Part shown: positions 1-64,000 of the stretch, in pieces
How positions within the stretch are numbered: position 1 is the first letter of the stretch
Layout: each line of letters starts with the position of its first letter
Origin: Sphaerisporangium rubeum
GTDB taxonomy: Bacteria; Actinomycetota; Actinomycetes; Streptosporangiales; Streptosporangiaceae
NCBI RefSeq assembly: GCF_014207705.1
Contig: NZ_JACHIU010000001.1
Location: 7,184,501-7,248,500, forward strand
DNA: 64,000 bases
Reading direction: 5' to 3'
Translations under genes and position numbers: made by a program
Notes under the pieces: generated by a model
The model's database searches: none
The model's input: the letters and a program-made list of their open reading frames with translations, nothing else
What the model was told of the DNA's origin: nothing

Positions 1-36
1 GGAGGGCCGCGAACGCGCGCTGACGTCCTTCACGAG

Positions 37-71
37 GAGAGCCCGTTCCCGCACGCCGGGAGCGGGCTCTC
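37..71. terminator. Rho-independent-type hairpin at left edge
   Basis: Two 15-nt arms (37-51 and 57-71) pair around a 5-nt loop with a single G-U wobble. No T-run follows, as is common in high-GC actinomycetes. It probably ends a gene lying left of the window. Confidence 0.55.
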
Positions 72-187
72 GCGCGTCGCCGGCACACCGTTTTATCCGC
101 CTCGGACACTTCGCTTGAAACACTTCGCGGCATCCGGACACGCATGGAGGAGAGCGGCCGCACGCTCCCCAGCGGAAGGACAGCGGA

Positions 188-739
188 GTGGGACCACCCG
201 ACCCCCGGAAGCGTTTCGAGGCGATGTACACCGCGCACTACGCGGATCTCCTCGGGTACGTCCGGCGGCGCACCGAGTCGGCCGACGACGCCGCGGACGC
301 GCTCGCCGAGACGTTCACGACGGCCTGGCGCCGCCTCTCCGACGTGCCGGAAGGGGAACGCGCACGGCTGTGGCTGTACGGCGTGGCACGGCGCGTGCTC
401 GCCAACCAGCGGCGCGGGGCCTCGCGGCGCACGGCGCTCGCGTCCCGGCTCCGTGAGGAGCTGTCCGCCTGGGAGGAGGACGCGCCGGCCGAGGACACCG
501 GCGCGATCCGGGTGGCGTTCCGGCGGCTCTCCCCCGACGACCGTGAGTTGTTGTCGCTGGTGAGCTGGGAGGGCCTGGACACGGCGCAGATCGCCACCGT
601 GCTCGGCTGCTCGCGGGGCGCGGTACGCGTCCGGCTGCACCGCGCACGCAAGCGCCTGGCCGCCGAACTGCAGGCCGCGCAGCTCGACCTGACCCGGTAC
701 GGCCCGCGGGCCGCCGCGCTCGTGAAGGGGCAACAATGA
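188..739 (+). CDS. ECF-type RNA polymerase sigma factor
   Basis: A 183-residue sigma factor of the extracytoplasmic-function type, which would direct RNA polymerase to a small regulon. Sigma region 2 lies at about residues 8-75 (YVRRRTESADDAADALAETF, then LWLYGVARRVLANQ). Region 4 lies at about 110-165 (LSPDDRELLSLVSWEGLD, then the recognition helix CSRGAVRVRLHRARKRL). The GTG start has GGAAGGA at 174-180 about 7 nt upstream. The stop overlaps the next start by 4 nt (ATGA), so the downstream membrane protein is translationally coupled and may be its regulator. The sequence shows the class clearly but not the ECF subgroup or the signal. Confidence 0.88.
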   Translation: MGPPDPRKRFEAMYTAHYADLLGYVRRRTESADDAADALAETFTTAWRRLSDVPEGERARLWLYGVARRVLANQRRGASRRTALASRLREELSAWEEDAPAEDTGAIRVAFRRLSPDDRELLSLVSWEGLDTAQIATVLGCSRGAVRVRLHRARKRLAAELQAAQLDLTRYGPRAAALVKGQQ

Positions 740-1380
740 GGACAGCCGACATCGACCGTCTGGTCGGCTCCATCGCACGGGGTGCGGGCCCCGGCCTCAC
801 GCCAGGCGCCAGGGAACTGCTCGACGAGATCACCTCGGCGCCTCCCGCGGGGGTGCGCCAAGGTCTGGCGGACCGCCTGGCCCGCCTGCTGCCGCTGACC
901 CGTCAGTGGGTCCTCGCGCCGCTCACCGTGGCGGTCGTCCTGCTGACGTGGGTCATGCCAGGCGGCCTCGGCCCCGGCCCTCAGCCCGCCGACGCGCTGG
1001 AGATCCACAGGAGAGGTGTGTACTTCAGCGTCGTCGTCAAGGACGTCTTCGCCGACCGGCGGACGTACGACCGTGAGCTCGCCGAGCGCGGCGTGCCGGT
1101 CACCATGGTCGTGGTGCCGAGCCGGCCCGGCTCGGTGGGTCAGATCGTCGTCGTGCGCGGCGGCTCGCTGATGTTCACCCGATACACCCCGGCCTCATGG
1201 CACGTCCCCGACAGTCGCGACGTCGCCCCCCTGCCGGCGGCGTTCTGCAGGGACGAGGAGTGTCCGATCGGCATGCTGATCAGGGCCGGCTACCGAGGCA
1301 CAGGCACGCTGTGGCTGGCGCGCGAGGCCCTGCCGGGTGAGATCTACCAGTTCCCCGTCACGCCGAGCTCGACGGGCTGA
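736..1380 (+). CDS. Membrane-anchored protein coupled to the ECF sigma factor
   Basis: A 214-residue protein I cannot assign to a named family. A cytoplasmic stretch of about 50 residues precedes one clear transmembrane segment (about 57-75, QWVLAPLTVAVVLLTWV). An extracytoplasmic domain of about 130 residues follows, with two cysteines in CRDEEC. The topology and the ATGA overlap with the sigma gene fit an anti-sigma-factor-like role. However, no zinc-binding HxxxCxxC motif is present, so it is not a ZAS-type anti-sigma factor. It resembles the actinobacterial membrane partners often annotated only as CU044_5270-like. The function is inferred from context. Confidence 0.7.
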   Translation: MRTADIDRLVGSIARGAGPGLTPGARELLDEITSAPPAGVRQGLADRLARLLPLTRQWVLAPLTVAVVLLTWVMPGGLGPGPQPADALEIHRRGVYFSVVVKDVFADRRTYDRELAERGVPVTMVVVPSRPGSVGQIVVVRGGSLMFTRYTPASWHVPDSRDVAPLPAAFCRDEECPIGMLIRAGYRGTGTLWLAREALPGEIYQFPVTPSSTG

Positions 1381-1392
1381 CCTGTCCTGACG

Positions 1393-1422
1393 CCGGCGCG
1401 CCGCCTGCGGACGGCGCGCCGG
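1393..1422. terminator. Hairpin after the sigma/membrane-protein pair
   Basis: A perfect 11-bp GC-only stem (1393-1403 with 1412-1422) and an 8-nt loop, 12 nt after the stop codon at 1380. A likely intrinsic terminator without a U tract. Confidence 0.6.
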
Positions 1423-1435
1423 AGGGACGCCTTCT

Positions 1436-1458
1436 GTCCCGTCACGCCGTGACGGGAC
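1436..1458. promoter_or_regulatory. Perfect 23-bp palindrome, operator candidate
   Basis: GTCCCGTCACG-C-CGTGACGGGAC: 11-bp arms with perfect dyad symmetry around one base. It directly abuts a possible GTG start at 1459 and lies 27 nt before the ATG at 1486. The length and one-base centre look more like a dimeric regulator site than a terminator loop. Confidence 0.5.
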
Positions 1459-1485
1459 GTGCCAGACAGAACGGATCGACTTCGC

Positions 1486-2925
1486 ATGCTTTCACCATGG
1501 CCGAGACGATTACTCTCAGTGATTGATCGTCACCGCCTGATAGTTGTGCTGCTGGTGCTCGCCGCGGTGCTGCGGGCCGTCACCATGGCGGGGTACAGCC
1601 CGGCGTGGCTGTACTGGTACGACTCGTTCAGCTACCTGGACGTCGCGGCGCGGCCCCGGCCCTCGCTCGGGTTCCACCCGAGCGGCTATCCCCTGTTCCT
1701 GTGGCTGCTGCGGCCGTTGCGTGACGTCACGGTCATCGTCGGGGTGCAGCACCTGATGGGGCTCGGCATCGGCCTGATGATCTACGCGGTGCTGCGCCGC
1801 GACGGGCTGCCGGCCTGGGGTGCGGCGCTCGCCGCCGTCCCGGGGTTGTTCGACGCGTCGTTCCTGCGGCTGGAGCACGCGGTGCTGTCCGACACGCTTT
1901 TCCTCTTCCTGGTCGTCGCGGGGCTCGCTCTGCTCGGGTGGTCACGGCGGCCACCGGTGGGGATGTGCGCCGCAGGCGGAGCGGCGCTGGCACTCGCGGC
2001 GCTCACCCGCACGATCGCGGCGCCTGTGCTGATCGTGGTGCTGCTTCTGCTCGCCGTGCGGCGGTTCGGGGTGCGGCGGCTCGCCGCCGTGGCGGTCGCG
2101 GGGGCGCTGCCACTGGTCGCGTACGCCACGTGGAACGCCGGAGTGAACGGCAGGTTCACCCTGGCCGGCGGGGAAGGCGTGGTGCTGTGGGCCCGCACCA
2201 TGACGTTCGCCGACTGCTCGGTGATCAAGCCGCCGCCGGAGGAGGCGCCGCTCTGTCCGAACGGCGCGTACCAGAGCGCGGCGTCGGAGTACGTGTGGGA
2301 TCCGGCGGCGTCGCTCAACCGCATGCCGGGTGGACGGGACGGCAACAACGACCTCGCGCGGTCGTTCGCGATCCGCGCCATCGTGGCCCAGCCGCTGGAC
2401 TACCTGCGTGCCGTGGCGCGTGACACCGCGCTGACGTTCCCGTGGACGCCGGTCCGGCATCCCGAGCGGGTCACCCCGGCGTTCGGCTTCAGCCGGGGTG
2501 AGTGGCCGCTGCGTGACGACGCGCTGGTGCGCCGCGTGCGGCGGGACTACGGCCCGAGCGTGCAAGCGCTGCGGTCCGCCGAGCCGTACGCCGGGTTCCT
2601 CATGGCCTACCAGTACCCGGCCTACGTGCGGGGGCCGATGATCGCGGTGATCCTGCTGCTCGGGGGGCTCGGCGCGATCGTGCGGCGTTCGGCGCTGCTG
2701 CCGTGGGCCGCCGCGATGGTCCTGCTGGTGGGGCCGGTGGCCGTGCTGGACTTCGACCACCGGTACGTGCTGCCGGCGATCCCGGTGGCCTGCCTGGCGG
2801 CGGCCCTCGGCACGGCGGGGCTTGTGGATACCGTACGGCGGCACCGCACCCGTCGAGCGGAGCCCGCGCCGGCGAGTGCGCAGACCTTCGAATCGCGACC
2901 GTCACGCCTCTCGCGGCGTGCCTGA
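1486..2925 (+). CDS. GT-C-type integral membrane glycosyltransferase-like protein
   Basis: A multi-pass membrane protein (479 residues from ATG 1486) with roughly 10-12 hydrophobic segments. The first large outer loop holds an acidic motif (WYDSFSYLDVAARP, about residues 45-58) of the kind that binds the lipid-phosphate sugar donor in GT-C / ArnT-like / mannosyltransferase enzymes. It is therefore likely to move a sugar from a polyprenyl-phosphate donor onto an exported acceptor. A GTG at 1459 would add nine residues but sits flush against the 23-bp palindrome, so ATG 1486 with GGAT upstream is preferred. The first codons are unusually AT-rich and include a TTA at 1510-1512, a possible bldA-dependent codon. 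Donor and acceptor are unknown. Confidence 0.72.
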   Translation: MLSPWPRRLLSVIDRHRLIVVLLVLAAVLRAVTMAGYSPAWLYWYDSFSYLDVAARPRPSLGFHPSGYPLFLWLLRPLRDVTVIVGVQHLMGLGIGLMIYAVLRRDGLPAWGAALAAVPGLFDASFLRLEHAVLSDTLFLFLVVAGLALLGWSRRPPVGMCAAGGAALALAALTRTIAAPVLIVVLLLLAVRRFGVRRLAAVAVAGALPLVAYATWNAGVNGRFTLAGGEGVVLWARTMTFADCSVIKPPPEEAPLCPNGAYQSAASEYVWDPAASLNRMPGGRDGNNDLARSFAIRAIVAQPLDYLRAVARDTALTFPWTPVRHPERVTPAFGFSRGEWPLRDDALVRRVRRDYGPSVQALRSAEPYAGFLMAYQYPAYVRGPMIAVILLLGGLGAIVRRSALLPWAAAMVLLVGPVAVLDFDHRYVLPAIPVACLAAALGTAGLVDTVRRHRTRRAEPAPASAQTFESRPSRLSRRA

Positions 2926-2941
2926 AGAAAGGGATGCTCCG

Positions 2942-3340
2942 ATGTTCAAGATCCTTGGTTGGGTGGCGCGATCGGTGTTCGTGCTGGTGCGCCGGCCGAT
3001 GTGCGTCACGCTCGTCCTGATCGCGGCGCTGCCGGTGACCGCGTACGTCGCGTGGAAGGCGGGAGGTGGCGGCAGGCCCGGCCCCGGCGTCGGGCCGGTG
3101 GTGGTCACGCACGTCGGGGGGACGCCGATGGGGGTCCGCGTGTTTCCCGGCGGCGACCGGCCCGAGACGGTCGTCCGGGTCTTCGGGGACGGGGGCGAAG
3201 GGGTGTTCTTCACCAAGGACGGACCCGTGGGGGTGTCAGGGAAGGTGTTCTTCATCAAGGAAGGGCCGCAGAGGCGGGCCGGGAAGGTGTTCTTCACCGA
3301 GGACGGGGACGGGCCCGCGCGCGGCGGGCCCTCCCGGTAG
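2942..3340 (+). CDS. Small membrane protein with VFF repeats
   Basis: A 132-residue protein with one N-terminal membrane segment (about residues 18-38, VTLVLIAALPVTAYVAW) and a Gly/Pro-rich exported tail. The tail carries three imperfect copies of a unit ending V-F-F-x-K/E-(D/E)-G-P (GVFFTKDGP, KVFFIKEGP, KVFFTEDGD) spaced about 15 residues apart. ATG 2942 is chosen because AAAGGGA lies 7-12 nt upstream. It starts 16 nt after the GT-C gene and is probably cotranscribed. I do not recognise the family; the repeats suggest a surface or protein-binding tail. Confidence 0.6.
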   Translation: MFKILGWVARSVFVLVRRPMCVTLVLIAALPVTAYVAWKAGGGGRPGPGVGPVVVTHVGGTPMGVRVFPGGDRPETVVRVFGDGGEGVFFTKDGPVGVSGKVFFIKEGPQRRAGKVFFTEDGDGPARGGPSR

Positions 3341-3350
3341 CGGCGGCCGG

Positions 3351-4601
3351 TCAGCCGATCCAGGCGCCGGTCGTGAAGTTGCCGACGTTGATCGCCATGA
3401 CGGGGATCATGATCCCGAGGCTCAGGTACCAGACCCAGCGTCTGCGGGTGGCCATAGCGCCGAGGGCGATCCACAGGGGGAACCAGGTCAGCGAGGCCCG
3501 GCCGATGGACAGGTAGAAGCTCGACAGGGTGAGGAAGGACAGCACCTGCGGGGTCAGGTAGGCCAGTTCCGGCCAGCGGCGGCGGAACGCCAGAACGATC
3601 GCCAGGATCAGCAGCACCGCCGCCGCGATCATCTCCTCGTAGTAGGAGACGGTGAGCGTCGGGATGTCGTCGGACATGTTCCAGGTGTTGAGGAAGGCCT
3701 CCCAGGGCCAGACGGCGTGCCGGCCCCAGTGCTGGTCCTGGACGGTGTTGTAGGCCAGCCAGTCCCCGGTGCGGCTCCACTGGTAGATCGTGTAGATCAC
3801 GATCGGCACGCCTGGCAGCAGCAGCCACGGCGCGCGGCGCACGCCGCCGCGCGCACGCAGGCCGTTCCCGGCGATCAGGAACATGACGAGGATGCCGAAC
3901 GCGAGGAACAGGCCAGAGATGCGGACGGTCGTCGCCAGGGTGGCGCACACCGCGGCGTCCTCCCAGCGGCCCCGCCTGGCGAACAGCCACGCGGGGATGG
4001 CGAGCGCGAGAAAGAGCGACTCGGAGTAGCCGGTGTGGAGGAACGCGGCGAAGGGGCTGAGGAACAGGGCCGCGACGGCGTACCTGCCGCTGCCGGGGAA
4101 GTACGACTCGGCCAGCCGGGACATCGCGACGGCCACCACGGCGCTCGCCACCAGCGAGATCAGGACGGTGATCAGCCGGCCGTCGTCGATGATCGGCTTC
4201 AGTGCTCTGATCAGGATCGACATGCCGGGGAAGAAGGCCGGCAGCTTGCTGGCGTCCTGCATGCCGGGTGGGCCGTCGTAGCCGTACTCGGCGATGGCGA
4301 TGAAGTTCTCGGCGTCCCAGCGGGTGAGCCGGGTGAGGAACGGGTCGGTGGTGCGGCCGGGGCCGGCCAGGTACATGTAGATCAAAAAGCCGATGTGCGA
4401 TGCGAGCCAGATGAGCAGCGCCAGCCGGTCGCCGGCGTCGGTCATCCATCTCGGCGGCCACCACCGCTTGGGGGTCTCCTCGACACCCGGCTGGACGTCC
4501 GCCTCCGTGACGGGAGCGGCGTCCGCGGTTTCTGACAGGTCCGTTTTCGTCCCACCGTCGGTCACCGGCAAATACTCATATGTCCTACGAAAGTCTGGCA
4601 A
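3351..4601 (-). CDS. PIG-V-family mannosyltransferase-like membrane protein
   Basis: A 416-residue multi-pass membrane protein of the PIG-V/GT-C type. After a cytoplasmic N-terminus of about 55 residues comes a first membrane segment, and then the family signature: RWDAENFIAIAEYGY (about residues 93-107) followed by LPAFFPGMSILIRAL. In PIG-V proteins these residues lie on the outer face near the donor site. About nine further hydrophobic segments follow. The start is uncertain: TTG at 4601 gives the longest frame, and an internal GTG about 12 codons later is also possible. It converges on the small VFF-repeat gene with a 10-nt gap. With the neighbouring GT-C gene it suggests cell-envelope glycan or lipoglycan assembly; the acceptor is unknown. 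Confidence 0.75.
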   Translation of the reverse strand: MPDFRRTYEYLPVTDGGTKTDLSETADAAPVTEADVQPGVEETPKRWWPPRWMTDAGDRLALLIWLASHIGFLIYMYLAGPGRTTDPFLTRLTRWDAENFIAIAEYGYDGPPGMQDASKLPAFFPGMSILIRALKPIIDDGRLITVLISLVASAVVAVAMSRLAESYFPGSGRYAVAALFLSPFAAFLHTGYSESLFLALAIPAWLFARRGRWEDAAVCATLATTVRISGLFLAFGILVMFLIAGNGLRARGGVRRAPWLLLPGVPIVIYTIYQWSRTGDWLAYNTVQDQHWGRHAVWPWEAFLNTWNMSDDIPTLTVSYYEEMIAAAVLLILAIVLAFRRRWPELAYLTPQVLSFLTLSSFYLSIGRASLTWFPLWIALGAMATRRRWVWYLSLGIMIPVMAINVGNFTTGAWIG

Positions 4602-4681
4602 GCCGCCGCGAAAGTTTCATTCGCTGAGCCCGCCGGGCCGGACGCGGAGGTGAGCTTCCCGTACACCGGACCATCAGGGGT

Positions 4682-4721
4682 TACTAGCCAGTAGGAAAGC
4701 GGGTAAGGTTACTGGCCAGTA
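4682..4721. promoter_or_regulatory. Tandem palindromic operators before the acyl-CoA dehydrogenase
   Basis: TACTAGCCAGTA (4682-4693) and the perfect palindrome TACTGGCCAGTA (4710-4721) occur in the same orientation 28 bp apart, each inside a longer TTACT-GCCAGTAGG repeat. They end 26 nt before the GTG start at 4748. The shape fits a TetR-family fatty-acid regulator. No regulator gene is adjacent. Confidence 0.6.
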
Positions 4722-4747
4722 GGCTGCGATGGCTGGAGGAGACGAGC

Positions 4748-6571
4748 GTGGGCCACTACAAGAGCAATGTCCGTGACCTGGAGTTCAACCTCTTCGAGTT
4801 GCTCGGACGCCAGGAGATCCTCGGCACGGGCCGCTTCGCCGACGTCGACGAGGAGACGGTCGGGACCATCCTCGACGAGGTGAACCGGCTCGCCACCGGA
4901 GTGCTCGCCGACTCGTTCGAGGAAGGCGACCGCACGCCGCCGGTCTTCGACCCCGTGAACCACACGGTGACGCTGCCGCCGGGGTTCCACAGGTCGTTCG
5001 AGACCCTGCGCGACGCCGGGTGGGCCGCCATCGACGTGCCGCAGGAACTCGGCGGGCCCGGCCTGCCGCGCAGCGTGTCCTGGGCCGCCGCCGAGATGAT
5101 GATCGGGGCCAACCCCGCGCTGTGGCTGTACGCCGGCGGCCCCGCCTTCGCGCACGTGCTGCATCGGGTCGGCACCCCCGACCAGAAGCGCTTCGCCGAG
5201 TTGGCCATCGAGCGCGGCTGGACCGCCACCATGGTGCTCACCGAGCCCGACGCGGGCTCCGACGTCGGCGCGGGCCGCACGCGCGCCGTACAGCAGCCGG
5301 ACGGCACGTGGCACATCGAGGGGGTCAAGCGCTTCATCACCAGCGCCGAGCACGACCTGTCGGACAACATCTTCCACCTGGTCCTGGCCCGGCCGGAAGG
5401 CGCGGGACCCGGCACCAAGGGCCTGTCGATGTTCCTCGTGCCGAAGTACCACGTGGACCTCGCGACCGGTGAGCTCGGCGAGCGCAACGGCGCGTACGTG
5501 ACCAACGTCGAGCACAAGATGGGCCTCAAGGGCTCCACCACCTGCGAGCTGACCTTCGGCGAGAAGCACCCGGCGATCGGCACGCTGGTCGGGGACGCGC
5601 ACGACGGCATCCGGCAGATGTTCATGGTCATCGAGCACGCGCGCATGATGGTCGGCACCAAGGCCATCGCCACCCTGTCCACCGGCTACCTCAACGCACT
5701 GGAGTACGCCAAGCAGCGCGTGCAGGGGGCCGACCTCGCGCAGATGGCCGACAAGACCGCGCCGCGCGTCCCCATCACCCGCCACCCCGACGTGCGGCGT
5801 GAGCTGATGCTGCAGAAGGCGTACGCCGAGGGCATGCGGGCCCTGGTGCTGTACACCGCGACCTTCCAGGACGCCGTGCAGATCGCCGAGGCCGCCGGCA
5901 CCGAGGACACGGCGGCCGAGGCCATGAACGACCTGCTGCTGCCGGTCGTCAAGGGTGTCGGGTCCGAGCGGTCGTACGAGATGCTCGCTCGGTCGCTGCA
6001 GACGCTCGGCGGCTCGGGGTACCTGCAGGACTACCCGATCGAGCAGTACATCAGGGACGCCAAGATCGACTCGCTGTACGAAGGCACCACGGCGATCCAG
6101 GGCCAGGACCTGTTCTTCCGCAAGATCCTGCGCAACCAGGGGGTCGCGCTCGGCACACTGCTCGGCGAGATCACGGCGTTCGCCGGCTCCGAGGCCGGCA
6201 ACGGCAGGCTCAAGCAGGAGCGGGCCCTGCTGCAGGAGGCCGCCGACGACGTCAAGGCGATGGCCGACACCATGGCGGGCTGGGCCATCTCGGCGATGGA
6301 GAGCCCCGCGGAGATCTACAAGGTGGGCCTGAACACCACGAGGTTCCTGCTGGCCCTCGGCGACCTGGTCATCGGCTGGCTCCTGCTGCGGCAGGCCGAG
6401 GTGGCGCTGAAGGCCCTCGCGGGCCCGGCGAAGGACACCGCGTTCTACACCGGCAAGGTGGCCGCGGCGACGTTCTTCGCGCAGACCGTGCTGCCGCGCC
6501 TCGCCGCCGAGCGCCGCGTCGCGGCCGCCACCGACCAGAGCCTGATGGATTTGCCGGAGGACGCCTTCTAG
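4748..6571 (+). CDS. fadE5: FadE5-type acyl-CoA dehydrogenase
   Basis: A 607-residue flavoprotein of the long acyl-CoA dehydrogenase subfamily, which catalyses the FAD-dependent first step of fatty-acid beta-oxidation. The N-terminus ([20 protein letters not shown]) closely matches my memory of mycobacterial FadE5 (about 611 residues). FAD and substrate motifs are [15 protein letters not shown] (about 158-172) and RFITSAEH. The presumed catalytic Glu is in [14 protein letters not shown] (about 440-453). A C-terminal helical extension of about 130 residues is typical of this subfamily. GTG 4748 follows GGAGGAG at 4735-4741. Two operator-like palindromes lie just upstream and a strong hairpin follows, so it is probably monocistronic and controlled by a fatty-acid-responsive repressor. 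Confidence 0.9.
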
Positions 6572-6590
6572 GCCGTCCCCCGGCGGCGAC

Positions 6591-6626
6591 CGATCCGGCG
6601 CGGCGGCTGCACGCCGCGCCGGATCG
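6591..6626. terminator. Strong hairpin after the acyl-CoA dehydrogenase
   Basis: A perfect 15-bp stem (6591-6605 with 6612-6626) and a 6-nt loop, starting 20 nt after the stop codon. Confidence 0.75.
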
Positions 6627-6761
6627 CCGTGTGCGCCGGGGAATGCGGGTAATGCGGGGAATGTCGGGGATGCCGGGAATTCGGTGCTGGGAGCCGAAGC
6701 GGCGGCGTATTACGCTGCCTCTAGGCGCTCTTTACCGAACCGTCGAGTCCCGGAGGACTAC

Positions 6762-6986
6762 ATGGGCATCGGGGTCAGCATGTTCTTCCTGACCATCGGG
6801 GCGATCCTGACATTCGCCATAGAGCCAGACGTGCTCGGCAGCGCGGTGAAGATCAATGTCATCGGCATCATCTTCATGGTCGTCGGCGGTGTCGGCCTGC
6901 TGCTGAGCATCGTGTTCATGAACCGCCGCGGCCGGACGTCCGAGGACTCCCTGCTGGACCACGAACGCAATCCTCCGACGATCTAG
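6762..6986 (+). CDS. DUF6458-type small membrane protein
   Basis: A 74-residue protein with two transmembrane helices (about residues 3-20 and 31-52) and a short charged tail. It matches the actinobacterial DUF6458 pattern MGIGVSxFxxxxGAIL...GxxLMVVGxxG. ATG 6762 is chosen because GGAGG lies just upstream and the family begins at MGIG. The function is unknown; it stands alone between two terminator-bounded units. Confidence 0.75.
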   Translation: MGIGVSMFFLTIGAILTFAIEPDVLGSAVKINVIGIIFMVVGGVGLLLSIVFMNRRGRTSEDSLLDHERNPPTI

Positions 6987-7010
6987 GCGCCGTCCCGGCC
7001 GGCCGGCGGT

Positions 7011-7322
7011 CTACCGCTCCCCGAGCGCCTGGAGCTCGTACTGCACCGCCGCACGGCTCGCCATGATCGGCCTGATCGCGCGCTCGATCACGTCGCGGTG
7101 CACCGGGTGGTCCCGGTAGGCGATGTAGTCGTCGGCGGAGTCGAAGTCCGCGACGACCACGAACTCGTGGTTACCCGGGTTGATCCCCGCGTCCGCACCG
7201 ATCTCGTAGCTGCGGATCTCCGGGATCGCCCCCGGCAGCTTGCTCAGCTCGGTCACGAGCTCGGTCTTCTGCTCCTCGGTGGTCCCCGCGATCCACGTGA
7301 ACATCACGACATGCCGAAACAC
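7011..7322 (-). CDS. Dabb-domain (stress-responsive A/B barrel) protein
   Basis: A 103-residue dimeric alpha/beta-barrel protein of the Dabb family. It shows the N-terminal strand FRHVVMFTW, a helix EEQKTELVTELSKL, and the C-terminal pattern VVVADFDSADDYIAYRDHPVHRDV. Family members range from plant stress proteins to small cyclases and hydrolases, so no reaction can be given. It lies downstream of the 2-oxoacid dehydrogenase operon on the same strand, but a hairpin at 7366-7394 separates them, so it is probably a separate unit or gets only read-through. Confidence 0.8.
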   Translation of the reverse strand: MFRHVVMFTWIAGTTEEQKTELVTELSKLPGAIPEIRSYEIGADAGINPGNHEFVVVADFDSADDYIAYRDHPVHRDVIERAIRPIMASRAAVQYELQALGER

Positions 7323-7365
7323 GATGTCTCCTTAGAACGGCTGCCGACAGCGTACGGGCACACGT

Positions 7366-7394
7366 GAGGGCCGGGACGGCGTCCCCCGGCCCTC
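7366..7394. terminator. Hairpin after the bkd operon
   Basis: Ten-bp stem GAGGGCCGGG/CCCGGCCCTC with a 9-nt loop, 12 nt beyond the E2 stop on the minus strand. Confidence 0.55.
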
Positions 7395-7406
7395 GTGGGC
7401 CCGGGG

Positions 7407-8750
7407 TCAGCCCCAGGCGAGCATGCGCAGCGGGTCCTGGAGCATGGCGCCGACGTCGCGCAGCACGTAGGAGCCGACCTCGCCGTCCACGACGCGGTGG
7501 TCGAAGGACAGGGCGAGCGTGGTGACCTTGCGGGGGACGATCTGGCCGTCCACGACCCACGGCAGGTCGCGGATCTGGCCGAAGGCGAGGATCGCGGCCT
7601 CGCCGGGGTTGATGATGGGGGTGCCGGCGTCCACGCCGAAGACCCCCACGTTGGTGATGGTGATGGTGCCGCCGGTCAGGTCGGCCGGCTGTGAACGGCC
7701 GGCGCGCGCCGTCTCGGTGAGCGCGGCCAGCGCGGCGGCGAGCTCAGGCAGCGTCTTGGCGTGCGCGTCCTTGACGTTCGGCACCACGAGCCCGCGCTGT
7801 GTGGCGGCGGCGATGCCGAGGTTCACGTAGTTGTGCACCACGATCTCGTCACCGGCCCAGGTGGAGTTGATGAGCGGGTGCCGGCGGACCGCCGTGAGCA
7901 GCGCCTTGGCGACCAGCAGCAGCGGCGAGACCTTGACCTCGGCGAACTCCGGCAGCTCGCGCAGGCGCCGCACGGCGTCCATGGTGCCGGTGACGTCGAC
8001 CTGGAGCCACTCGGTGACGTGCGGCGCGGTGAACGCCGAGGTCACCATGGCGGCGGCGGTGGCCTTGCGCACACCCTTCACCGGGACGCGCTCGTCACGC
8101 TCGCCGGGGACGGCTCGCACCTGCGGGGGTGCGGCGGGGGCCTCGGCGGCGGCGTGCACGTCGTCGCGGGTGATGGAGCCCTGCGGGCCCGAGCCGGTGA
8201 GGGCCGTCAGGTCCACGCCGAGGTCCCTGGCGAGCTTGCGCACCGGCGGCTTGGCGAGCACACCGGTGCGTGCGGCGGGCTGTACGGCAGGCTGCACGGC
8301 CGGCTGGGGTGCGGGCCGCGCGGGGGCCGGGGGTGGCGCGGTGCGCGCCGGGGCCGAGCCGGTACGGCGGGGACGGCGGGTCGTGGCGCCGGCCTTGACG
8401 CCGTAGCCGACGAGCACCGGCGTGCGCTTGGGCTCGCCGCCTTCCGGCTCCGCCGGCGGGGCCGGCACCATGTCGTCGGCCAGGGCCGTCTCGCGGGTGG
8501 TGTCCGCGCCTTCGCCGGTGTCCACGGCGATGATCGGCGTGCCGACGTCGACCGTCTGGCCCTCGGCGACCATGACCTTGCCGACGACGCCTTCGAAGGG
8601 ACAGGGAAGCTCGACGACGGCCTTGGCGGTCTCGATCTCGACGATGGTCTGGTTGAGCTCCACCGTGTCACCCGCGGCCACGTGCCACTTGATGATCTCG
8701 GCCTCGGTGAGGCCCTCGCCTACGTCGGGGAGCTTGAACTCTCTCAGCAC
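7407..8750 (-). CDS. bkdC: Branched-chain 2-oxoacid dehydrogenase E2 (dihydrolipoamide acyltransferase)
   Basis: A 447-residue E2 component. It carries the acyl group on lipoate and transfers it to CoA in the valine/leucine/isoleucine degradation complex that also supplies branched fatty-acid primers. Domains in order: an N-terminal lipoyl domain (LPDVGEGLTEAEI, lipoyl-Lys in EIETAKAVVEL, about residue 42), an Ala/Pro-rich linker, a peripheral-subunit-binding domain (PPVRKLARDLGVDLTALTG) and a C-terminal acyltransferase domain with the catalytic SFDHRVVDGEV. The start is GTG 8750 with GGAGGGG just upstream, 10 nt after the E1beta stop. A longer in-frame extension overlaps E1beta and is rejected. 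A pyruvate-type E2 is less likely because the partner E1 is the alpha/beta heterotetrameric form. Confidence 0.9.
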   Translation of the reverse strand: MLREFKLPDVGEGLTEAEIIKWHVAAGDTVELNQTIVEIETAKAVVELPCPFEGVVGKVMVAEGQTVDVGTPIIAVDTGEGADTTRETALADDMVPAPPAEPEGGEPKRTPVLVGYGVKAGATTRRPRRTGSAPARTAPPPAPARPAPQPAVQPAVQPAARTGVLAKPPVRKLARDLGVDLTALTGSGPQGSITRDDVHAAAEAPAAPPQVRAVPGERDERVPVKGVRKATAAAMVTSAFTAPHVTEWLQVDVTGTMDAVRRLRELPEFAEVKVSPLLLVAKALLTAVRRHPLINSTWAGDEIVVHNYVNLGIAAATQRGLVVPNVKDAHAKTLPELAAALAALTETARAGRSQPADLTGGTITITNVGVFGVDAGTPIINPGEAAILAFGQIRDLPWVVDGQIVPRKVTTLALSFDHRVVDGEVGSYVLRDVGAMLQDPLRMLAWG

Positions 8751-8760
8751 CGGCCCCTCC

Positions 8761-9732
8761 TCAGAAGGCGAACGTGCGGTCGACGGCGTCGAGCACGCGG
8801 TCGAGATCGGGCAGGTAGTGGTCCTCCAGGCGTGACGGGGGGTACGGCGTGGAGAACCCGCCGACCCGCAGCACCGGGGACTCCAGGTGGTAGAAGCACG
8901 CCTCGGTGACCCGGGCCGCGATCTCCGCGCCGAGACCGTTGTACATCGGCGCCTCGTGCGCGACCACGCAACGGCCGGTGCGGCGCACCGAGTCGAACAC
9001 GAGCTCGGTGTCCAGCGGGGACAGCGACCGCAGGTCCACGACCTCGATGGACCGCTCACCTTCGACGGCGTTGGCCGCCTCCAGGCAGGTCTTCACCATC
9101 GGGCCGTACGTCAGCACCGTGACGTCGGCGCCGGGCCGCACGACCCGGCCGCGGCCCATCGGCAGCGGAGCGGCGTCCTTGTCGACCTCGGCCTTGTCCC
9201 AGTAGCGCCGCTTGGGCTCGAAGAACACGACGGGGTCGTCGCTGCGGATCGCCTGCTGGACCATGTGGTAGCCGTCCACCGGGTTGGAGCAGGCCACGAC
9301 CCGCAGGCCGCCGGTGTGGGTGAAGTACGCCTCGGGGGACTCGCTGTGGTGCTCGACGGCGCCGATGCCGCCGCCGCAGGGGATGCGCACGACGACGGGG
9401 AGCTTGACCTTGCCGAGGGAACGCAGCGGCATCTTGGCGAGCTGGGTGATGATCTGGTCGGCGGCGGGGAACACGAAGCCGTCGAACTGGATCTCGCACA
9501 CCGGACGGTAGCCGCGCAGCGCGAGGCCGATGGCGGTGCCGATGATGCCGGACTCGGCCAGCGGGGTGTCGATGACGCGGCTCTCGCCGAAGTCCTTCTG
9601 CAGGCCGTCGGTGACGCGGAAGACGCCGCCGAGCTTGCCGACGTCCTCACCCATGATGAGGACCTTGGGGTCGTCCTCCATCGCCTTGCGCAGACCCTCG
9701 TTGAGCGCCTTGGCCAGGGTCAGCGTGGTCAT
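8761..9732 (-). CDS. bkdB: Branched-chain 2-oxoacid dehydrogenase E1 beta subunit
   Basis: A 323-residue beta subunit that, with E1alpha, carries out the thiamine-diphosphate-dependent decarboxylation of branched-chain 2-oxoacids. Visible signatures are VLIMGEDVGKLGGVFRVTDG (about 26-45), the cofactor-side DTPLAESGIIGTAIGLA, and the C-terminal transketolase segment with VAHEAPMYNGLGAEIAARV. The ATG at 9732 overlaps the E1alpha stop by 4 nt, and the length is normal for the family. It is the middle gene of the three-gene operon with no promoter space on either side. Confidence 0.92.
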   Translation of the reverse strand: MTTLTLAKALNEGLRKAMEDDPKVLIMGEDVGKLGGVFRVTDGLQKDFGESRVIDTPLAESGIIGTAIGLALRGYRPVCEIQFDGFVFPAADQIITQLAKMPLRSLGKVKLPVVVRIPCGGGIGAVEHHSESPEAYFTHTGGLRVVACSNPVDGYHMVQQAIRSDDPVVFFEPKRRYWDKAEVDKDAAPLPMGRGRVVRPGADVTVLTYGPMVKTCLEAANAVEGERSIEVVDLRSLSPLDTELVFDSVRRTGRCVVAHEAPMYNGLGAEIAARVTEACFYHLESPVLRVGGFSTPYPPSRLEDHYLPDLDRVLDAVDRTFAF

Positions 9733-10829
9733 GACTCGCCTCCCTCGAAGCTCGCGAGGTAGGCGGCGAACTGCTCCCGCTCCTCGGCGAGCAGTGCGTT
9801 CGGCTCGGCGTAGACGTGCTCGAAGATGTCGAGGGGGTTGGGGTCCGGCAGTTCGAGGCAGCGTTTGCGCACCTCGCGGCCGAGGCGGCCGGCCTCGGCG
9901 TCCACGGCGTCGAAGAAGTCCTGGTCGGCGTGCTGGTTCCGGAACAGGTACGCCTTGACCCGCTCGATCGGGTCCTTGAGCTTCCACGCCTCCAGCTCAC
10001 CCGCGACGCGGTAGCGCGTGGGGTCGTCGGAGGTGGTGTGGGCCCCCATGCGGTAGGTGAACGCCTCGATGAGCGTGGGGCCCTGGCCTTCGCGCGCGTT
10101 GCGCAGCGCCTGGCGGGTGACGGCGAGGCAGGCGAACACGTCGTTGCCGTCCACGCGGATGCCGGGGAAGCCGAAGCCGCTGGCCCGCCGGTACAGCGGG
10201 ATCCGCGACTGCTTCTCCAGGGGCTCGGAGATGGCCCACTGGTTGTTCTGGCAGAAGAACACGACAGGAGCGTTGAAGACCGAGGCCCAGATGAAGGCCT
10301 CGTTGACGTCGCCCTGCGAGGTCGCGCCGTCGCCGAAGTAGACGATGGTGGCGGCGTCGGCGCCGTCGCGCTGCACCCCCATGGCGTACCCGACGGCGTG
10401 CAGGGCCTGCGCGCCGATCACGATCGTGTACAGGTGGAAGTTGTGGTCGGCCGGGTCCCACCCGCCGTTGCTCACGCCGCGGAACAGGCCGAGCAGGTAC
10501 AGCGGGTCGACGCCGCGGCACCAGGCCACGCCGTGCTCGCGGTAGGTGGGGAAGGCCATGTCGCTGTCGGCGAGCGCGCGCGCCGAGCCGATCTGCGCGG
10601 CCTCCTGGCCGAGCAGCGAGGCCCAGATGCCGAGCTCGCCCTGCCGTTGCAGCGCGACGGCCTCCATGTCTATCCGCCGTACCAGGACCAGGTCGCGGTA
10701 CAGCTCACGGACCTCCTCCGGGGTCAGGTCGATGTCGTAGTCCGGGTGCTCGACCCGCTCACCTTCGGGGGTCAGCAGTTGGACGAGCTCCGGGGGTGCC
10801 TCGGCACCACGAGAGGCGTCGACTGTCAC
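9729..10829 (-). CDS. bkdA: Branched-chain 2-oxoacid dehydrogenase E1 alpha subunit
   Basis: A 366-residue alpha subunit holding the thiamine-diphosphate motif GDGATSQGDVNEAF...FCQNN (about residues 170-200) and the phosphorylation-loop-like YRMGAHTTSDDPTRYR. The product of decarboxylation passes to the lipoyl arm of E2. The GTG at 10829 is the first gene of the operon and reads divergently from purS, with 250 nt between them for both promoters. The genes for E3 and a Lrp/TetR-type regulator are not in this neighbourhood. Pyruvate dehydrogenase E1 is the alternative call, but the MEAVALQRQGELGIW and heterotetramer signatures favour the branched-chain type. Confidence 0.9.
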   Translation of the reverse strand: MTVDASRGAEAPPELVQLLTPEGERVEHPDYDIDLTPEEVRELYRDLVLVRRIDMEAVALQRQGELGIWASLLGQEAAQIGSARALADSDMAFPTYREHGVAWCRGVDPLYLLGLFRGVSNGGWDPADHNFHLYTIVIGAQALHAVGYAMGVQRDGADAATIVYFGDGATSQGDVNEAFIWASVFNAPVVFFCQNNQWAISEPLEKQSRIPLYRRASGFGFPGIRVDGNDVFACLAVTRQALRNAREGQGPTLIEAFTYRMGAHTTSDDPTRYRVAGELEAWKLKDPIERVKAYLFRNQHADQDFFDAVDAEAGRLGREVRKRCLELPDPNPLDIFEHVYAEPNALLAEEREQFAAYLASFEGGES

Positions 10830-11079
10830 GTGCCGCTCCTGCGCGTTCGGGGCCTTACCAGTGGGATCGCCACCGTCAATCGGCCGGTTAACGAGCGCTT
10901 AGTACCAGCTGGTGGTGGTACGTAGGCGTTTGTGGACATCGTGGCAGAAGTCACGGGCCCCTGCGCAAGGCCATGATGGCTGTCGTCCACACTTCCCCCG
11001 TTCCCGGTCGCTCCCTCCGCACACGTTAGGCTGGTCGCGCCGGTCAGGCAGAGGACGTTGGACGAACTGGGAGGGACAC

Positions 11080-11325
11080 GTGGCACGCGTCATCGTCGAC
11101 GTCATGCTCAAGCCGGAGATCCTCGACCCCCAGGGGCAGGCGATCGCGCGCGCGCTGCCCCGGCTGGGCTTCCCCGGGGTCGCCGAGGTGCGGCAGGGCA
11201 AGCGGTTCGAGGTCGAGCTCGACGGGCCCGCGGACGAGTCCGCACTCGCGCAGGTCAGGAAGATGGCCGAAACCCTTCTGGCGAACACCGTCATCGAGGA
11301 CTACGCTGTGCGGGTCGAAGAGTAG
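11080..11325 (+). CDS. purS: Phosphoribosylformylglycinamidine synthase subunit PurS
   Basis: An 81-residue PurS, the small scaffolding subunit that joins PurQ and PurL in the fourth step of purine synthesis. The sequence VDVMLKPEILDPQGQAI...GFPGVAEVRQGKRFE is diagnostic, and the size is normal. GTG 11080 is preceded by GGGAGGGAC at 11069-11077. Its partners purQ and purL follow on the same strand, but an unrelated ATPase gene lies between, which is not the usual arrangement. Confidence 0.95.
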   Translation: MARVIVDVMLKPEILDPQGQAIARALPRLGFPGVAEVRQGKRFEVELDGPADESALAQVRKMAETLLANTVIEDYAVRVEE

Positions 11326-11500
11326 CGGACCGCGCGCACAGCGATACCACCGCGCACGCAAATCACCGCAAAAGGAACTTTTGGTCGACCTGAACGCAAG
11401 CGTCTGACCAACAGTAAATAACAGCAGCGTGATTTTGCGGTTAGCCCTGATTCTCCGGGGAACCTCCCCAACGTGACTTTCGGCGCCACGGAGGGGTGCG

Positions 11501-11941
11501 GTGGACATTGAGTTCTCGTTGGCCTTGCCGCGGGATGCCATCGGCATCCCCATGGTGCGGCGGGTCCTGGGAGACACGCTTCGCTGCATCGGTGTGTCCG
11601 AAGACTGCGTGGAGGACATGCTCCTCGCCACGTCGGAGGCGTGCGCCAACGCCGTTCGGCACGGCGGGCCCGCCAAACGGTACGAGGTGTGCGCCGCCAT
11701 CGGCGACGGCCGGTGCGAGCTGCGCATCGTGGACGGCGGGCTCGGGCTCGGCACCATCCCCCGCCAGCTCCCGTCCGGCGACGCCGAGCACGGCCGCGGC
11801 ATCATGATCATGCAGGCCGTGGTCGACGAGATCTCCTTCCACAGCAGCCCCGGCAGCGGCACCACCGTGCTGCTGCGCAAAGAGCTCGACTGGGACGCCG
11901 ACTTCCTGGCCCACCACGACCGTGAGCTGGCGGCGGTCTGA
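11501..11941 (+). CDS. RsbW-like ATP-binding protein (HATPase_c_2 serine kinase type)
   Basis: A 146-residue single-domain GHKL ATPase of the anti-sigma/RsbW type abundant in actinomycetes. The N box is LLATSEACANAVRHG (about residues 43-57), the G1 box DGGLGLG (about 78-84) and the G2 box GRGIMIMQAV (about 98-107). In the family such proteins bind ATP and either inhibit a sigma factor or phosphorylate an anti-anti-sigma factor. No such partner is adjacent. It sits between purS and purQ with 175 and 131 nt on either side, so it may have its own promoter. GTG 11501 follows GGAGGGG. Confidence 0.82.
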   Translation: MDIEFSLALPRDAIGIPMVRRVLGDTLRCIGVSEDCVEDMLLATSEACANAVRHGGPAKRYEVCAAIGDGRCELRIVDGGLGLGTIPRQLPSGDAEHGRGIMIMQAVVDEISFHSSPGSGTTVLLRKELDWDADFLAHHDRELAAV

Positions 11942-12072
11942 CGGCACGGCCCGCTCGGGGCGGTGTACTCGTGGCACCGGGCCGCGGGTAGCCTGAAGCG
12001 TACCGCCGCACACCGCCGTCCGATGAGTGAGACGCGCGGAGCGGCGCTCGCGTGCGGAGGGGTAAGAAAGCC

Positions 12073-12756
12073 ATGGGTGCTGCCCGGGTGGGCGTGGTCA
12101 CTTTTCCCGGAACTCTCGACGACCAGGACGCGTCACGGGCCGTCAGGAACGCCGGCGGCGAGGCCGTCCCCCTGTGGCACGCCGACCACGACCTGCGCGG
12201 CGTCGACGCGGTGTTCCTGCCCGGCGGGTTCTCCTACGGCGACTACCTGCGCTGCGGCGCGATCTCCAGGTTCGCTCCGCTCATGGAAGAGCTGATCCCC
12301 GCGGCGCGGGCCGGCCTGCCGGTGCTCGGCACCTGCAACGGCTTCCAGATCCTCTGCGAGGCCCACCTGCTGCCGGGAGCGCTCACCCGCAACGAGGGCC
12401 TCCACTACGTCTGCCGCGACCAGCGGATCAGGGTGGAGCGCAACGCCACGCCGTGGACGTCCGACTTCACCGAGGGCCAGGAGCTGCTGCTGCCGGTCAA
12501 GCACGGCGAGGGCCGGTACGTCGCCGACGCCGCCACGCTCACCGAGCTGGAGGAGTCCGGCCGCGTGCTGTTCCGGTACGTCGGCGGCAACCCCAACGGC
12601 TCCATGAACGACATCGCCGGCGTCAGCAACGAGGCCGGCAACGTCGTGGGTCTCATGCCCCACCCCGAGCACGCCGTCGAGGAGCTCACCGGAGCCCCTG
12701 GTGTCGACGGCCTCGGCTTCTTCACCTCCATCTTGAAGAGGTTCGCCAACCTGTGA
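12073..12756 (+). CDS. purQ: Phosphoribosylformylglycinamidine synthase, glutaminase subunit PurQ
   Basis: A 227-residue class I glutamine amidotransferase that supplies ammonia to PurL. The nucleophile Cys is in [11 protein letters not shown] (about residue 86) and the His/Glu of the triad are in [10 protein letters not shown] near the C-terminus. The oxyanion strand [16 protein letters not shown] is intact. ATG 12073 follows GGAGGGG at 12056-12062. The stop overlaps an in-frame GTG of the purL frame (GTGA at 12753), showing tight coupling between the two subunits. Confidence 0.95.
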
Positions 12757-12800
12757 ACGCACCGGCGCACACGACCGGGTCCGGCGCGCGAGGAGAGCAG

Positions 12801-15053
<2,253 letters not shown>

Positions 15054-15069
15054 GAGCGGAGCCCTCTGT

Positions 15070-15098
15070 GGCGGTGGCTCCCCCACGGAGCCACCGCC
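15070..15098. terminator. Strong hairpin after purL
   Basis: A perfect 12-bp stem (15070-15081 with 15087-15098) and a 5-nt loop, 17 nt after the purL stop. Confidence 0.75.
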
Positions 15099-15253
15099 GT
15101 GCGGTCCGGCCGGTGAGCGTTACGGTCGGCGCGCCAAAAGTATCGAATGTTTCGGTCCGGCCGTTAACCGCCTACAGCTCGGTTGGATCTCGATATCCAC
15201 TCAGGTTTCCCGTGTGCTCCCCGCCTGTGCGATGGAACGGGATAATCGGCCAC

Positions 15254-17338
15254 GTGCAGGGGGAATCGACCGGGTACCCGGATGTGGCCGCGCACCCGGC
15301 CGGCGACGCTCACGTCGCCGTCGCGGACCCCCACCTCCCCCCCGCCACCCAGCCCGTCCGCGGCGTCGTGTGGGCCTTCCACATGCTCGTGCCGCTGCTC
15401 GCGCTGTGGCTGCTGCTGGCGTACGCCGAGCGGCTCAACATCGCGTGGGAACACCCGGTGAGCCACTTCGCGCTGATCGTCGGCATCGCCGGGGTCAACG
15501 TCGTGCTCGGCCTGATGATCAGCCGGGCCGCCGCACGGCGGGACGACGCGCGGTTGCTGCTGGTGTCACTGGTCTTCCTGACCTGCGCGGGGTTCTTCCT
15601 CCTGCACGGGCTCGCCACCCCCACGATCATCCTGGCCAGAGGCAGCTACGGCTTCGACATCGGTCAGCCGGTCGGGCTGCTCATGGCGTCGGCGCTGGCC
15701 TTCACCTCCTCCCTGCCGCTCGGCGAGCGCGCCGCCAGAGCGGTCATAGCCCGGGCCGACCTGCTGCGGGCCGGCCTCGTCGTCGTGCTGGTGCTGTGGG
15801 GGTGCGCCTCGCTGGTGGAGGGTCTCACGCCGCTCAGCGCGCCGCCGCCGAAAGGCGGCGCGACCATCGGCGCGCTGTCGTGGGCCGGCGCCGCGCTGTT
15901 CGGGGTGGCGGCGCTGCAGATGTTCCGCATCCACCGGCGGCGGCCGTCGGCGATGCTGGTCAGCCTGGTCACGGCGTACGCGCTGCTGTCCGAGTCCATG
16001 ATCGCCGGGTTCTTCCGGCCCAACTGGCTGCTGACGTGGTGGGAGTGGCACCTGCTGCTCACCATGGCGTTCGCGTTCGTCGCGTACAGCGCCTACATCC
16101 AGTTCCGCCGCGAGGGCTCGAGCCACGGCCTGTTCGACTCGGTCGCGCTGGCCGCCACGGTGCGGCGCATCCAGGCGCAGTACGACGAGGCGCTTGAGGA
16201 ACTCGTCGGCCACCTGCGCCGCATGGGTGAGCGAGGCGCGGACGACGCGCCGCTCGCGACCCGCCTGGCCGGCAAGTTCCGGCTGAGCGAAGGCCAGGCG
16301 GCCGTGCTCGACCGCGCCGGCCAGGCCCTCGCCGCCGAGCGTGAGCTGTCACTGCGGCTCGGAGCGCTGGTCGACGTCGGACGGCAGGCGCGGGTCGGGC
16401 TGCGCGAGGAGGACCTGCTGCGCGACGCGCTGGAGCGGGTGCGGCAGGCGTACGGCGACGTGCGTCTCGGGCTCGTGCACGAGGGCCGCGTCGAGATCGG
16501 CGGCCGGTCGTTCGGGGCCGGGGACTTCGCGGGAGGCGAGCCGGTGGCCGCCGGTGGCGCGGTGATGCACCCGCTGACCGTCAAGGGGGTGCTCGCCGGG
16601 GTGCTCAAGGTGCCGGTCGGCACGACACGCCAGGACGACGCTCTCGCCGCCACCCTGGCCAGCCAGTTGTCCATCGCGCTTGAGAACGCGCGGCTGTACC
16701 GCGAACTGGAGACGCTGTTCCGGCAGTACATGTCGCCGGACGTCGCGGCGTCCCTGCTCGCCGACCCCCGCCAGGCGGCGCTCGGCGGGTCGCTCGTCGA
16801 GCTGACCGCGTTGTTCGCCGACCTCAAGGGGTTCACGTCCTTCTCCGAGAAGGTCTCACCCGGCGAGATCGTCGAGATGCTCAACCGGTACCACACCGCC
16901 GCCGTGCCGTGTGTGCTGCGGCACGGCGGCACGATCGTGCAGTTCGTCGGGGACGCGCTGCTCGCGCTGTTCAACGCGCCGGCCGGCCAGGAACGGCACG
17001 CCGAGATGGCGGCGCGCGCCGGGCTCGCCATGCAGGCCGCGGCGGAGAGGATCGCCGCCGGCAACCCCGGCTACCCGAGGTTCCGTATCGGCATCAACAC
17101 CGGCATGGCGCTGGTCGGCAACATCGGCAGCCCCGAACTGCGCGGCTTCAACGCCATGGGTGACGCGGTGAACGTCGCCGCGCGCTTCGAGGCGCTCGCC
17201 GAGCCCGGCACCGTGGTGATCGGGGCGACCACCCGTGAGCAGATCGGCGACGCCGCCAAGGTGCGGCCGCTCGGCCCGCTCGCCCTGAAGGGCAAGGAGC
17301 ACAGCGTCGAGGCGTACGTGCTCACCGCTCTGGACTGA
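15254..17338 (+). CDS. Membrane-bound class III adenylate/guanylate cyclase
   Basis: About 694 residues. An N-terminal domain has about seven membrane helices (residues about 40-270), then a linker/GAF-like region (about 330-470), then a class III cyclase catalytic domain (about 495-690). Catalytic features: the first metal Asp in LFADLKGFTSFSEK, the second metal Asp in QFVGDALLALFN, and the transition-state Asn/Arg in GDAVNVAARFEALAE. GINTGMALVGNIGS completes the signature. It should make cAMP (or cGMP) in response to a membrane or ligand signal. The next gene is a cyclic-nucleotide-binding regulator. The GTG at 15254 is tentative because no Shine-Dalgarno sequence is seen and other in-frame GTGs lie at 15212 and 15226. 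Confidence 0.85.
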   Translation: MQGESTGYPDVAAHPAGDAHVAVADPHLPPATQPVRGVVWAFHMLVPLLALWLLLAYAERLNIAWEHPVSHFALIVGIAGVNVVLGLMISRAAARRDDARLLLVSLVFLTCAGFFLLHGLATPTIILARGSYGFDIGQPVGLLMASALAFTSSLPLGERAARAVIARADLLRAGLVVVLVLWGCASLVEGLTPLSAPPPKGGATIGALSWAGAALFGVAALQMFRIHRRRPSAMLVSLVTAYALLSESMIAGFFRPNWLLTWWEWHLLLTMAFAFVAYSAYIQFRREGSSHGLFDSVALAATVRRIQAQYDEALEELVGHLRRMGERGADDAPLATRLAGKFRLSEGQAAVLDRAGQALAAERELSLRLGALVDVGRQARVGLREEDLLRDALERVRQAYGDVRLGLVHEGRVEIGGRSFGAGDFAGGEPVAAGGAVMHPLTVKGVLAGVLKVPVGTTRQDDALAATLASQLSIALENARLYRELETLFRQYMSPDVAASLLADPRQAALGGSLVELTALFADLKGFTSFSEKVSPGEIVEMLNRYHTAAVPCVLRHGGTIVQFVGDALLALFNAPAGQERHAEMAARAGLAMQAAAERIAAGNPGYPRFRIGINTGMALVGNIGSPELRGFNAMGDAVNVAARFEALAEPGTVVIGATTREQIGDAAKVRPLGPLALKGKEHSVEAYVLTALD

Positions 17339-17377
17339 GACCGCCGCGAGACGCGGACGCACGACACTGGAGGCACC

Positions 17378-18046
17378 ATGACGTCCTCGCCGGAACCTGG
17401 CGAGTTCCTCGCGCTGCTCAGCGAGGACGAGGTCGCGGACCTGCGGGAGATCGGCCGCTTACGGCGCTGGGACCGCGGCGCCACGTTGATGTCGGAAGGC
17501 GACACCTCCGACTGGGCCCTGGTGCTCACCTCCGGCCGGGTCAAGGTGTCGTCGCACACCGCGAACGGCAACGAGGTCGTGCTCGCCATCCGCGGCCCCG
17601 GCTCCCTGCTCGGCGACATGTCCGTCATCAGCGGCGAGCCCCGCTCCGGCACCGTGACCGCTCTTGAGCCCGTCGAGGGCTACGTGGTCCGCGACTTCGC
17701 CGGTTTCCTCAACGACCACGGCCGCGTCGCCGTCCTGCTCCTGAAACTGGTCGTCGGCCGCCTGCGCGACTCCGACCGCAAACGCGTCGAGTACGGCGCC
17801 TTCGACACCACAGGCCGCGTCGCGACCCGCCTCGTGGAACTGGCGGAACGCTTCGGCGAACCCTCCGGCGCCGCCGTCAAGATAGCCCTCCCTCTCTCCC
17901 AGGACGAACTCGCCGGCTGGACCGGCGCCTCCCGCGAAGCCGTCAGCAAAGCCCTCCGCACCCTCCGCGACCGCGGCCTCATAGAGACCGGCCGCCGCCG
18001 GGTCACCATCCACGACCTCCAGGCCCTTCGCCGCCGAGCCCGCTGA
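17378..18046 (+). CDS. Crp/Fnr-family transcriptional regulator
   Basis: A 222-residue regulator: cyclic-nucleotide-binding beta-barrel (about 10-125, with GSLLGDMSVISGEPRSGTV as the phosphate-binding cassette), dimer helix, and C-terminal winged HTH (about 165-215, SQDELAGWTGASREAVSKAL). It starts 40 nt after the nucleotide cyclase, so the pair probably forms a synthesis-and-response unit. The cassette Arg and Ser (PRSGTV) match a cAMP-binding type. A TTA Leu codon occurs at residue 28 (17459-17461), rare in this genome and suggestive of bldA dependence. The ATG follows GGAGG. Confidence 0.87.
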   Translation: MTSSPEPGEFLALLSEDEVADLREIGRLRRWDRGATLMSEGDTSDWALVLTSGRVKVSSHTANGNEVVLAIRGPGSLLGDMSVISGEPRSGTVTALEPVEGYVVRDFAGFLNDHGRVAVLLLKLVVGRLRDSDRKRVEYGAFDTTGRVATRLVELAERFGEPSGAAVKIALPLSQDELAGWTGASREAVSKALRTLRDRGLIETGRRRVTIHDLQALRRRAR

Positions 18047-18079
18047 CCAGGCCGTTCCGAAACCCCATCAAAGCGGTAG

Positions 18080-18089
18080 TACGCCGTAC
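18080..18089. promoter_or_regulatory. TACGCCGTAC operator-like site before the first DHA2 gene
   Basis: TACGCCGTAC ends 15 nt before the ATG at 18105. The identical 10-mer recurs at 20262-20271 upstream of the TetR and second DHA2 genes, so the same regulator may bind both. Confidence 0.5.
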
Positions 18090-18104
18090 ATCAGACTTGT
18101 ACTC

Positions 18105-19592
18105 ATGGTCGTCCTCCCCCAGACCGGCACCCCCCTGCCGGGGACACCCGAATACGCCAGGAGGCTCCGCCACGCGTGGCGGGTGTGCTCGGTCACCAGC
18201 CTCGGGCTCGTGCTCATCGGGGTCAACGCCAGCACCCTCAACGTCGCGCTGCCGGCGGTCGTGCGTCACTTCGACGCCTCGGCGTTCGCCTCCTCGTGGA
18301 TCCTGTTGGCGTACCTGCTGGTCAACACCACCACGCTGGTCTTCTTCGGCCGCGTGGCCGACCTGGTGGGACGGCGTGAGGTCTACCTCGCCGGGTTCGC
18401 GTTGTTCACCTTGTGCTCGCTGCTGGCGGGCCTGTCGCCGGACGTCGGCTTCCTCATCGCGATGCGCGCGCTCCAGGGACTGGCCTCGGCGATGATCCTC
18501 GCCAACGGCACCGTCATCATCACCGCGGCCTTCCCCCCTGACCGGCTCAGTCAGGGCATGGGGGTCTACATCGGCACCCTCTCGGTGGCCCAGCTCGCCG
18601 GGCCGGCCCTCGGCGGGCTCATCGCCGACTCACTCGGCTGGCAGTGGGTCTTCTGGGTGAACGTCCTCCCCGGTGTCCTCGGCCTGGCCTGGGCCTGGAC
18701 GACGCTGCGCCGCGTGCCACCCGGCCCGCGCACCCCCATCGACCTGGCCGGCAACCTGCTCGTCTTCGCCGCGCTGACCGCTCTGCTCACCGCCTTGTCC
18801 GACGCGGGCTCGCACGGCGTCGGCGGACCGGTCACGCTCACCGGTCTGGCGATCTTCCTGGTGCTCCTGCCGCTGCTGTTCGCCGCCGAGCGCCGCGCCT
18901 CCCACCCGGTCCTGGACCCCCGGCTGTTCGGCCACCGCATGCTGACCTACGCCAACCTGGCATCGTTCTGCACCGCCTTGTCGAGGTCGGCGCTGGTGCT
19001 GCTGGTCTCGCTGTACTTCCAGGCGGCCCGCGGCGCCGACGGCTTCACCGCCGCTCTCGGCGTGCTCCCCGTCCCCGTCGGCATGGCCCTGGCGTCCCCG
19101 GTGGCAGGCGCGCTCGGCCGCCGCCTCTCGCCGTACACCCTCTCGGTCACCGGCTGCGCCATGAACTGCGCCGGCCTGTTCGTGCTGACCTTCTCGACCG
19201 GCACCGGCACCCCGTACTGGCTGATCGGCCTCGGCCTGTTCCTCGCCGGCGCCGGCAACGGCGCCTTCCTCACCGGCAACACCACCCAGGTGATGTCCGC
19301 ACTTCCCCCCGGCGGCCTCGGCGTCGTCAACGGCTTCCGCCTGATGATCATGAATGTCGGCATAGTGCTGAGCGTCGCCACCACCCTGACCGTGCTGACC
19401 GGCACCCTCCCCCCCGCTCTACGCGACCTCGTCTACGCCGGCACCCTCTCCCGCCTCACCCCCGTCGCCGTGGACCACCTGATGACCGGTTTCACCCGCA
19501 CCTACGCGGTCCTCGCCACCGTCGCCACCGCCGGCCTGACCCTCGCCGCACTCGCTCGACCGCAGGCGGCAGTGCCGGCCCCGGAGGCCTAG
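18105..19592 (+). CDS. MFS transporter, DHA2 (14-TMS) type
   Basis: A 495-residue major facilitator protein with about 14 hydrophobic segments, the DHA2 drug:H+ antiporter size. TMS1 motif D1 is INASTLNVALPAVVRHF, motif A is FFGRVADLVGRREVYLAG, and motif C is GPALGGLIADSLGWQWVFWVN. It probably exports hydrophobic or cationic compounds; the substrate is unknown. The ATG has no clear Shine-Dalgarno sequence and a TACGCCGTAC element lies just upstream. Its end overlaps that of the convergent TetR gene by 4 nt. Together with the second DHA2 gene it brackets one regulator. Confidence 0.86.
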   Translation: MVVLPQTGTPLPGTPEYARRLRHAWRVCSVTSLGLVLIGVNASTLNVALPAVVRHFDASAFASSWILLAYLLVNTTTLVFFGRVADLVGRREVYLAGFALFTLCSLLAGLSPDVGFLIAMRALQGLASAMILANGTVIITAAFPPDRLSQGMGVYIGTLSVAQLAGPALGGLIADSLGWQWVFWVNVLPGVLGLAWAWTTLRRVPPGPRTPIDLAGNLLVFAALTALLTALSDAGSHGVGGPVTLTGLAIFLVLLPLLFAAERRASHPVLDPRLFGHRMLTYANLASFCTALSRSALVLLVSLYFQAARGADGFTAALGVLPVPVGMALASPVAGALGRRLSPYTLSVTGCAMNCAGLFVLTFSTGTGTPYWLIGLGLFLAGAGNGAFLTGNTTQVMSALPPGGLGVVNGFRLMIMNVGIVLSVATTLTVLTGTLPPALRDLVYAGTLSRLTPVAVDHLMTGFTRTYAVLATVATAGLTLAALARPQAAVPAPEA

Positions 19593-20251
19593 CCCCGATC
19601 GGCCGCCAGGCCCTCGACGCCGCGAAGCAGCAGATCGACACCGAAGGCGAAGTAGTGCTCGACGTCCGGCGGCGCGGCGGCGATCGCGCCGTACTCGACG
19701 ACGTGCGGGAAGCGGTCACGAGGCATGGCCTCCAGGCGCAGCGCACGCTGCCGTCGCCGTTCCGCCGCACCGTCCTCGGGGTCGGCCGAACATTCCGGAC
19801 GGCCGTTGACCAAGGCGATGGCCCCGTTGAGCAGGTATGACGAGATGTGGAAGCTCTCGCTGAGCGTGAACCCCGCCTCGGTGAGCACGTCGAGCGCGGC
19901 CTCGGTGGCGCGGTTGAAACTGTCGACGCAGTGCTTGTCCCCCACCGCGGCGAGGATGCCTGGCAGTGAGGGATGCTCACGCATGGCGTGCACCACGGCC
20001 TCGACCAGCAGCCGCAGCCGCTTACGCCACGGGTCGCCTGCCGCGTACCCCGCGGTGACCCCGGTGAGCACGTGCTCGGCGAGGCCCGCCATCAGCTCTT
20101 CCTTGTTCTTGAAGTGCCAGTACAGCGCCATGGGTGTGACACCGAGCCGCGCGGCGAGCCGGCGGACGGTGACCGCGTCCGCGCCTTCCTCGTCGGCCAG
20201 TGCCATCGCCTGGTCGATCACGGCGTCCCGGGTGAGCTTGTCTGCGGCCAC
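19589..20251 (-). CDS. TetR-family repressor with TetR_C-type ligand domain
   Basis: A 220-residue TetR regulator. The N-terminal HTH is VTVRRLAARLGVTPMALYWH (about 26-45) followed by FKNKEELMAGL; the remainder is a helical TetR_C-like ligand-binding domain. GTG 20251 is chosen because the protein then starts just before the first helix and a TTGACAACT -35-like stretch follows on the other strand. It is divergent from the DHA2 gene at 20333 and convergent with the one at 18105. TACnnCGTAC palindromes near both transporters make it the likely repressor of both. Confidence 0.85.
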   Translation of the reverse strand: MAADKLTRDAVIDQAMALADEEGADAVTVRRLAARLGVTPMALYWHFKNKEELMAGLAEHVLTGVTAGYAAGDPWRKRLRLLVEAVVHAMREHPSLPGILAAVGDKHCVDSFNRATEAALDVLTEAGFTLSESFHISSYLLNGAIALVNGRPECSADPEDGAAERRRQRALRLEAMPRDRFPHVVEYGAIAAAPPDVEHYFAFGVDLLLRGVEGLAADRG

Positions 20252-20261
20252 TTGACAACTA

Positions 20262-20311
20262 TACGCCGTACGGGTTCTCCTGTACACCGTACTTGTACGA
20301 CGTACATGTAC
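20262..20311. promoter_or_regulatory. Cluster of TACnnCGTAC/GTAC palindromes between tetR and DHA2 genes
   Basis: Three related 10-mers occur: TACGCCGTAC (20262-20271), TACACCGTAC (20283-20292) and TACGACGTAC (20296-20305). The perfect palindrome GTACATGTAC (20302-20311) overlaps the last. They fill the divergent promoter region and are likely TetR operators. Confidence 0.55.
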
Positions 20312-20332
20312 TCCGTAGAGGAGACTTTTCTG

Positions 20333-21760
20333 ATGAATCGCCGATGGTGGGCCCTGGTGGCGGTCTCCCTGGCCACCTTCATGACGTATCTCGACAACAA
20401 CGTGGTCAACGTGGCGCTGCCGACCATTCAGCGTGATCTCGGGCTGACCATCTCCGGTCTGGAGTGGATCGTCAGCGGCTACATCCTGGTGTTCGCCGGT
20501 CTGCTCCTGGCAGGCGGACGGCTCGCCGACGTGTTCGGTCAACGGCGGATCTTCGTGCTCGGACTCGTGGTGTTCTCGCTCGCGTCCACGGCCGCCGGAC
20601 TGTCCACCGACGGCACCATGCTGGTACTCAGCCGTGGCGTGCAGGGAGTCGGCGCGGCCCTGCTGACACCCACCGCGCTCAGCCTGATCCCGCGGATCTT
20701 CCCCGACACGCGGGAACGCAACACGGCCGTCGGCCTGTGGAGTGCCGTCGGTGCGCTCGCGCTGGCGTTCGGGCCGCTCACCGGGGGCTTCATCAGCGAG
20801 AACTGGCACTGGGGCTGGATCTACCTGATCAACGTCCCGATCGGCGCACTGACCCTCGCGCTCGGCCTCTGGGCCCTGCCGCGCGACTCGGCGCGCTCCA
20901 GGGGCTCCAGCCTGGACCTCCCCGGCCTGGCCGCCTCAGCGACCGCACTGTTCGCTCTGACGTACGCGCTCATCGAAGGCGAGAGCCAGGGCTGGACGTC
21001 CGCGGTCACCCTCGGTTCGTTCGCTGTGGCCGCCGCGGCCGCCGCACTGTTCGTCATGATCGAGCGGCGCGTGACACAGCCGATGATCGACCTGTCGCTG
21101 TTCCGCGAGCGGGTCTTCAGCGGCGGCCTGACCGCCATGGGACTGTGGGCCTTCGGCGTGTTCGGCATCTACTTCTTCACCGCGCTCTGGCTGCAGAACG
21201 TGCTCGGCTACTCGCCGATCGAGGCCGGCTCGGCGTTCATCCCCATGGCCCTGCTGATGGCGGCCGTCGCCACCGTGGCCCCCCGCCTCGCCGCCAGGTT
21301 CGGCACCGCCCCCACCGTCGCGGCGGGCCTCGCCCTGATGTCCGGCTCGGTACTCGCGCTGTCCTTCACCGGGGCGGACGGCGCCTACCGCGACCTGCTG
21401 CCGTGGTTCCTGATGTACGGCCTAGGCGCCGGCCTGCTCGTACCCCTGACCAACGCCATCCTCGACACCCTCCAGAAAGGCCGCGCCGGCGTCGCCTCAG
21501 GCACATTGAACGTCTCCCGCGAGGTCTTCGGCCTCCTCGGCATCACCGTCCTCGGCGCCATACTCAACGCGCGCCAGAACACGTCCCTCACCACCGGCGC
21601 CACCCCCCTGACCGCCTTCCTGGACGGCTACCAACTCGCCCTGACCATCGCCGCCGCCATCATGGCCGTAGGCGTACCCCTGAGCCTGCTCACGCTACGC
21701 CGTCACCCGGTTTCTCCCGTCGTCCCCGAGCCGCCGAAGCTGCTCGAATCCGTGGCCTGA
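20333..21760 (+). CDS. MFS transporter, DHA2/EmrB-QacA type
   Basis: A 475-residue, roughly 14-helix drug exporter. Signatures are FMTYLDNNVVNVALPTIQRD (motif D1), AGGRLADVFGQRRIFVLG (motif A) and GPLTGGFISENWHWGWIYLI (motif C). ATG 20333 follows GAGGAGA; an in-frame ATG at 20306 would add nine residues but lies inside the operator cluster. It is divergent from the TetR gene. It is only distantly similar to the other DHA2 gene 2 kb away, so the pair is not a recent duplication. Confidence 0.88.
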   Translation: MNRRWWALVAVSLATFMTYLDNNVVNVALPTIQRDLGLTISGLEWIVSGYILVFAGLLLAGGRLADVFGQRRIFVLGLVVFSLASTAAGLSTDGTMLVLSRGVQGVGAALLTPTALSLIPRIFPDTRERNTAVGLWSAVGALALAFGPLTGGFISENWHWGWIYLINVPIGALTLALGLWALPRDSARSRGSSLDLPGLAASATALFALTYALIEGESQGWTSAVTLGSFAVAAAAAALFVMIERRVTQPMIDLSLFRERVFSGGLTAMGLWAFGVFGIYFFTALWLQNVLGYSPIEAGSAFIPMALLMAAVATVAPRLAARFGTAPTVAAGLALMSGSVLALSFTGADGAYRDLLPWFLMYGLGAGLLVPLTNAILDTLQKGRAGVASGTLNVSREVFGLLGITVLGAILNARQNTSLTTGATPLTAFLDGYQLALTIAAAIMAVGVPLSLLTLRRHPVSPVVPEPPKLLESVA

Positions 21761-21765
21761 AAGAC

Positions 21766-21799
21766 GACGGCCCCACCGGACCCGTCCGGTGGGGCCGTC
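21766..21799. terminator. Bidirectional terminator hairpin
   Basis: A perfect 15-bp stem (21766-21780 with 21785-21799) and a 4-nt loop, between the convergent DHA2 and PhoX genes. Confidence 0.8.
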
Positions 21800-21813
21800 C
21801 CAGCGGCTGGGGG

Positions 21814-23892
21814 TCAGGAGCCGATCTTCTTGCCCTGGGGGTGCCAGGCGACGGCCACCGAGGGACGCGGCTGGGAAGTGCCGCCGTCCGGCCAGTGACT
21901 GGCGGGGGTGTCGGGGGTCGCGCCGGTTATCTCGCCGGGGTGCTGGACGGCCACGAAGACGCTCTTCTGGTCCTCGGTGATCAGGGGGCCGCAGGTCTCG
22001 GCGCCGTAGGGGACGGTGAGGAACTGGCGGACGTGGCCGCGGTCGGGGCCGGAGAGAGGCATGGCGAAAAGGCCGTCGTTCTTGCCGAGTGCGTTGCCGT
22101 CGGTGGAGATCCAGAGGTTGCCGTCGGCGTCGAAGGTGACGTTGTCGGGGCAGGAGATGGGGGAGACCTTGGTCTTGTCGAAGCCGGCGAAGTACGTGGA
22201 GGGGTCGGCGGGGTCGCCGCAGACCAGAGGCAGGGACCAGGTGAAGGTCGTGGCGGCGGCGTCGTCGCGGCGTTCCACGATCTCCAGGATCTGGCCGTGG
22301 CGGTTGGCGGCGCGGGGGTTGGCCTCGTCGGCCTGCGCGGCGGTGCGCGCGGTGTTGTTGGTGAGTGCCACGCAGACGGCGCCGTTCACGGGGTTGCGCT
22401 CGATGTCCTCGGGACGGTCCATCTTGGTGGCGCCGGCCTTGTCGGCGGCGACGCGGGTGTACACGAGGACCTCGGCGGCGGTCATGCCTTCGACGAACGA
22501 ACGGTCGCCGCTGACCAGGGGGATCCAGGCGCCGGTACCGTCGAAGCGGCCGTCGGCGGGGAGGGTGCCGGCGCCGTCGATCTGGCCGGGGCTGTCACCG
22601 GTGAACGTGGCGACGTACAGGGTGCCCTCGTCGAGGAGCGACCGGTTGTGGCGGTCGAAGCCGGGGATGTGGCGGTCCTTGGAGACGAACTTGTAGATGT
22701 ACTCGAACCGGCTGTCGTCCCCCATGTACGCGACGACGCGGCCGTCCTTCGCCAGAGTGGTGGTGGCCCCCTCGTGCGCGAGGCGGCCGAGCGCGGTGCG
22801 CTTGATCGGCGTGCTCTGCGGGTCGAACGGGTCGATCTCGACGATCCAGCCGAACCTGTTGATCTCGTTCGGGTGCTTGGCGAGGTCGAACCGCTCCTCC
22901 ACCCGGTCGAAACGCCGGCTGCCGCTCGGCACGGCGGCGGTGGTGCTCACGCCGTACCGGGTCAGGTACGGCTTCTGCGCCTCGGGGACGCCGTCGCCGC
23001 CGACGAAGTACTGGTTCCAGTTCTCCTCACCGCTGAGCACGGTGTTCCACGGGGTGGTGCCGCCGGCGCAGTTGTTGAGCATGCCGTGGACGGTGGTGCC
23101 CCGAGGGTCGGCGGCGGTGCTCAGCAGAGCGGAGCCCGCGGCGGGACCGGTGAGACGCATCTTGGTCCGCACGGTGACGCGGCGGTTGTACCTGCGCCGG
23201 CCCCGGGTGACGAGCTTCCACTGGCCGGTGCGGCCGGCGCGCTCCAGTTCGACGACCGACCCGCCGTGCGCGGCCATGGCGATGGCGATCTGCTCAAGGG
23301 GTGCGGTGTCGCCGTTGGTGTAGCCGCGGAACATGAGGTTCTCGTCGGTGTACTCGTGGTTGACCCACAGCAGTCCGCGGTCGTCGCCGAGCGGGAAGAA
23401 GGTGACGAAGTCGCAGTTGTAGCCGAACTGCGCGGCCTGCGCGGCGGCGGACTGGTTCTCGAAGTCGAACGCCGGCGCGTCCGGCAGGACGGGGTCACCC
23501 CAGCGGACCACGACGGCGGAGCGGTAGCCGTCGGCGACGGTGAGCGCGTCCAGCGAGTTCGGGGGGACCGGGGTGAAGGCCAGGCCACGGGGACCATGGC
23601 CAGGGCCGGGGCCGCGGCCGCCGGCCCCGGACGGCGCGGGATCGGCGGCGGCGGGGACGGCTCCGGTGACGGCCGCGGTGGCGACAACGGCGCCGAGCGC
23701 GCCTGCGCGCAGCGCGCCGCGGCGGGAGATGACAGCCGGCAGAAGGTCCTGGAAGTACGGGTTGCCGCTGGTGTTGGCCACTTCGTGAGCACAGGCGTCA
23801 CCGCAGCGGAACCGGCAGGTCATGGCGTCGCGGCCCCCGACGGGGGGCAGAAGGGGGAGAATCGGCAGCCTGCGGGATGACGGGTTCGCCAC
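21814..23892 (-). CDS. phoX: PhoX-type alkaline phosphatase (DUF839 family), Tat-exported
   Basis: A 692-residue PhoX-family phosphatase, expected to be a Ca/Fe enzyme that releases phosphate from extracellular esters. An N-terminal conserved segment with FRCGDACAHEV precedes the Tat signal SRRGALRAGALGAVVATAA (about residues 57-75); the propeller domain follows with FPLGDDRGLLWVNHEYTDEN and GMLNNCAGGTTPWNTVL. GTG 23892 is chosen because GGAGGACCT precedes it directly and homologues start at a similar point, while the longer frame lacks support. The late position of the twin-arginine motif is normal for the actinobacterial subgroup. Pho-box regulation is likely from the family, but I did not identify a box. 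Confidence 0.87.
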   Translation of the reverse strand: MANPSSRRLPILPLLPPVGGRDAMTCRFRCGDACAHEVANTSGNPYFQDLLPAVISRRGALRAGALGAVVATAAVTGAVPAAADPAPSGAGGRGPGPGHGPRGLAFTPVPPNSLDALTVADGYRSAVVVRWGDPVLPDAPAFDFENQSAAAQAAQFGYNCDFVTFFPLGDDRGLLWVNHEYTDENLMFRGYTNGDTAPLEQIAIAMAAHGGSVVELERAGRTGQWKLVTRGRRRYNRRVTVRTKMRLTGPAAGSALLSTAADPRGTTVHGMLNNCAGGTTPWNTVLSGEENWNQYFVGGDGVPEAQKPYLTRYGVSTTAAVPSGSRRFDRVEERFDLAKHPNEINRFGWIVEIDPFDPQSTPIKRTALGRLAHEGATTTLAKDGRVVAYMGDDSRFEYIYKFVSKDRHIPGFDRHNRSLLDEGTLYVATFTGDSPGQIDGAGTLPADGRFDGTGAWIPLVSGDRSFVEGMTAAEVLVYTRVAADKAGATKMDRPEDIERNPVNGAVCVALTNNTARTAAQADEANPRAANRHGQILEIVERRDDAAATTFTWSLPLVCGDPADPSTYFAGFDKTKVSPISCPDNVTFDADGNLWISTDGNALGKNDGLFAMPLSGPDRGHVRQFLTVPYGAETCGPLITEDQKSVFVAVQHPGEITGATPDTPASHWPDGGTSQPRPSVAVAWHPQGKKIGS

Positions 23893-24020
23893 AGGTCCTC
23901 CAATATCGTTCGGAAGAAGACGCGTCGTCGGGACCGTACGGTCGCCACCACAACACCAGATGAACGAAAGCCTCCCATCGAATGAACTGCCTGATGGTGA
24001 GGCGCGGCAGGATGGAGATC

Positions 24021-24464
24021 GTGGCAACCAGGAGACCCGACCCCGAGAAGATCCGCGCCGCTCTGGACGCGCAGCTCGCCGAGCTCGGCGAGCCGCCGTA
24101 CGACGGGCCGCCTGACGGGCTCACGGACGCTGTGGCGCACGTCGTGCTCGGCGTCTACGAGAAGGGGCTGCGGCCGGAACGGGACGCGGCGCGGCTCGCG
24201 GCGCGGCTCCTGCTCGACCGCCTGACGGCCGAGGCCCCCGGCCGGACGGTCGAGGTGCGCGTGCCGCCGTTCGCGGCGGTGCAGTGCGTGGCGGGACCCC
24301 GGCACACCAGGGGGACACCGCCGAACGTGGTGGAGACCGACCCGCGCACCTGGCTTGAGCTCGCACTCGGCCGGACGACCTGGGCCGAGGCCATGGACGC
24401 CGGGAAGATCAGCGCGAGCGGCGCGCGGGCCGACCTGTCAGAGCACCTGCCGCTGCGGGGTTAG
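24021..24464 (+). CDS. Sterol-carrier-family protein (SCP2-like, near purF)
   Basis: A 147-residue protein of the actinobacterial 'sterol carrier family' group that commonly sits near purF. It has an N-terminal helix RPDPEKIRAALDAQLAEL and a C-terminal SCP2-like segment (VVETDPRTWLELALGRTTW, then ISASGARADLSEHLPL). Lipid binding is presumed from the fold, and the real role is unknown. GTG 24021 is favoured with GGAG upstream; ATG 24012 is the alternative. It overlaps the convergent DUF4190 gene by 4 nt at the stops. Confidence 0.75.
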   Translation: MATRRPDPEKIRAALDAQLAELGEPPYDGPPDGLTDAVAHVVLGVYEKGLRPERDAARLAARLLLDRLTAEAPGRTVEVRVPPFAAVQCVAGPRHTRGTPPNVVETDPRTWLELALGRTTWAEAMDAGKISASGARADLSEHLPLRG

Positions 24465-24979
24465 GGGCCGACCGGCTGCTGCACGCCGAGCTTACGCTCC
24501 ACGCAGGACTGGGCCTCGGCCTGCGTCGGCGCGTTGAGGCACTCCTGGAACGTGTTGACGAACCAGATGAAGGCGATGACGCCGAGCAGGAGGGTCAGGC
24601 CGCTGAGGATGAGGCCGACGGTGGCGCGGCCCTTGTTGGAGCGGCGGGCCAGCGCGATGAAGCCCACGATCAGGCCGGCGATCGCGGTCAGGAGGCCGAT
24701 GCCGCAGACCAGCAGCAGCACGATGCTGAGGATGCCGAGGACCAGGGACGCGGTGCCGAGCCCGCCGCCGCTCTGGCCGCCTGGCGGCGGGTACTGGCCG
24801 TACGGCGGCGGGCCGCCGTAGTAGGGAGGCTGCTCACCGTACGGGGACGAAGGGGTCTCGCCGTACGGGCCGCCGTACTGCGGGGGCTGCTGCTGGCCGT
24901 AGCCGCCGGGGGTCTCGCCGGAGGAAGGGGAACCACCGGGACGGGACTGGGGGTCGTGTGGATCACCAGGTGTGGTCAC
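24461..24979 (-). CDS. DUF4190-type membrane protein with Pro/Gly/Tyr-rich N-terminus
   Basis: A 172-residue protein. A low-complexity, Pro/Gly/Gln/Tyr-rich cytoplasmic N-terminus (about 1-75, repeats of the type PPYGQYPPPGG) precedes two membrane helices of DUF4190 type (GTASLVLGILSIVLLLVCGI, then a GLIVGFIALARRSNKGRA loop). A third helix (LTLLLGVIAFIWFV) and a short tail with two Cys follow. The function is unknown. GTG 24979 begins VTTPGDP; the longer frame from 25021 reaches into the upstream region without a ribosome site. Confidence 0.72.
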   Translation of the reverse strand: MTTPGDPHDPQSRPGGSPSSGETPGGYGQQQPPQYGGPYGETPSSPYGEQPPYYGGPPPYGQYPPPGGQSGGGLGTASLVLGILSIVLLLVCGIGLLTAIAGLIVGFIALARRSNKGRATVGLILSGLTLLLGVIAFIWFVNTFQECLNAPTQAEAQSCVERKLGVQQPVGP

Positions 24980-25303
24980 GTGGTCAAGCCCTTCCGGCCG
25001 GTCGCGGGCAGCGATGAACACCTACTATCCCCCGCCACACCGTCACCAAGGAAGTGGGAACGGCAAAAGGCGGGGATCTTTACCTCATGGCGCCAGGAAA
25101 CCGTGGGTATCGGCGGCGCGAGCAGGCCCGTACCGGTCGTGAGCGGCGCCGGCACGGCGGTCTGAGCGAGGCCGTTCGGCGGCGTGAGCAGTGCCGGTGC
25201 GGTGGTCCGCGCGTACGTGCGGCGGGCCGGTGCGCGGTCGCGGGGAGGGCTCGCCGGGCCCCGGGTTACCACAGGTCGAGATGGCCGACTTAGACTGAAG
25301 CAC

Positions 25304-26740
25304 GTGCTAAAGGGCGACGGCCGACTCGGCCATGACCTTGACCCCGGTGACCGCGCGCCTCAGGATGCCTGTGGCGTCTTCGGGGTCTGGGCCCCGGGCG
25401 AGGAAGTGTCCAAACTCACCTACTACGGGCTGTACGCGTTGCAGCATCGCGGACAGGAGTCCGCGGGCATCGCGGTCAGCGAAGGCAGCCGGATCCTCGT
25501 CTACAAGGACATGGGACTGGTCGCTCAGGTCTTCGACGAGTCGGTGCTCGGGACGTTGCGCGGCCATCTCGCGATCGGCCACTGCCGCTACTCGACCACC
25601 GGGTCCAGTGTCTGGGAGAACGCTCAGCCGACCCTCAGTTCCACAGAGGGTGGCGGGCTGGCTCTCGCGCACAACGGCAACCTCATCAACACGCCGCAGC
25701 TCGCGAGCCGGCTGACGGGTGCGACGATCCGTGCGACGACGGACACCGAGGTGCTCACGTCGCTGCTCGCGCAGGACCGCAGCCGGTCCATCGAGGACGC
25801 CGCGGCCGACCTGCTGCCACAGGTCAAGGGTGCCTACTCGTTGGTCTTCATGGACGAGAAGACCTTGTACGCCGCGCGTGACCCGCAAGGCATCCGGCCG
25901 CTGGTGCTCGGCCGCCTGGAGCGCGGCTGGGTGGTGGCGTCCGAGACGGCCGCGCTGGACATCGTCGGTGCGACGTTCACCCGTGAGATCGAGCCGGGTG
26001 AGCTGCTGGTGATCGACGAGCGCGGGGTGCGGTCGCGCAGGTTCGCGCTGGCCGAGCCGAAGGGCTGCCTGTTCGAGTACGTCTACCTGGCGCGGCCCGA
26101 CACCACGATCGCCGACCGCGGCGTGCAGGCCACCCGGGTCGAGGTGGGCCGCCGGCTGGCCAGGGAGCACCCCGTCGAGGCCGACCTGGTGATCCCGACC
26201 CCGGAGTCCGGCACCCCGGCCGCGATCGGTTACGCCGAGGAGAGCGGCATCCCGTACGGCCAGGGCCTGGTGAAGAACTCCTATGTCGGCCGCACGTTCA
26301 TCCAGCCGTCCCAGACGATCCGCCAGCTCGGCATCCGGCTCAAGCTGAACCCGCTGCGCGAGGTGATCCAGGGCAGGCGCCTGGTGGTCGTGGACGACTC
26401 GATCGTGCGGGGCAACACGCAGCGCGCGATCGTCAAGATGCTGCGCGAGGCGGGGGCCACCGAGGTCCACGTGCGCATCTCGTCCCCGCCGGTGAGCTGG
26501 CCGTGCTTCTACGGCATCGACTTCGCCACCAAGGCGGAGCTGATCGCCGGCACCAGGTCCCTGGAGGAGATCCGGGAGTCCATCGGCGCCGACTCGCTCG
26601 GTTACATCTCGCTCGAGGGGCTCACCGAGGCCACCACGATCCCGGCGGGACGGCTGTGCCGCGCGTGCTTCGACGGCAAGTACCCGATCCCCATCGACCA
26701 GGACAACGTCGGCAAGTTCGTGCTGGAGGCGCGGGCATGA
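25304..26740 (+). CDS. purF: Amidophosphoribosyltransferase
   Basis: A 478-residue glutamine PRPP amidotransferase, the first committed enzyme of purine synthesis. It is of the Fe-S, propeptide-processed type: the nucleophile Cys follows a propeptide of about 20 residues (PQDACGVFGVW), and cysteines for a 4Fe-4S cluster are visible in EPKGCLFEY, VSWPCFYGID and RLCRACFDG. The PRPP motif is LVVVDDSIVRGNT (about 361-373). GTG 25304 is the most economical start; an in-frame start at 25184 would add 40 Arg/Gly-rich residues. Its stop overlaps purM by 4 nt. Confidence 0.93.
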   Translation: MLKGDGRLGHDLDPGDRAPQDACGVFGVWAPGEEVSKLTYYGLYALQHRGQESAGIAVSEGSRILVYKDMGLVAQVFDESVLGTLRGHLAIGHCRYSTTGSSVWENAQPTLSSTEGGGLALAHNGNLINTPQLASRLTGATIRATTDTEVLTSLLAQDRSRSIEDAAADLLPQVKGAYSLVFMDEKTLYAARDPQGIRPLVLGRLERGWVVASETAALDIVGATFTREIEPGELLVIDERGVRSRRFALAEPKGCLFEYVYLARPDTTIADRGVQATRVEVGRRLAREHPVEADLVIPTPESGTPAAIGYAEESGIPYGQGLVKNSYVGRTFIQPSQTIRQLGIRLKLNPLREVIQGRRLVVVDDSIVRGNTQRAIVKMLREAGATEVHVRISSPPVSWPCFYGIDFATKAELIAGTRSLEEIRESIGADSLGYISLEGLTEATTIPAGRLCRACFDGKYPIPIDQDNVGKFVLEARA

Positions 26741-27780
26741 GCCCTGAGGTGACGGCCTCGTACGCGGCGGCGGGTGTCGACATCGAGGCCGGTGAGCGCG
26801 CGGTCGAGCTGATGAAGGCCAAGGTCGCGCGGTCGCGGCGGCCCGAGGTCGTGGACGACGCCAGCGGCTTCGCCGGGTTGTTCGACGTGTCGGCGCTGCT
26901 GAGGTTCAAGCGGCCGTTGCTCGCGACGTCCACCGACGGCGTCGGCACCAAGGTCATGCTGGCGCAGGCGCTCGGCAAGCACGACACCATCGGCATCGAC
27001 CTGGTCGGCATGGTGGTCGACGACCTCGTGGTGTGCGGGGCCGAGCCGCTGTTCATGACCGACTACATCGCCTGCGGCAAGGTCGTGCCGGAACGGATCG
27101 CCGAGATAGTCGGCGGGGTCGCGGAGGGCTGCCGGCTCGCCGGGTGCGCGCTGGTCGGCGGGGAGACCGCCGAGCACCCCGGGGCGATGGGGCCGGACGA
27201 GTACGACCTCGCCGGCGCCGGCACCGGTGTCGTGGAGGCCGCAGAACTGCTCGGTCCCGACCGGGTGCGGCCGGGGGACGTGGTGCTCGGGCTGGCGTCC
27301 TCGGGGGTGCACTCCAACGGTTACTCGCTGGTCCGCCACGTGATCGCCACCGCCGGTCTCGGCCTGGAGCGTGAGCTTCCCGAGCTGGCGCGCACGCTCG
27401 GCGAGGAGTTGCTCGAGCCGACGCGGATCTACTCGCTGGCCTGCCTGGAGCTGACGCGTACCGTCGAGGTGCACGCGTTCGCGCACATCACCGGTGGCGG
27501 CCTGGCCGCGAACCTCGCGCGGTCGCTGCCGCCGGGGGCCGACGCGGTGCTCGACCGCTCGTCCTGGACGCCTCAGCCGATCTTCGAGGTGATCGCCGGG
27601 TACGGCCGGGTGCCGCAGGAGGAGATGGACCGCACGTTCAACCTCGGCGTCGGCATGTGCGCCGTCGTGCCGGCCGGTGTGGCGGACGTGGCCCTGGCCA
27701 CGCTCGCGGCCCGCGGCCAGGACGCGTGGGTGCTCGGCGAGATCGTGCCGGGGTCCGGCGAGGCCCGCTTCCGGGCCTGA
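26737..27780 (+). CDS. purM: Phosphoribosylformylglycinamidine cyclo-ligase
   Basis: A 347-residue AIR synthetase, the fifth step of purine synthesis. It has the N-terminal YAAAGVDIEAGERAVELMK, the ATP/substrate segment LLATSTDGVGTKVMLAQ (about 63-79) and the conserved HITGGGLAANLAR. The ATG overlaps the purF stop (ATGA), so the two are translationally coupled. It has normal family length and no oddities. Confidence 0.95.
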   Translation: MSPEVTASYAAAGVDIEAGERAVELMKAKVARSRRPEVVDDASGFAGLFDVSALLRFKRPLLATSTDGVGTKVMLAQALGKHDTIGIDLVGMVVDDLVVCGAEPLFMTDYIACGKVVPERIAEIVGGVAEGCRLAGCALVGGETAEHPGAMGPDEYDLAGAGTGVVEAAELLGPDRVRPGDVVLGLASSGVHSNGYSLVRHVIATAGLGLERELPELARTLGEELLEPTRIYSLACLELTRTVEVHAFAHITGGGLAANLARSLPPGADAVLDRSSWTPQPIFEVIAGYGRVPQEEMDRTFNLGVGMCAVVPAGVADVALATLAARGQDAWVLGEIVPGSGEARFRA

Positions 27781-27868
27781 GCCGGCCCGGCGGGAGCGGC
27801 CACGTGGCGGCCGGTCACGGTGCACAGGTGAGGTGGTGGCGCGGGGGCCACATCTTGCTCGAGCCCGG

Positions 27869-27924
27869 GTGAGCACTGAGTGAGCCCCAGGTGAGCACCG
27901 AGTCCTGGTGAGCCTGGGGTGAGC
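27869..27924. repeat. Five phased GTGAGC repeats downstream of purM
   Basis: GTGAGC begins at 27869, 27880, 27891, 27908 and 27919, so the spacings are 11, 11, 17 and 11 bp. The full units are 11-mers GTGAGCNNNGR. They lie in the non-coding gap between purM and its hairpin. The near-helical phasing suggests cooperative protein binding, but chance in GC-rich DNA is possible. Confidence 0.5.
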
Positions 27925-27955
27925 TTGGTCACGTGGTGCGGAAAGCGCGACGAAA

Positions 27956-27984
27956 AGCTCCTTGCCGGTAGGTGGCAAGGAGCT
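27956..27984. terminator. Hairpin between purM and DUF3073 genes
   Basis: A perfect 11-bp stem AGCTCCTTGCC/GGCAAGGAGCT with a 7-nt loop, flanked by AAAA and CTTC. It probably works for both convergent genes. Confidence 0.75.
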
Positions 27985-28060
27985 CTTCAGATAGCACGAA
28001 GGAGGCACTCGGCGAGACGTGCTCGCCGGGTGCCCTGCCAACGTTCAACCCGGTGGTCGC

Positions 28061-28288
28061 CTAACGGCGCCGGGACCTGGGGTCCTCTTCATCGTCGTCG
28101 TCGAAGTCGTCGGCGTAATCGGCGTACCGATCGGCCAGCTCATCGTCGACGGCGTCGTCTACGTCCTGGTTGGAGTCGTGGTTGACTCCGAGCTCCTCGC
28201 GAAGACGGTCAAGATCGGTGCCGCCGCTGTTGTACTTGAGCTGGCGGGCAACCTTCACCTGCTTGGCCTTGGCTCGGCCGCGCCCCAT
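28061..28288 (-). CDS. DUF3073 protein
   Basis: A 75-residue protein of the actinobacterial DUF3073 family. The basic N-terminus GRGRAKAKQVKVARQLKY and central DLDRLREELG are typical, followed by a run of Asp/Glu. The family's function is unknown; the basic head and acidic tail suggest a nucleic-acid or ribosome-associated role, which is inference. It is commonly found close to purM in actinomycetes. Confidence 0.88.
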   Translation of the reverse strand: MGRGRAKAKQVKVARQLKYNSGGTDLDRLREELGVNHDSNQDVDDAVDDELADRYADYADDFDDDDEEDPRSRRR

Positions 28289-28438
28289 CGGCTCGACCCC
28301 CTCATGCGGGGTCGTGGCCGACCCCTCGTCGCTAACGCACCACGCGCTGACGCCGCCTGACTTCCGACGTCAGCTCTCGTTCGACTACAACCGTACCTGT
28401 TTTGCGCTCCAGTCGGTACGCCGTATGGACGTACGCGG

Positions 28439-29545
28439 TCAGCGGCCGAGCCAAATGGCCCTAAGCCGTCCGACTTCCGACATTCTGCGCTCGGCCAGCC
28501 TATCGGCCGCCACCGCCGGGGGAACACCTTCTTCCTCCGCCATCGAAAAGATCTTCAATGTCGTGTCGAAAATCTGCGTTGCCTTTGCTCTGGCCCGGTC
28601 CATGTCGAAGCCCTCGATCTCGTCCGCGACCTGGATCACGCCGCCGGAGTTCACGACGTAGTCGGGAGCGTAGAGGATGCCGCGCTCGGCGAGCTGCTTC
28701 TCCACGCCGGTGTGCGCGAGCTGGTTGTTGGCGCCGCCGCAGACGATGGCGGCACGCAGGCCGGCGACCGTCTCGTCGTCCAGGGCCCCGCCGAGCGCGC
28801 AGGGAGAGTAGACGTCGATGTCGGCGGCCTTCAGCGCCGCGGCGTCCGCGACCACGTCCACCTGGGGGTGGCGGGTTCGCACCCGCTCGACGGCCTGCTC
28901 GCTGACGTCGCAGATCACGACCTCGGCGCCGTCGTCGAGCAGGAGCTCGACCAGCCGGTGGCCGACCTTTCCCACGCCTTCGACGCCGACGCGCCTGCCG
29001 CGCAGGGAGGGGCTGCCGTAGGTGTGGCTCGCGGCGGCGCGCATGCCCTGGAACACGCCGTACGCGGTGAGGATGGAGGAGTCTCCCGCTCCGCCGTGCG
29101 CCACGGTGCGGCCGGTCACGAACGAGCACTCCTTGGCGACGACGTCCATGTCCTCGCTGTAGGTGCCGACGTCGCAGGCGGTGTAGTAGCGGCCGCCGAG
29201 CGACTGCACGAAGCGGCCGTACGCGCGCAGCAGCGCCTCGCTCTTGTCCTTGGCCGGGTCGCCGATGATCACGGCCTTGCCGCCGCCGAGGTCGAGCCCG
29301 GCGAGCGCGTTCTTGTACGCCATGGCGCGTGAGAGGTTGAGCACGTCCGACAGCGCGGCCTGCTCGCTCTCGTAGGGGTAGAAGCGCGTGCCGCCGAGGC
29401 CGGGGCCGAGCGCGGTGCTGTAGATGGCGATGATCGCCCGCAGGCCGCTGCGGTCGTCGGCGCAGAAGACGACCTGCTCGTGGCGAGCCTGTCCGTCAGG
29501 TGAGGGATCTGTGTCCTTGTGGGACGACCCGAAGACGTCGGTCAC
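28439..29545 (-). CDS. vdh: Leucine/valine/phenylalanine dehydrogenase (NAD-dependent)
   Basis: A 368-residue Glu/Leu/Phe/Val dehydrogenase. It oxidatively deaminates branched-chain amino acids to 2-oxoacids, which would feed the bkd complex encoded 18 kb away. The substrate and catalytic Lys residues are in [19 protein letters not shown] (about residues 77-95). The Rossmann motif is [17 protein letters not shown] (about 190-206), and the C-terminal NNQLAH is intact. The length matches valine dehydrogenase of streptomycetes; leucine preference cannot be excluded. It is divergent from the conserved hypothetical gene that precedes bldC. Confidence 0.88.
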
Positions 29546-29776
29546 GGTGGTGACTCCCAGTCATCTTTCGTCCGCCGCCCCGTCGCGGCGGATCCAGGAG
29601 ACCACCCTATCGAGCGGCCTCCGGCCCCGCCTTTGATCACCAGCCGGGACCGGCACGCCGTGGAGCGCCGCAAACCTCCCTGGAGGCCCCTCGCCGCACC
29701 GCCCCACCTCTGGTGTCCCGCTCGTCCCGCCGTGCTCGCTCGCGTCCGCTCACCGCTCCATGGCACCATTCGAGAT

Positions 29777-30655
29777 GTGCTGCCCTACGCCGCCTATCTC
29801 CGTGTCTACGAGCCGTTGTCCGCGTTCACCGAGCGCGACCGCGCCTACTGGGCGGCGTACGCGGACTCCAAGGACCGGCCGCGCCGCGCGTTCGCTCTGG
29901 AGGCAGAGCACGCCGAGGCGGTGCGCCGGCTGCTCGGGGTCTCCCCGATGCCCGCGCCGGGAGGCGAGAGCACCAATGCCTACCTGCGCCGCATAGAGGA
30001 AACCCTGTACGTGTGTCCGTGGCAGAGCCGACTGCGTTCCTGGCTGTCGTTCGCCAGGTTCCGCGGCGGCACGCCACCTCGTCTGGCCGACCGGTTCGTC
30101 CCCCGGGCCATCGCCGAGCAGACCGCGGACGACTTCGACCGCTTCAAGCAGAGCGGCGGCTCGGCGGCGCTGCGCACGCACATCCGCACCAGCAGGTGGC
30201 ACGTCCCGACGCCGTGGTTCGTGCCGTTCGACTCCGCCGAGCGCTGGCTCGTGCTCGGCCGCCAGGAGGACAACCCCACCGAGCCGTCGGCCGCCACGAC
30301 CACCGCTCCGGCGCGCAACCTGCTGTACGTCACCTCGATGGCGCAGGCCCGCAGGCGGGTGGCCCGCGCGCTCGTCGTGATCCGGCGCCACGTGGGTGAG
30401 GTGAGCACGCTCACCGAGGTCGAAGAGGTCGGCAGGTGGCTGGAGGACTTCCATCCCCACTCGCTGGTCGAGCTCGACTACGGCGGCCTGGTGCACCTGA
30501 TGGACGACGCCACGCTGCAGGCCGACCAGTCCGCCGCCGAGCTCGCCGCGGCGCTGACCGGTTTGGACACGGGTCAAGAAGAGCTGGCCTTCGCCATGTA
30601 TCAGCGCGTGATCCTGCGCTGGAAGTCAATACAAGCCCTCGAATCGGCGAACTGA
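29777..30655 (+). CDS. Conserved actinobacterial protein of unknown function
   Basis: A 292-residue soluble protein that I recognise only as a conserved neighbour of bldC. It begins VLPYAAYLRVYEPLSAF and has conserved stretches such as WHVPTPWFVPFDSAERWLVLG and RNLLYVTSMAQARRRVARAL. No signal peptide, membrane helix or catalytic motif is visible. GTG 29777 is chosen because homologous N-termini begin at this motif; no clear ribosome site is present, so it may be leaderless. It lies between the divergent amino-acid dehydrogenase gene and bldC. Confidence 0.7.
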   Translation: MLPYAAYLRVYEPLSAFTERDRAYWAAYADSKDRPRRAFALEAEHAEAVRRLLGVSPMPAPGGESTNAYLRRIEETLYVCPWQSRLRSWLSFARFRGGTPPRLADRFVPRAIAEQTADDFDRFKQSGGSAALRTHIRTSRWHVPTPWFVPFDSAERWLVLGRQEDNPTEPSAATTTAPARNLLYVTSMAQARRRVARALVVIRRHVGEVSTLTEVEEVGRWLEDFHPHSLVELDYGGLVHLMDDATLQADQSAAELAAALTGLDTGQEELAFAMYQRVILRWKSIQALESAN

Positions 30656-30977
30656 ACCGCAAATCATGCACGTGACCTGCAAAAGTAGGTAACGGGAGTC
30701 ACCAGCTCGCTTCTGCGAACTGAGTAGTTTGCCGTTTTCACTGCGATACCACGAACCGTGTCGCTAGAATCACCGAGCGTGACATCAACCCGTGGACAAG
30801 GCGTTGTACTTTCAGGTCTCGCCAATCGCTCTACGTGGCTGTATGGTCACATCGGGTGATACCACATGTGGTCCAGAAAAATCCGCACTAACTGGGCCAC
30901 AGTGGGACATCCGTGACGAAGCGCCAACACAAGTCGCAGGATCGCTGTCGCCGGTCCACGGAGGAGAGGCCGCACAA
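30656..30977 (+). promoter_or_regulatory. 322-nt intergenic region and leader before bldC
   Basis: There is no credible gene here; the frame open from 30792 simply runs into bldC and lacks actinobacterial codon bias. The first half is AT-richer than its surroundings and the region presumably holds the bldC promoter and a long 5' leader. GGAGGAGAGG at 30960-30969 is a strong ribosome site for bldC. Confidence 0.5.
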
Positions 30978-31181
30978 ATGTCAGCTCGTACACCCGAGGC
31001 CGAGCCACTGCTCACCCCGGCGGAGGTCGCCACCATGTTCCGCGTCGACCCCAAGACCGTTACTCGGTGGGCGAAGGCGGGCAAGTTGACGTCCATCCGC
31101 ACCCTTGGCGGTCACCGGCGTTACCGGGAGACCGAGGTCCGAGCGCTGCTCGCGGGCATCCCGCAGCAGCGGTCGGAGTGA
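30978..31181 (+). CDS. bldC: Developmental regulator BldC
   Basis: A 67-residue DNA-binding protein made up of a MerR-like winged-HTH only. LLTPAEVATMFRVDPKTVTR is the HTH and GKLTSIRTLGGHRRYRETEV is the wing, nearly identical to my memory of streptomycete BldC. In Streptomyces it binds direct repeats cooperatively and delays the onset of development. ATG 30978 with the strong GGAGGAGAGG fits the usual size. A 17-bp palindrome follows the stop codon. Confidence 0.95.
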   Translation: MSARTPEAEPLLTPAEVATMFRVDPKTVTRWAKAGKLTSIRTLGGHRRYRETEVRALLAGIPQQRSE

Positions 31182-31185
31182 CGCG

Positions 31186-31202
31186 AGGTCCGTCACGGAC
31201 CT
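31186..31202. promoter_or_regulatory. Palindrome just after bldC
   Basis: AGGTCCGT-C-ACGGACCT, a perfect 8-1-8 palindrome starting 4 nt after the stop codon. A one-base centre cannot form a normal hairpin loop without opening the stem, so it could be a protein site or a weak terminator. Confidence 0.35.
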
Positions 31203-31416
31203 GCTAGGGGGGAGAACCGGCGCGCTCGCGTCCCGTATGTGAGCGCGTCATCAACACCGCACAGCCGTGGCTCTGCGCCACGCGGGCCGGTTTCTCACGG
31301 CCCGCCGGCAGGTCAGGGCCTACGGGCCGGTGTGGAGGCGCCGACCGCGCCGGCGCCACCTCACTGGGCCCGTACCGGGACGAGAACGTGACGGCAGGCC
31401 GCAGACCCGGGGGGGG

Positions 31417-32109
31417 TCACTGGGCCTGCGCGGGACGCAGGTCGGCGAGCAGCGCGTTCACCTGATGATCGTGCCTGGCGGCCACGGCGAGCAGCGCCGT
31501 CATCTGGTCCACCAGCAGGCTCTCCAGAGTGGCCCGGTCCATGTCACGGTTCTCCAGCCAGTCCAGCCCCGCGATCTCGACCGACGCGATCCACGACCGC
31601 AGCGTCACCCGCAGCGTCGCTCCGGGCTCCTCCACCCGCATGCGATTGGTGATCATCCGCAGCAGGCGGCGGCGCACGCTCTCGACGATCTCCCCCACCT
31701 CGCCGGTCCGGTTGGCCGGGCCGCCGCGCAGCAGGGCCGCGAAGCCGGCCGCGTGGTCCTCCACGAAATCGAAGTACCGCGTCAGCCCGTCGGCGATCTC
31801 CTCCAGGGCACTGCCGCCGCCGGACGCCGGCCGCAGCCGCGCCTCGAGCTCCGCCGCCGCGCTGCGCAGCGCCGCGACGTACAGCTCCTGTTTGCCGCCG
31901 AAGTAGTGGTAGACCAGCGCGCGTGACGCGCCGGCGGCGAAGGCGACGTCGTCCACCGAGACGTCTTCGGCGTCGTGCCTGCTGAACAGTTCGAGCGCCG
32001 CGGCCATCAGCTCCTCGCGCCGCCGGTCCACGCTGAGCCGCCGCCTCGTCGGCCGCGAACCGTGCGGTGGATGGTCGTGCGCGTCCGCGGTTCGTGATGT
32101 CGCACCCAC
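31417..32109 (-). CDS. TetR-family regulator
   Basis: A regulator of about 230 residues. The HTH segment is VSVDDVAFAAGASRALVYHY (about 50-69) followed by FGGKQELYVAALR; the C-terminal helical domain has GGPANRTGEVGEIVESVRRR. The start is uncertain: the frame is open to 32178, and GTG 32109 is preferred because AGGG lies upstream and the homologous core begins shortly after. It is divergent from the LacI-type gene with about 140 nt between. The target is unknown; the divergent gene or itself are the obvious candidates. Confidence 0.8.
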   Translation of the reverse strand: MGATSRTADAHDHPPHGSRPTRRRLSVDRRREELMAAALELFSRHDAEDVSVDDVAFAAGASRALVYHYFGGKQELYVAALRSAAAELEARLRPASGGGSALEEIADGLTRYFDFVEDHAAGFAALLRGGPANRTGEVGEIVESVRRRLLRMITNRMRVEEPGATLRVTLRSWIASVEIAGLDWLENRDMDRATLESLLVDQMTALLAVAARHDHQVNALLADLRPAQAQ

Positions 32110-32247
32110 ACTGCGCACCCTAACCGAGAGGCGCCGGACGAACGCGCACAGAACGACCATCACCTCGGCGCGCAACACACCCGTACCCTAGGAGCCACTC
32201 GATCGTTTGGTCTGACAGGTGCACATCCACTCAGCGTGGGGAGAACC

Positions 32248-33360
32248 ATGTCAGGACCGTCCATGCAGACGACCTCCCGCCATAGAGCGGATCTCGGCAC
32301 GGCCGCCCCGGCCCTCGGGGACGCCGGTGGGCCGCGTCCCCGGCCGACGATCCGCAACGTGGCCGAGCGGGCGGGTGTCTCCAAGTCGCTGGTCTCTTTG
32401 GTGTTGCGCGGGTCGCCACACGTGAGCGAGCACAGGCGCGAAGCGGTGCTGCAGGCCGCGCGAGAGCTCGGCTACCGGCCGAACGCGGTCGCGCGCAGCC
32501 TGGTCGAGGGCCGCACCCACCTGGTGGGGGCTCTGGTGGCCGATCTGCACAACCCCTTCTACGCGGAGTTCCTCGACGGGTTGCAGGAGAGCCTGCACGG
32601 CGACGGACTGCGGCTGCTGATCGGCAGCGGCCGGTGGGACCCGGCGTTCGAGGAGGAGGCCGTCGAGGCGTTCCTGGAGCTACGGGTCGACGGTCTGGTG
32701 CTGCTCGGCGTGTCCCCCTCCAGCGAGACGCTCGCCGAGGCCGCGGCGTACACCCCCACGGTGGTGGTGGGTGAGCGCGACGTCGAGCTGGAGAGCGTGG
32801 ACATCGTGGTGGACGACGACGAGCTCGGCGCCGGGCTCGCGGTGGACCACCTGGTGGAGCTCGGTCACCGGCGGATCGCGCACATCGAGGGGACCCCCTC
32901 GTCGTCGGCGCGGTTCCGCTGCGAGGGTTACCTGGTGGCGATGCGCAGGCACGGCCTCGCGCCGCACATCATGGTGGAGCACGGCGACTTCACCGAGGAA
33001 GGCGGACGGCGGGCCGCGCGTTCGCTTCTGGAGCGCTCCCCGAGGCCGACCGCGATCTTCGCGGCGAACGACGTCGCGGCGCTCGGCGTGCTCGTCGCGG
33101 CCAGTGAGCTCGGTTTGCGGGTGCCGGAGGACCTGTCGGTCGTCGGGTACGACAACACCCATCTCGCCGCGATCCACCACATCTCCCTGACGAGCCTGGA
33201 CCAGCCGCGGCGGGCCATGGGGAGGTCGGCCGCCTCCCTGCTGAGCGACCGCATCACCGACCCCGGCAAAGCGGCGAGGCTGCGTCAGGTCACCCCTCGC
33301 CTGGTGGTCCGGCACAGCACCGGCCCGGTGCCAAGCGAGCCCCAAGAGCCCCAAGAGTAG
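32248..33360 (+). CDS. LacI-family transcriptional regulator
   Basis: A 370-residue LacI/GalR regulator. The HTH and hinge are at about 33-85 (TIRNVAERAGVSKSLVSLVL, GYRPNAVARSLVEGRT). The periplasmic-binding-protein-like domain follows with VGALVADLHNPFYAEFLDGL, IFAANDVAALGVLVAA and SVVGYDNTHLAAI. It probably senses a sugar or related small molecule. No transporter or sugar enzyme is adjacent, so its target lies elsewhere. ATG 32248 has GGGGAG upstream. The extended N-terminus of about 30 residues is longer than usual. Confidence 0.87.
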   Translation: MSGPSMQTTSRHRADLGTAAPALGDAGGPRPRPTIRNVAERAGVSKSLVSLVLRGSPHVSEHRREAVLQAARELGYRPNAVARSLVEGRTHLVGALVADLHNPFYAEFLDGLQESLHGDGLRLLIGSGRWDPAFEEEAVEAFLELRVDGLVLLGVSPSSETLAEAAAYTPTVVVGERDVELESVDIVVDDDELGAGLAVDHLVELGHRRIAHIEGTPSSSARFRCEGYLVAMRRHGLAPHIMVEHGDFTEEGGRRAARSLLERSPRPTAIFAANDVAALGVLVAASELGLRVPEDLSVVGYDNTHLAAIHHISLTSLDQPRRAMGRSAASLLSDRITDPGKAARLRQVTPRLVVRHSTGPVPSEPQEPQE

Positions 33361-33434
33361 GTCAACCTCCACGACTACGGCCTTTCGCCGGTGTTGACTG
33401 ACGTGAAGCGTCGGCACCGGACCGGAGGGTAGAC

Positions 33435-33683
33435 ATGCGTGATCCAGAACTGGTGTCCTGCGCGCAGCGCGCGGCGGCCGAGCTGGAACGCGCCTGGGCG
33501 CACTGGCGGGCCGCGCGAGGCAAGGACGGCGAGAGCGCGACCGAGTCCGTCGCCAGTTACGTCGCCCATTCCATCGACCACCCCTGGGGACGGCCCCGGG
33601 TGGTGCTCGGCCTGGACGCCGAGGACGCGCGTGACCTCGCGGCGCTGCTCCAGCGGCAGCCGCTCGGCGAACGCGCCTGGTGA
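33435..33683 (+). CDS. Small conserved hypothetical protein
   Basis: An 82-residue soluble, helical protein (CAQRAAAELERAWAHWRAARG, then RPRVVLGLDAEDARDLAALL) that I cannot assign. Codon bias is typical of the genome and GGAGGG precedes the ATG, so it is probably a real gene. It sits between the LacI-type and amidase genes on the same strand. Confidence 0.65.
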   Translation: MRDPELVSCAQRAAAELERAWAHWRAARGKDGESATESVASYVAHSIDHPWGRPRVVLGLDAEDARDLAALLQRQPLGERAW

Positions 33684-33768
33684 GCGTCGTGATGCGGTGA
33701 AGCGTCCTGGTCATCGGACCGAGGCGCGTAGGTTGGATGCGAACAGGTCACCTGCGGAGGGATCTTTC

Positions 33769-34620
33769 GTGACCAGCCGAGTACTCGCCGCCGCCTGCCT
33801 GGCCCTGGCCGGGCTGGGGGCCGCCGCCTGCGGAGGCACGCCGAGTTCTGCGGCGGACGCCTCTCCTGCCGGCCCCGCCGCACGCGCGCCTGAGACGGCC
33901 GCCGCGCCGCCTCCTGCCGCCGCCTCACCGGCCCGGAAGGCCGCGCCGACACCTGACCGGCCGCTGGACGGCAAGGTGATCGTCATCGACCCCGGCCACA
34001 ACGGCGGCAACTACCGCGACCCCGCGGCCGTCAACAAGAAGGTGAACGTCCTCACCCAGTGGAAGCCGTGCGACACCACCGGCACCTCCACCGACGACGG
34101 GTACTCCGAGGCCGCCTTCACCTGGGACGTCGCCAAGCGCATGGTCAAGCTGCTCAAGGCCGAGGGTGCCACGGTGAAGCTGACCCGCAAGGACAACAAC
34201 GGTGTCGGGCCGTGCATCACCGAGCGTGCCGCCATCGGGAACGACGCGCGCGCCGACGCCGCGATCTCCGTGCACGCCGACGGGGCCGGGGCCGGCAACC
34301 GCGGCTTCCACGTGATCATGCCGAAGAAGATCGGCGGGCCGGTGGATCCCGTGGTCGGCGACTCCAAGCGCCTCGGCCTCGCCGTGCGCAAGGCGTTCCA
34401 CGACGGCACCGGTCTGCCGTACTCGAACTACATCGGCAAGGACGCGCTCGACTACCGCAACGATCTCGGCGGGCTCAACCTCTCCACGGTGCCGAAGATC
34501 TTCATCGAGACCGGCAACATGCGCAACGCCACGGATGCCGCACGGCTGAAGGACCCGGCCTTCCGGCAGCGCATCGCCGTGTCGCTGGCCGAGGGCCTGC
34601 GCTCCTACCTGGCTTCCTGA
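33769..34620 (+). CDS. N-acetylmuramoyl-L-alanine amidase (Amidase_3), lipoprotein
   Basis: A 283-residue exported zinc amidase that cleaves the lactyl-peptide bond of peptidoglycan. It has an N-terminal signal with lipobox-like LGAAAC (about residues 16-21), an Ala/Pro-rich linker to about 63, and then Amidase_3. Zinc ligands are His in DPGHNGG, Glu in [14 protein letters not shown] and His in ISVHADGA; the catalytic Glu is in [13 protein letters not shown] 33769 follows GGAGGG. The gene overlaps the convergent pyrD by 16 nt at the stops. Confidence 0.88.
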
Positions 34621-35738
34621 GCCCGCACCCCGGCGACGACGGCGGGCTCGGCGGTCCCGGCGGGCTCGGCGGGCCGGTCCAGCCGGCCGATCACCTCGCC
34701 GATCGTCGTGTGGCCGTGACGGCGCAGGCGGCGGGACAGGTCGCGGTTGATCCGCCAGGCCCACAGCGGCCCGTGGTAGATCATGCCGGTGTAGCCCTGC
34801 ACGAGAGTGGCCCCGGCGAGCAGACGCTCCCAGACGTCGTCCACGTCCTCCACGCCGCCGGCCGACACAAGGGTCAGCCGGTCGCCGACGCGGGCCCTCA
34901 GGCGGCGCAGCACTTCGAGTGAACGGGCCTTGAGCGGCCGGCCGGACAACCCGCCGGTCTCGGCGGCCGCCGCGTCGGCGAGGCCCGCACGCGCGATCGT
35001 GGTGTTGGTGGCGATCACCCCGGCCAGGCCGAGTTCGACCGCGAGGTCGGCCACCGCGTCGACGTCGGCGTCGGCGAGGTCCGGCGCGATCTTCACGAGC
35101 ACCGGGGTGCGGCCCGCGGCCCGCCGTACGTCCTTGAGCAGCGGCCGCAGCAGCTCGACGGCCTGCAGGTCGCGCAGGCCAGGCGTGTTGGGTGAGCTGA
35201 CGTTGACCACGAGGTAGTCGGCGAGAGGCGCCAGCAGGCGGGCCGCCGTCACGTAGTCGTGGCGCGCGAGCTCCTCGGGGATGACCTTGGTCTTGCCGAT
35301 GTTGACCCCGACCACCACCGGCACCGATCGGGGCCTGCGCAGCCGCCTGGCGGCGCGCGCGGCCCCCGCGTTGTTGAACCCCATGCGGTTGACGATCGCG
35401 CGGTCGGCGGGGAGGCGGAACAGCCGCGGCCTGGCGTTGCCGGGCTGCGCGTGCGCCGTGATCGTCCCCACCTCGACATGGCCGAAGCCGAACGCCGCGA
35501 GTGCCTCCACGCACCCGGCGTCCTTGTCGAAGCCGGCCGCGAGGCCGAACGGGCTCGGGAAGTGCACCCCGAAGGCCCGGACGCGCAGCGCCTCGTCCCC
35601 GGGGGCCAGCGCGCGGTACAGCCTGCGCCGCAGGAACGGCGCCACCGAGAGCACACGCAGGGCCCGGATGGTCGCGTGGTGCACGGCCTCGGCGTCCATC
35701 CGCCTGAGCACCAGGTCGAAGAGCAGTCGATACATCAT
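34605..35738 (-). CDS. pyrD: Dihydroorotate dehydrogenase (quinone), class 2
   Basis: A 377-residue FMN enzyme of pyrimidine synthesis that passes electrons to quinone at the membrane. The N-terminal amphipathic extension ([20 protein letters not shown]) marks class 2. The catalytic base Ser is in [18 protein letters not shown] (about residue 190), and the FMN-phosphate site is in [11 protein letters not shown]...[13 protein letters not shown]. The C-terminus carries about 25 extra Ala/Pro-rich residues. It is not in a pyrimidine operon here. Its 3' end overlaps the amidase. Confidence 0.93.
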
Positions 35739-35766
35739 CGTTCAGGGTAGCGGGGAGGCGCGGGCC

Positions 35767-36471
35767 TCACGCAGGCGGCGCCTGCTCGCCGAGGATCTCG
35801 GCGGCGAGGTCGGCGACACGGCGGCGGCTGTCCCTGGCCCGCTTGCGCAGACCGGTGAACGCCTCGGCGGCGGTGATGTCGTGCTTGCCCATCAGGTAGC
35901 CGATGGCACGCTCGATCACTATCCGGTAGTCCAAAGCGTACTGGAGCTGGTCGGCGAGCACGCTCTTCTCCTCAGCGCGCACGGCCGCGGCGAGGACCTC
36001 CTCGATGACGTGCGCGTACGCCATGAGGGCCTGTGTGTCGCTCTCCTCCCACTCCTGCGGCTCACCCTGGTAGACGTTCAGCGTGCCGACCGGCCCGTTG
36101 CCGAGACGCACCGGCACCCCCGCCACGGCACGCACGCTCGGGTGCAGCAGCGGCGCGAGACCAGGCCAGCGCTCGTCGTCCTGCACGTCACTGGTGGTCA
36201 CCGCGGCGTTGCTGAAGAACGCCGAGACGCACGGGCCGCGGCCGATCGCCGCCTGCGCGTGCTCCAGACTGCGTCCGGCCTCGTCGGTCGTCACGAGGTA
36301 ACGCAGCCGCTTGCTCTCGTCGGCGAACATCAGGCCGGCACCCGCGTAACCGAACAACCGGTCGACCACTCGGACAATGCGCTCCAGATGGTGGACGACC
36401 CCGGTGGCCTCAGTGGTCTTGTGGAGGCCTCGCAGGCTCGCCACCAGCGCCTCAGGATCTATACGCGTCAT
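35767..36471 (-). CDS. GAF-ANTAR RNA-binding antiterminator-type regulator
   Basis: A 234-residue protein with an N-terminal GAF sensor domain (about 15-160, with GRGPCVSAFFSNAAV and VAGVPVRLGNGPVGTLNVY) and a C-terminal ANTAR domain (about 170-228, ALDYRIVIERAIGYLMGKHD, AFTGLRKRARDSRRRVADLA). ANTAR proteins bind paired RNA hairpins and prevent transcription termination. ATG 36471 follows GGATGGAAG; the frame open to 36489 adds only six residues. The ligand and RNA targets are unknown. Confidence 0.88.
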   Translation of the reverse strand: MTRIDPEALVASLRGLHKTTEATGVVHHLERIVRVVDRLFGYAGAGLMFADESKRLRYLVTTDEAGRSLEHAQAAIGRGPCVSAFFSNAAVTTSDVQDDERWPGLAPLLHPSVRAVAGVPVRLGNGPVGTLNVYQGEPQEWEESDTQALMAYAHVIEEVLAAAVRAEEKSVLADQLQYALDYRIVIERAIGYLMGKHDITAAEAFTGLRKRARDSRRRVADLAAEILGEQAPPA

Positions 36472-37081
36472 CTTCCATCCTCTTGTCAAACCTCACCTAT
36501 GACGGCGCGGCCAATGGGGAAGCAGAGACTTTTTTTACGGTCACCTGCCCGAAATCGGGCACAACAGTCCCGTTTCCCCATGCGGCGAAGATCGATGGAC
36601 CGACCGGCGCAGGGCATCGAGAGCGTCCGGGCCCCGCGAAACGGCATGACGGACACACCGTCCGGCCGACGGGAGGAATGGGTGCGCGCAGCCGAGAACC
36701 GGCGAAGCCGTCGCGCGCTCGACAAGGTCGACGCCCGTGCCAATGGCGGTGCCACCTCCGTTTGAGGGAGCTCCGCGGACACAGGGCGGAATGATCTGCG
36801 GCAAAGCGTAGTGCGGTGCGACGATTAAGGCCAAGTGGTTCATCCCGCCGAGCCCCAGGAAATCGCCGCACTAGGGCTCCGGCCTGCGCCGCAGGACCGG
36901 TCGCACCCTCACCGGGACGCCATACCCCTATGCCTTCCCCCGGGTACCCCACCGGCGCGCGCACCGAATCGGCTGTGCGGCCCGCGAACCGGGTCGGGGA
37001 TCGATAGCGTTGCGTCGTCGTCCCGGTACCTTCGCCTGGCGACGCCTGTTCCCTCGGCTTCCGGTCCCATGCGGGAGAGCT
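36472..37081. other. 610-nt intergenic region without a convincing gene
   Basis: This lies between the ANTAR regulator and the YbdK-type gene. Short open frames on both strands lack family resemblance and typical third-position bias. A T7 run (within 36531-36538) is unusual for this genome. GGGAGAGC at about 37071-37079 is the ribosome site of the next gene. It may hold two promoters and an RNA leader, but I see no clear structure. Confidence 0.4.
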
Positions 37082-38224
37082 ATGACGGCCACCATCGAGT
37101 CCCCGGTTCCCATGCCCTTCGCACCCCTGTGCCCGCTCGTCGGGGTGGAGGAGGAGTACCTCATCGTCGATCCGGCGACCAGGGCGGTCGTGCCGCGCGC
37201 CGCCGAGTTGTTCGAACGGGCCTCGGCCGAGCTCGGTGAGCTCGTGTGCACCGAGATCACCCGCTACCAGCTGGAGGCCAAGACACCGCCGTGCAGCGCC
37301 GCCGCCGAGCTGGAGGGCCACCTGCGCCGCCTGCGCGCCACCGTCGCGGCCGCGGCGCGTGGGCTCGGGCTGGCCGTGGTGGCCTCGGGCACCCCGGTCC
37401 TCGGCGACGTCGTGCCGCCGTTGATCACCGAGCATCCCCGGTACGGCGTCGGCATCGCCACCTACCGCGCGCTGCACGACGAGCAGACCATCTGCGCGGG
37501 CCACGTGCACGTCCATCTGCCCGACCGCGAGCGCGCCGTGCTGGTGAGCAACCACCTGCGGCCGTGGCTGCCGGTCCTCATCTCGATGTTCGCCAACTCG
37601 CCGTTCTGGGCCGGCCGTGACACGGGGTACGCGAGCTGGCGCGCGCTGACGTGGTCCAAGTGGCCGGTGGCCGGGCCTCCGCCGTACTTCCGCTCACTGG
37701 CGCACTTCGACGAGACGGTGGCCGCGCTGACCGCGTCAGGCGCGCTGGTGGACCCCGGCACGATCTTCTGGGACGTGCGGCCGTCGTCGCGGCTGCCGAC
37801 GCTGGAGGTCCGGGTCACCGACGTTCCCTCGACCGCCGAGGAGTCGGCGCTGCTGGCCGCCATGGTGCGCGGGCTGGTCGTGACGTTCCTCGCCAAGGTC
37901 GAGGCCGGCGACCCCGGCCCCATGGTGCCTGGCGAGATGCTGCGTGTGGCGTACTGGCGGGCCGCGCGCGACGGCCTCGACGGGTACGGCTTCGACCCGG
38001 TGTCCGGCACGCTGCAGCCGGCCGCCGAGCTCGTGGCGTCCCTGCTCGACGTCATCGGCCCGGCGCTTGAGGAGGCCGGCGATCTGGAGATGGTGGGGGA
38101 ACGGCTGGCCCACCTGCTTCGGTACGGCACCGGGGCCGCGCGCCAGCGGGCCGCCTACGAGAGGAACGGCCGGTTCACCGACGTCGTCGATCTGCTCACC
38201 GAGCAGCTCATCGACGAGCCGTAG
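37082..38224 (+). CDS. YbdK/EgtA-like carboxylate-amine ligase (GCS2 family)
   Basis: A 380-residue member of the GCS2 glutamate-cysteine ligase family, YbdK branch: an ATP-dependent enzyme joining a carboxylate to an amine. Signatures are VGVEEEYLIVDPATRAVVP (about residues 20-38), TRYQLEAKTPP, CAGHVHVHLPD (about 139-149) and TLEVRVTDVPST. In actinomycetes a related protein starts ergothioneine synthesis, but no egt genes are nearby, so the substrate is open. The ATG follows GGGAGAGC. Confidence 0.85.
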   Translation: MTATIESPVPMPFAPLCPLVGVEEEYLIVDPATRAVVPRAAELFERASAELGELVCTEITRYQLEAKTPPCSAAAELEGHLRRLRATVAAAARGLGLAVVASGTPVLGDVVPPLITEHPRYGVGIATYRALHDEQTICAGHVHVHLPDRERAVLVSNHLRPWLPVLISMFANSPFWAGRDTGYASWRALTWSKWPVAGPPPYFRSLAHFDETVAALTASGALVDPGTIFWDVRPSSRLPTLEVRVTDVPSTAEESALLAAMVRGLVVTFLAKVEAGDPGPMVPGEMLRVAYWRAARDGLDGYGFDPVSGTLQPAAELVASLLDVIGPALEEAGDLEMVGERLAHLLRYGTGAARQRAAYERNGRFTDVVDLLTEQLIDEP

Positions 38225-38232
38225 TTCCCGGC

Positions 38233-38260
38233 GCGGGGGCGGACCGGCGTCCGCCCCCGC
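38233..38260. terminator. Bidirectional terminator hairpin
   Basis: A perfect 12-bp stem GCGGGGGCGGAC/GTCCGCCCCCGC with a 4-nt loop, between the convergent YbdK-type and flavin monooxygenase genes. Confidence 0.75.
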
Positions 38261-38266
38261 GGGGGT

Positions 38267-39823
38267 TCACCTGGCGAGCCTCGTGGACAGGAACCGCGCC
38301 AGCGGCCGTACGTGCCGTTCCTGGTCGAGCCACTGCGCCTGGAGGTCCTCCAGCAGGTGCCGTTCCGCGACCAGCTCGCGGCCGTTCCAGTGCCGGATCA
38401 CCGGATGCAGGAAGGCCGACTCCTCGGCGCGGTCAGGCGTCGGGTGCCGCTGGATGGCGAACACGTTCTCCTGGTCACGCGGACCCCAGCGCAGGGTGAC
38501 GGTGAAGTAGGACGGCTCGTCGCCGAAGCGCTCGACCGCGTGGTCCTCAGGCAGCTCGGCGAAGTGCCGGACGTGGCCGTTCCGCTCGTCCACCACGTAG
38601 ACGTCGCAGAGGTACTCGAACTGGGTCCACAGCGCGGAGCTGTAGTTGACCCGTTCCAGCATGGTGGCGGTGAGCTGGTCGGCGTCCAGAGGCAGCGCCT
38701 GGTGGGTGAGCGGCACCCCTTCGTACCGCTCGGCGAGCAGCGCGGCGAGGACGCGCAGGTTGTAACGGAAGCCGTCGATGAAGGCCGACGACGCGTGCTT
38801 GAAGTCGCGGGCCTGCATGAGCGTGCCGGCGAAATACAAGCCGTCCACGTTGGCGGACCGGAAGTCGGTGCCGATGGCCGGCATCCGGCCGCCGTGCGCG
38901 AGCTCGGGACGGCAGGAGTCACCGAAGACGCCGGTGTCCATGACGAACCCGGTGCAGCGCAGCACCGTGTCGTACTCCAGTGTCGCCTTCTCCCCCTCGG
39001 CGAGGGTGTAGGAGATGTCGACCTTGTACCGGTCGCCTTCGCGCCTGATGCGGTCGATGGTGCATTCGAGGACGCCGTCGAGGGTCTTGAACCAGTAGGC
39101 GTCGAGGAACGCGCCGTACTGGCCGCGCACGTGCCCGGGGTGCTTGGTGTGCCAGGAGAACCGCACGGGGCTCGGGCTGGCCAGGTGGATGATCGCGGCG
39201 TGGCCGATGAGGGCCTGGGCCGTCTCGAACGCCGAATTGCCCTTCCCGATGACGAGGACCCGGCGGCCGGTGTGGTCCTGCCCCGACGTGCTCATGTCCT
39301 CGTAGCCGGTGGCCAGCGCGATGCCGGGGATGTCGGGGATGTACGGCCCACCCCAGCCGGTCGCGACGATCACGCACTCGGCACGGAAGGTCTCGTCGCC
39401 GGCGCGCACGGTGAACAGTCCGTCCGCGTCCTTGTCGATGTGGTCCACCGGGGTCGAGAACCGCACGTTCAGGTCGTGCCGCCGCTGGAAGTCGCCGAGG
39501 TAGCGCACCATCTCGTCGGCGTGCGGGTAGTACTCGTGGGTGTACTTGGCGAACTGCAGCGACGGGTCGTCGTTGAGCAGGGAGTTCCAGTCCCAGCGCA
39601 GCGCGATCTCGGGGTCCTTCTCGGTGATGTGGACCTTGTTGATGGAGATCAGCTTGCGGTGGCGGGGGTAGGCGCGGAAGAAGGCGCCGGGTGCGGCGTC
39701 CCGTTCCAGGACGATGTAGTCGGCGCCTGCCCGGCTCAGGTAGTACGCCAGCTGCAGGCCCCCCGGCCCGGCGCCGACGATCAGATAACGGTGGGTGGTC
39801 TCGACACGTGCCGGATCGCTCAT
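38267..39823 (-). CDS. FAD- and NAD(P)H-binding monooxygenase (FMO/FOXRED2-like)
   Basis: A 518-residue class B type flavoprotein. The FAD Rossmann motif is LIVGAGPGGLQLAYYL (about residues 14-29), the central NAD(P)H site is RVLVIGKGNSAFETAQALIG (about 190-209), and an ATGWGG segment joins them. A long C-terminal extension of about 150 residues has no recognised domain. It probably hydroxylates or oxidises a small molecule. The ATG overlaps the upstream AhpD-type gene by 4 nt (ATGA), so the two form an operon. A lysine/ornithine N-hydroxylase is less likely because the characteristic fold order differs. Confidence 0.8.
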   Translation of the reverse strand: MSDPARVETTHRYLIVGAGPGGLQLAYYLSRAGADYIVLERDAAPGAFFRAYPRHRKLISINKVHITEKDPEIALRWDWNSLLNDDPSLQFAKYTHEYYPHADEMVRYLGDFQRRHDLNVRFSTPVDHIDKDADGLFTVRAGDETFRAECVIVATGWGGPYIPDIPGIALATGYEDMSTSGQDHTGRRVLVIGKGNSAFETAQALIGHAAIIHLASPSPVRFSWHTKHPGHVRGQYGAFLDAYWFKTLDGVLECTIDRIRREGDRYKVDISYTLAEGEKATLEYDTVLRCTGFVMDTGVFGDSCRPELAHGGRMPAIGTDFRSANVDGLYFAGTLMQARDFKHASSAFIDGFRYNLRVLAALLAERYEGVPLTHQALPLDADQLTATMLERVNYSSALWTQFEYLCDVYVVDERNGHVRHFAELPEDHAVERFGDEPSYFTVTLRWGPRDQENVFAIQRHPTPDRAEESAFLHPVIRHWNGRELVAERHLLEDLQAQWLDQERHVRPLARFLSTRLAR

Positions 39824-40386
39824 CGGCCGTGCGGCTCCGGCTCGTCGTCCAGCGAGCTTCCGTAGCCGCGGTCGACGATCCTCGCGGCGGTCGCCTCGTA
39901 AGCGGCGGGGTCCTCGGGGGCCCAGGTGCCGAGGCCGTCGACGTACCGGTTGAACATGCAGAACGCGGCGGCGATGAGCACGGTGTCGTGGATCTCCACG
40001 TCGGTGGCCCCCTCGGCGCGCGCGGCGCCGATCTCGCTCTCGGTGACCTTGAGCCCGCCTTGCTGCACGGCCGCGGCGATGGCGAGCAGCGCGCGCATCT
40101 TCGGCGTGATGTCTGCGGTGTCCGGATCGAGCCGCACGGCGTTCACCAGAGGCATGCCGGCGGGGAGCTGCGCGGCGGCGAACGCCGCGTGGGAGGATGC
40201 GCAGAAGTTGCAGTCGTTGAGCGACGACACGTAGGTCGCGATGAGCTCGCGCTCCCCACGGGTCAGGGTGTTGTCACTGCGCAGCAACACTTCGGCGAGC
40301 GCGTTCAACGGGACGGCGGTTTCCGGTCGGTAGCGCATCAGCCCGACGATTCCGGGCTCATCAGTGGGCAAGGTGATATGGGCCAT
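39820..40386 (-). CDS. AhpD-like carboxymuconolactone-decarboxylase-family protein (copy 1)
   Basis: A 188-residue helical protein with the redox motif CNFCASSHAAFA (about residues 72-83), which in AhpD-type proteins reduces peroxides or adducts through the CxxC pair. It has the C-terminal family tail VEIHDTVLIAAAFCMFNRYV. ATG 40386 follows GGGAG; a longer frame to 40443 is not supported. It is operonic with the flavin monooxygenase. A close paralogue lies at 41373-42032, sharing among others NRYVDGL and ELIATYVSSLN. Confidence 0.82.
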   Translation of the reverse strand: MAHITLPTDEPGIVGLMRYRPETAVPLNALAEVLLRSDNTLTRGERELIATYVSSLNDCNFCASSHAAFAAAQLPAGMPLVNAVRLDPDTADITPKMRALLAIAAAVQQGGLKVTESEIGAARAEGATDVEIHDTVLIAAAFCMFNRYVDGLGTWAPEDPAAYEATAARIVDRGYGSSLDDEPEPHGR

Positions 40387-40744
40387 GGGAACTCCCTGTG
40401 CGACGTCTACGGGGATGATCGACGCCGGTGCGCGCAGTGTCAACGGGTGACGAGGGCACCCCTATTTCCGGCCTTTAGGACGAAGGAGACAAACGACCCT
40501 TTCAGCACCGTAAGTGCACCCGAATCCCAGAGCAGGTCGCGTCGTCCTTATTTCGGCTTGCCCATTACCGGTGAATCATGCCCTCCGGACTACCCGGAAG
40601 CATCCCCACAGCGCGGCCTTATGGCTGTCCCGCATAGTGAGATCACCACGAAGTAAGTATTGCCTCCCCGTCTTGTCGGCCCGTCCGTCGTGGCGTAGCG
40701 TCACGGCGTCGCCAGAAAAGACCGACACTTAAGGAGGCTGATTC
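40387..40744. other. Divergent intergenic region, 358 nt
   Basis: This lies between the AhpD-type gene (minus) and the SnoaL-like gene (plus). It contains no credible gene; it is AT-richer than the coding DNA around it and should hold both promoters. AAGGAGG at about 40732-40738 is the ribosome site for the SnoaL-like gene. Confidence 0.4.
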
Positions 40745-41140
40745 ATGTCCGAACACCCGAACGCCATAATCGCTCGGGAAAGTTATGACGCCATCGCGAA
40801 GGGTGATTTCGAACACCTTGGCGGCGACCTGCTCGCCGACGATGTCGTCTTCCATGTCCCCGGTCGCGGGCCGCTGGCCGGCGATTACCACGGCAAAGAG
40901 GAGGTTCTGCGTTACCTCAACCAGCTCACCGCGATGACGCAGAGCACGCTTCGGTTCGAGCCGGAGACCTTCCTCGCCAGTGACGACCGCGCCGCTGTGA
41001 TCCTCCGGGCCCAGGGGGAGCGCGGAGGTCAGGAGATGAACGACCACGGCGTGCACGTGTTCCGCATCGACAACGGCAAGATCAGCGAGCGCTGGAGCTT
41101 CCCGCACGACACCTACGCGGTCGACGCGTTCTTCGCCTGA
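40745..41140 (+). CDS. SnoaL/NTF2-like protein
   Basis: A 131-residue cone-shaped alpha+beta barrel protein of the SnoaL-like group. It shows AIIARESYDAIAKGDFEHL, DDVVFHVPGRGPLAGDYHG, and the C-terminal HVFRIDNGKISERWSFPHD. Relatives are small cyclases, isomerases and hydrolases, as well as binding proteins. The ATG has a near-perfect AAGGAGG ribosome site. It is flanked by the two AhpD paralogues on the opposite strand and may share a pathway with the flavin monooxygenase. Confidence 0.8.
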   Translation: MSEHPNAIIARESYDAIAKGDFEHLGGDLLADDVVFHVPGRGPLAGDYHGKEEVLRYLNQLTAMTQSTLRFEPETFLASDDRAAVILRAQGERGGQEMNDHGVHVFRIDNGKISERWSFPHDTYAVDAFFA

Positions 41141-41372
41141 CCGTCCCCCAGGTGGCCGCGTAGCTCTTGACGTCTTTTCGAATCACTCGAGTTCCAAGAC
41201 CCCGACCAGCACCCTCGGGTGCTCGCGCCACCAGGACATCCGGACCGGACACGGCGGCCGGCCGCCGCACCCCACCCTTCCCCCCGGCGTCACGTGATCA
41301 ATCGTGCGCGCCGGAAACGGGGTGACGACGGCCGCGGTGCCGATGACCCTGGTGGCGCGGCACCGCCACCCC

Positions 41373-42032
41373 CTATCCGCTCACCTTCTCCAGGGAATCG
41401 GCCAGCACCGCGACGTAGCCCTCGGTGCGCGCGGCCCGATCGGCGTACACGGCGGGGTCGTCGGGGGCGAAGGTCGCCAGTCCGTCGACATAGCGGTTGA
41501 ACATGCAGAACGCGGCGGCGATGAGCACGGTGTCGTGGATCTCCACGTCGGTCGCGTCCGCGGCGCGCGCGGCGGCCACCTGCTCGGCGGTGACACTGCG
41601 TCCGCCGCGCTGCACCGAGCCGGCGATGCGCAGCAAGGCCCGCATCTTGTCCGTCACGGGAGCGGTGTCGAGGTCGTCGCAGACCTGACGCACCAGGGTC
41701 ATGCCCTCCTCCAGCCGGACCGCGGCGAAGGCGGCGTGGGTGCGGAAGCAGAACCGGCACTGGTTCAGCGACGACACATAGGTCGCGATCAGCTCACGCT
41801 CGGCCCTCGTCAGTGTGTTGTCACCGCACAGCAGCACGTCACAGAGCTGATTCATCGGAAGCGCCGTCTCCGGCCGGAACCGGAACAGGCCCCGGATCCC
41901 CGGCTCGTCGGTGCCGAGAGCGATGTGCGGGCCCGAGTCCCCGGTGTCGCAGAGCAGCCAGGCGTCGTCCGGTCCGAGCGGCACCTCCACGGCTGTGGTC
42001 GACTTCGGCAGCGCGGCGATTCCGTTCACCAT
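41373..42032 (-). CDS. AhpD-like carboxymuconolactone-decarboxylase-family protein (copy 2)
   Basis: A 219-residue paralogue of the AhpD-like protein at 39820-40386. It keeps the CRFCFRTHAAFA redox motif (about residues 92-103) and the VEIHDTVLIAAAFCMFNRYV tail, but has a longer N-terminus (about 35 residues, PKSTTAVEVPLGPDDAWLLC). The ATG follows a GAGG. It stands alone on its strand and converges with the SnoaL-like gene. The pair probably arose by duplication. The role is unknown, with peroxide reduction the default family function. Confidence 0.8.
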   Translation of the reverse strand: MVNGIAALPKSTTAVEVPLGPDDAWLLCDTGDSGPHIALGTDEPGIRGLFRFRPETALPMNQLCDVLLCGDNTLTRAERELIATYVSSLNQCRFCFRTHAAFAAVRLEEGMTLVRQVCDDLDTAPVTDKMRALLRIAGSVQRGGRSVTAEQVAAARAADATDVEIHDTVLIAAAFCMFNRYVDGLATFAPDDPAVYADRAARTEGYVAVLADSLEKVSG

Positions 42033-42401
42033 TTACGGCCTCTTTCTCAAATGAATTCCGTACTCGCACCTCCTCGATTCTGCGTATGACGTCCACGCCA
42101 GGACAGTCCGGAATCCATTCAGCAAGTTGCCTGCCGCCGACCGGTTCCTGCCACGCATTTGCTTGACAAACGCACGGCAGGCGAACTCACGGAAATAATG
42201 CCACTCTTCCCGCCAGGCCTTTCACGCACGATATCGCACGGACCTCGCGGCATGTCTTGCTTTCTCGCACGAATTCCGTTCCACGGCGCCGAGCCGGAAA
42301 CGAAACGTCGTCACAGGCCTCCGCGCCCGGACCTCCCGGCCCCGACCGGAGCACTTCTCGCGGGGAGCGTCCGGGCGCGGCGCCTGCCTGGAGCGGCCCG
42401 G
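42033..42401. other. 369-nt non-coding region
   Basis: No convincing gene on either strand. The part from 42033 to about 42300 has lower GC than the neighbours. It presumably holds the promoter of the AhpD copy 2 gene, and the far side receives the end of the small secreted-protein gene. Confidence 0.35.
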
Positions 42402-42782
42402 TCAGGCCACGGCCTCCAGGCCGTTGACCGATGCCCGGGCCGGGGTGTTCTCGACGTCGTCGGTCACGACCCCGGCGTCTCCGCCGCCGAGGAGCCCGAG
42501 ACCGAGCCCGGTGCCGACACCGAGGTCCGTGCCGAAGCCGATGCCGTCCTCACCCACGTCGTCGGCACGGTCCACGTCGTCGGTGTCCGCCAGCAGAACC
42601 CCCGTGGGGAGGCCGCCGTCACCGTCACCGTCATAGGCGTCGCCGCCGCCCCATCCCCCCCATCCCCCCATGACGGCCGAGGCCCCCGCGCTCGGCGCGC
42701 CGGCAACGCTGAGCCCGGCCAGTCCTCCGGTCATGGCCGCCACGACGGCCAGCAGCGCGGCGTGTTTCTTGACGTCTGACAT
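42402..42782 (-). CDS. Small Gly/Asp-rich secreted protein
   Basis: A 126-residue protein. It has an N-terminal signal peptide (about 1-35, MSDVKKHAALLAVVAAMTGG, likely cleavage after AGASA) followed by a low-complexity mature part rich in Gly, Asp and Val (MGGWGGWGGGDAYDGDGDGG, then GFGTDLGVGTGLGLGLLGGG). The many Asp-Gly pairs could bind calcium weakly; this is inference. It has no Cys. ATG 42782 follows AAAGGGGGAACC. I do not recognise the family; it is not a chaplin. Confidence 0.62.
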   Translation of the reverse strand: MSDVKKHAALLAVVAAMTGGLAGLSVAGAPSAGASAVMGGWGGWGGGDAYDGDGDGGLPTGVLLADTDDVDRADDVGEDGIGFGTDLGVGTGLGLGLLGGGDAGVVTDDVENTPARASVNGLEAVA

Positions 42783-43195
42783 GGTTCCCCCTTTGACACG
42801 ACAGAGCCGGCACACGCACGACCCGTTCCGGCTCGGCGTTGATCCGCTTCCACCCGCCTTACTATCCGGGCATCTCATCGGACAAACAGGCATTGCACGA
42901 TCTTGATAGCTATTTAATGGCCTCTCACATGCTTAAATATGAAATCCTCCACAATTAGGACTTATAGGAATCAGAATGATGAACCCCCTGGCTGTGCTCC
43001 GGTTGACTTTGGTCTGGCGTCCACGCCGTCAGTGCCGTCAATGCCCTTAATGCCGCCAATGCCGCCAATGAAGTGATGCGACTCGGCGAACTCGCCACCC
43101 TGGTCGAGGTGTCCACCGTGCGGCGCCTCGGCCCGCCACCCGAGCCTTCGCGGCGCACCGACGCCTCCGCGCGCCGCTGTGGGATACTCGCGCAC
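42783..43195. other. 413-nt divergent intergenic region with an AT-rich core
   Basis: Bases about 42896-42990 are strikingly AT-rich for this genome and probably hold the promoter for the secreted-protein gene. Bases 43022-43072 contain short imperfect repeats of TGCCGTCAATGCC/TGCCGCCAATG. A possible upstream ATG at 43073 opens the phosphotransferase frame but lacks a ribosome site. Confidence 0.4.
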
Positions 43196-44017
43196 ATGAC
43201 CCCGCCGCCGATCCCTCCCGGCGAGGAGCCGCTGATCGGTGACGGTGTGACACCCGGCATCGTGCGTGTCGGCGACACCGTGCGGCGTCCGGCGCGGCCG
43301 TTCACCGCGACGATCCACGCCTACCTCGCGCATCTGCGCGCGGCCGGCTTCCGCGACGCGCCGGAGCCGCTCGGCTACGACGACCAGGGCCGTGAGGTGC
43401 TCTCGTTCGTGCCGGGTGACGTGCCGCGCGAACCCCTGCCGGCGTGGACCGCCGGCGAAGAGGTGCTGGTCGCGCTGGCTCGGCTCATCCGGCGGCTCCA
43501 CGACGCGGCCGAGGGGTGGCAGCCGCCTCCTGACGCTGTCTGGGGTGGCGCACCTGGCGCGGCCGTCGCCGTTCCCTCCGGCGACAAGGCGCTGATCGTC
43601 GGCCACCGCGACTACTGTCCCGGCAACGTCGTCTTCCGGGACGGGCTCCCGGCGGCGCTCATCGACTTCGACCTCGCCAAGCCGACCACCCGGGTCACCG
43701 ACATCGCCAACGCTCTCTACTACTGGGCTCCCCTGACCGACCCGGTGGACCGGCGGCCCGCCTTCGCCACGCTGGACGTCCCCCGCCGCGTGGCCCTGTT
43801 CGCCGGCGCCTACGGCATGTCCACCCGGCAGCGGCAGGCCCTGATGCCTGCCGCCAAGGCCATGGTCGCCCGGTTCCACACCACCATGCGCGCCGCCGCG
43901 CGGACCGACCCGGTGCACGCGCGCTTCTGGGAGGAAGGCGCCAAGGACCTGCTGCCTCGCGCGCACGCCTGGATCAGGGACAGCGCCATCGAGATCACCA
44001 CGCGGCTGCTCGACTGA
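43196..44017 (+). CDS. Aminoglycoside-phosphotransferase-family (APH) kinase-like protein
   Basis: A 273-residue APH-fold kinase. The Brenner motif with catalytic Asp is VGHRDYCPGNVVF (about residues 137-149), and the metal-binding DFD is in AALIDFDLAKPT (about 156-167). The N-terminal lobe is short and the usual ATP-binding Lys is not obvious. It is more likely to phosphorylate a small metabolite than to confer aminoglycoside resistance, but that is a guess. ATG 43196 is preferred to 43073 because the extra 41 residues show no family match. Confidence 0.75.
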   Translation: MTPPPIPPGEEPLIGDGVTPGIVRVGDTVRRPARPFTATIHAYLAHLRAAGFRDAPEPLGYDDQGREVLSFVPGDVPREPLPAWTAGEEVLVALARLIRRLHDAAEGWQPPPDAVWGGAPGAAVAVPSGDKALIVGHRDYCPGNVVFRDGLPAALIDFDLAKPTTRVTDIANALYYWAPLTDPVDRRPAFATLDVPRRVALFAGAYGMSTRQRQALMPAAKAMVARFHTTMRAAARTDPVHARFWEEGAKDLLPRAHAWIRDSAIEITTRLLD

Positions 44018-44047
44018 GCCGTGCCTCACCTGCCGCGGACGCAGGCG

Positions 44048-44920
44048 TCAGAGGACCTTGAGGTCGAGCCGCGCCAGCCGTTCGGGGTCGGTGAGGACGT
44101 CGATGGCGACGACACGGCCACCGGTGACCGTGAAGCCCATGACGGACAGGGGACGTCCGTCCGACGCCACGACGACGCCGGCGGCGCCGTTGACCAGAGC
44201 CGGACGGGCCAGCGGGGACAGGCCGCCGAAGGTGATCGCCTGCGCGGCGACGGCGCCGGCGCCGGTGATCTCGACGGTGTGGCGCACGCGTGCCGTGCCG
44301 CCGTCGGAACGCAACACGACGTCGGGGTGGAGCACGGCGACCAGGGCCTCGAAGTCGCCGTCGCGCGCGGCGGCGAAGAAGGCGTTCACGACGTCGCGTT
44401 GCCGGCCGAGGTCGGGGTCGGGGACGGGGGAGCGGCCGCGTACGCGGCGGCGCGCGCGGCTCGCGAGCTGGCGCGCGGCGGCGGGGGTTCGTTCGATCAT
44501 GGGGCCGATCTCGTCGAACGGCACGGCGAACATGTCGTGCAGCACGAACGCGAGCCGCTCGGCCGGGGTCAGCGTCTCCAGCACGACCAGCAGCGCGAGA
44601 CCCACCGAGTCGGCGAGCACCGCCTCCTGCTCGGGCCCCTCGCCGCCGACGATCGGATCGGGGACACGCACACCGAGGGGGTCCTCCCGCCGGTGCTCGC
44701 GGGTGCGCAGCACGTTCAGGCACACGCGGGCCACCACGGTCGTGAGCCACGCGCCGAGGTTCTCCACGGCGGCGGTGTCCGCGCGGCTCACCCGCAGCCA
44801 GGCCTCCTGCACGGCGTCGTCGGCCTCGCTCAGCGAGCCGAGCATGCGGTAGGCCACCGCGCGCAGCCGTCCCCGATGTTCCTCGAAGTCCTCGGTCAGC
44901 CGATCGTCCACAGTCGTCAC
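44048..44920 (-). CDS. ECF41-like (SigJ-type) sigma factor with SnoaL-like C-terminal extension
   Basis: A 290-residue sigma factor. Region 2 lies at about 12-75 (RAVAYRMLGSLSEADDAVQE), region 4 at about 115-170 (ERLAFVLHDMFAVPFDEIGP, RTPAAARQLASRARRRV), and a SnoaL-like domain of about 115 residues follows. That extension controls activity in ECF41 proteins, which lack a classical anti-sigma factor. It carries RSDGGTARVR, a variant of the family's DGGGK motif. GTG 44920 follows GAGAGGGAAT. The divergent gene encodes an epimerase-like oxidoreductase, the partner type expected for ECF41. No antisigma gene is adjacent. Confidence 0.87.
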   Translation of the reverse strand: MTTVDDRLTEDFEEHRGRLRAVAYRMLGSLSEADDAVQEAWLRVSRADTAAVENLGAWLTTVVARVCLNVLRTREHRREDPLGVRVPDPIVGGEGPEQEAVLADSVGLALLVVLETLTPAERLAFVLHDMFAVPFDEIGPMIERTPAAARQLASRARRRVRGRSPVPDPDLGRQRDVVNAFFAAARDGDFEALVAVLHPDVVLRSDGGTARVRHTVEITGAGAVAAQAITFGGLSPLARPALVNGAAGVVVASDGRPLSVMGFTVTGGRVVAIDVLTDPERLARLDLKVL

Positions 44921-45004
44921 ATTCCCTCTCTGCGGGGTGTCACAGGAGTAGACCCACGGGAACCGGCCGATGTGACGACCGGCCCGGCCACGTTCGGAGG
45001 AACC

Positions 45005-45772
45005 ATGACGATCCTGATCACCGGCGGCACCGGCACCCTCGGCCGCCACGTGCTGCCACTGCTGCCGGCCGCGGGCCACGACGTGCGGGTGCTGACCCGG
45101 CGGGCCCCCGAGCCCCGGCCCGGCGTCGAGTACGTCACCGGTGACCTGCTCACCGGTGAGGGAGTGGCGGCCGCCGCCGAGGGTGCCGACATCGTGCTGC
45201 ACCTCGCGGGAGCCGGGAAAGGGGACGACGTGGCGGCCCGCCATCTGGTGCGCGCCGTGTCAGGCGCGCGGCACCTGCTGTACATCTCGGTCATCGGTGC
45301 GGACCGGGTGCCGCTGGCGTGGTTCCGGTCGAAGCTCGACGCCGAACGGGCCGTGACCGGGTCGGGGGTGCCGTGGACGACCCTGCGCGCGGCGCAGTTC
45401 CATGAGCTGACGCTGACGGTGGTGGCGAAGATGGCGAGAATGCCGGTGGTCCCCGTGCCGCGCGGGCTCCGGCTCCAACCGGTCGACTCGGGGGAGGTCG
45501 CGGCGCGGCTGGTGGAACTGGCACTCGGCGCGCCGTCCGGGCTGGTCGCCGACCTTCCCGGGCCGCAGGTCCACGACTTCGGGTCGCTGGCCCGCACCTA
45601 CCTGCGCAGCAGAGGCGGACGCCGTCCGCAGCTGCCGGTTCCCCTGCCGGGAAAGGTGGGACGCGCGTATCGCGCGGGGGCCAACCTGGCACGTCCAGGA
45701 GCCGTCCCCGGCACGCGTACCTGGGGGGACTTCCTGGCGGGACGCGACCGCCAGGACCTGACATCGGGGTGA
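45005..45772 (+). CDS. NAD(P)-binding NmrA/epimerase-like oxidoreductase
   Basis: A 255-residue extended/atypical SDR. The nucleotide-binding motif is ILITGGTGTLGRHVLPLL (residues 3-20). No YxxxK catalytic pair is clear (LLYISVIGADRVPLAWFRSK has Tyr but the spacing is off), typical of NmrA-like sensors and epimerase relatives. ATG 45005 has CGGAGG upstream. It is the likely target of the divergent ECF41-like sigma factor; TGTCACA at 44938-44944 resembles the -35 element described for ECF41, though a matching -10 is not seen. Confidence 0.8.
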   Translation: MTILITGGTGTLGRHVLPLLPAAGHDVRVLTRRAPEPRPGVEYVTGDLLTGEGVAAAAEGADIVLHLAGAGKGDDVAARHLVRAVSGARHLLYISVIGADRVPLAWFRSKLDAERAVTGSGVPWTTLRAAQFHELTLTVVAKMARMPVVPVPRGLRLQPVDSGEVAARLVELALGAPSGLVADLPGPQVHDFGSLARTYLRSRGGRRPQLPVPLPGKVGRAYRAGANLARPGAVPGTRTWGDFLAGRDRQDLTSG

Positions 45773-45823
45773 GGCCGGCCGCCGTCCAGGAATGCCGGGC
45801 CGATGGCGGGGGTTGCCACCACC

Positions 45824-46504
45824 ATGACGACAATCGCATGCATCGGCAGTGGACTCATCGGCGGCACCGTCGCCAGGCTGGCCGTCGCGGCCGGGTACGA
45901 CGTCGTGGTGAGCAACTCGCGGGGGCCGGAGACGCTGGCCGGGCTGGTGGAGGAGCTCGGCCCGAAGGCCCGTGCGGCGACGGCGGCCGAAGCGGCGGCG
46001 GCGGGAGATCTGGTGCTGGTCAGCGTGCCGCTGCGCGCCTATCGCGAGGTACCGGTGGAGCCGCTCGTCGGCAAGACGGTCATGGACACCAACAACTACT
46101 ACAGCGAGCGCGACGGCCGGTTCGCCGAGCTGGAGGAGGGGTCGGCCACCTCCAGCGAGCTGCTGCAACGGCACCTGCCGCAGGCGCGGGTCGTCAAGGT
46201 GTTCAACAACATCTACTACGCTCACCTGCTCGGCCTGGCCCGTCCTGCGGGGTCCGCCGACCGCAGCGCGCTTCCCATCGCCGGCGACGACGCGTCCGCG
46301 AAGGCCGAGGTCACCGGGTTCCTCGACGCCATCGGCTACGACGCGCTGGACGCCGGCACTCTGGCGGACAGCTGGCGCTTCGAGCCCGGCACCCCGGCGT
46401 ACGGCGTCCCGTACGTGGGTGACGTGGCGGACTTCCAGAACTCCCCCGGCAACCCGGCCGGCACCGCCGCGATCGACGACGCCGTGGCGGCCGCGAAGCG
46501 CTGA
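45824..46504 (+). CDS. NADP/F420-dependent oxidoreductase-like protein (F420_oxidored family)
   Basis: A 226-residue protein of the NADP-oxidoreductase coenzyme-F420-dependent family. The Rossmann motif is ACIGSGLIGGTVARLAVAAG near the N-terminus, then DLVLVSVPLRAYREV and MDTNNYYSERDG. It probably reduces a small carbonyl or transfers hydride between NADPH and F420. ATG 45824 starts right at the first beta strand; ATG 45803 with AGGAA upstream is an equally possible start. It is 30-50 nt after the epimerase-like gene, so probably in the same unit. Confidence 0.78.
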   Translation: MTTIACIGSGLIGGTVARLAVAAGYDVVVSNSRGPETLAGLVEELGPKARAATAAEAAAAGDLVLVSVPLRAYREVPVEPLVGKTVMDTNNYYSERDGRFAELEEGSATSSELLQRHLPQARVVKVFNNIYYAHLLGLARPAGSADRSALPIAGDDASAKAEVTGFLDAIGYDALDAGTLADSWRFEPGTPAYGVPYVGDVADFQNSPGNPAGTAAIDDAVAAAKR

Positions 46505-46514
46505 GCCGCGCGTC

Positions 46515-46979
46515 CTAACCGCGCGAGCGCCGCAGCACCTCGAGCTCGTCGTTCATGGTGTCGAGGAAAGCGGCCACGACGCGCAGTTCTTCCGGCTCGA
46601 ACTGCCGCAGCACGTTGTCGGTGCTGCGGCCGAGCGGCCGGAAGAACGCCGCGGCGAGTTCCAGCGCCGCTTCCTGGTAGTGCAGGTGGATGACCCGCCG
46701 GTCGTGCGCGTCGCGCACCCGGCGGATGTGCCCGGCCCGCTCCAGCCGGTCGAGGCACGCGGTGACCGCTCCCGACGTGAGATTGAGCTCATCCCGCAGC
46801 CGGCTCGGAGTGATCGGCGAAGGCGCGTCGAAGATCTTGATGAGGGCCTGCACGTCGGTCGGATGCAGGTGGTGATCGCCGGCGAACTCGTGCGCGATGC
46901 GGTTGAACTCGGCGGTCATCCTGCGCAGACGGATCGCGAAAGAGTGCAGATCGAGACCTTCTCCTTCACTGCCCGCCAT
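46515..46979 (-). CDS. MarR-family transcriptional regulator
   Basis: A 154-residue MarR regulator. The winged HTH is at about 55-110 (ITPSRLRDELNLTSGAVTAC, LDRLERAGHIRRVRDAHDRR) with dimerisation helices on both sides. It is divergent from an MMPL-family exporter gene, with a 13-bp palindrome in the gap, so it most likely represses itself and the exporter and is released by a phenolic or drug-like ligand. The ATG lacks a strong ribosome site. Confidence 0.86.
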   Translation of the reverse strand: MAGSEGEGLDLHSFAIRLRRMTAEFNRIAHEFAGDHHLHPTDVQALIKIFDAPSPITPSRLRDELNLTSGAVTACLDRLERAGHIRRVRDAHDRRVIHLHYQEAALELAAAFFRPLGRSTDNVLRQFEPEELRVVAAFLDTMNDELEVLRRSRG

Positions 46980-47013
46980 ACGGCCATGCTACATTAACTC
47001 ACCAATTAAGTAT

Positions 47014-47026
47014 CTCAATGATTGAG
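47014..47026. promoter_or_regulatory. MarR operator candidate
   Basis: CTCAAT-G-ATTGAG, a perfect 6-1-6 palindrome in the AT-rich divergent gap. An imperfect half-site repeat (AACTCACCAATTAAG) lies at about 46995-47010. Confidence 0.6.
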
Positions 47027-47048
47027 CTACTGCCTGGAGGGTGGCATC

Positions 47049-49139
47049 ATGGCTCGCCGACCGATCCGCTGGATCGTCCCGTCCCTGCTGGTACTGATCT
47101 GGCTGGCCGCGGGCGGCGCGTTCGGCCCGTTCGCCGGCAAGCTCACCGAGGTCTCCACCAACGACCAGGCGGCCTTCCTGCCCCAGAGCGCCGAGTCGAC
47201 ACAGGTGCTCGACGTGCAGGCCAAGTTCCGCGAAGGCGAGACGCAGCCCCTCATCGTGGTGTGGACGACCACCGGCGGCGAACCCGTCACCGCCGCGCAG
47301 ACCACCGCCGCGACCGGCGCGCTCGCCGGGCTGCGCGGCACACCGGACGTCGTCGGCACCCCCACCCCCGCCTTCGGTTCCGACGACGGCCTCGCGCTGC
47401 GCGGCATCGTGCAGCTCGACCCCGACCTCGCCGAGGAACTCAGCGACACCCTCACCCGGATCCGTGACGCCGTGGCGGTCGACGGCCTGCGCGCCGAACT
47501 CGCGGGTCCGGCCGCCACGCGCGCCGACCTGTCCGACGCCTTCGCCGGCATCGACGGCCTGCTCCTCGGCGTCGCGCTGGTCACCGTCCTGATCATCCTG
47601 CTCGCCGTGTACCGCAGCGTGCTGCTGCCGCTGGTCATCATCTTCGGCGCGATCCTGGCGCTCGGCGTGGCCTGCGCCATCGTCTACTACCTCGCCGGCC
47701 ACGACATCGTCCGGGTGGACGGCCAGGTGCAGGGCATCCTGTTCATCCTCGTCATCGGCGCCGCCACCGACTACGCGCTGCTGCTGACCGCGCGCTTCCG
47801 CGAGGAACTCGCCACCGCCCCCGACCGCTTCACCGCCGCACGCGTGGCCCTGCGCCGCTCGTTCGCCCCGATCATCGCCAGCGCCGCCACCGTGGCCCTG
47901 GCCCTGCTGGCCCTCCTGCTCAGCGGCCTGACCAACAACCGCGCTCTCGGCCCCGTCGGCGCCATCGGCATCGCGTGCGCAGCGCTCAGCGCGCTCACGT
48001 TCCTCCCCGCGGTGCTCGCGGTGCTCGGCCGCACGGCCCTGTGGCCGGCCAAACCGCAGCCCGCCGAGCCGCGCGGCATCTGGCGCCGCGTCGCCGGCCT
48101 GGTGGACCGCCACCCCCGCCGGCTGTGGTTCGCCACCCTCGTCCCCCTCATCGTCCTGTCGCTGTTCGCTCCGGGGCTGAACGCCGGAGGTGTGCCGCTG
48201 GACGAGACCTTCGTCAACGACGCGCCTTCCGTCGCCGCGCAGGCCACCTTGAGCAAGCACTTCCCCGGCGGCTCGGGCCAGCCCGCCGTCATCGTCACCC
48301 CCGCCGGCCAGGCCGACGCCGTGGAGCGTACCGCCGCCGCCACCGGGGGCTTCTCCGGCGCCGACGTGGTCACCACCACCGGCCGTCCCACCGACCCACC
48401 CAAGGTCGTCGACGGCCTCGTCCTGGTCGAGGCCACCTTGCGCGACGCTCCCGACAGCGACGCCGCGCAGGCCTCCGTCGAACGGCTCCGCGCCGCTCTG
48501 TCCTCGCAGCCCGGCGTGCTGGTCGGCGGCTTCACCGCGCAGCGCCTCGACACCAACGACACCGCGAACAGGGACACTTTGCTCATCGTCCCCGTCGTGC
48601 TCGCGATCATCTTGCTGATCCTGATCGCACTGCTGCGTTCGCTGGTCACCCCGGTCCTGCTCGTCGCCACCGTGGCCCTGAACTACCTGGCCACCCTCGG
48701 CGTCTCGACGCTGGTGTTCACCCACATCCTCGGCCTGACCGCCAGCGACGCCTCCGTCCCGCTGTACGGCTTCGTCTTCCTCGTGGCCCTCGGCGTCGAC
48801 TACAACATCTTCCTCATGTCCAGGGCCCGTGAAGAGACCGTCCTGCACGGCCCGCGCGAAGGCATCCAGCGCGGCCTCACCACGACCGGCGGCGTCATCA
48901 CCTCGGCCGGCATCGTCCTCGCCGCGACCTTCGCCGCGCTCGCCGTCATCCCCTTGAGCTTCCTCCTCCAGTTGGCGTTCATCGTCGCCTTCGGCGTGCT
49001 CCTCGACACCCTGGTCGTCCGCTCTCTCCTGGTCCCGGCCCTCATCCAGGACCTCGGCCACCGCGCCTGGTGGCCGAGCCGCCTGAGCCGGCCCGAGGCC
49101 CCCCGCACCGCCGAACCCTTGACCAGAACCCCGAGCTAG
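47049..49139 (+). CDS. MMPL-family RND transporter
   Basis: A 696-residue transporter with two MMPL repeats. Each has a first helix, an exported domain of about 130 residues (first NDQAAFLPQSAESTQVLDVQ; second NDAPSVAAQATLSKHFPGGS) and a bundle of five or so helices. The proton-relay-like Asp segments are IGAATDYALLLTARFREEL (about 236-254) and ALGVDYNIFLMSRAREE (about 582-598). The length is normal. ATG 47049 follows GGAGGG. It is divergent from marR. Typical substrates are lipids, fatty acids or drugs. Confidence 0.87.
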   Translation: MARRPIRWIVPSLLVLIWLAAGGAFGPFAGKLTEVSTNDQAAFLPQSAESTQVLDVQAKFREGETQPLIVVWTTTGGEPVTAAQTTAATGALAGLRGTPDVVGTPTPAFGSDDGLALRGIVQLDPDLAEELSDTLTRIRDAVAVDGLRAELAGPAATRADLSDAFAGIDGLLLGVALVTVLIILLAVYRSVLLPLVIIFGAILALGVACAIVYYLAGHDIVRVDGQVQGILFILVIGAATDYALLLTARFREELATAPDRFTAARVALRRSFAPIIASAATVALALLALLLSGLTNNRALGPVGAIGIACAALSALTFLPAVLAVLGRTALWPAKPQPAEPRGIWRRVAGLVDRHPRRLWFATLVPLIVLSLFAPGLNAGGVPLDETFVNDAPSVAAQATLSKHFPGGSGQPAVIVTPAGQADAVERTAAATGGFSGADVVTTTGRPTDPPKVVDGLVLVEATLRDAPDSDAAQASVERLRAALSSQPGVLVGGFTAQRLDTNDTANRDTLLIVPVVLAIILLILIALLRSLVTPVLLVATVALNYLATLGVSTLVFTHILGLTASDASVPLYGFVFLVALGVDYNIFLMSRAREETVLHGPREGIQRGLTTTGGVITSAGIVLAATFAALAVIPLSFLLQLAFIVAFGVLLDTLVVRSLLVPALIQDLGHRAWWPSRLSRPEAPRTAEPLTRTPS

Positions 49140-49162
49140 GCGCCGCCTCCTGGTGGAGGTGG

Positions 49163-49184
49163 TTGACTCTCCCACCGTGGGAGA
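49163..49184 (+). promoter_or_regulatory. MerR-type promoter with palindrome in the spacer
   Basis: TTGAC (-35, 49163-49167) is followed at once by the perfect palindrome TCTCCCAC-C-GTGGGAGA (49168-49184). A weak -10 (GAGAGT, about 49188-49193) would give a long spacer, the classic MerR arrangement. It should drive the MerR gene itself. Confidence 0.6.
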
Positions 49185-49221
49185 CCCGAGAGTGTTCGGC
49201 GTGCACGGCGACGACGACGTG

Positions 49222-50769
49222 ATGCTCGGCATCGGCGAGCTGGCGAAGCGGACCGGCCTGTCGGTCAAGCTGATCCGCCACTGGTCCGACATCGGCGTCG
49301 TGCCACCCGCAGGCCGTACGGCGGCCGGCTACCGGCGGTACGACGCGTCGTCGGTGGCCCGGCTCGAACTCGCGCGGACCCTCCGCGATCTCGGCCTCGG
49401 CATGGCCACCATCCGCGAGATCGCCGATCGCGGGGACGGCCTGGCCGAGGTCGCGGCCCTCCACGCCGACGCTCTGGAGGTGCGGATCCGCACGCTGCGA
49501 CGGCAGCAGGCGGTGCTGCGGTACGTCGCCACCCGCCGATCCACCCCACAGGAGCTCTCCCACATGGCCAGACTCTCCCGCCTGACCGCCGCGGAACGCG
49601 ACACGATGATCCGCGCCTTCGTCGACGACGTCGTCGGCGATCTCGACGTCCCCACCTACCGCGACGGCCTGCTCGCCGCGATGCCCGACCTCCCCGAATC
49701 CCCCACCGCCGAGCAGATCGGCGCCTGGATCGAACTCGGCGAACTGCTCCAGGACCCCGGCCTGCGCGCCGCGATGCGCCGCATGGCCGAGTACGCCGCG
49801 CGGCACGCACCCGGCGCGCACGATGAGAAGGCGCTGCGCGCCGCCGAGGACGTCACCGACTTCTGGCTGCGGGAGGTGAACGCCGCCACCGACGCCGGCC
49901 TCGCACCCGACTCACCGTCCGCCGACGCCGTCGTCGCACGAATCGTCGCCGCTTGGCTCCCCACCCAGGCCGCCGCCGGCTACACCCCCGGCGCCGACGG
50001 CGCCGAACCGAGGCGCCGGCTGCTCGAACAGCTGGAGGTCGCCGCCGACACCCGCGTCGAGCGCTACTGGCAACTGACGTGCGTGCTCAACGGCCTGCCG
50101 GTACGGCCCGGCATGGCCGACGCCGGCCGGTGGCTCACGACCGCGCTGCGCGCCAACCCCGAACCCGGCGCCGAGGCCCGTCGCGTCGCCGACGTGGCCG
50201 ACGCCGACACGACAGGCACCACCCCCGCCATGAAGCTGGACGCCTGCCGCCGCGTCCTCGCCGAGGTCGGCCACCTCGTCGCGGCCGTCCCTCCCGGCCA
50301 CATGAACGCACCCACCCCCTGCGCCGGCTGGACCGTACGCGAGCTGCTCGACCACCTGGTCTGGGAGAACCTGTTGTGGACCGGCCTCGCCACCGGCACC
50401 CCCCGCACCGACGTCGCCGCCGACCACCTGGGGGACGACCACGTGGCCGCCTTCCGTACCGCAGCGGAGGCGACCCTCGCGGCCTTCGGTCGTCCCGGCA
50501 TGCTGACCGAGCGCTTCGGCCCGGCCCCCGGCTGGCGCATGGTCGAGCAGGTCACCATCGAGATGCTCGTCCATGGCTGGGACCTCGCCAGATCCCTGGG
50601 CCTCCCCACCGACCTGGCCCCCGACGTGGCGCGCACACTCCTTCCCGCCGTCGAACAGATCTACGGCCACCTCCCCCGCACCCCCGGCGGCTCCTTCGCC
50701 GCCGTCCAGCGGGCCGCCGAGGACGCCACCCCCACCGACCGCCTCGCCGCCTACCTGGGCCGGTCATGA
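49222..50769 (+). CDS. MerR-type regulator fused to a DinB-like (TIGR03086/MDMPI) domain
   Basis: About 515 residues from ATG 49222. An N-terminal MerR HTH (about 1-70, LGIGELAKRTGLSVKLIRHW, GYRRYDASSVARLELARTL) is followed by the dimerisation helix, then a helical effector region of about 220 residues (AERDTMIRAFVDDVVGDLDV). The C-terminal domain of about 175 residues is the actinobacterial DinB-like/mycothiol-dependent maleylpyruvate-isomerase type (PTPCAGWTVRELLDHLVWEN, VTIEMLVHGWDLARSLGLP). The start is placed after the MerR-like promoter. Fusion of a DinB-like domain to a regulator is unusual. It could sense a thiol-conjugated or small-molecule ligand; this is inference. Confidence 0.78.
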   Translation: MLGIGELAKRTGLSVKLIRHWSDIGVVPPAGRTAAGYRRYDASSVARLELARTLRDLGLGMATIREIADRGDGLAEVAALHADALEVRIRTLRRQQAVLRYVATRRSTPQELSHMARLSRLTAAERDTMIRAFVDDVVGDLDVPTYRDGLLAAMPDLPESPTAEQIGAWIELGELLQDPGLRAAMRRMAEYAARHAPGAHDEKALRAAEDVTDFWLREVNAATDAGLAPDSPSADAVVARIVAAWLPTQAAAGYTPGADGAEPRRRLLEQLEVAADTRVERYWQLTCVLNGLPVRPGMADAGRWLTTALRANPEPGAEARRVADVADADTTGTTPAMKLDACRRVLAEVGHLVAAVPPGHMNAPTPCAGWTVRELLDHLVWENLLWTGLATGTPRTDVAADHLGDDHVAAFRTAAEATLAAFGRPGMLTERFGPAPGWRMVEQVTIEMLVHGWDLARSLGLPTDLAPDVARTLLPAVEQIYGHLPRTPGGSFAAVQRAAEDATPTDRLAAYLGRS

Positions 50770-51519
50770 CATGACGGGTTCGCGCGAGGGGGTGGCCGTG
50801 CCGAAGGCCGAGGTGGTGGCGCCGGCGGTCTCGCCGCCGTCGATCACCAGTTCCTGGCCGGTCAGGAATCGCGCCTCAGGTGAGGCCAGGTAGAAGAACG
50901 CGTCGGCGATCTCCTCGGGTGCCGCGTGCCGGCCCGCCGGGATGCGGCGGTTCACCTCGTCCAGCATGTCGCCGGTGTACTCGGCCTCTTGCATCGGCGT
51001 CAGCACGGCGCCGGGGCTGACGCAGGCGGTGCGGATGTGCGGGCTGAGCTCCAGCGCGAACGTCCGGCACAACGCGACGACACCGGCCTTGGTCGCGTTG
51101 TAGTCGGCGTAGAAGGGGTAGCCGCGCAGGCCGTTGACCGAGGCGGTGGCGAGCAGCACCCCTTCTCCCTGCCGCACCATGTGGCGCGCCGCGGCGCGCC
51201 ACAGGCCGAGCACCCCGAGCAGGTTGACGTCGCAGACGCGCCGCGCGTCCGCCTCACTGATGTCGAGGACACCGTGCCTGACGCTGATCCCGGCGTTCGC
51301 GATCACCACGTCGATCCGTCCTCGCTCCTGGTGGACGTCCGCCAGTGCCTGTTCGGTCGCCGACCAGTCGGCGACGTCGGCCGGCACCCACCTGACGGCG
51401 GACCCGGGTCGCGGCGGACGGACGTCCAGGTTCACGACATGGTCGCCGGCCCGGTGGAACCGCGCGGCCGTCGCCTCGCCGATCCCGCTGGACGCTCCAG
51501 AGATCACCACAGTTCGCAT
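50764..51519 (-). CDS. Short-chain dehydrogenase/reductase, last gene of the NRPS operon
   Basis: A 251-residue classical SDR. The NAD(P) motif is SGASSGIGEATAARF (residues 7-21), NAG is in VIANAGISVRHG, and the catalytic Ser is in LATASVNGLRGYP with Tyr/Lys in YADYNATKAGV (about 149-159). It starts 18 nt after the oxygenase stop, so it is almost surely in the NRPS operon. It would oxidise or reduce a hydroxyl or keto group on a precursor or product. The 3' end overlaps the convergent MerR-fusion gene by 6 nt. Confidence 0.88.
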   Translation of the reverse strand: MRTVVISGASSGIGEATAARFHRAGDHVVNLDVRPPRPGSAVRWVPADVADWSATEQALADVHQERGRIDVVIANAGISVRHGVLDISEADARRVCDVNLLGVLGLWRAAARHMVRQGEGVLLATASVNGLRGYPFYADYNATKAGVVALCRTFALELSPHIRTACVSPGAVLTPMQEAEYTGDMLDEVNRRIPAGRHAAPEEIADAFFYLASPEARFLTGQELVIDGGETAGATTSAFGTATPSREPVMS

Positions 51520-51537
51520 GACACATGCCTGCCTTTC

Positions 51538-52560
51538 TCAGTAGAGGACCCGCCGGCTGGACGTGGCCCGGTGATCGGCCGACTTCCTGATGTCCCGGCT
51601 GACGATCATCCGCTTCAGCCAGCGGTCGGTGCCGTCGTACCGCCCCGCGAAGGGCTTGCGGCCGTGCACGGCCAGGTAGTTGTCGACCACGGCGAGCGTG
51701 CCGGGGTTCACCACGACCGAGTACTGCACCCGGCGCAGCTCGTCCATCAGCCGGTCCAGCGCGCGTTCGGCCAACGGGTCGTCGCCGACGCAGCGCATGA
51801 AGGGCCGGTCGATCCTCAGGTACGGCGAGAAGGTGGTGCCGAACAGGACGGGAACCGGCTCGGGGTGGTCACGGATCTGGAGCATCTTGGCGAGCGCCGG
51901 GTGGCCGGGGTGGCGCAGTTCGAGCTGCCGGATGTGCTCGTCGTCCGGGACGATGAGGAACCTCGGCTCCGAGAGGATCCGCGTGTCCTGCTCGCTGAGG
52001 GACACGTCGCGCACCGAGGACACGATGGTCGGCACCCTGTCGTGATTGCGCAGGCCGAACAGCAGCAGGTAGTCGCAGCGCAGCGGGTGGAAGCCGTCCT
52101 CGGTGTGGAACTCCAGCAGCGTGTCACTGCTGTGGCCGTTCTGCCGCACCTCGTCGCCGCGGATGGGGAAGATGTTCTGGATCATCATGCCGGCCTGCAG
52201 CGTGGACCACGTGAACGGCTCGCCGAGGGCCATGGCGCACATCGCCATGGCGATCTCCTGCTCGACGGCGGCCGTCGAGCCGATCGCCGACTCCCAGTGG
52301 CCAGGGGTGGCCCCCACCGCGTCGTCGTCGACACCGAAACCGTGCACGAGGCAGACCGCCGCGGACTCGGTGCGGCGGAACCCCTCAAGGAACCTGCGCA
52401 GGCCGGCCGGCAGTTTCAGGTGGATGTCCCAGTGCCGGTCGTAGAACTCCGGGTCGGACGGCTGCCGTGACGAGCGCGCGATCTCGCGGGCACCGGCCCG
52501 CACCGCCGCGGCCTCGTCCGGACTCAGTGTGTACTGCACTGCGATCTCTTTGTCTTTCAT
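51538..52560 (-). CDS. VioC/AsnO-type Fe(II)/2-oxoglutarate-dependent amino-acid oxygenase
   Basis: A 340-residue member of the clavaminate-synthase-like group that includes VioC (Arg), AsnO (Asn) and related beta-hydroxylases of free amino acids for nonribosomal peptides. The metal ligands His and Glu are in LEFHTEDGFHPLRCDYLLL (about residues 143-161), with the distal His in VVDNYLAVHGRKPF (about 289-302). A C-terminal Arg in DRWLKRMIVSRD fits 2-oxoglutarate binding. It starts 12 nt after the NRPS stop. The likely action is C3-hydroxylation or desaturation of an amino-acid building block; the substrate cannot be read off. It resembles Arg/Asn hydroxylases rather than TauD. Confidence 0.87.
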   Translation of the reverse strand: MKDKEIAVQYTLSPDEAAAVRAGAREIARSSRQPSDPEFYDRHWDIHLKLPAGLRRFLEGFRRTESAAVCLVHGFGVDDDAVGATPGHWESAIGSTAAVEQEIAMAMCAMALGEPFTWSTLQAGMMIQNIFPIRGDEVRQNGHSSDTLLEFHTEDGFHPLRCDYLLLFGLRNHDRVPTIVSSVRDVSLSEQDTRILSEPRFLIVPDDEHIRQLELRHPGHPALAKMLQIRDHPEPVPVLFGTTFSPYLRIDRPFMRCVGDDPLAERALDRLMDELRRVQYSVVVNPGTLAVVDNYLAVHGRKPFAGRYDGTDRWLKRMIVSRDIRKSADHRATSSRRVLY

Positions 52561-52572
52561 GATCTCTCCGAC

Positions 52573-55500
52573 TCAGGTGTGGGCCAGCCTCAGGTGGCGC
52601 GACACGATCGCGGCGACGCGATCAAGGTTGTCCGGACGCGTCATGTCCTCATGAGCGCACGCGATCTCGTGCCGCTCGACCGTGCCGCTGACGTACGGGT
52701 GCCAGCTCGCCGCGTCGGGTGCGTCCCGCGCCGCGTCCACGGTCGCCTTGACGAACAGCGCGTGGCCGTCGAACATCCGGGGTGCCGCCGCCTCGACGAC
52801 GGCCACGTTGTCGGCGGCGGCGCGCACGAGCCTGTCGAGTGACGCGTCGCCGGGCTCGATGTGCGTGGTTCCTTCTCTCCGCAGGAGCGCCGCGATCTGG
52901 TCGCGCGCCGGACGGCCGTCGTCCGCCGGTCCCGGCACGTGACCCGGGGGATGGGAGTCGAGCAGCGCCAGCAGGGCCACCTCCTCGCCGTCGTCGCGCA
53001 ACCGGCACGCGACGGCATGCGCGACGGCGCCGCCGATCGACCAGCCGAGCAGGTGATACGGACCGGTGGGGGCGACCGTCCTGATGTGACGGACGTACTC
53101 TTCGGCCAGCTCGTCCAGCGAACGGTGCCGGGCCTCGGCGCCGACGGCGAACGGGTTCTGCAGGCCGTACACCGGCCGTTCGCGGCCGACCGTGGCGGCG
53201 AGGCCCGCGTAGCAGGAGCCGACACCCGTGACGGGATGGACACAGAACAGCGGCTCGGCCGTACCGGCGCGGCTGATCGGCAGCAACACCCCGCCGGGGT
53301 CCGGCCTGGCGGCGCCACCGGCCAGCCACTCCGCGATCCCCGCCACCGTCGGGGACTGGAAGAGCCGCTGCACACCGAGATCGACGCCGAACGCCGCACG
53401 GATCCGGCCGGCCAGGCGCGCGGCGAGGAGTGAGTGGCCCCCGAGGTCGAAGAAGCCGCTGTCGATCCCCACACGTTCCAGGCCGAGGACGTCCTGGAAC
53501 ATCGCGCGGAGCCGCGCCTCCACCGGTGTCCGGGGTTCCCGGTCGTCCACCGGGGCCGCGACGTCCGGACGCGGCAGCGCGCGGCGGTCCACCTTCCCGT
53601 GCGCCGTCAGCGGGAACCGGTCCACGCGGACCACCACGGACGGCACCATGTGGCCCGGCAGCGTTTCCGCGGCGAACCGGCGCAGCTCCCCGGGGTCGGC
53701 GACGGCACCGGGAACGGGGAGCGCGTAGGCGACGAGACGCCTGCTGGCCGGCTGGTCTCCGTCGGCCACCACGACGCACCGCGCGACCGAGGGGTGGCGC
53801 TCGACCGCCGTCTCCACCTCGGCGGGCTCGATCCGGAACCCCCGGATCTTCACCTGGTCGTCCGCGCGGCCCACGAAGTCGAGCCTGCCGCCGGCCGTCC
53901 ACCGGACCACGTCGCCGGTGCGGTACATGCGGGTCCCCGCCTCGCCGTACGGGTCGGCGACGAAACGCTCCGCGGTCAGGCCCGGCCGTCCGCTGTAGCC
54001 ACGCGCCACGCCGTGACCCGCGACGTAGAGTTCCCCTGGCAGGCCGGGAGGCACGGGCCGCAGCCGTTCGTCGAGCACGTACACGACGGCGTTGACGATC
54101 GGCCGGCCGAGGCTCGGCTCCGCCGTCTCCCGCATCGCGCAGCACAGGGTCTCCACCGTGCACTCCGTGGGGCCGTAGAAGTTGTACCCGGCCAGTCCCG
54201 GCGTGGCGCGCACCCGGTCCCACAACGGCCCCGGCACGGCCTCGCCGCCGACCGACAGCGTCGTGAGCGCCGTACGACCGTCGAGGAGACCGGATTCGAG
54301 CAGTTCCTGCGCGTACGCGGGACTGGTGTCCAGGAAGCCGATCTCCTCGCGGGCCAGGTAGGCCACGACCGCGGCCGGGTCACGGCGCAGGTCGTCGTCC
54401 AGGAGGTGCAGCTCGTGGCCCGCGATCATGAGCAGGACACCCATCCAGGAGCCGTCGAAGGACAGGGACGCGGTGATCGCGGCTCGTCCGCCGTTCTCGG
54501 GAAACAGGGTGACCCGGTGGCTGTGCAGCAGGTTCGCGATCTGACGGTGTTCCACCACGACCCCCTTGGGGGTGCCGGTGGAACCGGAGGTGAACAGGAC
54601 GTACGCGGCGTGACCTTCGCGCAGCGGCGCCTTCCTGTCCGCGTCGCACGGGTCGTGCTCGCGCATGGGCCCGTCGCAGGCGCCGGCGACCAGCACGGGA
54701 ACGGTGCCTGACGCCGGCAGGAGGGAGGCGAGCTCCTCGGTCGTGACGACGAGCGCCGGCGCCGCTCCTTCCAGGATGAGCGCGATCCGCTCCGGCGGGT
54801 AACCCACGTCGATCGGGACGTGCGCGGCTCCCGCCTTGTGCGCCGCGAGGATGGCGACGATCGCGTGAGAGGAACGTGGCAGCAGCAGCGCGACGCGGTC
54901 CTCCGGTCCGACGCCGCGGCCGATGAGCTCGAAGGCCAGCGCGTTGGCCCGCCGGTTCACCTCCGTGTACGTCAGCCGCTCGTCCCCGATCACCAGGGCC
55001 ACGGCGTCCGGGGTGCGCCTGACCTGGTCCTCGAAGTGCTCGTGGACACGGCGGTCCGGCGGGTCCCCCGCCACGGTACGGCTCCACGGGCCGAGGATCC
55101 GCTCACGCTCCTGCGCGGAGGTGAGCTCCGTAGCGGCGACGGTCCGGCCGGGATCGCCGGCCATCGCGGTCAGGACGCGGACGAACCGCGCGGCGACGCC
55201 TTCCACGGTGTCACGGTCGAACAGCGCGGTGCTGTAGGAGATCGTCGCGTCGAGGCCACCGGTGACCGGCGACTCCCGGACACCGAAGAGGAGGTCGAAC
55301 TCGGCCACGTCGTAGGTGAGGGGGTGGGGGGTGGTGGGGTGGCCGGGGAGGGTCCAGTCGTGGGTGGGGGTGTTCTGCAGGACGAGCATGGTTTGGAACA
55401 GGGGGTGGCGTGCGGGGTCGCGGGTGGGGTTGAGGGTTTCGACGAGGCGGTCGAAGGGGAGGTCCTGGTGGCTGTAGGCGTCCAGGTCGGTGGTGCGGAT

Positions 55501-58500
55501 CCGGTCGATGAGCTGGTGGTAGGTGGGGTCGCCGCCGGTGTCGGTGCGCAGGACCAGGGTGTTGACGAAGCAGCCGACCAGGCCGGTGAGCCGGTCGTCG
55601 GTGCGGCCGGCCACCGCGGTGCCGATCGGGATGTCGGTACGGCCGGTCAGCCTGCTGAGCAGGACGGCGAGCGCGGCGTGCAGCACCATGAACAACGTCG
55701 CCTGATGGGTCTGTGCCAGGTCCCGCAGCCGCCGGTGCAGCTCCGGGTCAATGCTCAGGTCGATCGTGGCTCCTGCTGAGCCGGCCACCGGGGGCCGGGG
55801 CCGGTCGAAAGGCAACGGAAGCTCGTCGGGAAGGCCGGCGAGTGCTTGGCGCCAGTAGGCGAGCTGGCGTGGTTCCTCTGTGGCCAGCAGTTGCTGTTGC
55901 CACAGGGTGTAGTCGGCGTACTGCACCGGCAACGCCGTCCACTCCGGGACCCGGCCCTGGGTGCGTGCCTCGTACGCGGTCGCCAGGTCCTCGGCCAGCG
56001 GCCGCATCGACCACCCGTCCGCCGCGATGTGATGCAACACCACCAAAAGCACCGACTCCCCACCCGACTCGAACAGCCACACCCGCACCGGCACCTCACG
56101 ATCGAGAGCGAAACGGTAGGCGGCCGCCTTCTCCAGCAGGTCGTCCAGCTCCTCCGGAGCGCAGGACACGCAGTCGAGCAGGTCGCGTCCGTCAGGCGGC
56201 GGCAGGACGAGCTGATGTGGCCGGCCGTCGACGACCGGGAAGACCGTGCGCAGGGTCTCGTGCCGGGCCACCACGTCACCGACCGCCGCCGCCAGCGCGT
56301 CGACGTCCACCCGGCCCGACACACCGAACGCCACCGGCACGTTGTACGTCGCGCTCGGACCCTCCCACTGGCGCATGAACCACAACCGGTACTGCGCCGC
56401 CGACAACGGCACCACCTCCGGCCGCACCACCGGCCGAAGCACCGGCCGCACATCCCCCGCATCACCCAGACACTCCACCAACCCCGCCACCGTCGGCGAC
56501 CGGAACAACGTCCGGATCCCCACCTCCACCCCCAGCACCGCACGCACCCGGCTCACCAACCGCGTCGCCAGCAACGAGTACCCGCCGAGAGCGAAGAAGT
56601 TGTCGTCGACCCCCACCTCGTCGACGCCGAGGACCTCGGCGAACAACCCGCACAGGATCTCCTCACGCGGATCGCGCGGGCCACGGGTGCCGGCTGTGAC
56701 GTGCGGCAGGTCGCCTGTGGCGGGCCGGACCGGGCCGGTCCGCTCCACCGGGTCCACCGCGACGGTCCGGCCGGGGTCGCCGGCCATGGCGCGCAGCACC
56801 TCGACGTAGCCGCGCACGAAACCCTCGACGGTGCCGCGGTCGAACAGCGCGGTGCTGTAGTCGAAGGTGCCGGTGATGCCGTCCGGCGTGCCGTCCTCGC
56901 GTCGCCGTTCCTCCGTGCGGACCGAGAGGTCGAACTTGGCCACGTCGTAGGTGAGGGGGTGGGGGGTGGTGGGGTGGCCGGGGAGGGTCCAGTCGTGGGT
57001 GGGGGTGTTCTGCAGGACGAGCATGGTTTGGAACAGGGGGTGGCGTGCGGGGTCGCGGGTGGGGTTGAGGGTTTCGACGAGGCGGTCGAAGGGGAGGTCC
57101 TGGTGGCTGTAGGCGTCCAGGTCGGTGGTGCGGATCCGGTCGATGAGCTGGTGGTAGGTGGGGTCGCCGCCGGTGTCGGTGCGCAGGACCAGGGTGTTGA
57201 CGAAGCAGCCGACCAGGCCGGTGAGCCGGTCGTCGGTGCGGCCGGCCACCGCGGTGCCGATCGGGATGTCGGTCCCACCGGTCAATCTGCTGAGCAGGAC
57301 GGCGAGCGCGGCGTGCAGCACCATGAACAACGTCGCCTGATGGGTCTGTGCCAGGTCCCGCAGCCGCAGGTGCAGTTCCGGGTCAATGCTCAACTCGACG
57401 GTGGCTCCTGCTGAGCCGGCCACCGGGGGCCGGGGCCGGTCGAAGGGCAACGGAAGCTCGTCGGGGAGGCCGGCGAGTGCTTGGCGCCAGTAGGCGAGCT
57501 GACGTGGTTCCTCTGTGGCCAGCAGTTGCTGTTGCCACAGGGTGTAGTCGGCGTACTGCACCGGCAGCGCCGTCCATTCAGGGGCCCTGCCGTGGGTGCG
57601 CGCCTGGTAGGCGGTCGCCAGGTCCTCGGACAGCGGCCGCATCGACCACCCGTCCGCTGCGATGTGGTGCAACACCACCAAAAGCACCGACTCCCCACCC
57701 GACTCGAACAGCCACACCCGCACCGGCACCTCACGATCGAGAGCGAAGTGGTGCGCCGCGGCCTCGTGGACCCGCCGGTCCAGTTCGCCGGGCCGGCAGG
57801 TGACGACCGTGAGCACCTCCTGCTCCCCCGGTGCGAGGACGACCTGGCGTGGCCGGCCGTCGACGACGGGGAAGACGGTGCGCAGCGTCTCGTGCCGGGC
57901 CACCACGTCACCGACCGCCTCCCTCAGCGCGTCGACGTCCACCCGGCCCGACACACCGAACGCCACCGGCACGTTGTACGTCGCGCTCGGACCCTCCCAC
58001 TGGCGCATGAACCACAACCGGTACTGCGCCGCCGACAACGGCACCACCTCCGGCCGCACCACCGGCCGAAGCACCGGCCGCACATCCCCCGCATCACCCA
58101 GACACTCCACCAACCCCGCCACCGTCGGCGACCGGAACAACGTCCGGATCCCCACCTCCACCCCCAGCACCGCACGCACCCGGCTCACCAACCGCGTCGC
58201 CAGCAACGAGTGCCCCCCGGCCTCGAAGAAGTCGTCGTCGACCCCCACCCGCTCCACGCCGAGGACCTCCGCGAACAACCCGCACAGGACCTCCTCACGC
58301 GCGTCGCGCGGTCCCCGGTCCCCGGCGGTGAACTCCACCGCCGGCAGGGCCGCGCGGTCGAGCTTGCCGTTGGGGGTGCGCGGCAACGCGTCGAGCACGA
58401 CGAAGGCTGAAGGGACGAGGTACTCCGGCAACGCCGCCGCCACGAACCTCCGCAGCTCGTCGGCGCCGGTGCCTGAGTGCTCCGCGAACACCACGTAGGA

Positions 58501-61227
58501 CACGACGCGTCCGTTCCCCGCTCCGTCGTCCAGGACGACCGTCGCGGCCTGCACGAGCGCGGGGTGCCCCGCGAGCACCGCGTCGATCTGGCCGGGTTCC
58601 ACGCGGAAACCACGCACCTTGACCTGGTCGTCGCTCCGGCCCGCGAACTCCAGGTTCCCGTCGGCGCGCCACCGCGCCAGGTCCCCGGTGCGGTACATGC
58701 GTCCCCCGCCGAACGGGTCGGCGACGAACCGCCGCGCCGTCAGCGCCGGCTGTCCCACATACCCGTGCGCCAGGCCCACCCCCGCGACGTACAGCTCGCC
58801 GAGCACTCCGGGAGGAACGGGCCGCAGCCGCTCGTCCAGGACGAACGCGTGCTTGCGGTTCAGCGGACGGCCGATGGGGATCCCCGCCTGGTCGGCCCCG
58901 GTCACCGCGTCGATCGAGTAGCACGTCGTGAAACCCATGCTCTCCACCGGGCCGTAACCGTTGAGGATCACCAGGCCGGGGAACTCCGCGCGGGCCCGGC
59001 CGACGTGTTCGACCGACGCGGTCTCCCCGGCCGTCATGACGACCCGCACCATCCCGAAGACCTCGGGGTGGGTTTCGAGGAGCGCGTTGAACAGGCTCGC
59101 GGACAGCTGCAGCACGGTGACGCCGTGCGCGGCGACCAGTTCCGCGATCTCGTCGAGGTCGGTTCTCGGCCCGGACGGCAGCACGCAGGTGCCGCCGTGG
59201 AACAGCGCGGAGAACACCTCCAGCCCGAAGGCGTCCCAGGAGATCGGGGAGGACTGCAGGTACACGTGGTGCGGCCCGAAGTCCAGATAACCCGCGTCGG
59301 CGAAGGTCCCGGCGAGAGCCGCGTGCGGGCTCATCACCCCCTTGGGCCTGCCGGTGGAGCCGGACGTGAACATCACACACGCGGCGTCACCGGGATCGAC
59401 GGCGCGGCCGAGGTCGGTCTCCGCCTCGTCGCCGGCCTTCTCGTCGTCGAGGAACAGCGGCGTGACACCGGCGGGGACCGGCCCGGCGAGGTCGCGCGTG
59501 GTGACGACCACCGGGACGCCGAGCTCGGTGACCCGGTCGGCCGTCCACCGTTCGGGGAAAGCCGTGTCGAGCAGCGTGTACGCGGCTCCGGTCTTGAGCA
59601 CGGCGAGCATGGCCGCGATCAGGCCGGGGCCACGAGGAAGCCGCACGGCCACCACCGATCCCGATCCCGCGCCGCCGAGTGCCGGCAGGAGCCGGCGCGC
59701 GAGCCGGTTGGCGTGCGCGTTCAGCTCCCCGAAGGTGACCTTCTCCTCGCTGTGCACCAGAGCGGTGCGCGACGGCGTCGAGGCGGCCTGCCGCTCGAAC
59801 ATCTCGTGCACCGTCTCGCCTGGCACCGTCCCGCCGCCGGCCAGTCCGCTCCAGCGCTCCGCCACGTCGCGCCGCCGCTCCTGCGACAGCAACCCGATGG
59901 AGCCGACCTCGATGCCGGGGCCGTGTTCCAGCACCTGCGAGATCATGGTGACCAGTACGTCGCGGAACGCCGCCAGTTGCCCGCCGTCGCAGGCTCCGGG
60001 GTTGGCGTCCACGTCGATGCGCAGGCCGCCGGTGCCGCACCGGTCGTCCACCACGACCTGGACGTCCTCGACGCGTCCGCACATGAAGTGGTGGAGCGTC
60101 ACCGGTGTGCCGGCGAGGGTCACCCGGTGGTCGAAACGCATGAGGTTCAGCAGGGGACCGAAGAACGAACCGCCGCCGTTCCCGCAGAGCCCGCGTATCT
60201 CGGCGAGCGGGAGGCGCTGGTGGGTGAGGACGTCCCGTACCTCACCCGACACCCGCGTGACCAGGTCGCGGAAGGTCATGCCGGAGGTGACGGACACGCG
60301 CAGCGGCAGGACCTTGGACATCATGACGGGTGCGCGCAGTGCGGTCTCGGTGACGCGGCCGGTCACCGGGAGGCTCATGACGACGTCACAGGTCCCGCCG
60401 ACCCGGTGCAGGTACGCCGCGAACAAGGCGATCATCACCCGCGTCCACCTGGTGCCGAGCGCGTCCGCGAGGTCGCGCAGCCGGTCGGCCTCGGCCGGGT
60501 GGAGCCGGTGCGAGGCGCGGACGATCCGCGTGGTGGCGGTCGTGGTGGGACGGCCGAGCGTCGTCACGACCGGCCGGTCGGCGAAGCGGCCCTTCCAGTA
60601 CGCGCGGTCGGCCTCGTGTTCGGCGGAGCCGGCGTACCGCCGTTCCTCCTCCAGGAGGTCCTCGGCGGCGGTGAACGACGCCGGGGGGATCTCCTGTCCG
60701 CCGGCCAGGGCCGTGTAGACGTCGGCGACCCGCCGCACGAACAGCGCGTGGGAGTAGCCGTCCGCCATCGTCTGGTGGATGCGGCGGTACCAGTAGAAGC
60801 GGTCGGGACCGAGCGTGAGCAGGACGTCCCCGATCAGGTCGCTGCGGCCGAGGTCGACCGGCGCGGCGAGGTCGGCGCGCATCCATTCCATGGCGGCCGC
60901 CGCCGGGTCGGGATGTCCGCTCAGGTCGGCCGTCGAGAAGGGGATGGCCCGCCGTGCGTCCACCTCCTGCCAGGGGTGGCCGTCGTCGTCCTCCACGAGG
61001 CGCGCGTTGAGCACCCTGGCGTCCGCGTACGCGCGCCGGACGGCGGTCTCGAACGCGGCGGTGTCGACGGCTCCGTGGATCTCCAGGTACTCACAGTTGG
61101 TCAGCAGTTCCGGCTGCCGCACACGGCACGCGTACCACGCGCTGAGCTGCGACGACGTGAGCGAGAGACGCTTTCTATCGAGTTCACCCGACATGATGGT
61201 GATCCTGTTCGCGACGGTGGGGGACAT
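52573..61227 (-). CDS. Three-module nonribosomal peptide synthetase, C-A-T-C-T-C-A-T-TE
   Basis: A 2,884-residue synthetase. The order I read is: C1 (about 20-440), A1 (465-960, [11 protein letters not shown] near 620), T1 (Ser 1007 in [11 protein letters not shown]), C2 (1050-1490), T2 (Ser 1551 in [11 protein letters not shown]), C3 (1595-2030), A2 (2070-2560), T3 (Ser 2599) and thioesterase (2655-2880, GWSIGG Ser 2730, LDSHPP, AHEDM). The middle module has no A domain. C1 has HQTMADG, with Gln 152 in the catalytic-His position; C2 and C3 have intact HHIAADG. A-pocket residues, read by eye against GrsA, are DALQMAGGFK (A1) and DGMDSGFVEK (A2). T1-C2 and T2-C3 are nearly identical. A second start, ATG 61194, is possible. 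It should release a short peptide or macrocycle. Confidence 0.93.
55306..56682. repeat. Intragenic T-C repeat, copy encoding T2-C3
   Basis: About 1.38 kb encoding the T2 domain and most of C3, matching 56941-58314 at an offset of 1,635 bp (1,632 bp past a one-codon indel). Long stretches are identical. A divergent patch lies near 56127-56262. Confidence 0.85.
56941..58314. repeat. Intragenic T-C repeat, copy encoding T1-C2
   Basis: The partner of 55306-56682, encoding the T1 and C2 domains of the NRPS. The matching patch of divergence is near 57760-57894. Such identity suggests recent duplication or gene conversion, and a risk of assembly collapse. Confidence 0.85.
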
Positions 61228-61254
61228 TCGGGGAAACGGCGCCGGTGACGGCGG

Positions 61255-62523
61255 TCAGTGGTGCGGCGCCGCGGCGGGAACGCCGGCCGCCTCGGTCCGC
61301 GGCCATACGTCGTCCGCGTCCAGCAGCGCGGCCTCGTACTTCCCGAGCGCGCTGATCAGCAGCCGCATCTCCAGGGCCATGCAGCGCACCAGCCGGACGA
61401 GCCCCTCGCCGGGATCCTCGTCGGCCGCCACGAGCGCGGCCCGGCCGAGGCCGACCGCCGTGGCGCCGAGCGCGAGGCTCTTCACGGCCCTCGCGCCGTG
61501 CCACATGCGTCCGCTGACCAGCAAGCAGTGCGCGGTGGGGCCGATCGCGCCGAGGCACTCGCGCAGCGGCAGCCCGACATCGTCGAGGAACGCGCTGGGG
61601 GCCCAGCCGGTGCCGCCTTCCGCGCCGTCCACGGTGACCGCGTCGGCACCCGCCTCCCAGGCGACGAGCGCCGCGGCACGGACGTCACGGGCCGGCGGCA
61701 GTTTCACCCAGACCTTGGCGCGGGGGAAGTTGTTGCGCATGAGACGCACCTGCTGGCGCAGGATCTCCTCGGTGACCGTGCCAGGCGTGGCCGACCTCAG
61801 CACCGCCTCCGGTCCGAAGATCGGCGCGATGCCGTAGCGGTCGCCGAGCCGGCCGGCGTCCGCGCGCGACATCACGGTCATCCCGCCGAGGCCGGGTTTG
61901 GCCCCCTGGCCGATCTTGAGCTCGAACGCCAGCCGTCCGCTGGTGATCAGCGCCTGTGACGCCGGGTCGCTGTAGACGAGGTTCCAGACCTCGGCGTCGG
62001 CGTCCTCTGTGCACTGCTGCACGACCAGTCCGCCGGCCGTGCCGTCCAGCTCATCGGCGTAGGCCCGGATCCGGCCGAGCAGCGACGCCGCGCCGGCGGC
62101 CTCCCGGCCGTATCCCTGGACGGGGACGACGTTCTCCCCCACCACCATCGGGATGCCGAGCCGGCCGGCCTGCCGGCTCACCGACAGCCCGAGGCCGCGG
62201 CTCGCCACGTCCGTGGAGCCGAGCGCCGACAAGTAGACCGGCGACGGGGCGGTGAATCCGCCGACGCGGCTGGTGAGGTCCACGTCCTCCCAGGTCGGCT
62301 CGCGGCCGAGGTCGATCAGCTTCTCCAGCCGGAGAGGCATGAAGACGGGAGGGACCAGCCGGAGTGCGTCCAGTGCGTCCTCGGGGCCACGGTCCGTCGC
62401 GCCGAAGAGGTCGTGGCCGTACGCGGTGTGCGGGGGGAAGGCCGCGGCCTCGCCTTCACGTGCACGCCGCCGGACGGCCTGTTCGGGGAAGCCCGGCGCG
62501 CGCGGTCCTGTCAGCTGAGTCAT
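61255..62523 (-). CDS. Stand-alone glutamate-synthase-like FMN-domain protein
   Basis: A 422-residue TIM-barrel protein matching the FMN/synthase domain of GltB. Signatures are PSPVYLSALGSTDVASRGLG (about 96-115), MVVGENVVPVQGYG, FELKIGQGAKPGLGGM (about 200-215) and VTVDGAEGGTGWAPSAF. The cysteine cluster that binds 3Fe-4S in GltB is absent, as are the glutaminase and GXGXG domains. It therefore cannot be a normal glutamate synthase. Its overlaps with the AsnRS-like gene (4 nt) and 27-nt gap to the NRPS place it in the pathway. It could transfer ammonia or do an FMN redox step on an amino acid; both are inference. Confidence 0.82.
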   Translation of the reverse strand: MTQLTGPRAPGFPEQAVRRRAREGEAAAFPPHTAYGHDLFGATDRGPEDALDALRLVPPVFMPLRLEKLIDLGREPTWEDVDLTSRVGGFTAPSPVYLSALGSTDVASRGLGLSVSRQAGRLGIPMVVGENVVPVQGYGREAAGAASLLGRIRAYADELDGTAGGLVVQQCTEDADAEVWNLVYSDPASQALITSGRLAFELKIGQGAKPGLGGMTVMSRADAGRLGDRYGIAPIFGPEAVLRSATPGTVTEEILRQQVRLMRNNFPRAKVWVKLPPARDVRAAALVAWEAGADAVTVDGAEGGTGWAPSAFLDDVGLPLRECLGAIGPTAHCLLVSGRMWHGARAVKSLALGATAVGLGRAALVAADEDPGEGLVRLVRCMALEMRLLISALGKYEAALLDADDVWPRTEAAGVPAAAPHH

Positions 62524-63524
62524 GGCGACGGCACTCCGGGAAGCTTCGGGAAGGCGGTGGCCTGCGCCACGGCCTCCAGGCCCGCGAGGTAGCGGGTCAG
62601 CCGCTCCACCCCGAGACCGAAGCCCGCGCTCGGCGGTATCCCTTGGCGCACGAGATCGAGGTACCAGCCGTACTTGGCCGGGTTCTCCCCCGTCTCCCGC
62701 ATGCGCTGGACGACCCTGCGGTACTCGAACTCCCGCTCGCCGCCGCTCGCGAGCTCGCCGTACCCCTCGGGGGCCAGCAGGTCGAAGTCCCGCAGCAGGC
62801 CGGGCTGTGTGCGGCTCTCACGGTCGTAGAAGCCGCGCGACCCCTTCGGGTAGCCGGTGACGAAGAACGGCCTCGTCGCCTCCAGTGACAGCAGCTCCTC
62901 GCCGCGCCAGTCGATCTCGGCGTACTCGTTGTGCTCCAGCCGCATGCCTCTGATCGCCGTGACGGCCTCGGTGTGCGTGACACGGTCGAACAGGCCGGTC
63001 AGCGCCGGCGCGAAGACACCGGTGTCCCGGCCCAGCGCCGCGAGGTCGGCACGCCGGTTCGCGACGACCGAACCGATGACGTGGGTCACCAGGTCGCGCG
63101 ACAGATCCATGATCTCGGTGCAGGACGCGTGCGCGACCTCCACGTCGAGCTGGTAGAACTCCGTCAGGTGCCGGCCGGTGAACCGGGTCTCCAGGGGTTC
63201 CAGGCGCAGGTTCGGCGCGATGTAGTAGATCTTGTCGAAGGCCAGCAGCGACGCCTGCTTGTACAGGATGGCGCTGGTCATCACCTTGTACCGGTGGCCG
63301 TAGTAGTCGATGTCGACCTGCTTGGCGCCGCGCGCGCCGGGGTCGGTGACGGGGCCGACGAGCGGCGGCTGAAGCTCCACGAAACCCGCGCCGTCGAGGA
63401 ACTCCCGCGCCGCGCGCAACGCCTCGTGCCGTACGCCGAGCACGCGGCGCGTGACGGGGGACATCAGGTGGTCGCGGATGTCCGGGGGACAGCCGATCGC
63501 GGCCTCGGTCTGATGGGTGGTCAT
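62520..63524 (-). CDS. AsnRS-like catalytic core (asparagine-synthetase-type, class II aaRS paralogue)
   Basis: A 334-residue class IIb aminoacyl-tRNA-synthetase catalytic core without the N-terminal anticodon-binding OB domain. Motif 1 is near GFVELQPPLVGPV. Motif 2 is NLRLEPLETRFTGRHLTEFY (about residues 111-130), closely like AsnRS/AspRS. Motif 3 is AGFGLGVERLTRYLAG near the C-terminus. Stand-alone AsnRS paralogues of this size are asparagine synthetases in archaea (AS-AR), forming an aspartyl-adenylate attacked by ammonia. Here the likely acid is aspartate or 3-methylaspartate. It overlaps its neighbours by 4 nt on each side. It is unlikely to charge tRNA. Confidence 0.85.
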   Translation of the reverse strand: MTTHQTEAAIGCPPDIRDHLMSPVTRRVLGVRHEALRAAREFLDGAGFVELQPPLVGPVTDPGARGAKQVDIDYYGHRYKVMTSAILYKQASLLAFDKIYYIAPNLRLEPLETRFTGRHLTEFYQLDVEVAHASCTEIMDLSRDLVTHVIGSVVANRRADLAALGRDTGVFAPALTGLFDRVTHTEAVTAIRGMRLEHNEYAEIDWRGEELLSLEATRPFFVTGYPKGSRGFYDRESRTQPGLLRDFDLLAPEGYGELASGGEREFEYRRVVQRMRETGENPAKYGWYLDLVRQGIPPSAGFGLGVERLTRYLAGLEAVAQATAFPKLPGVPSP

Positions 63525-64000
63525 GGGATCTGCTCCTTCGCGTCGAACTTCTGACGGACGTAGGACAGGGACCGCAGGAAGTCGTCCCCACCCGGCGCCG
63601 GCCGTCCCGGCCGGCGCTCACCGAGGGGCATCGTCCCGGTGGAGGTCCAGACCAGGCGGCCGTCCCCGTCGAGGCCGCTGCTCGTGCGTCCGGCGTTGCC
63701 GGGATGCAGGCAGTACGGGACGTCGAGGTAGCCGCGGTCGAACGCGCACACCAGGCCGCGGCCGACGTCGGGGTGGAGATCGAGCACCGCGTCCACGAGC
63801 CCTCTGGCCTCCGCCATGACACCCGTGTCCGGGACGGCCGCGGTGCTCCGCGCCGCACGACCGCGTTCGCCTTCCGCCACACTCGCGGCGTATTCGAGCG
63901 CCTCGACGTTCTGCGCGATCGTCGGGATGCGGAACGCCTCGGCGGCGGTCTTGACGATCAGCCGCTCCGAACCGGTGCGCACGGCCAGCTCGGCCGCCTC
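63521..64000 (-). CDS. glmE: Glutamate mutase (methylaspartate mutase) E subunit, C-terminal fragment
   Basis: The last 159 codons of a gene that runs off the right edge; the start is outside the window. The residues match the C-terminal part of the large subunit of cobalamin-dependent glutamate mutase: ERLIVKTAAEAFRIPTIAQN, then DVGRGLVCAFDRGYLDVPYC and HPGNAGRTSSGLDGDGRLVW. The enzyme converts L-glutamate to (2S,3S)-3-methylaspartate. It also needs the small B12-binding GlmS subunit, which is expected just outside. The stop overlaps the AsnRS-like start by 4 nt, so it belongs to the NRPS operon. Confidence 0.8.
   Translation of the reverse strand, partial: EAAELAVRTGSERLIVKTAAEAFRIPTIAQNVEALEYAASVAEGERGRAARSTAAVPDTGVMAEARGLVDAVLDLHPDVGRGLVCAFDRGYLDVPYCLHPGNAGRTSSGLDGDGRLVWTSTGTMPLGERRPGRPAPGGDDFLRSLSYVRQKFDAKEQIP

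Follow-up and report, generated by a model that had tools for sequence, protein, structure and literature searches.

A streptolydigin-type glutamate mutase cassette in a non-ribosomal peptide synthetase gene cluster of Sphaerisporangium rubeum

The right-hand part of a 64,000-nucleotide stretch of the Sphaerisporangium rubeum chromosome (hereafter the window; G000:C1:7184501-7248500 of a 7.5-Mb chromosome) probably represents one end of a non-ribosomal peptide synthetase (NRPS) cluster with a streptolydigin-type cassette, in which glutamate would be converted to 3-methylaspartate, amidated by an asparagine-synthetase-like ligase (AsnL) and loaded by the first adenylation (A) domain, A1. An earlier note on this DNA had proposed a peptide route from glutamate via a mutase and an amidating AsnRS paralogue; this outline was largely right, and the cassette and the A domain now connect it with streptolydigin. 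An orphan cluster would thereby be linked to a residue of known origin.

The operon of six minus-strand genes with 4-nt overlaps or 12-27 nt gaps is seen in the ORF coordinates of the window, where it runs from 50764 to beyond the window edge with spacings, counted from the short-chain dehydrogenase (SDR) to mutase subunit E, of 18, 12, 27, -4 and -4 nt. All on the minus strand, the genes encode the SDR (50764..51519; PF00106, PF13561), a VioC/GntD-type Fe/2OG oxygenase (51538..52560; NF041363), the NRPS (52573..61227; Pfam), a TIM-barrel FMN protein of the SlgE3 type (61255..62523; PF01645), AsnL, a ligase of the asparagine synthetase A type that lacks the N-terminal region of AsnRS (62520..63524; NF005052), and a GlmE-like mutase subunit E (63521..64000, the gene extending to 64792 beyond the window; PF06368). 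Apart from NRPS domains, the Pfam families include tRNA-synt_2, Glu_synthase, TauD and adh_short. The original gene naming was upheld by Pfam and NCBIfam with two refinements, which concern the order of the NRPS domains and the AsnRS-like protein. GC content at third codon positions is 0.83-0.94 versus 0.44-0.59 at second positions (the mutase ORF being taken with an overlong start), a contrast that fits real coding. No Rfam match at gathering scores was detected in window positions 40000-64000.

The cluster had been expected to be larger than the window, and it is. GlmS, the partner subunit whose absence would have spoken against the route, is encoded on the same strand to the right of the window (G000:C1:7249289-7249753), and its gene overlaps glmE by 4 nt. 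Further along the same strand follow a zinc-binding oxidoreductase, a ketoacyl synthase III (KAS III) with Cys136 and His276 motifs, an Asp/Asn-hydroxylase-like protein, a free A-T didomain protein, a TauD-type oxygenase, a type II thioesterase and MbtH, and that strand also encodes an MFS exporter, a SARP-type regulator and an HTH protein. The thioesterase and MbtH were named by eye from the sequence and gave no NCBIfam match at 1e-10. The pocket code of the free A-T protein, DAQDFGVVDK, is one that we take to be Gln-like. Altogether, the cluster contains three Fe/2OG-type enzymes, two of them past the window edge.

GlmE matches PF06368 with 292 bits (cut-off 26.6), and is below the NCBIfam equivalog for subunit E, TIGR01503 (166.6 bits, cut-off 390.1), while GlmS matches the B12-binding family PF02310 with 35.3 bits (cut-off 32.1). 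The usual B12-binding motif is DxHxxG; of the 39 GlmS copies matched in cassette loci, 37 carry D[SA]H[TNI]WN, in which D and H are kept and G is replaced by N. All four cassette genes were found to be orthologous to the streptolydigin genes slgE1-slgE2-slgZ-slgE3, with protein identities to the G870 locus of 52% for GlmS, 64% (63.6%) for GlmE, 60% for AsnL and 67% for the FMN protein; G870 appears to be the genome of the streptolydigin producer Streptomyces lydicus 103. Its cassette is situated amid genes of polyketide, P450 and deoxysugar types, as read by eye, and the locus also holds an MbtH-A protein.

With 443.9 bits against a cut-off of 368, AsnL passes NF005052, the NCBIfam model of asparagine synthetase A, and it stays below both AsnRS equivalogs (194.9 versus 414 and 157.2 versus 342.6 bits). 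Its alignment to AsnRS begins only at residue 125, and it also aligns to the archaeal AsnA 3p8t. The earlier designation as the amidase core of an AsnRS-like protein was thus correct in pointing to an amidating AsnRS paralogue, but the class is asparagine synthetase A. One might suppose that such a protein, with its class II synthetase fold and with the AsnRS 1x54 as its top solved match by E-value, serves self-resistance or tRNA charging rather than biosynthesis. We regard this as highly unlikely, given the missing N-terminal part and the outcome of the AsnRS and AsnA cut-offs; moreover, a weaker, separate match is present elsewhere in the genome in a 529-aa frame, and overexpression of slgZ and slgM is described as raising streptolydigin production (PMC5357945).

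By Pfam, the NRPS contains three condensation (C), two A and three thiolation (T) domains and one thioesterase (TE; 52597..53253; PF00975, 106 bits). The three modules seen earlier hold as three C/T modules, but the middle one lacks an A domain of its own, the order being C-A-T-C-T-C-A-T-TE. C2 and C3 (window 55093-58041) share 86.5% identity over 431 aa; to judge from this likeness, the pair is a recent duplication, which may account for the module without an A domain. Pocket positions were mapped by motif in GrsA numbering. For A1 (approximate borders 58273..59808) they give DALQMAGGFK, nearly identical to DALQIGGGFK of the A domain in the streptolydigin locus, and for A3 (approximate borders 53548..55035) DGMDSGFVEK, possibly of the Arg type. 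The best solved relative of A1 is PDB 4gr5 (E 4.7e-164), that is, SlgN1, described as a protein with a 3-methylaspartate-activating A domain (PDB 4GR4, 4GR5; PMC11355689, PMC11253843), for which the substrate is given as (2S,3S)-beta-methyl-L-Asp (PMC11253843). The same pocket-code run returns DILQLG codes, and DILQLGVI is reported as a glycine code (PMC5466765).

The DALQ code is associated with genomes that carry the FMN cassette, an observation that is new here. Within the long loci, it was read in 15 of 69 A domains, one apiece in 15 loci, which corresponds to 15 of the 35 loci, with cassette or FMN-AsnL pair, in which an A domain could be read within the stretch covered. Twenty FMN-positive Streptomyces genomes new to the A-domain readings were then set against 20 of the 336 FMN-negative ones: DALQ occurred in 17/30 best A1-like domains of the former and in 0/27 readable A domains from the 30 best A1-like loci of the latter, both lists being ranked by likeness to A1, with lower-ranked A domains of the negatives outside the count. 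DALQ domains were found in half of the positive genomes (10/20), seven of these ten having two copies. In nine of the ten, approx. 30 kb or less separates the domain from the FMN gene; in the tenth, G962, domain and gene are on different contigs. Counter-cases are three loci with Asn-like codes (L026, L027, L032), two showing DALW only (L030, L033) and others with DALH, DALY or unrelated codes. The code could nonetheless serve as a testable marker for genome mining.

The arrangement in the window is a real, conserved cluster. G065, from another genus of the same family, has the whole cluster conserved within about 25 kb: the cassette, the oxidoreductase, KAS III, hydroxylase, A-T protein, TauD, thioesterase, MbtH, NRPS (54.5% identity), VioC-type enzyme (66.7%), SDR (72.1%) and MFS exporter (37.1%). 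NRPS, VioC and SDR follow in the same order as in the window, the A1 code is likewise DALQMAGGFK, and the A3 code reads DGMDCGFVEK. A 30-kb contig of the Streptomyces genome G987 carries the NRPS, VioC, SDR (77% identity), GlmS, GlmE, FMN protein, MbtH, thioesterase, TauD, A-T protein and hydroxylase; KAS III, the oxidoreductase and AsnL were not found on this contig, AsnL being located on another one. With the gene set recurring in G065, and most of it on the G987 contig, the arrangement in the window is not due to chance.

Within this cluster, the genes for the mutase, AsnL and the FMN protein form a conserved cassette, GlmS-GlmE-AsnL-FMN. Counting the genome studied here, AsnL was detected in 12 of 249 genomes of the order, and the FMN protein in 14/341 genomes of the family and 2/396 of a phylum sample; 56 of 392 sampled Streptomyces genomes encode the FMN protein. 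In a set of 30 short-flank Streptomyces loci found via the FMN protein, AsnL is present in 29 and GlmE in 23. In 29 longer FMN-found loci (six from a first search, three from the family search and 20 of 59 Streptomyces match rows), AsnL is within 150 bp in 28 and GlmE within 8 kb in 27. Conversely, 13 AsnL-found loci, a set biased toward the AsnL-FMN pairing, have the FMN gene within 150 bp in ten and within 8 kb in 12, and lack it in one (L035 of G088).

The cassette and the AsnL-FMN pair occur in varied surroundings. A second pair in the genome studied here (L036; G000:C1:5014500-5034400), with the two genes 5.9 kb apart, has as neighbours an NRPS, a homocitrate-synthase-like HMGL protein, a LOG-type protein and a PurF-like protein; genes for the latter two are also found in L056 (G684), and the HMGL-like gene in L060 (G144). 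In L034 (6133-18034), AsnL and the FMN protein are encoded beside a lantibiotic dehydratase, a LanC-like protein and a PCMT; Pfam gave no mutase match in that genome. In L023 and L024, the full cassette is accompanied by genes for an L-amino-acid ligase, an FAD oxidoreductase, a solute-binding protein and a MetRS-like protein (Pfam was run on L023 only), with no NRPS match within the 20-kb stretch of either; the MetRS-like gene might have arisen as a resistance copy. In L057 (7029-13806), cassette genes adjoin aromatic-polyketide cyclases and an AsnB-type protein, and in L028 a tryptophan halogenase stands beside the pair or cassette.

Two roles were weighed for the FMN protein. It comprises 422 aa and matches PF01645 with 70.8 bits (cut-off 20.4), its Pfam matches include no glutamine-amidotransferase domain, and it fails the equivalogs for both GltB (18.6 bits, cut-off 1047) and type 2 IPP isomerase (TIGR02151; 42.1 bits, cut-off 281.3). 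The nearest solved chains are those of type 2 IPP isomerase and glutamate synthase (GltS), and a predicted model (pLDDT 80) fits hydroxy-acid oxidases and IPP isomerase equally. Across its relatives, a QQxTEDA stretch and a single Cys (C323) are invariant, and no His is. The Fe-S cysteines of the glutamate synthase large subunit form a C-x5-C-x4-C-like motif, and this is absent in 21/21 relatives of the FMN protein.

In print, SlgE3 is called a glutamate synthase that supplies glutamate, with slgE3 expression up to 9-fold higher (PMC5357945). That the FMN protein likewise feeds glutamate to the mutase would agree with this statement, with the PF01645 match and with GlmE near the FMN gene in 27 of the 29 longer loci. 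G088 would also agree, as an accessory supply gene might be dispensable: its locus combines a DALQ A domain with the mutase and AsnL, and the FMN family is absent from the whole genome, the best match being 1.6e-11 in a 1642-aa frame. We nevertheless consider glutamate supply rather unlikely. The small size, the missing amidotransferase domain, the GltB score and the lack of the Fe-S motif all stand against it, and two genomes, G144 and G196, retain AsnL and the FMN protein with no mutase above the Pfam cut-off, which argues against a role limited to glutamate supply. Only these two count as AsnL-FMN without mutase, as G186, G740 (L018) and G741 (L020) have a mutase elsewhere in the genome and the second pair of G000 shares its genome with the mutase of the window. 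The printed assignment of SlgE3 as a glutamate synthase is therefore a poor fit with sequence and gene context.

Another explanation, quite conceivable though still short of probable, is that the FMN protein is a partner of AsnL, generating ammonia by amino-acid oxidation or acting in a redox-neutral manner, such as by epimerisation, on (methyl)aspartate or its amide. Its association with AsnL is slightly closer than that with the mutase: AsnL adjoins it in 29/30 short-flank Streptomyces loci and 28/29 longer loci, the two genes overlap by 4 nt in the window, and the pair persists without mutase in G144 and G196; its kinship to type 2 IPP isomerase, an enzyme without net redox change, points the same way. 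However, 27/29 versus 28/29 is a slight difference, the genes are 7.5 kb apart in G144 and equally not adjacent in the second G000 locus, and those of G987 are located on separate contigs. AsnL without the FMN protein in G088 weighs against this role too, and against the FMN protein as an obligatory step in general. Going one step further, and more tentatively, we propose that the SlgE3-type protein might be a flavoenzyme of new function, not a glutamate synthase, that would join AsnL in acting on beta-substituted aspartates or on amides of these; that the AsnL-FMN pair, whether or not a mutase is present, might feed clusters of NRPS, L-amino-acid-ligase, aromatic polyketide and lanthipeptide types; and that DALQxxGG[FLY]K might be the NRPS code that marks the residue.

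Taking the cassette route as the preferred reading, we infer from the gene content the chemistry, whether amidation precedes loading, the remaining residues and the product. The B12-dependent mutase would convert L-glutamate to (2S,3S)-3-methylaspartate, from which AsnL, being of the AsnA type, would form the beta-amide via an acyl adenylate and ammonia. A1 would load 3-methylasparagine, or 3-methylaspartate if amidation comes later; as the substrate given for SlgN1 is the free acid, amidation may follow loading. The free A-T protein, with its Gln-like code, and the possibly Arg-type A3 would bring other units, the three Fe/2OG-type enzymes and the SDR may oxidise them, and the TE would release a small peptide. 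The route is favoured by GlmS beyond the edge, the orthologous cassette of G870, the AsnA cut-off passed by AsnL, the match of A1 to SlgN1, the DALQ contrast between FMN-positive and FMN-negative genomes, the conserved cluster of G065, and the precedent of beta-methylasparagine in omnipeptin; weighing against it are DALQ in only 15/35 loci, the failed GlmE equivalog and DxHxxN in GlmS. In a vicenistatin-type route, the mutase step would be the same and 3-methylaspartate would be decarboxylated to a beta-amino acid; VinN is described as also accepting 3-methylaspartate (PMC11253843). A Pfam scan that covered 15 of the 17 cluster genes found no PLP-type decarboxylase, and we hold such a route to be extremely improbable.

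Among known systems, AsnL resembles the archaeal asparagine synthetase A of Pyrococcus (3p8t) in length class, the missing N-terminal part, motifs and NF005052, and differs from it in its location in biosynthetic clusters and its probable substrate, 3-methylaspartate. The FMN domain of GltS and type 2 IPP isomerase are FMN TIM-barrel relatives of the FMN protein, which departs from them in the missing Fe-S motif and amidotransferase domain and in failing both NCBIfam cut-offs. The oxygenase, named VioC-type earlier, is indeed close to the arginine-type hydroxylases VioC and GntD: it passes GntD (NF041363; 380.6 bits, cut-off 345) but not the VioC equivalog (TIGR03946; 295.6 bits, cut-off 418.6), and among solved structures it is closest to non-heme iron and arginine hydroxylases. 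A bacterial NRPS product with beta-methylasparagine is described in omnipeptin, a metagenomic depsipeptide of 11 residues with chloro-Trp and others (PMC6710260). Methylaspartate as mentioned in a desotamide review belongs to another route (PMC7459860), and this candidate was set aside.

In the open-licence literature, without a MIBiG comparison, we recognised no description of the full gene set. The author of the earlier note had known of no pathway with this combination, but streptolydigin is one: the mutase slgE1-E2, the GltB-like SlgE3 and the AsnRS-like SlgZ are described among its genes (PMC5357945), and these, like SlgN1, have their orthologues in this cluster. A known cluster with a known product thus exists for the cassette, but none was recognised for the rest of the cluster. 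Streptolydigin is a polyketide-NRPS tetramic acid and has the methyltransferase SlgM, of which no counterpart appeared among the Pfam-scanned genes, whereas the cluster described here has a multi-domain NRPS, KAS III, three Fe/2OG-type enzymes and the SDR. What the two share are the four orthologous cassette genes and an A domain alike in both sequence and code, and with them the combination has its precedent.
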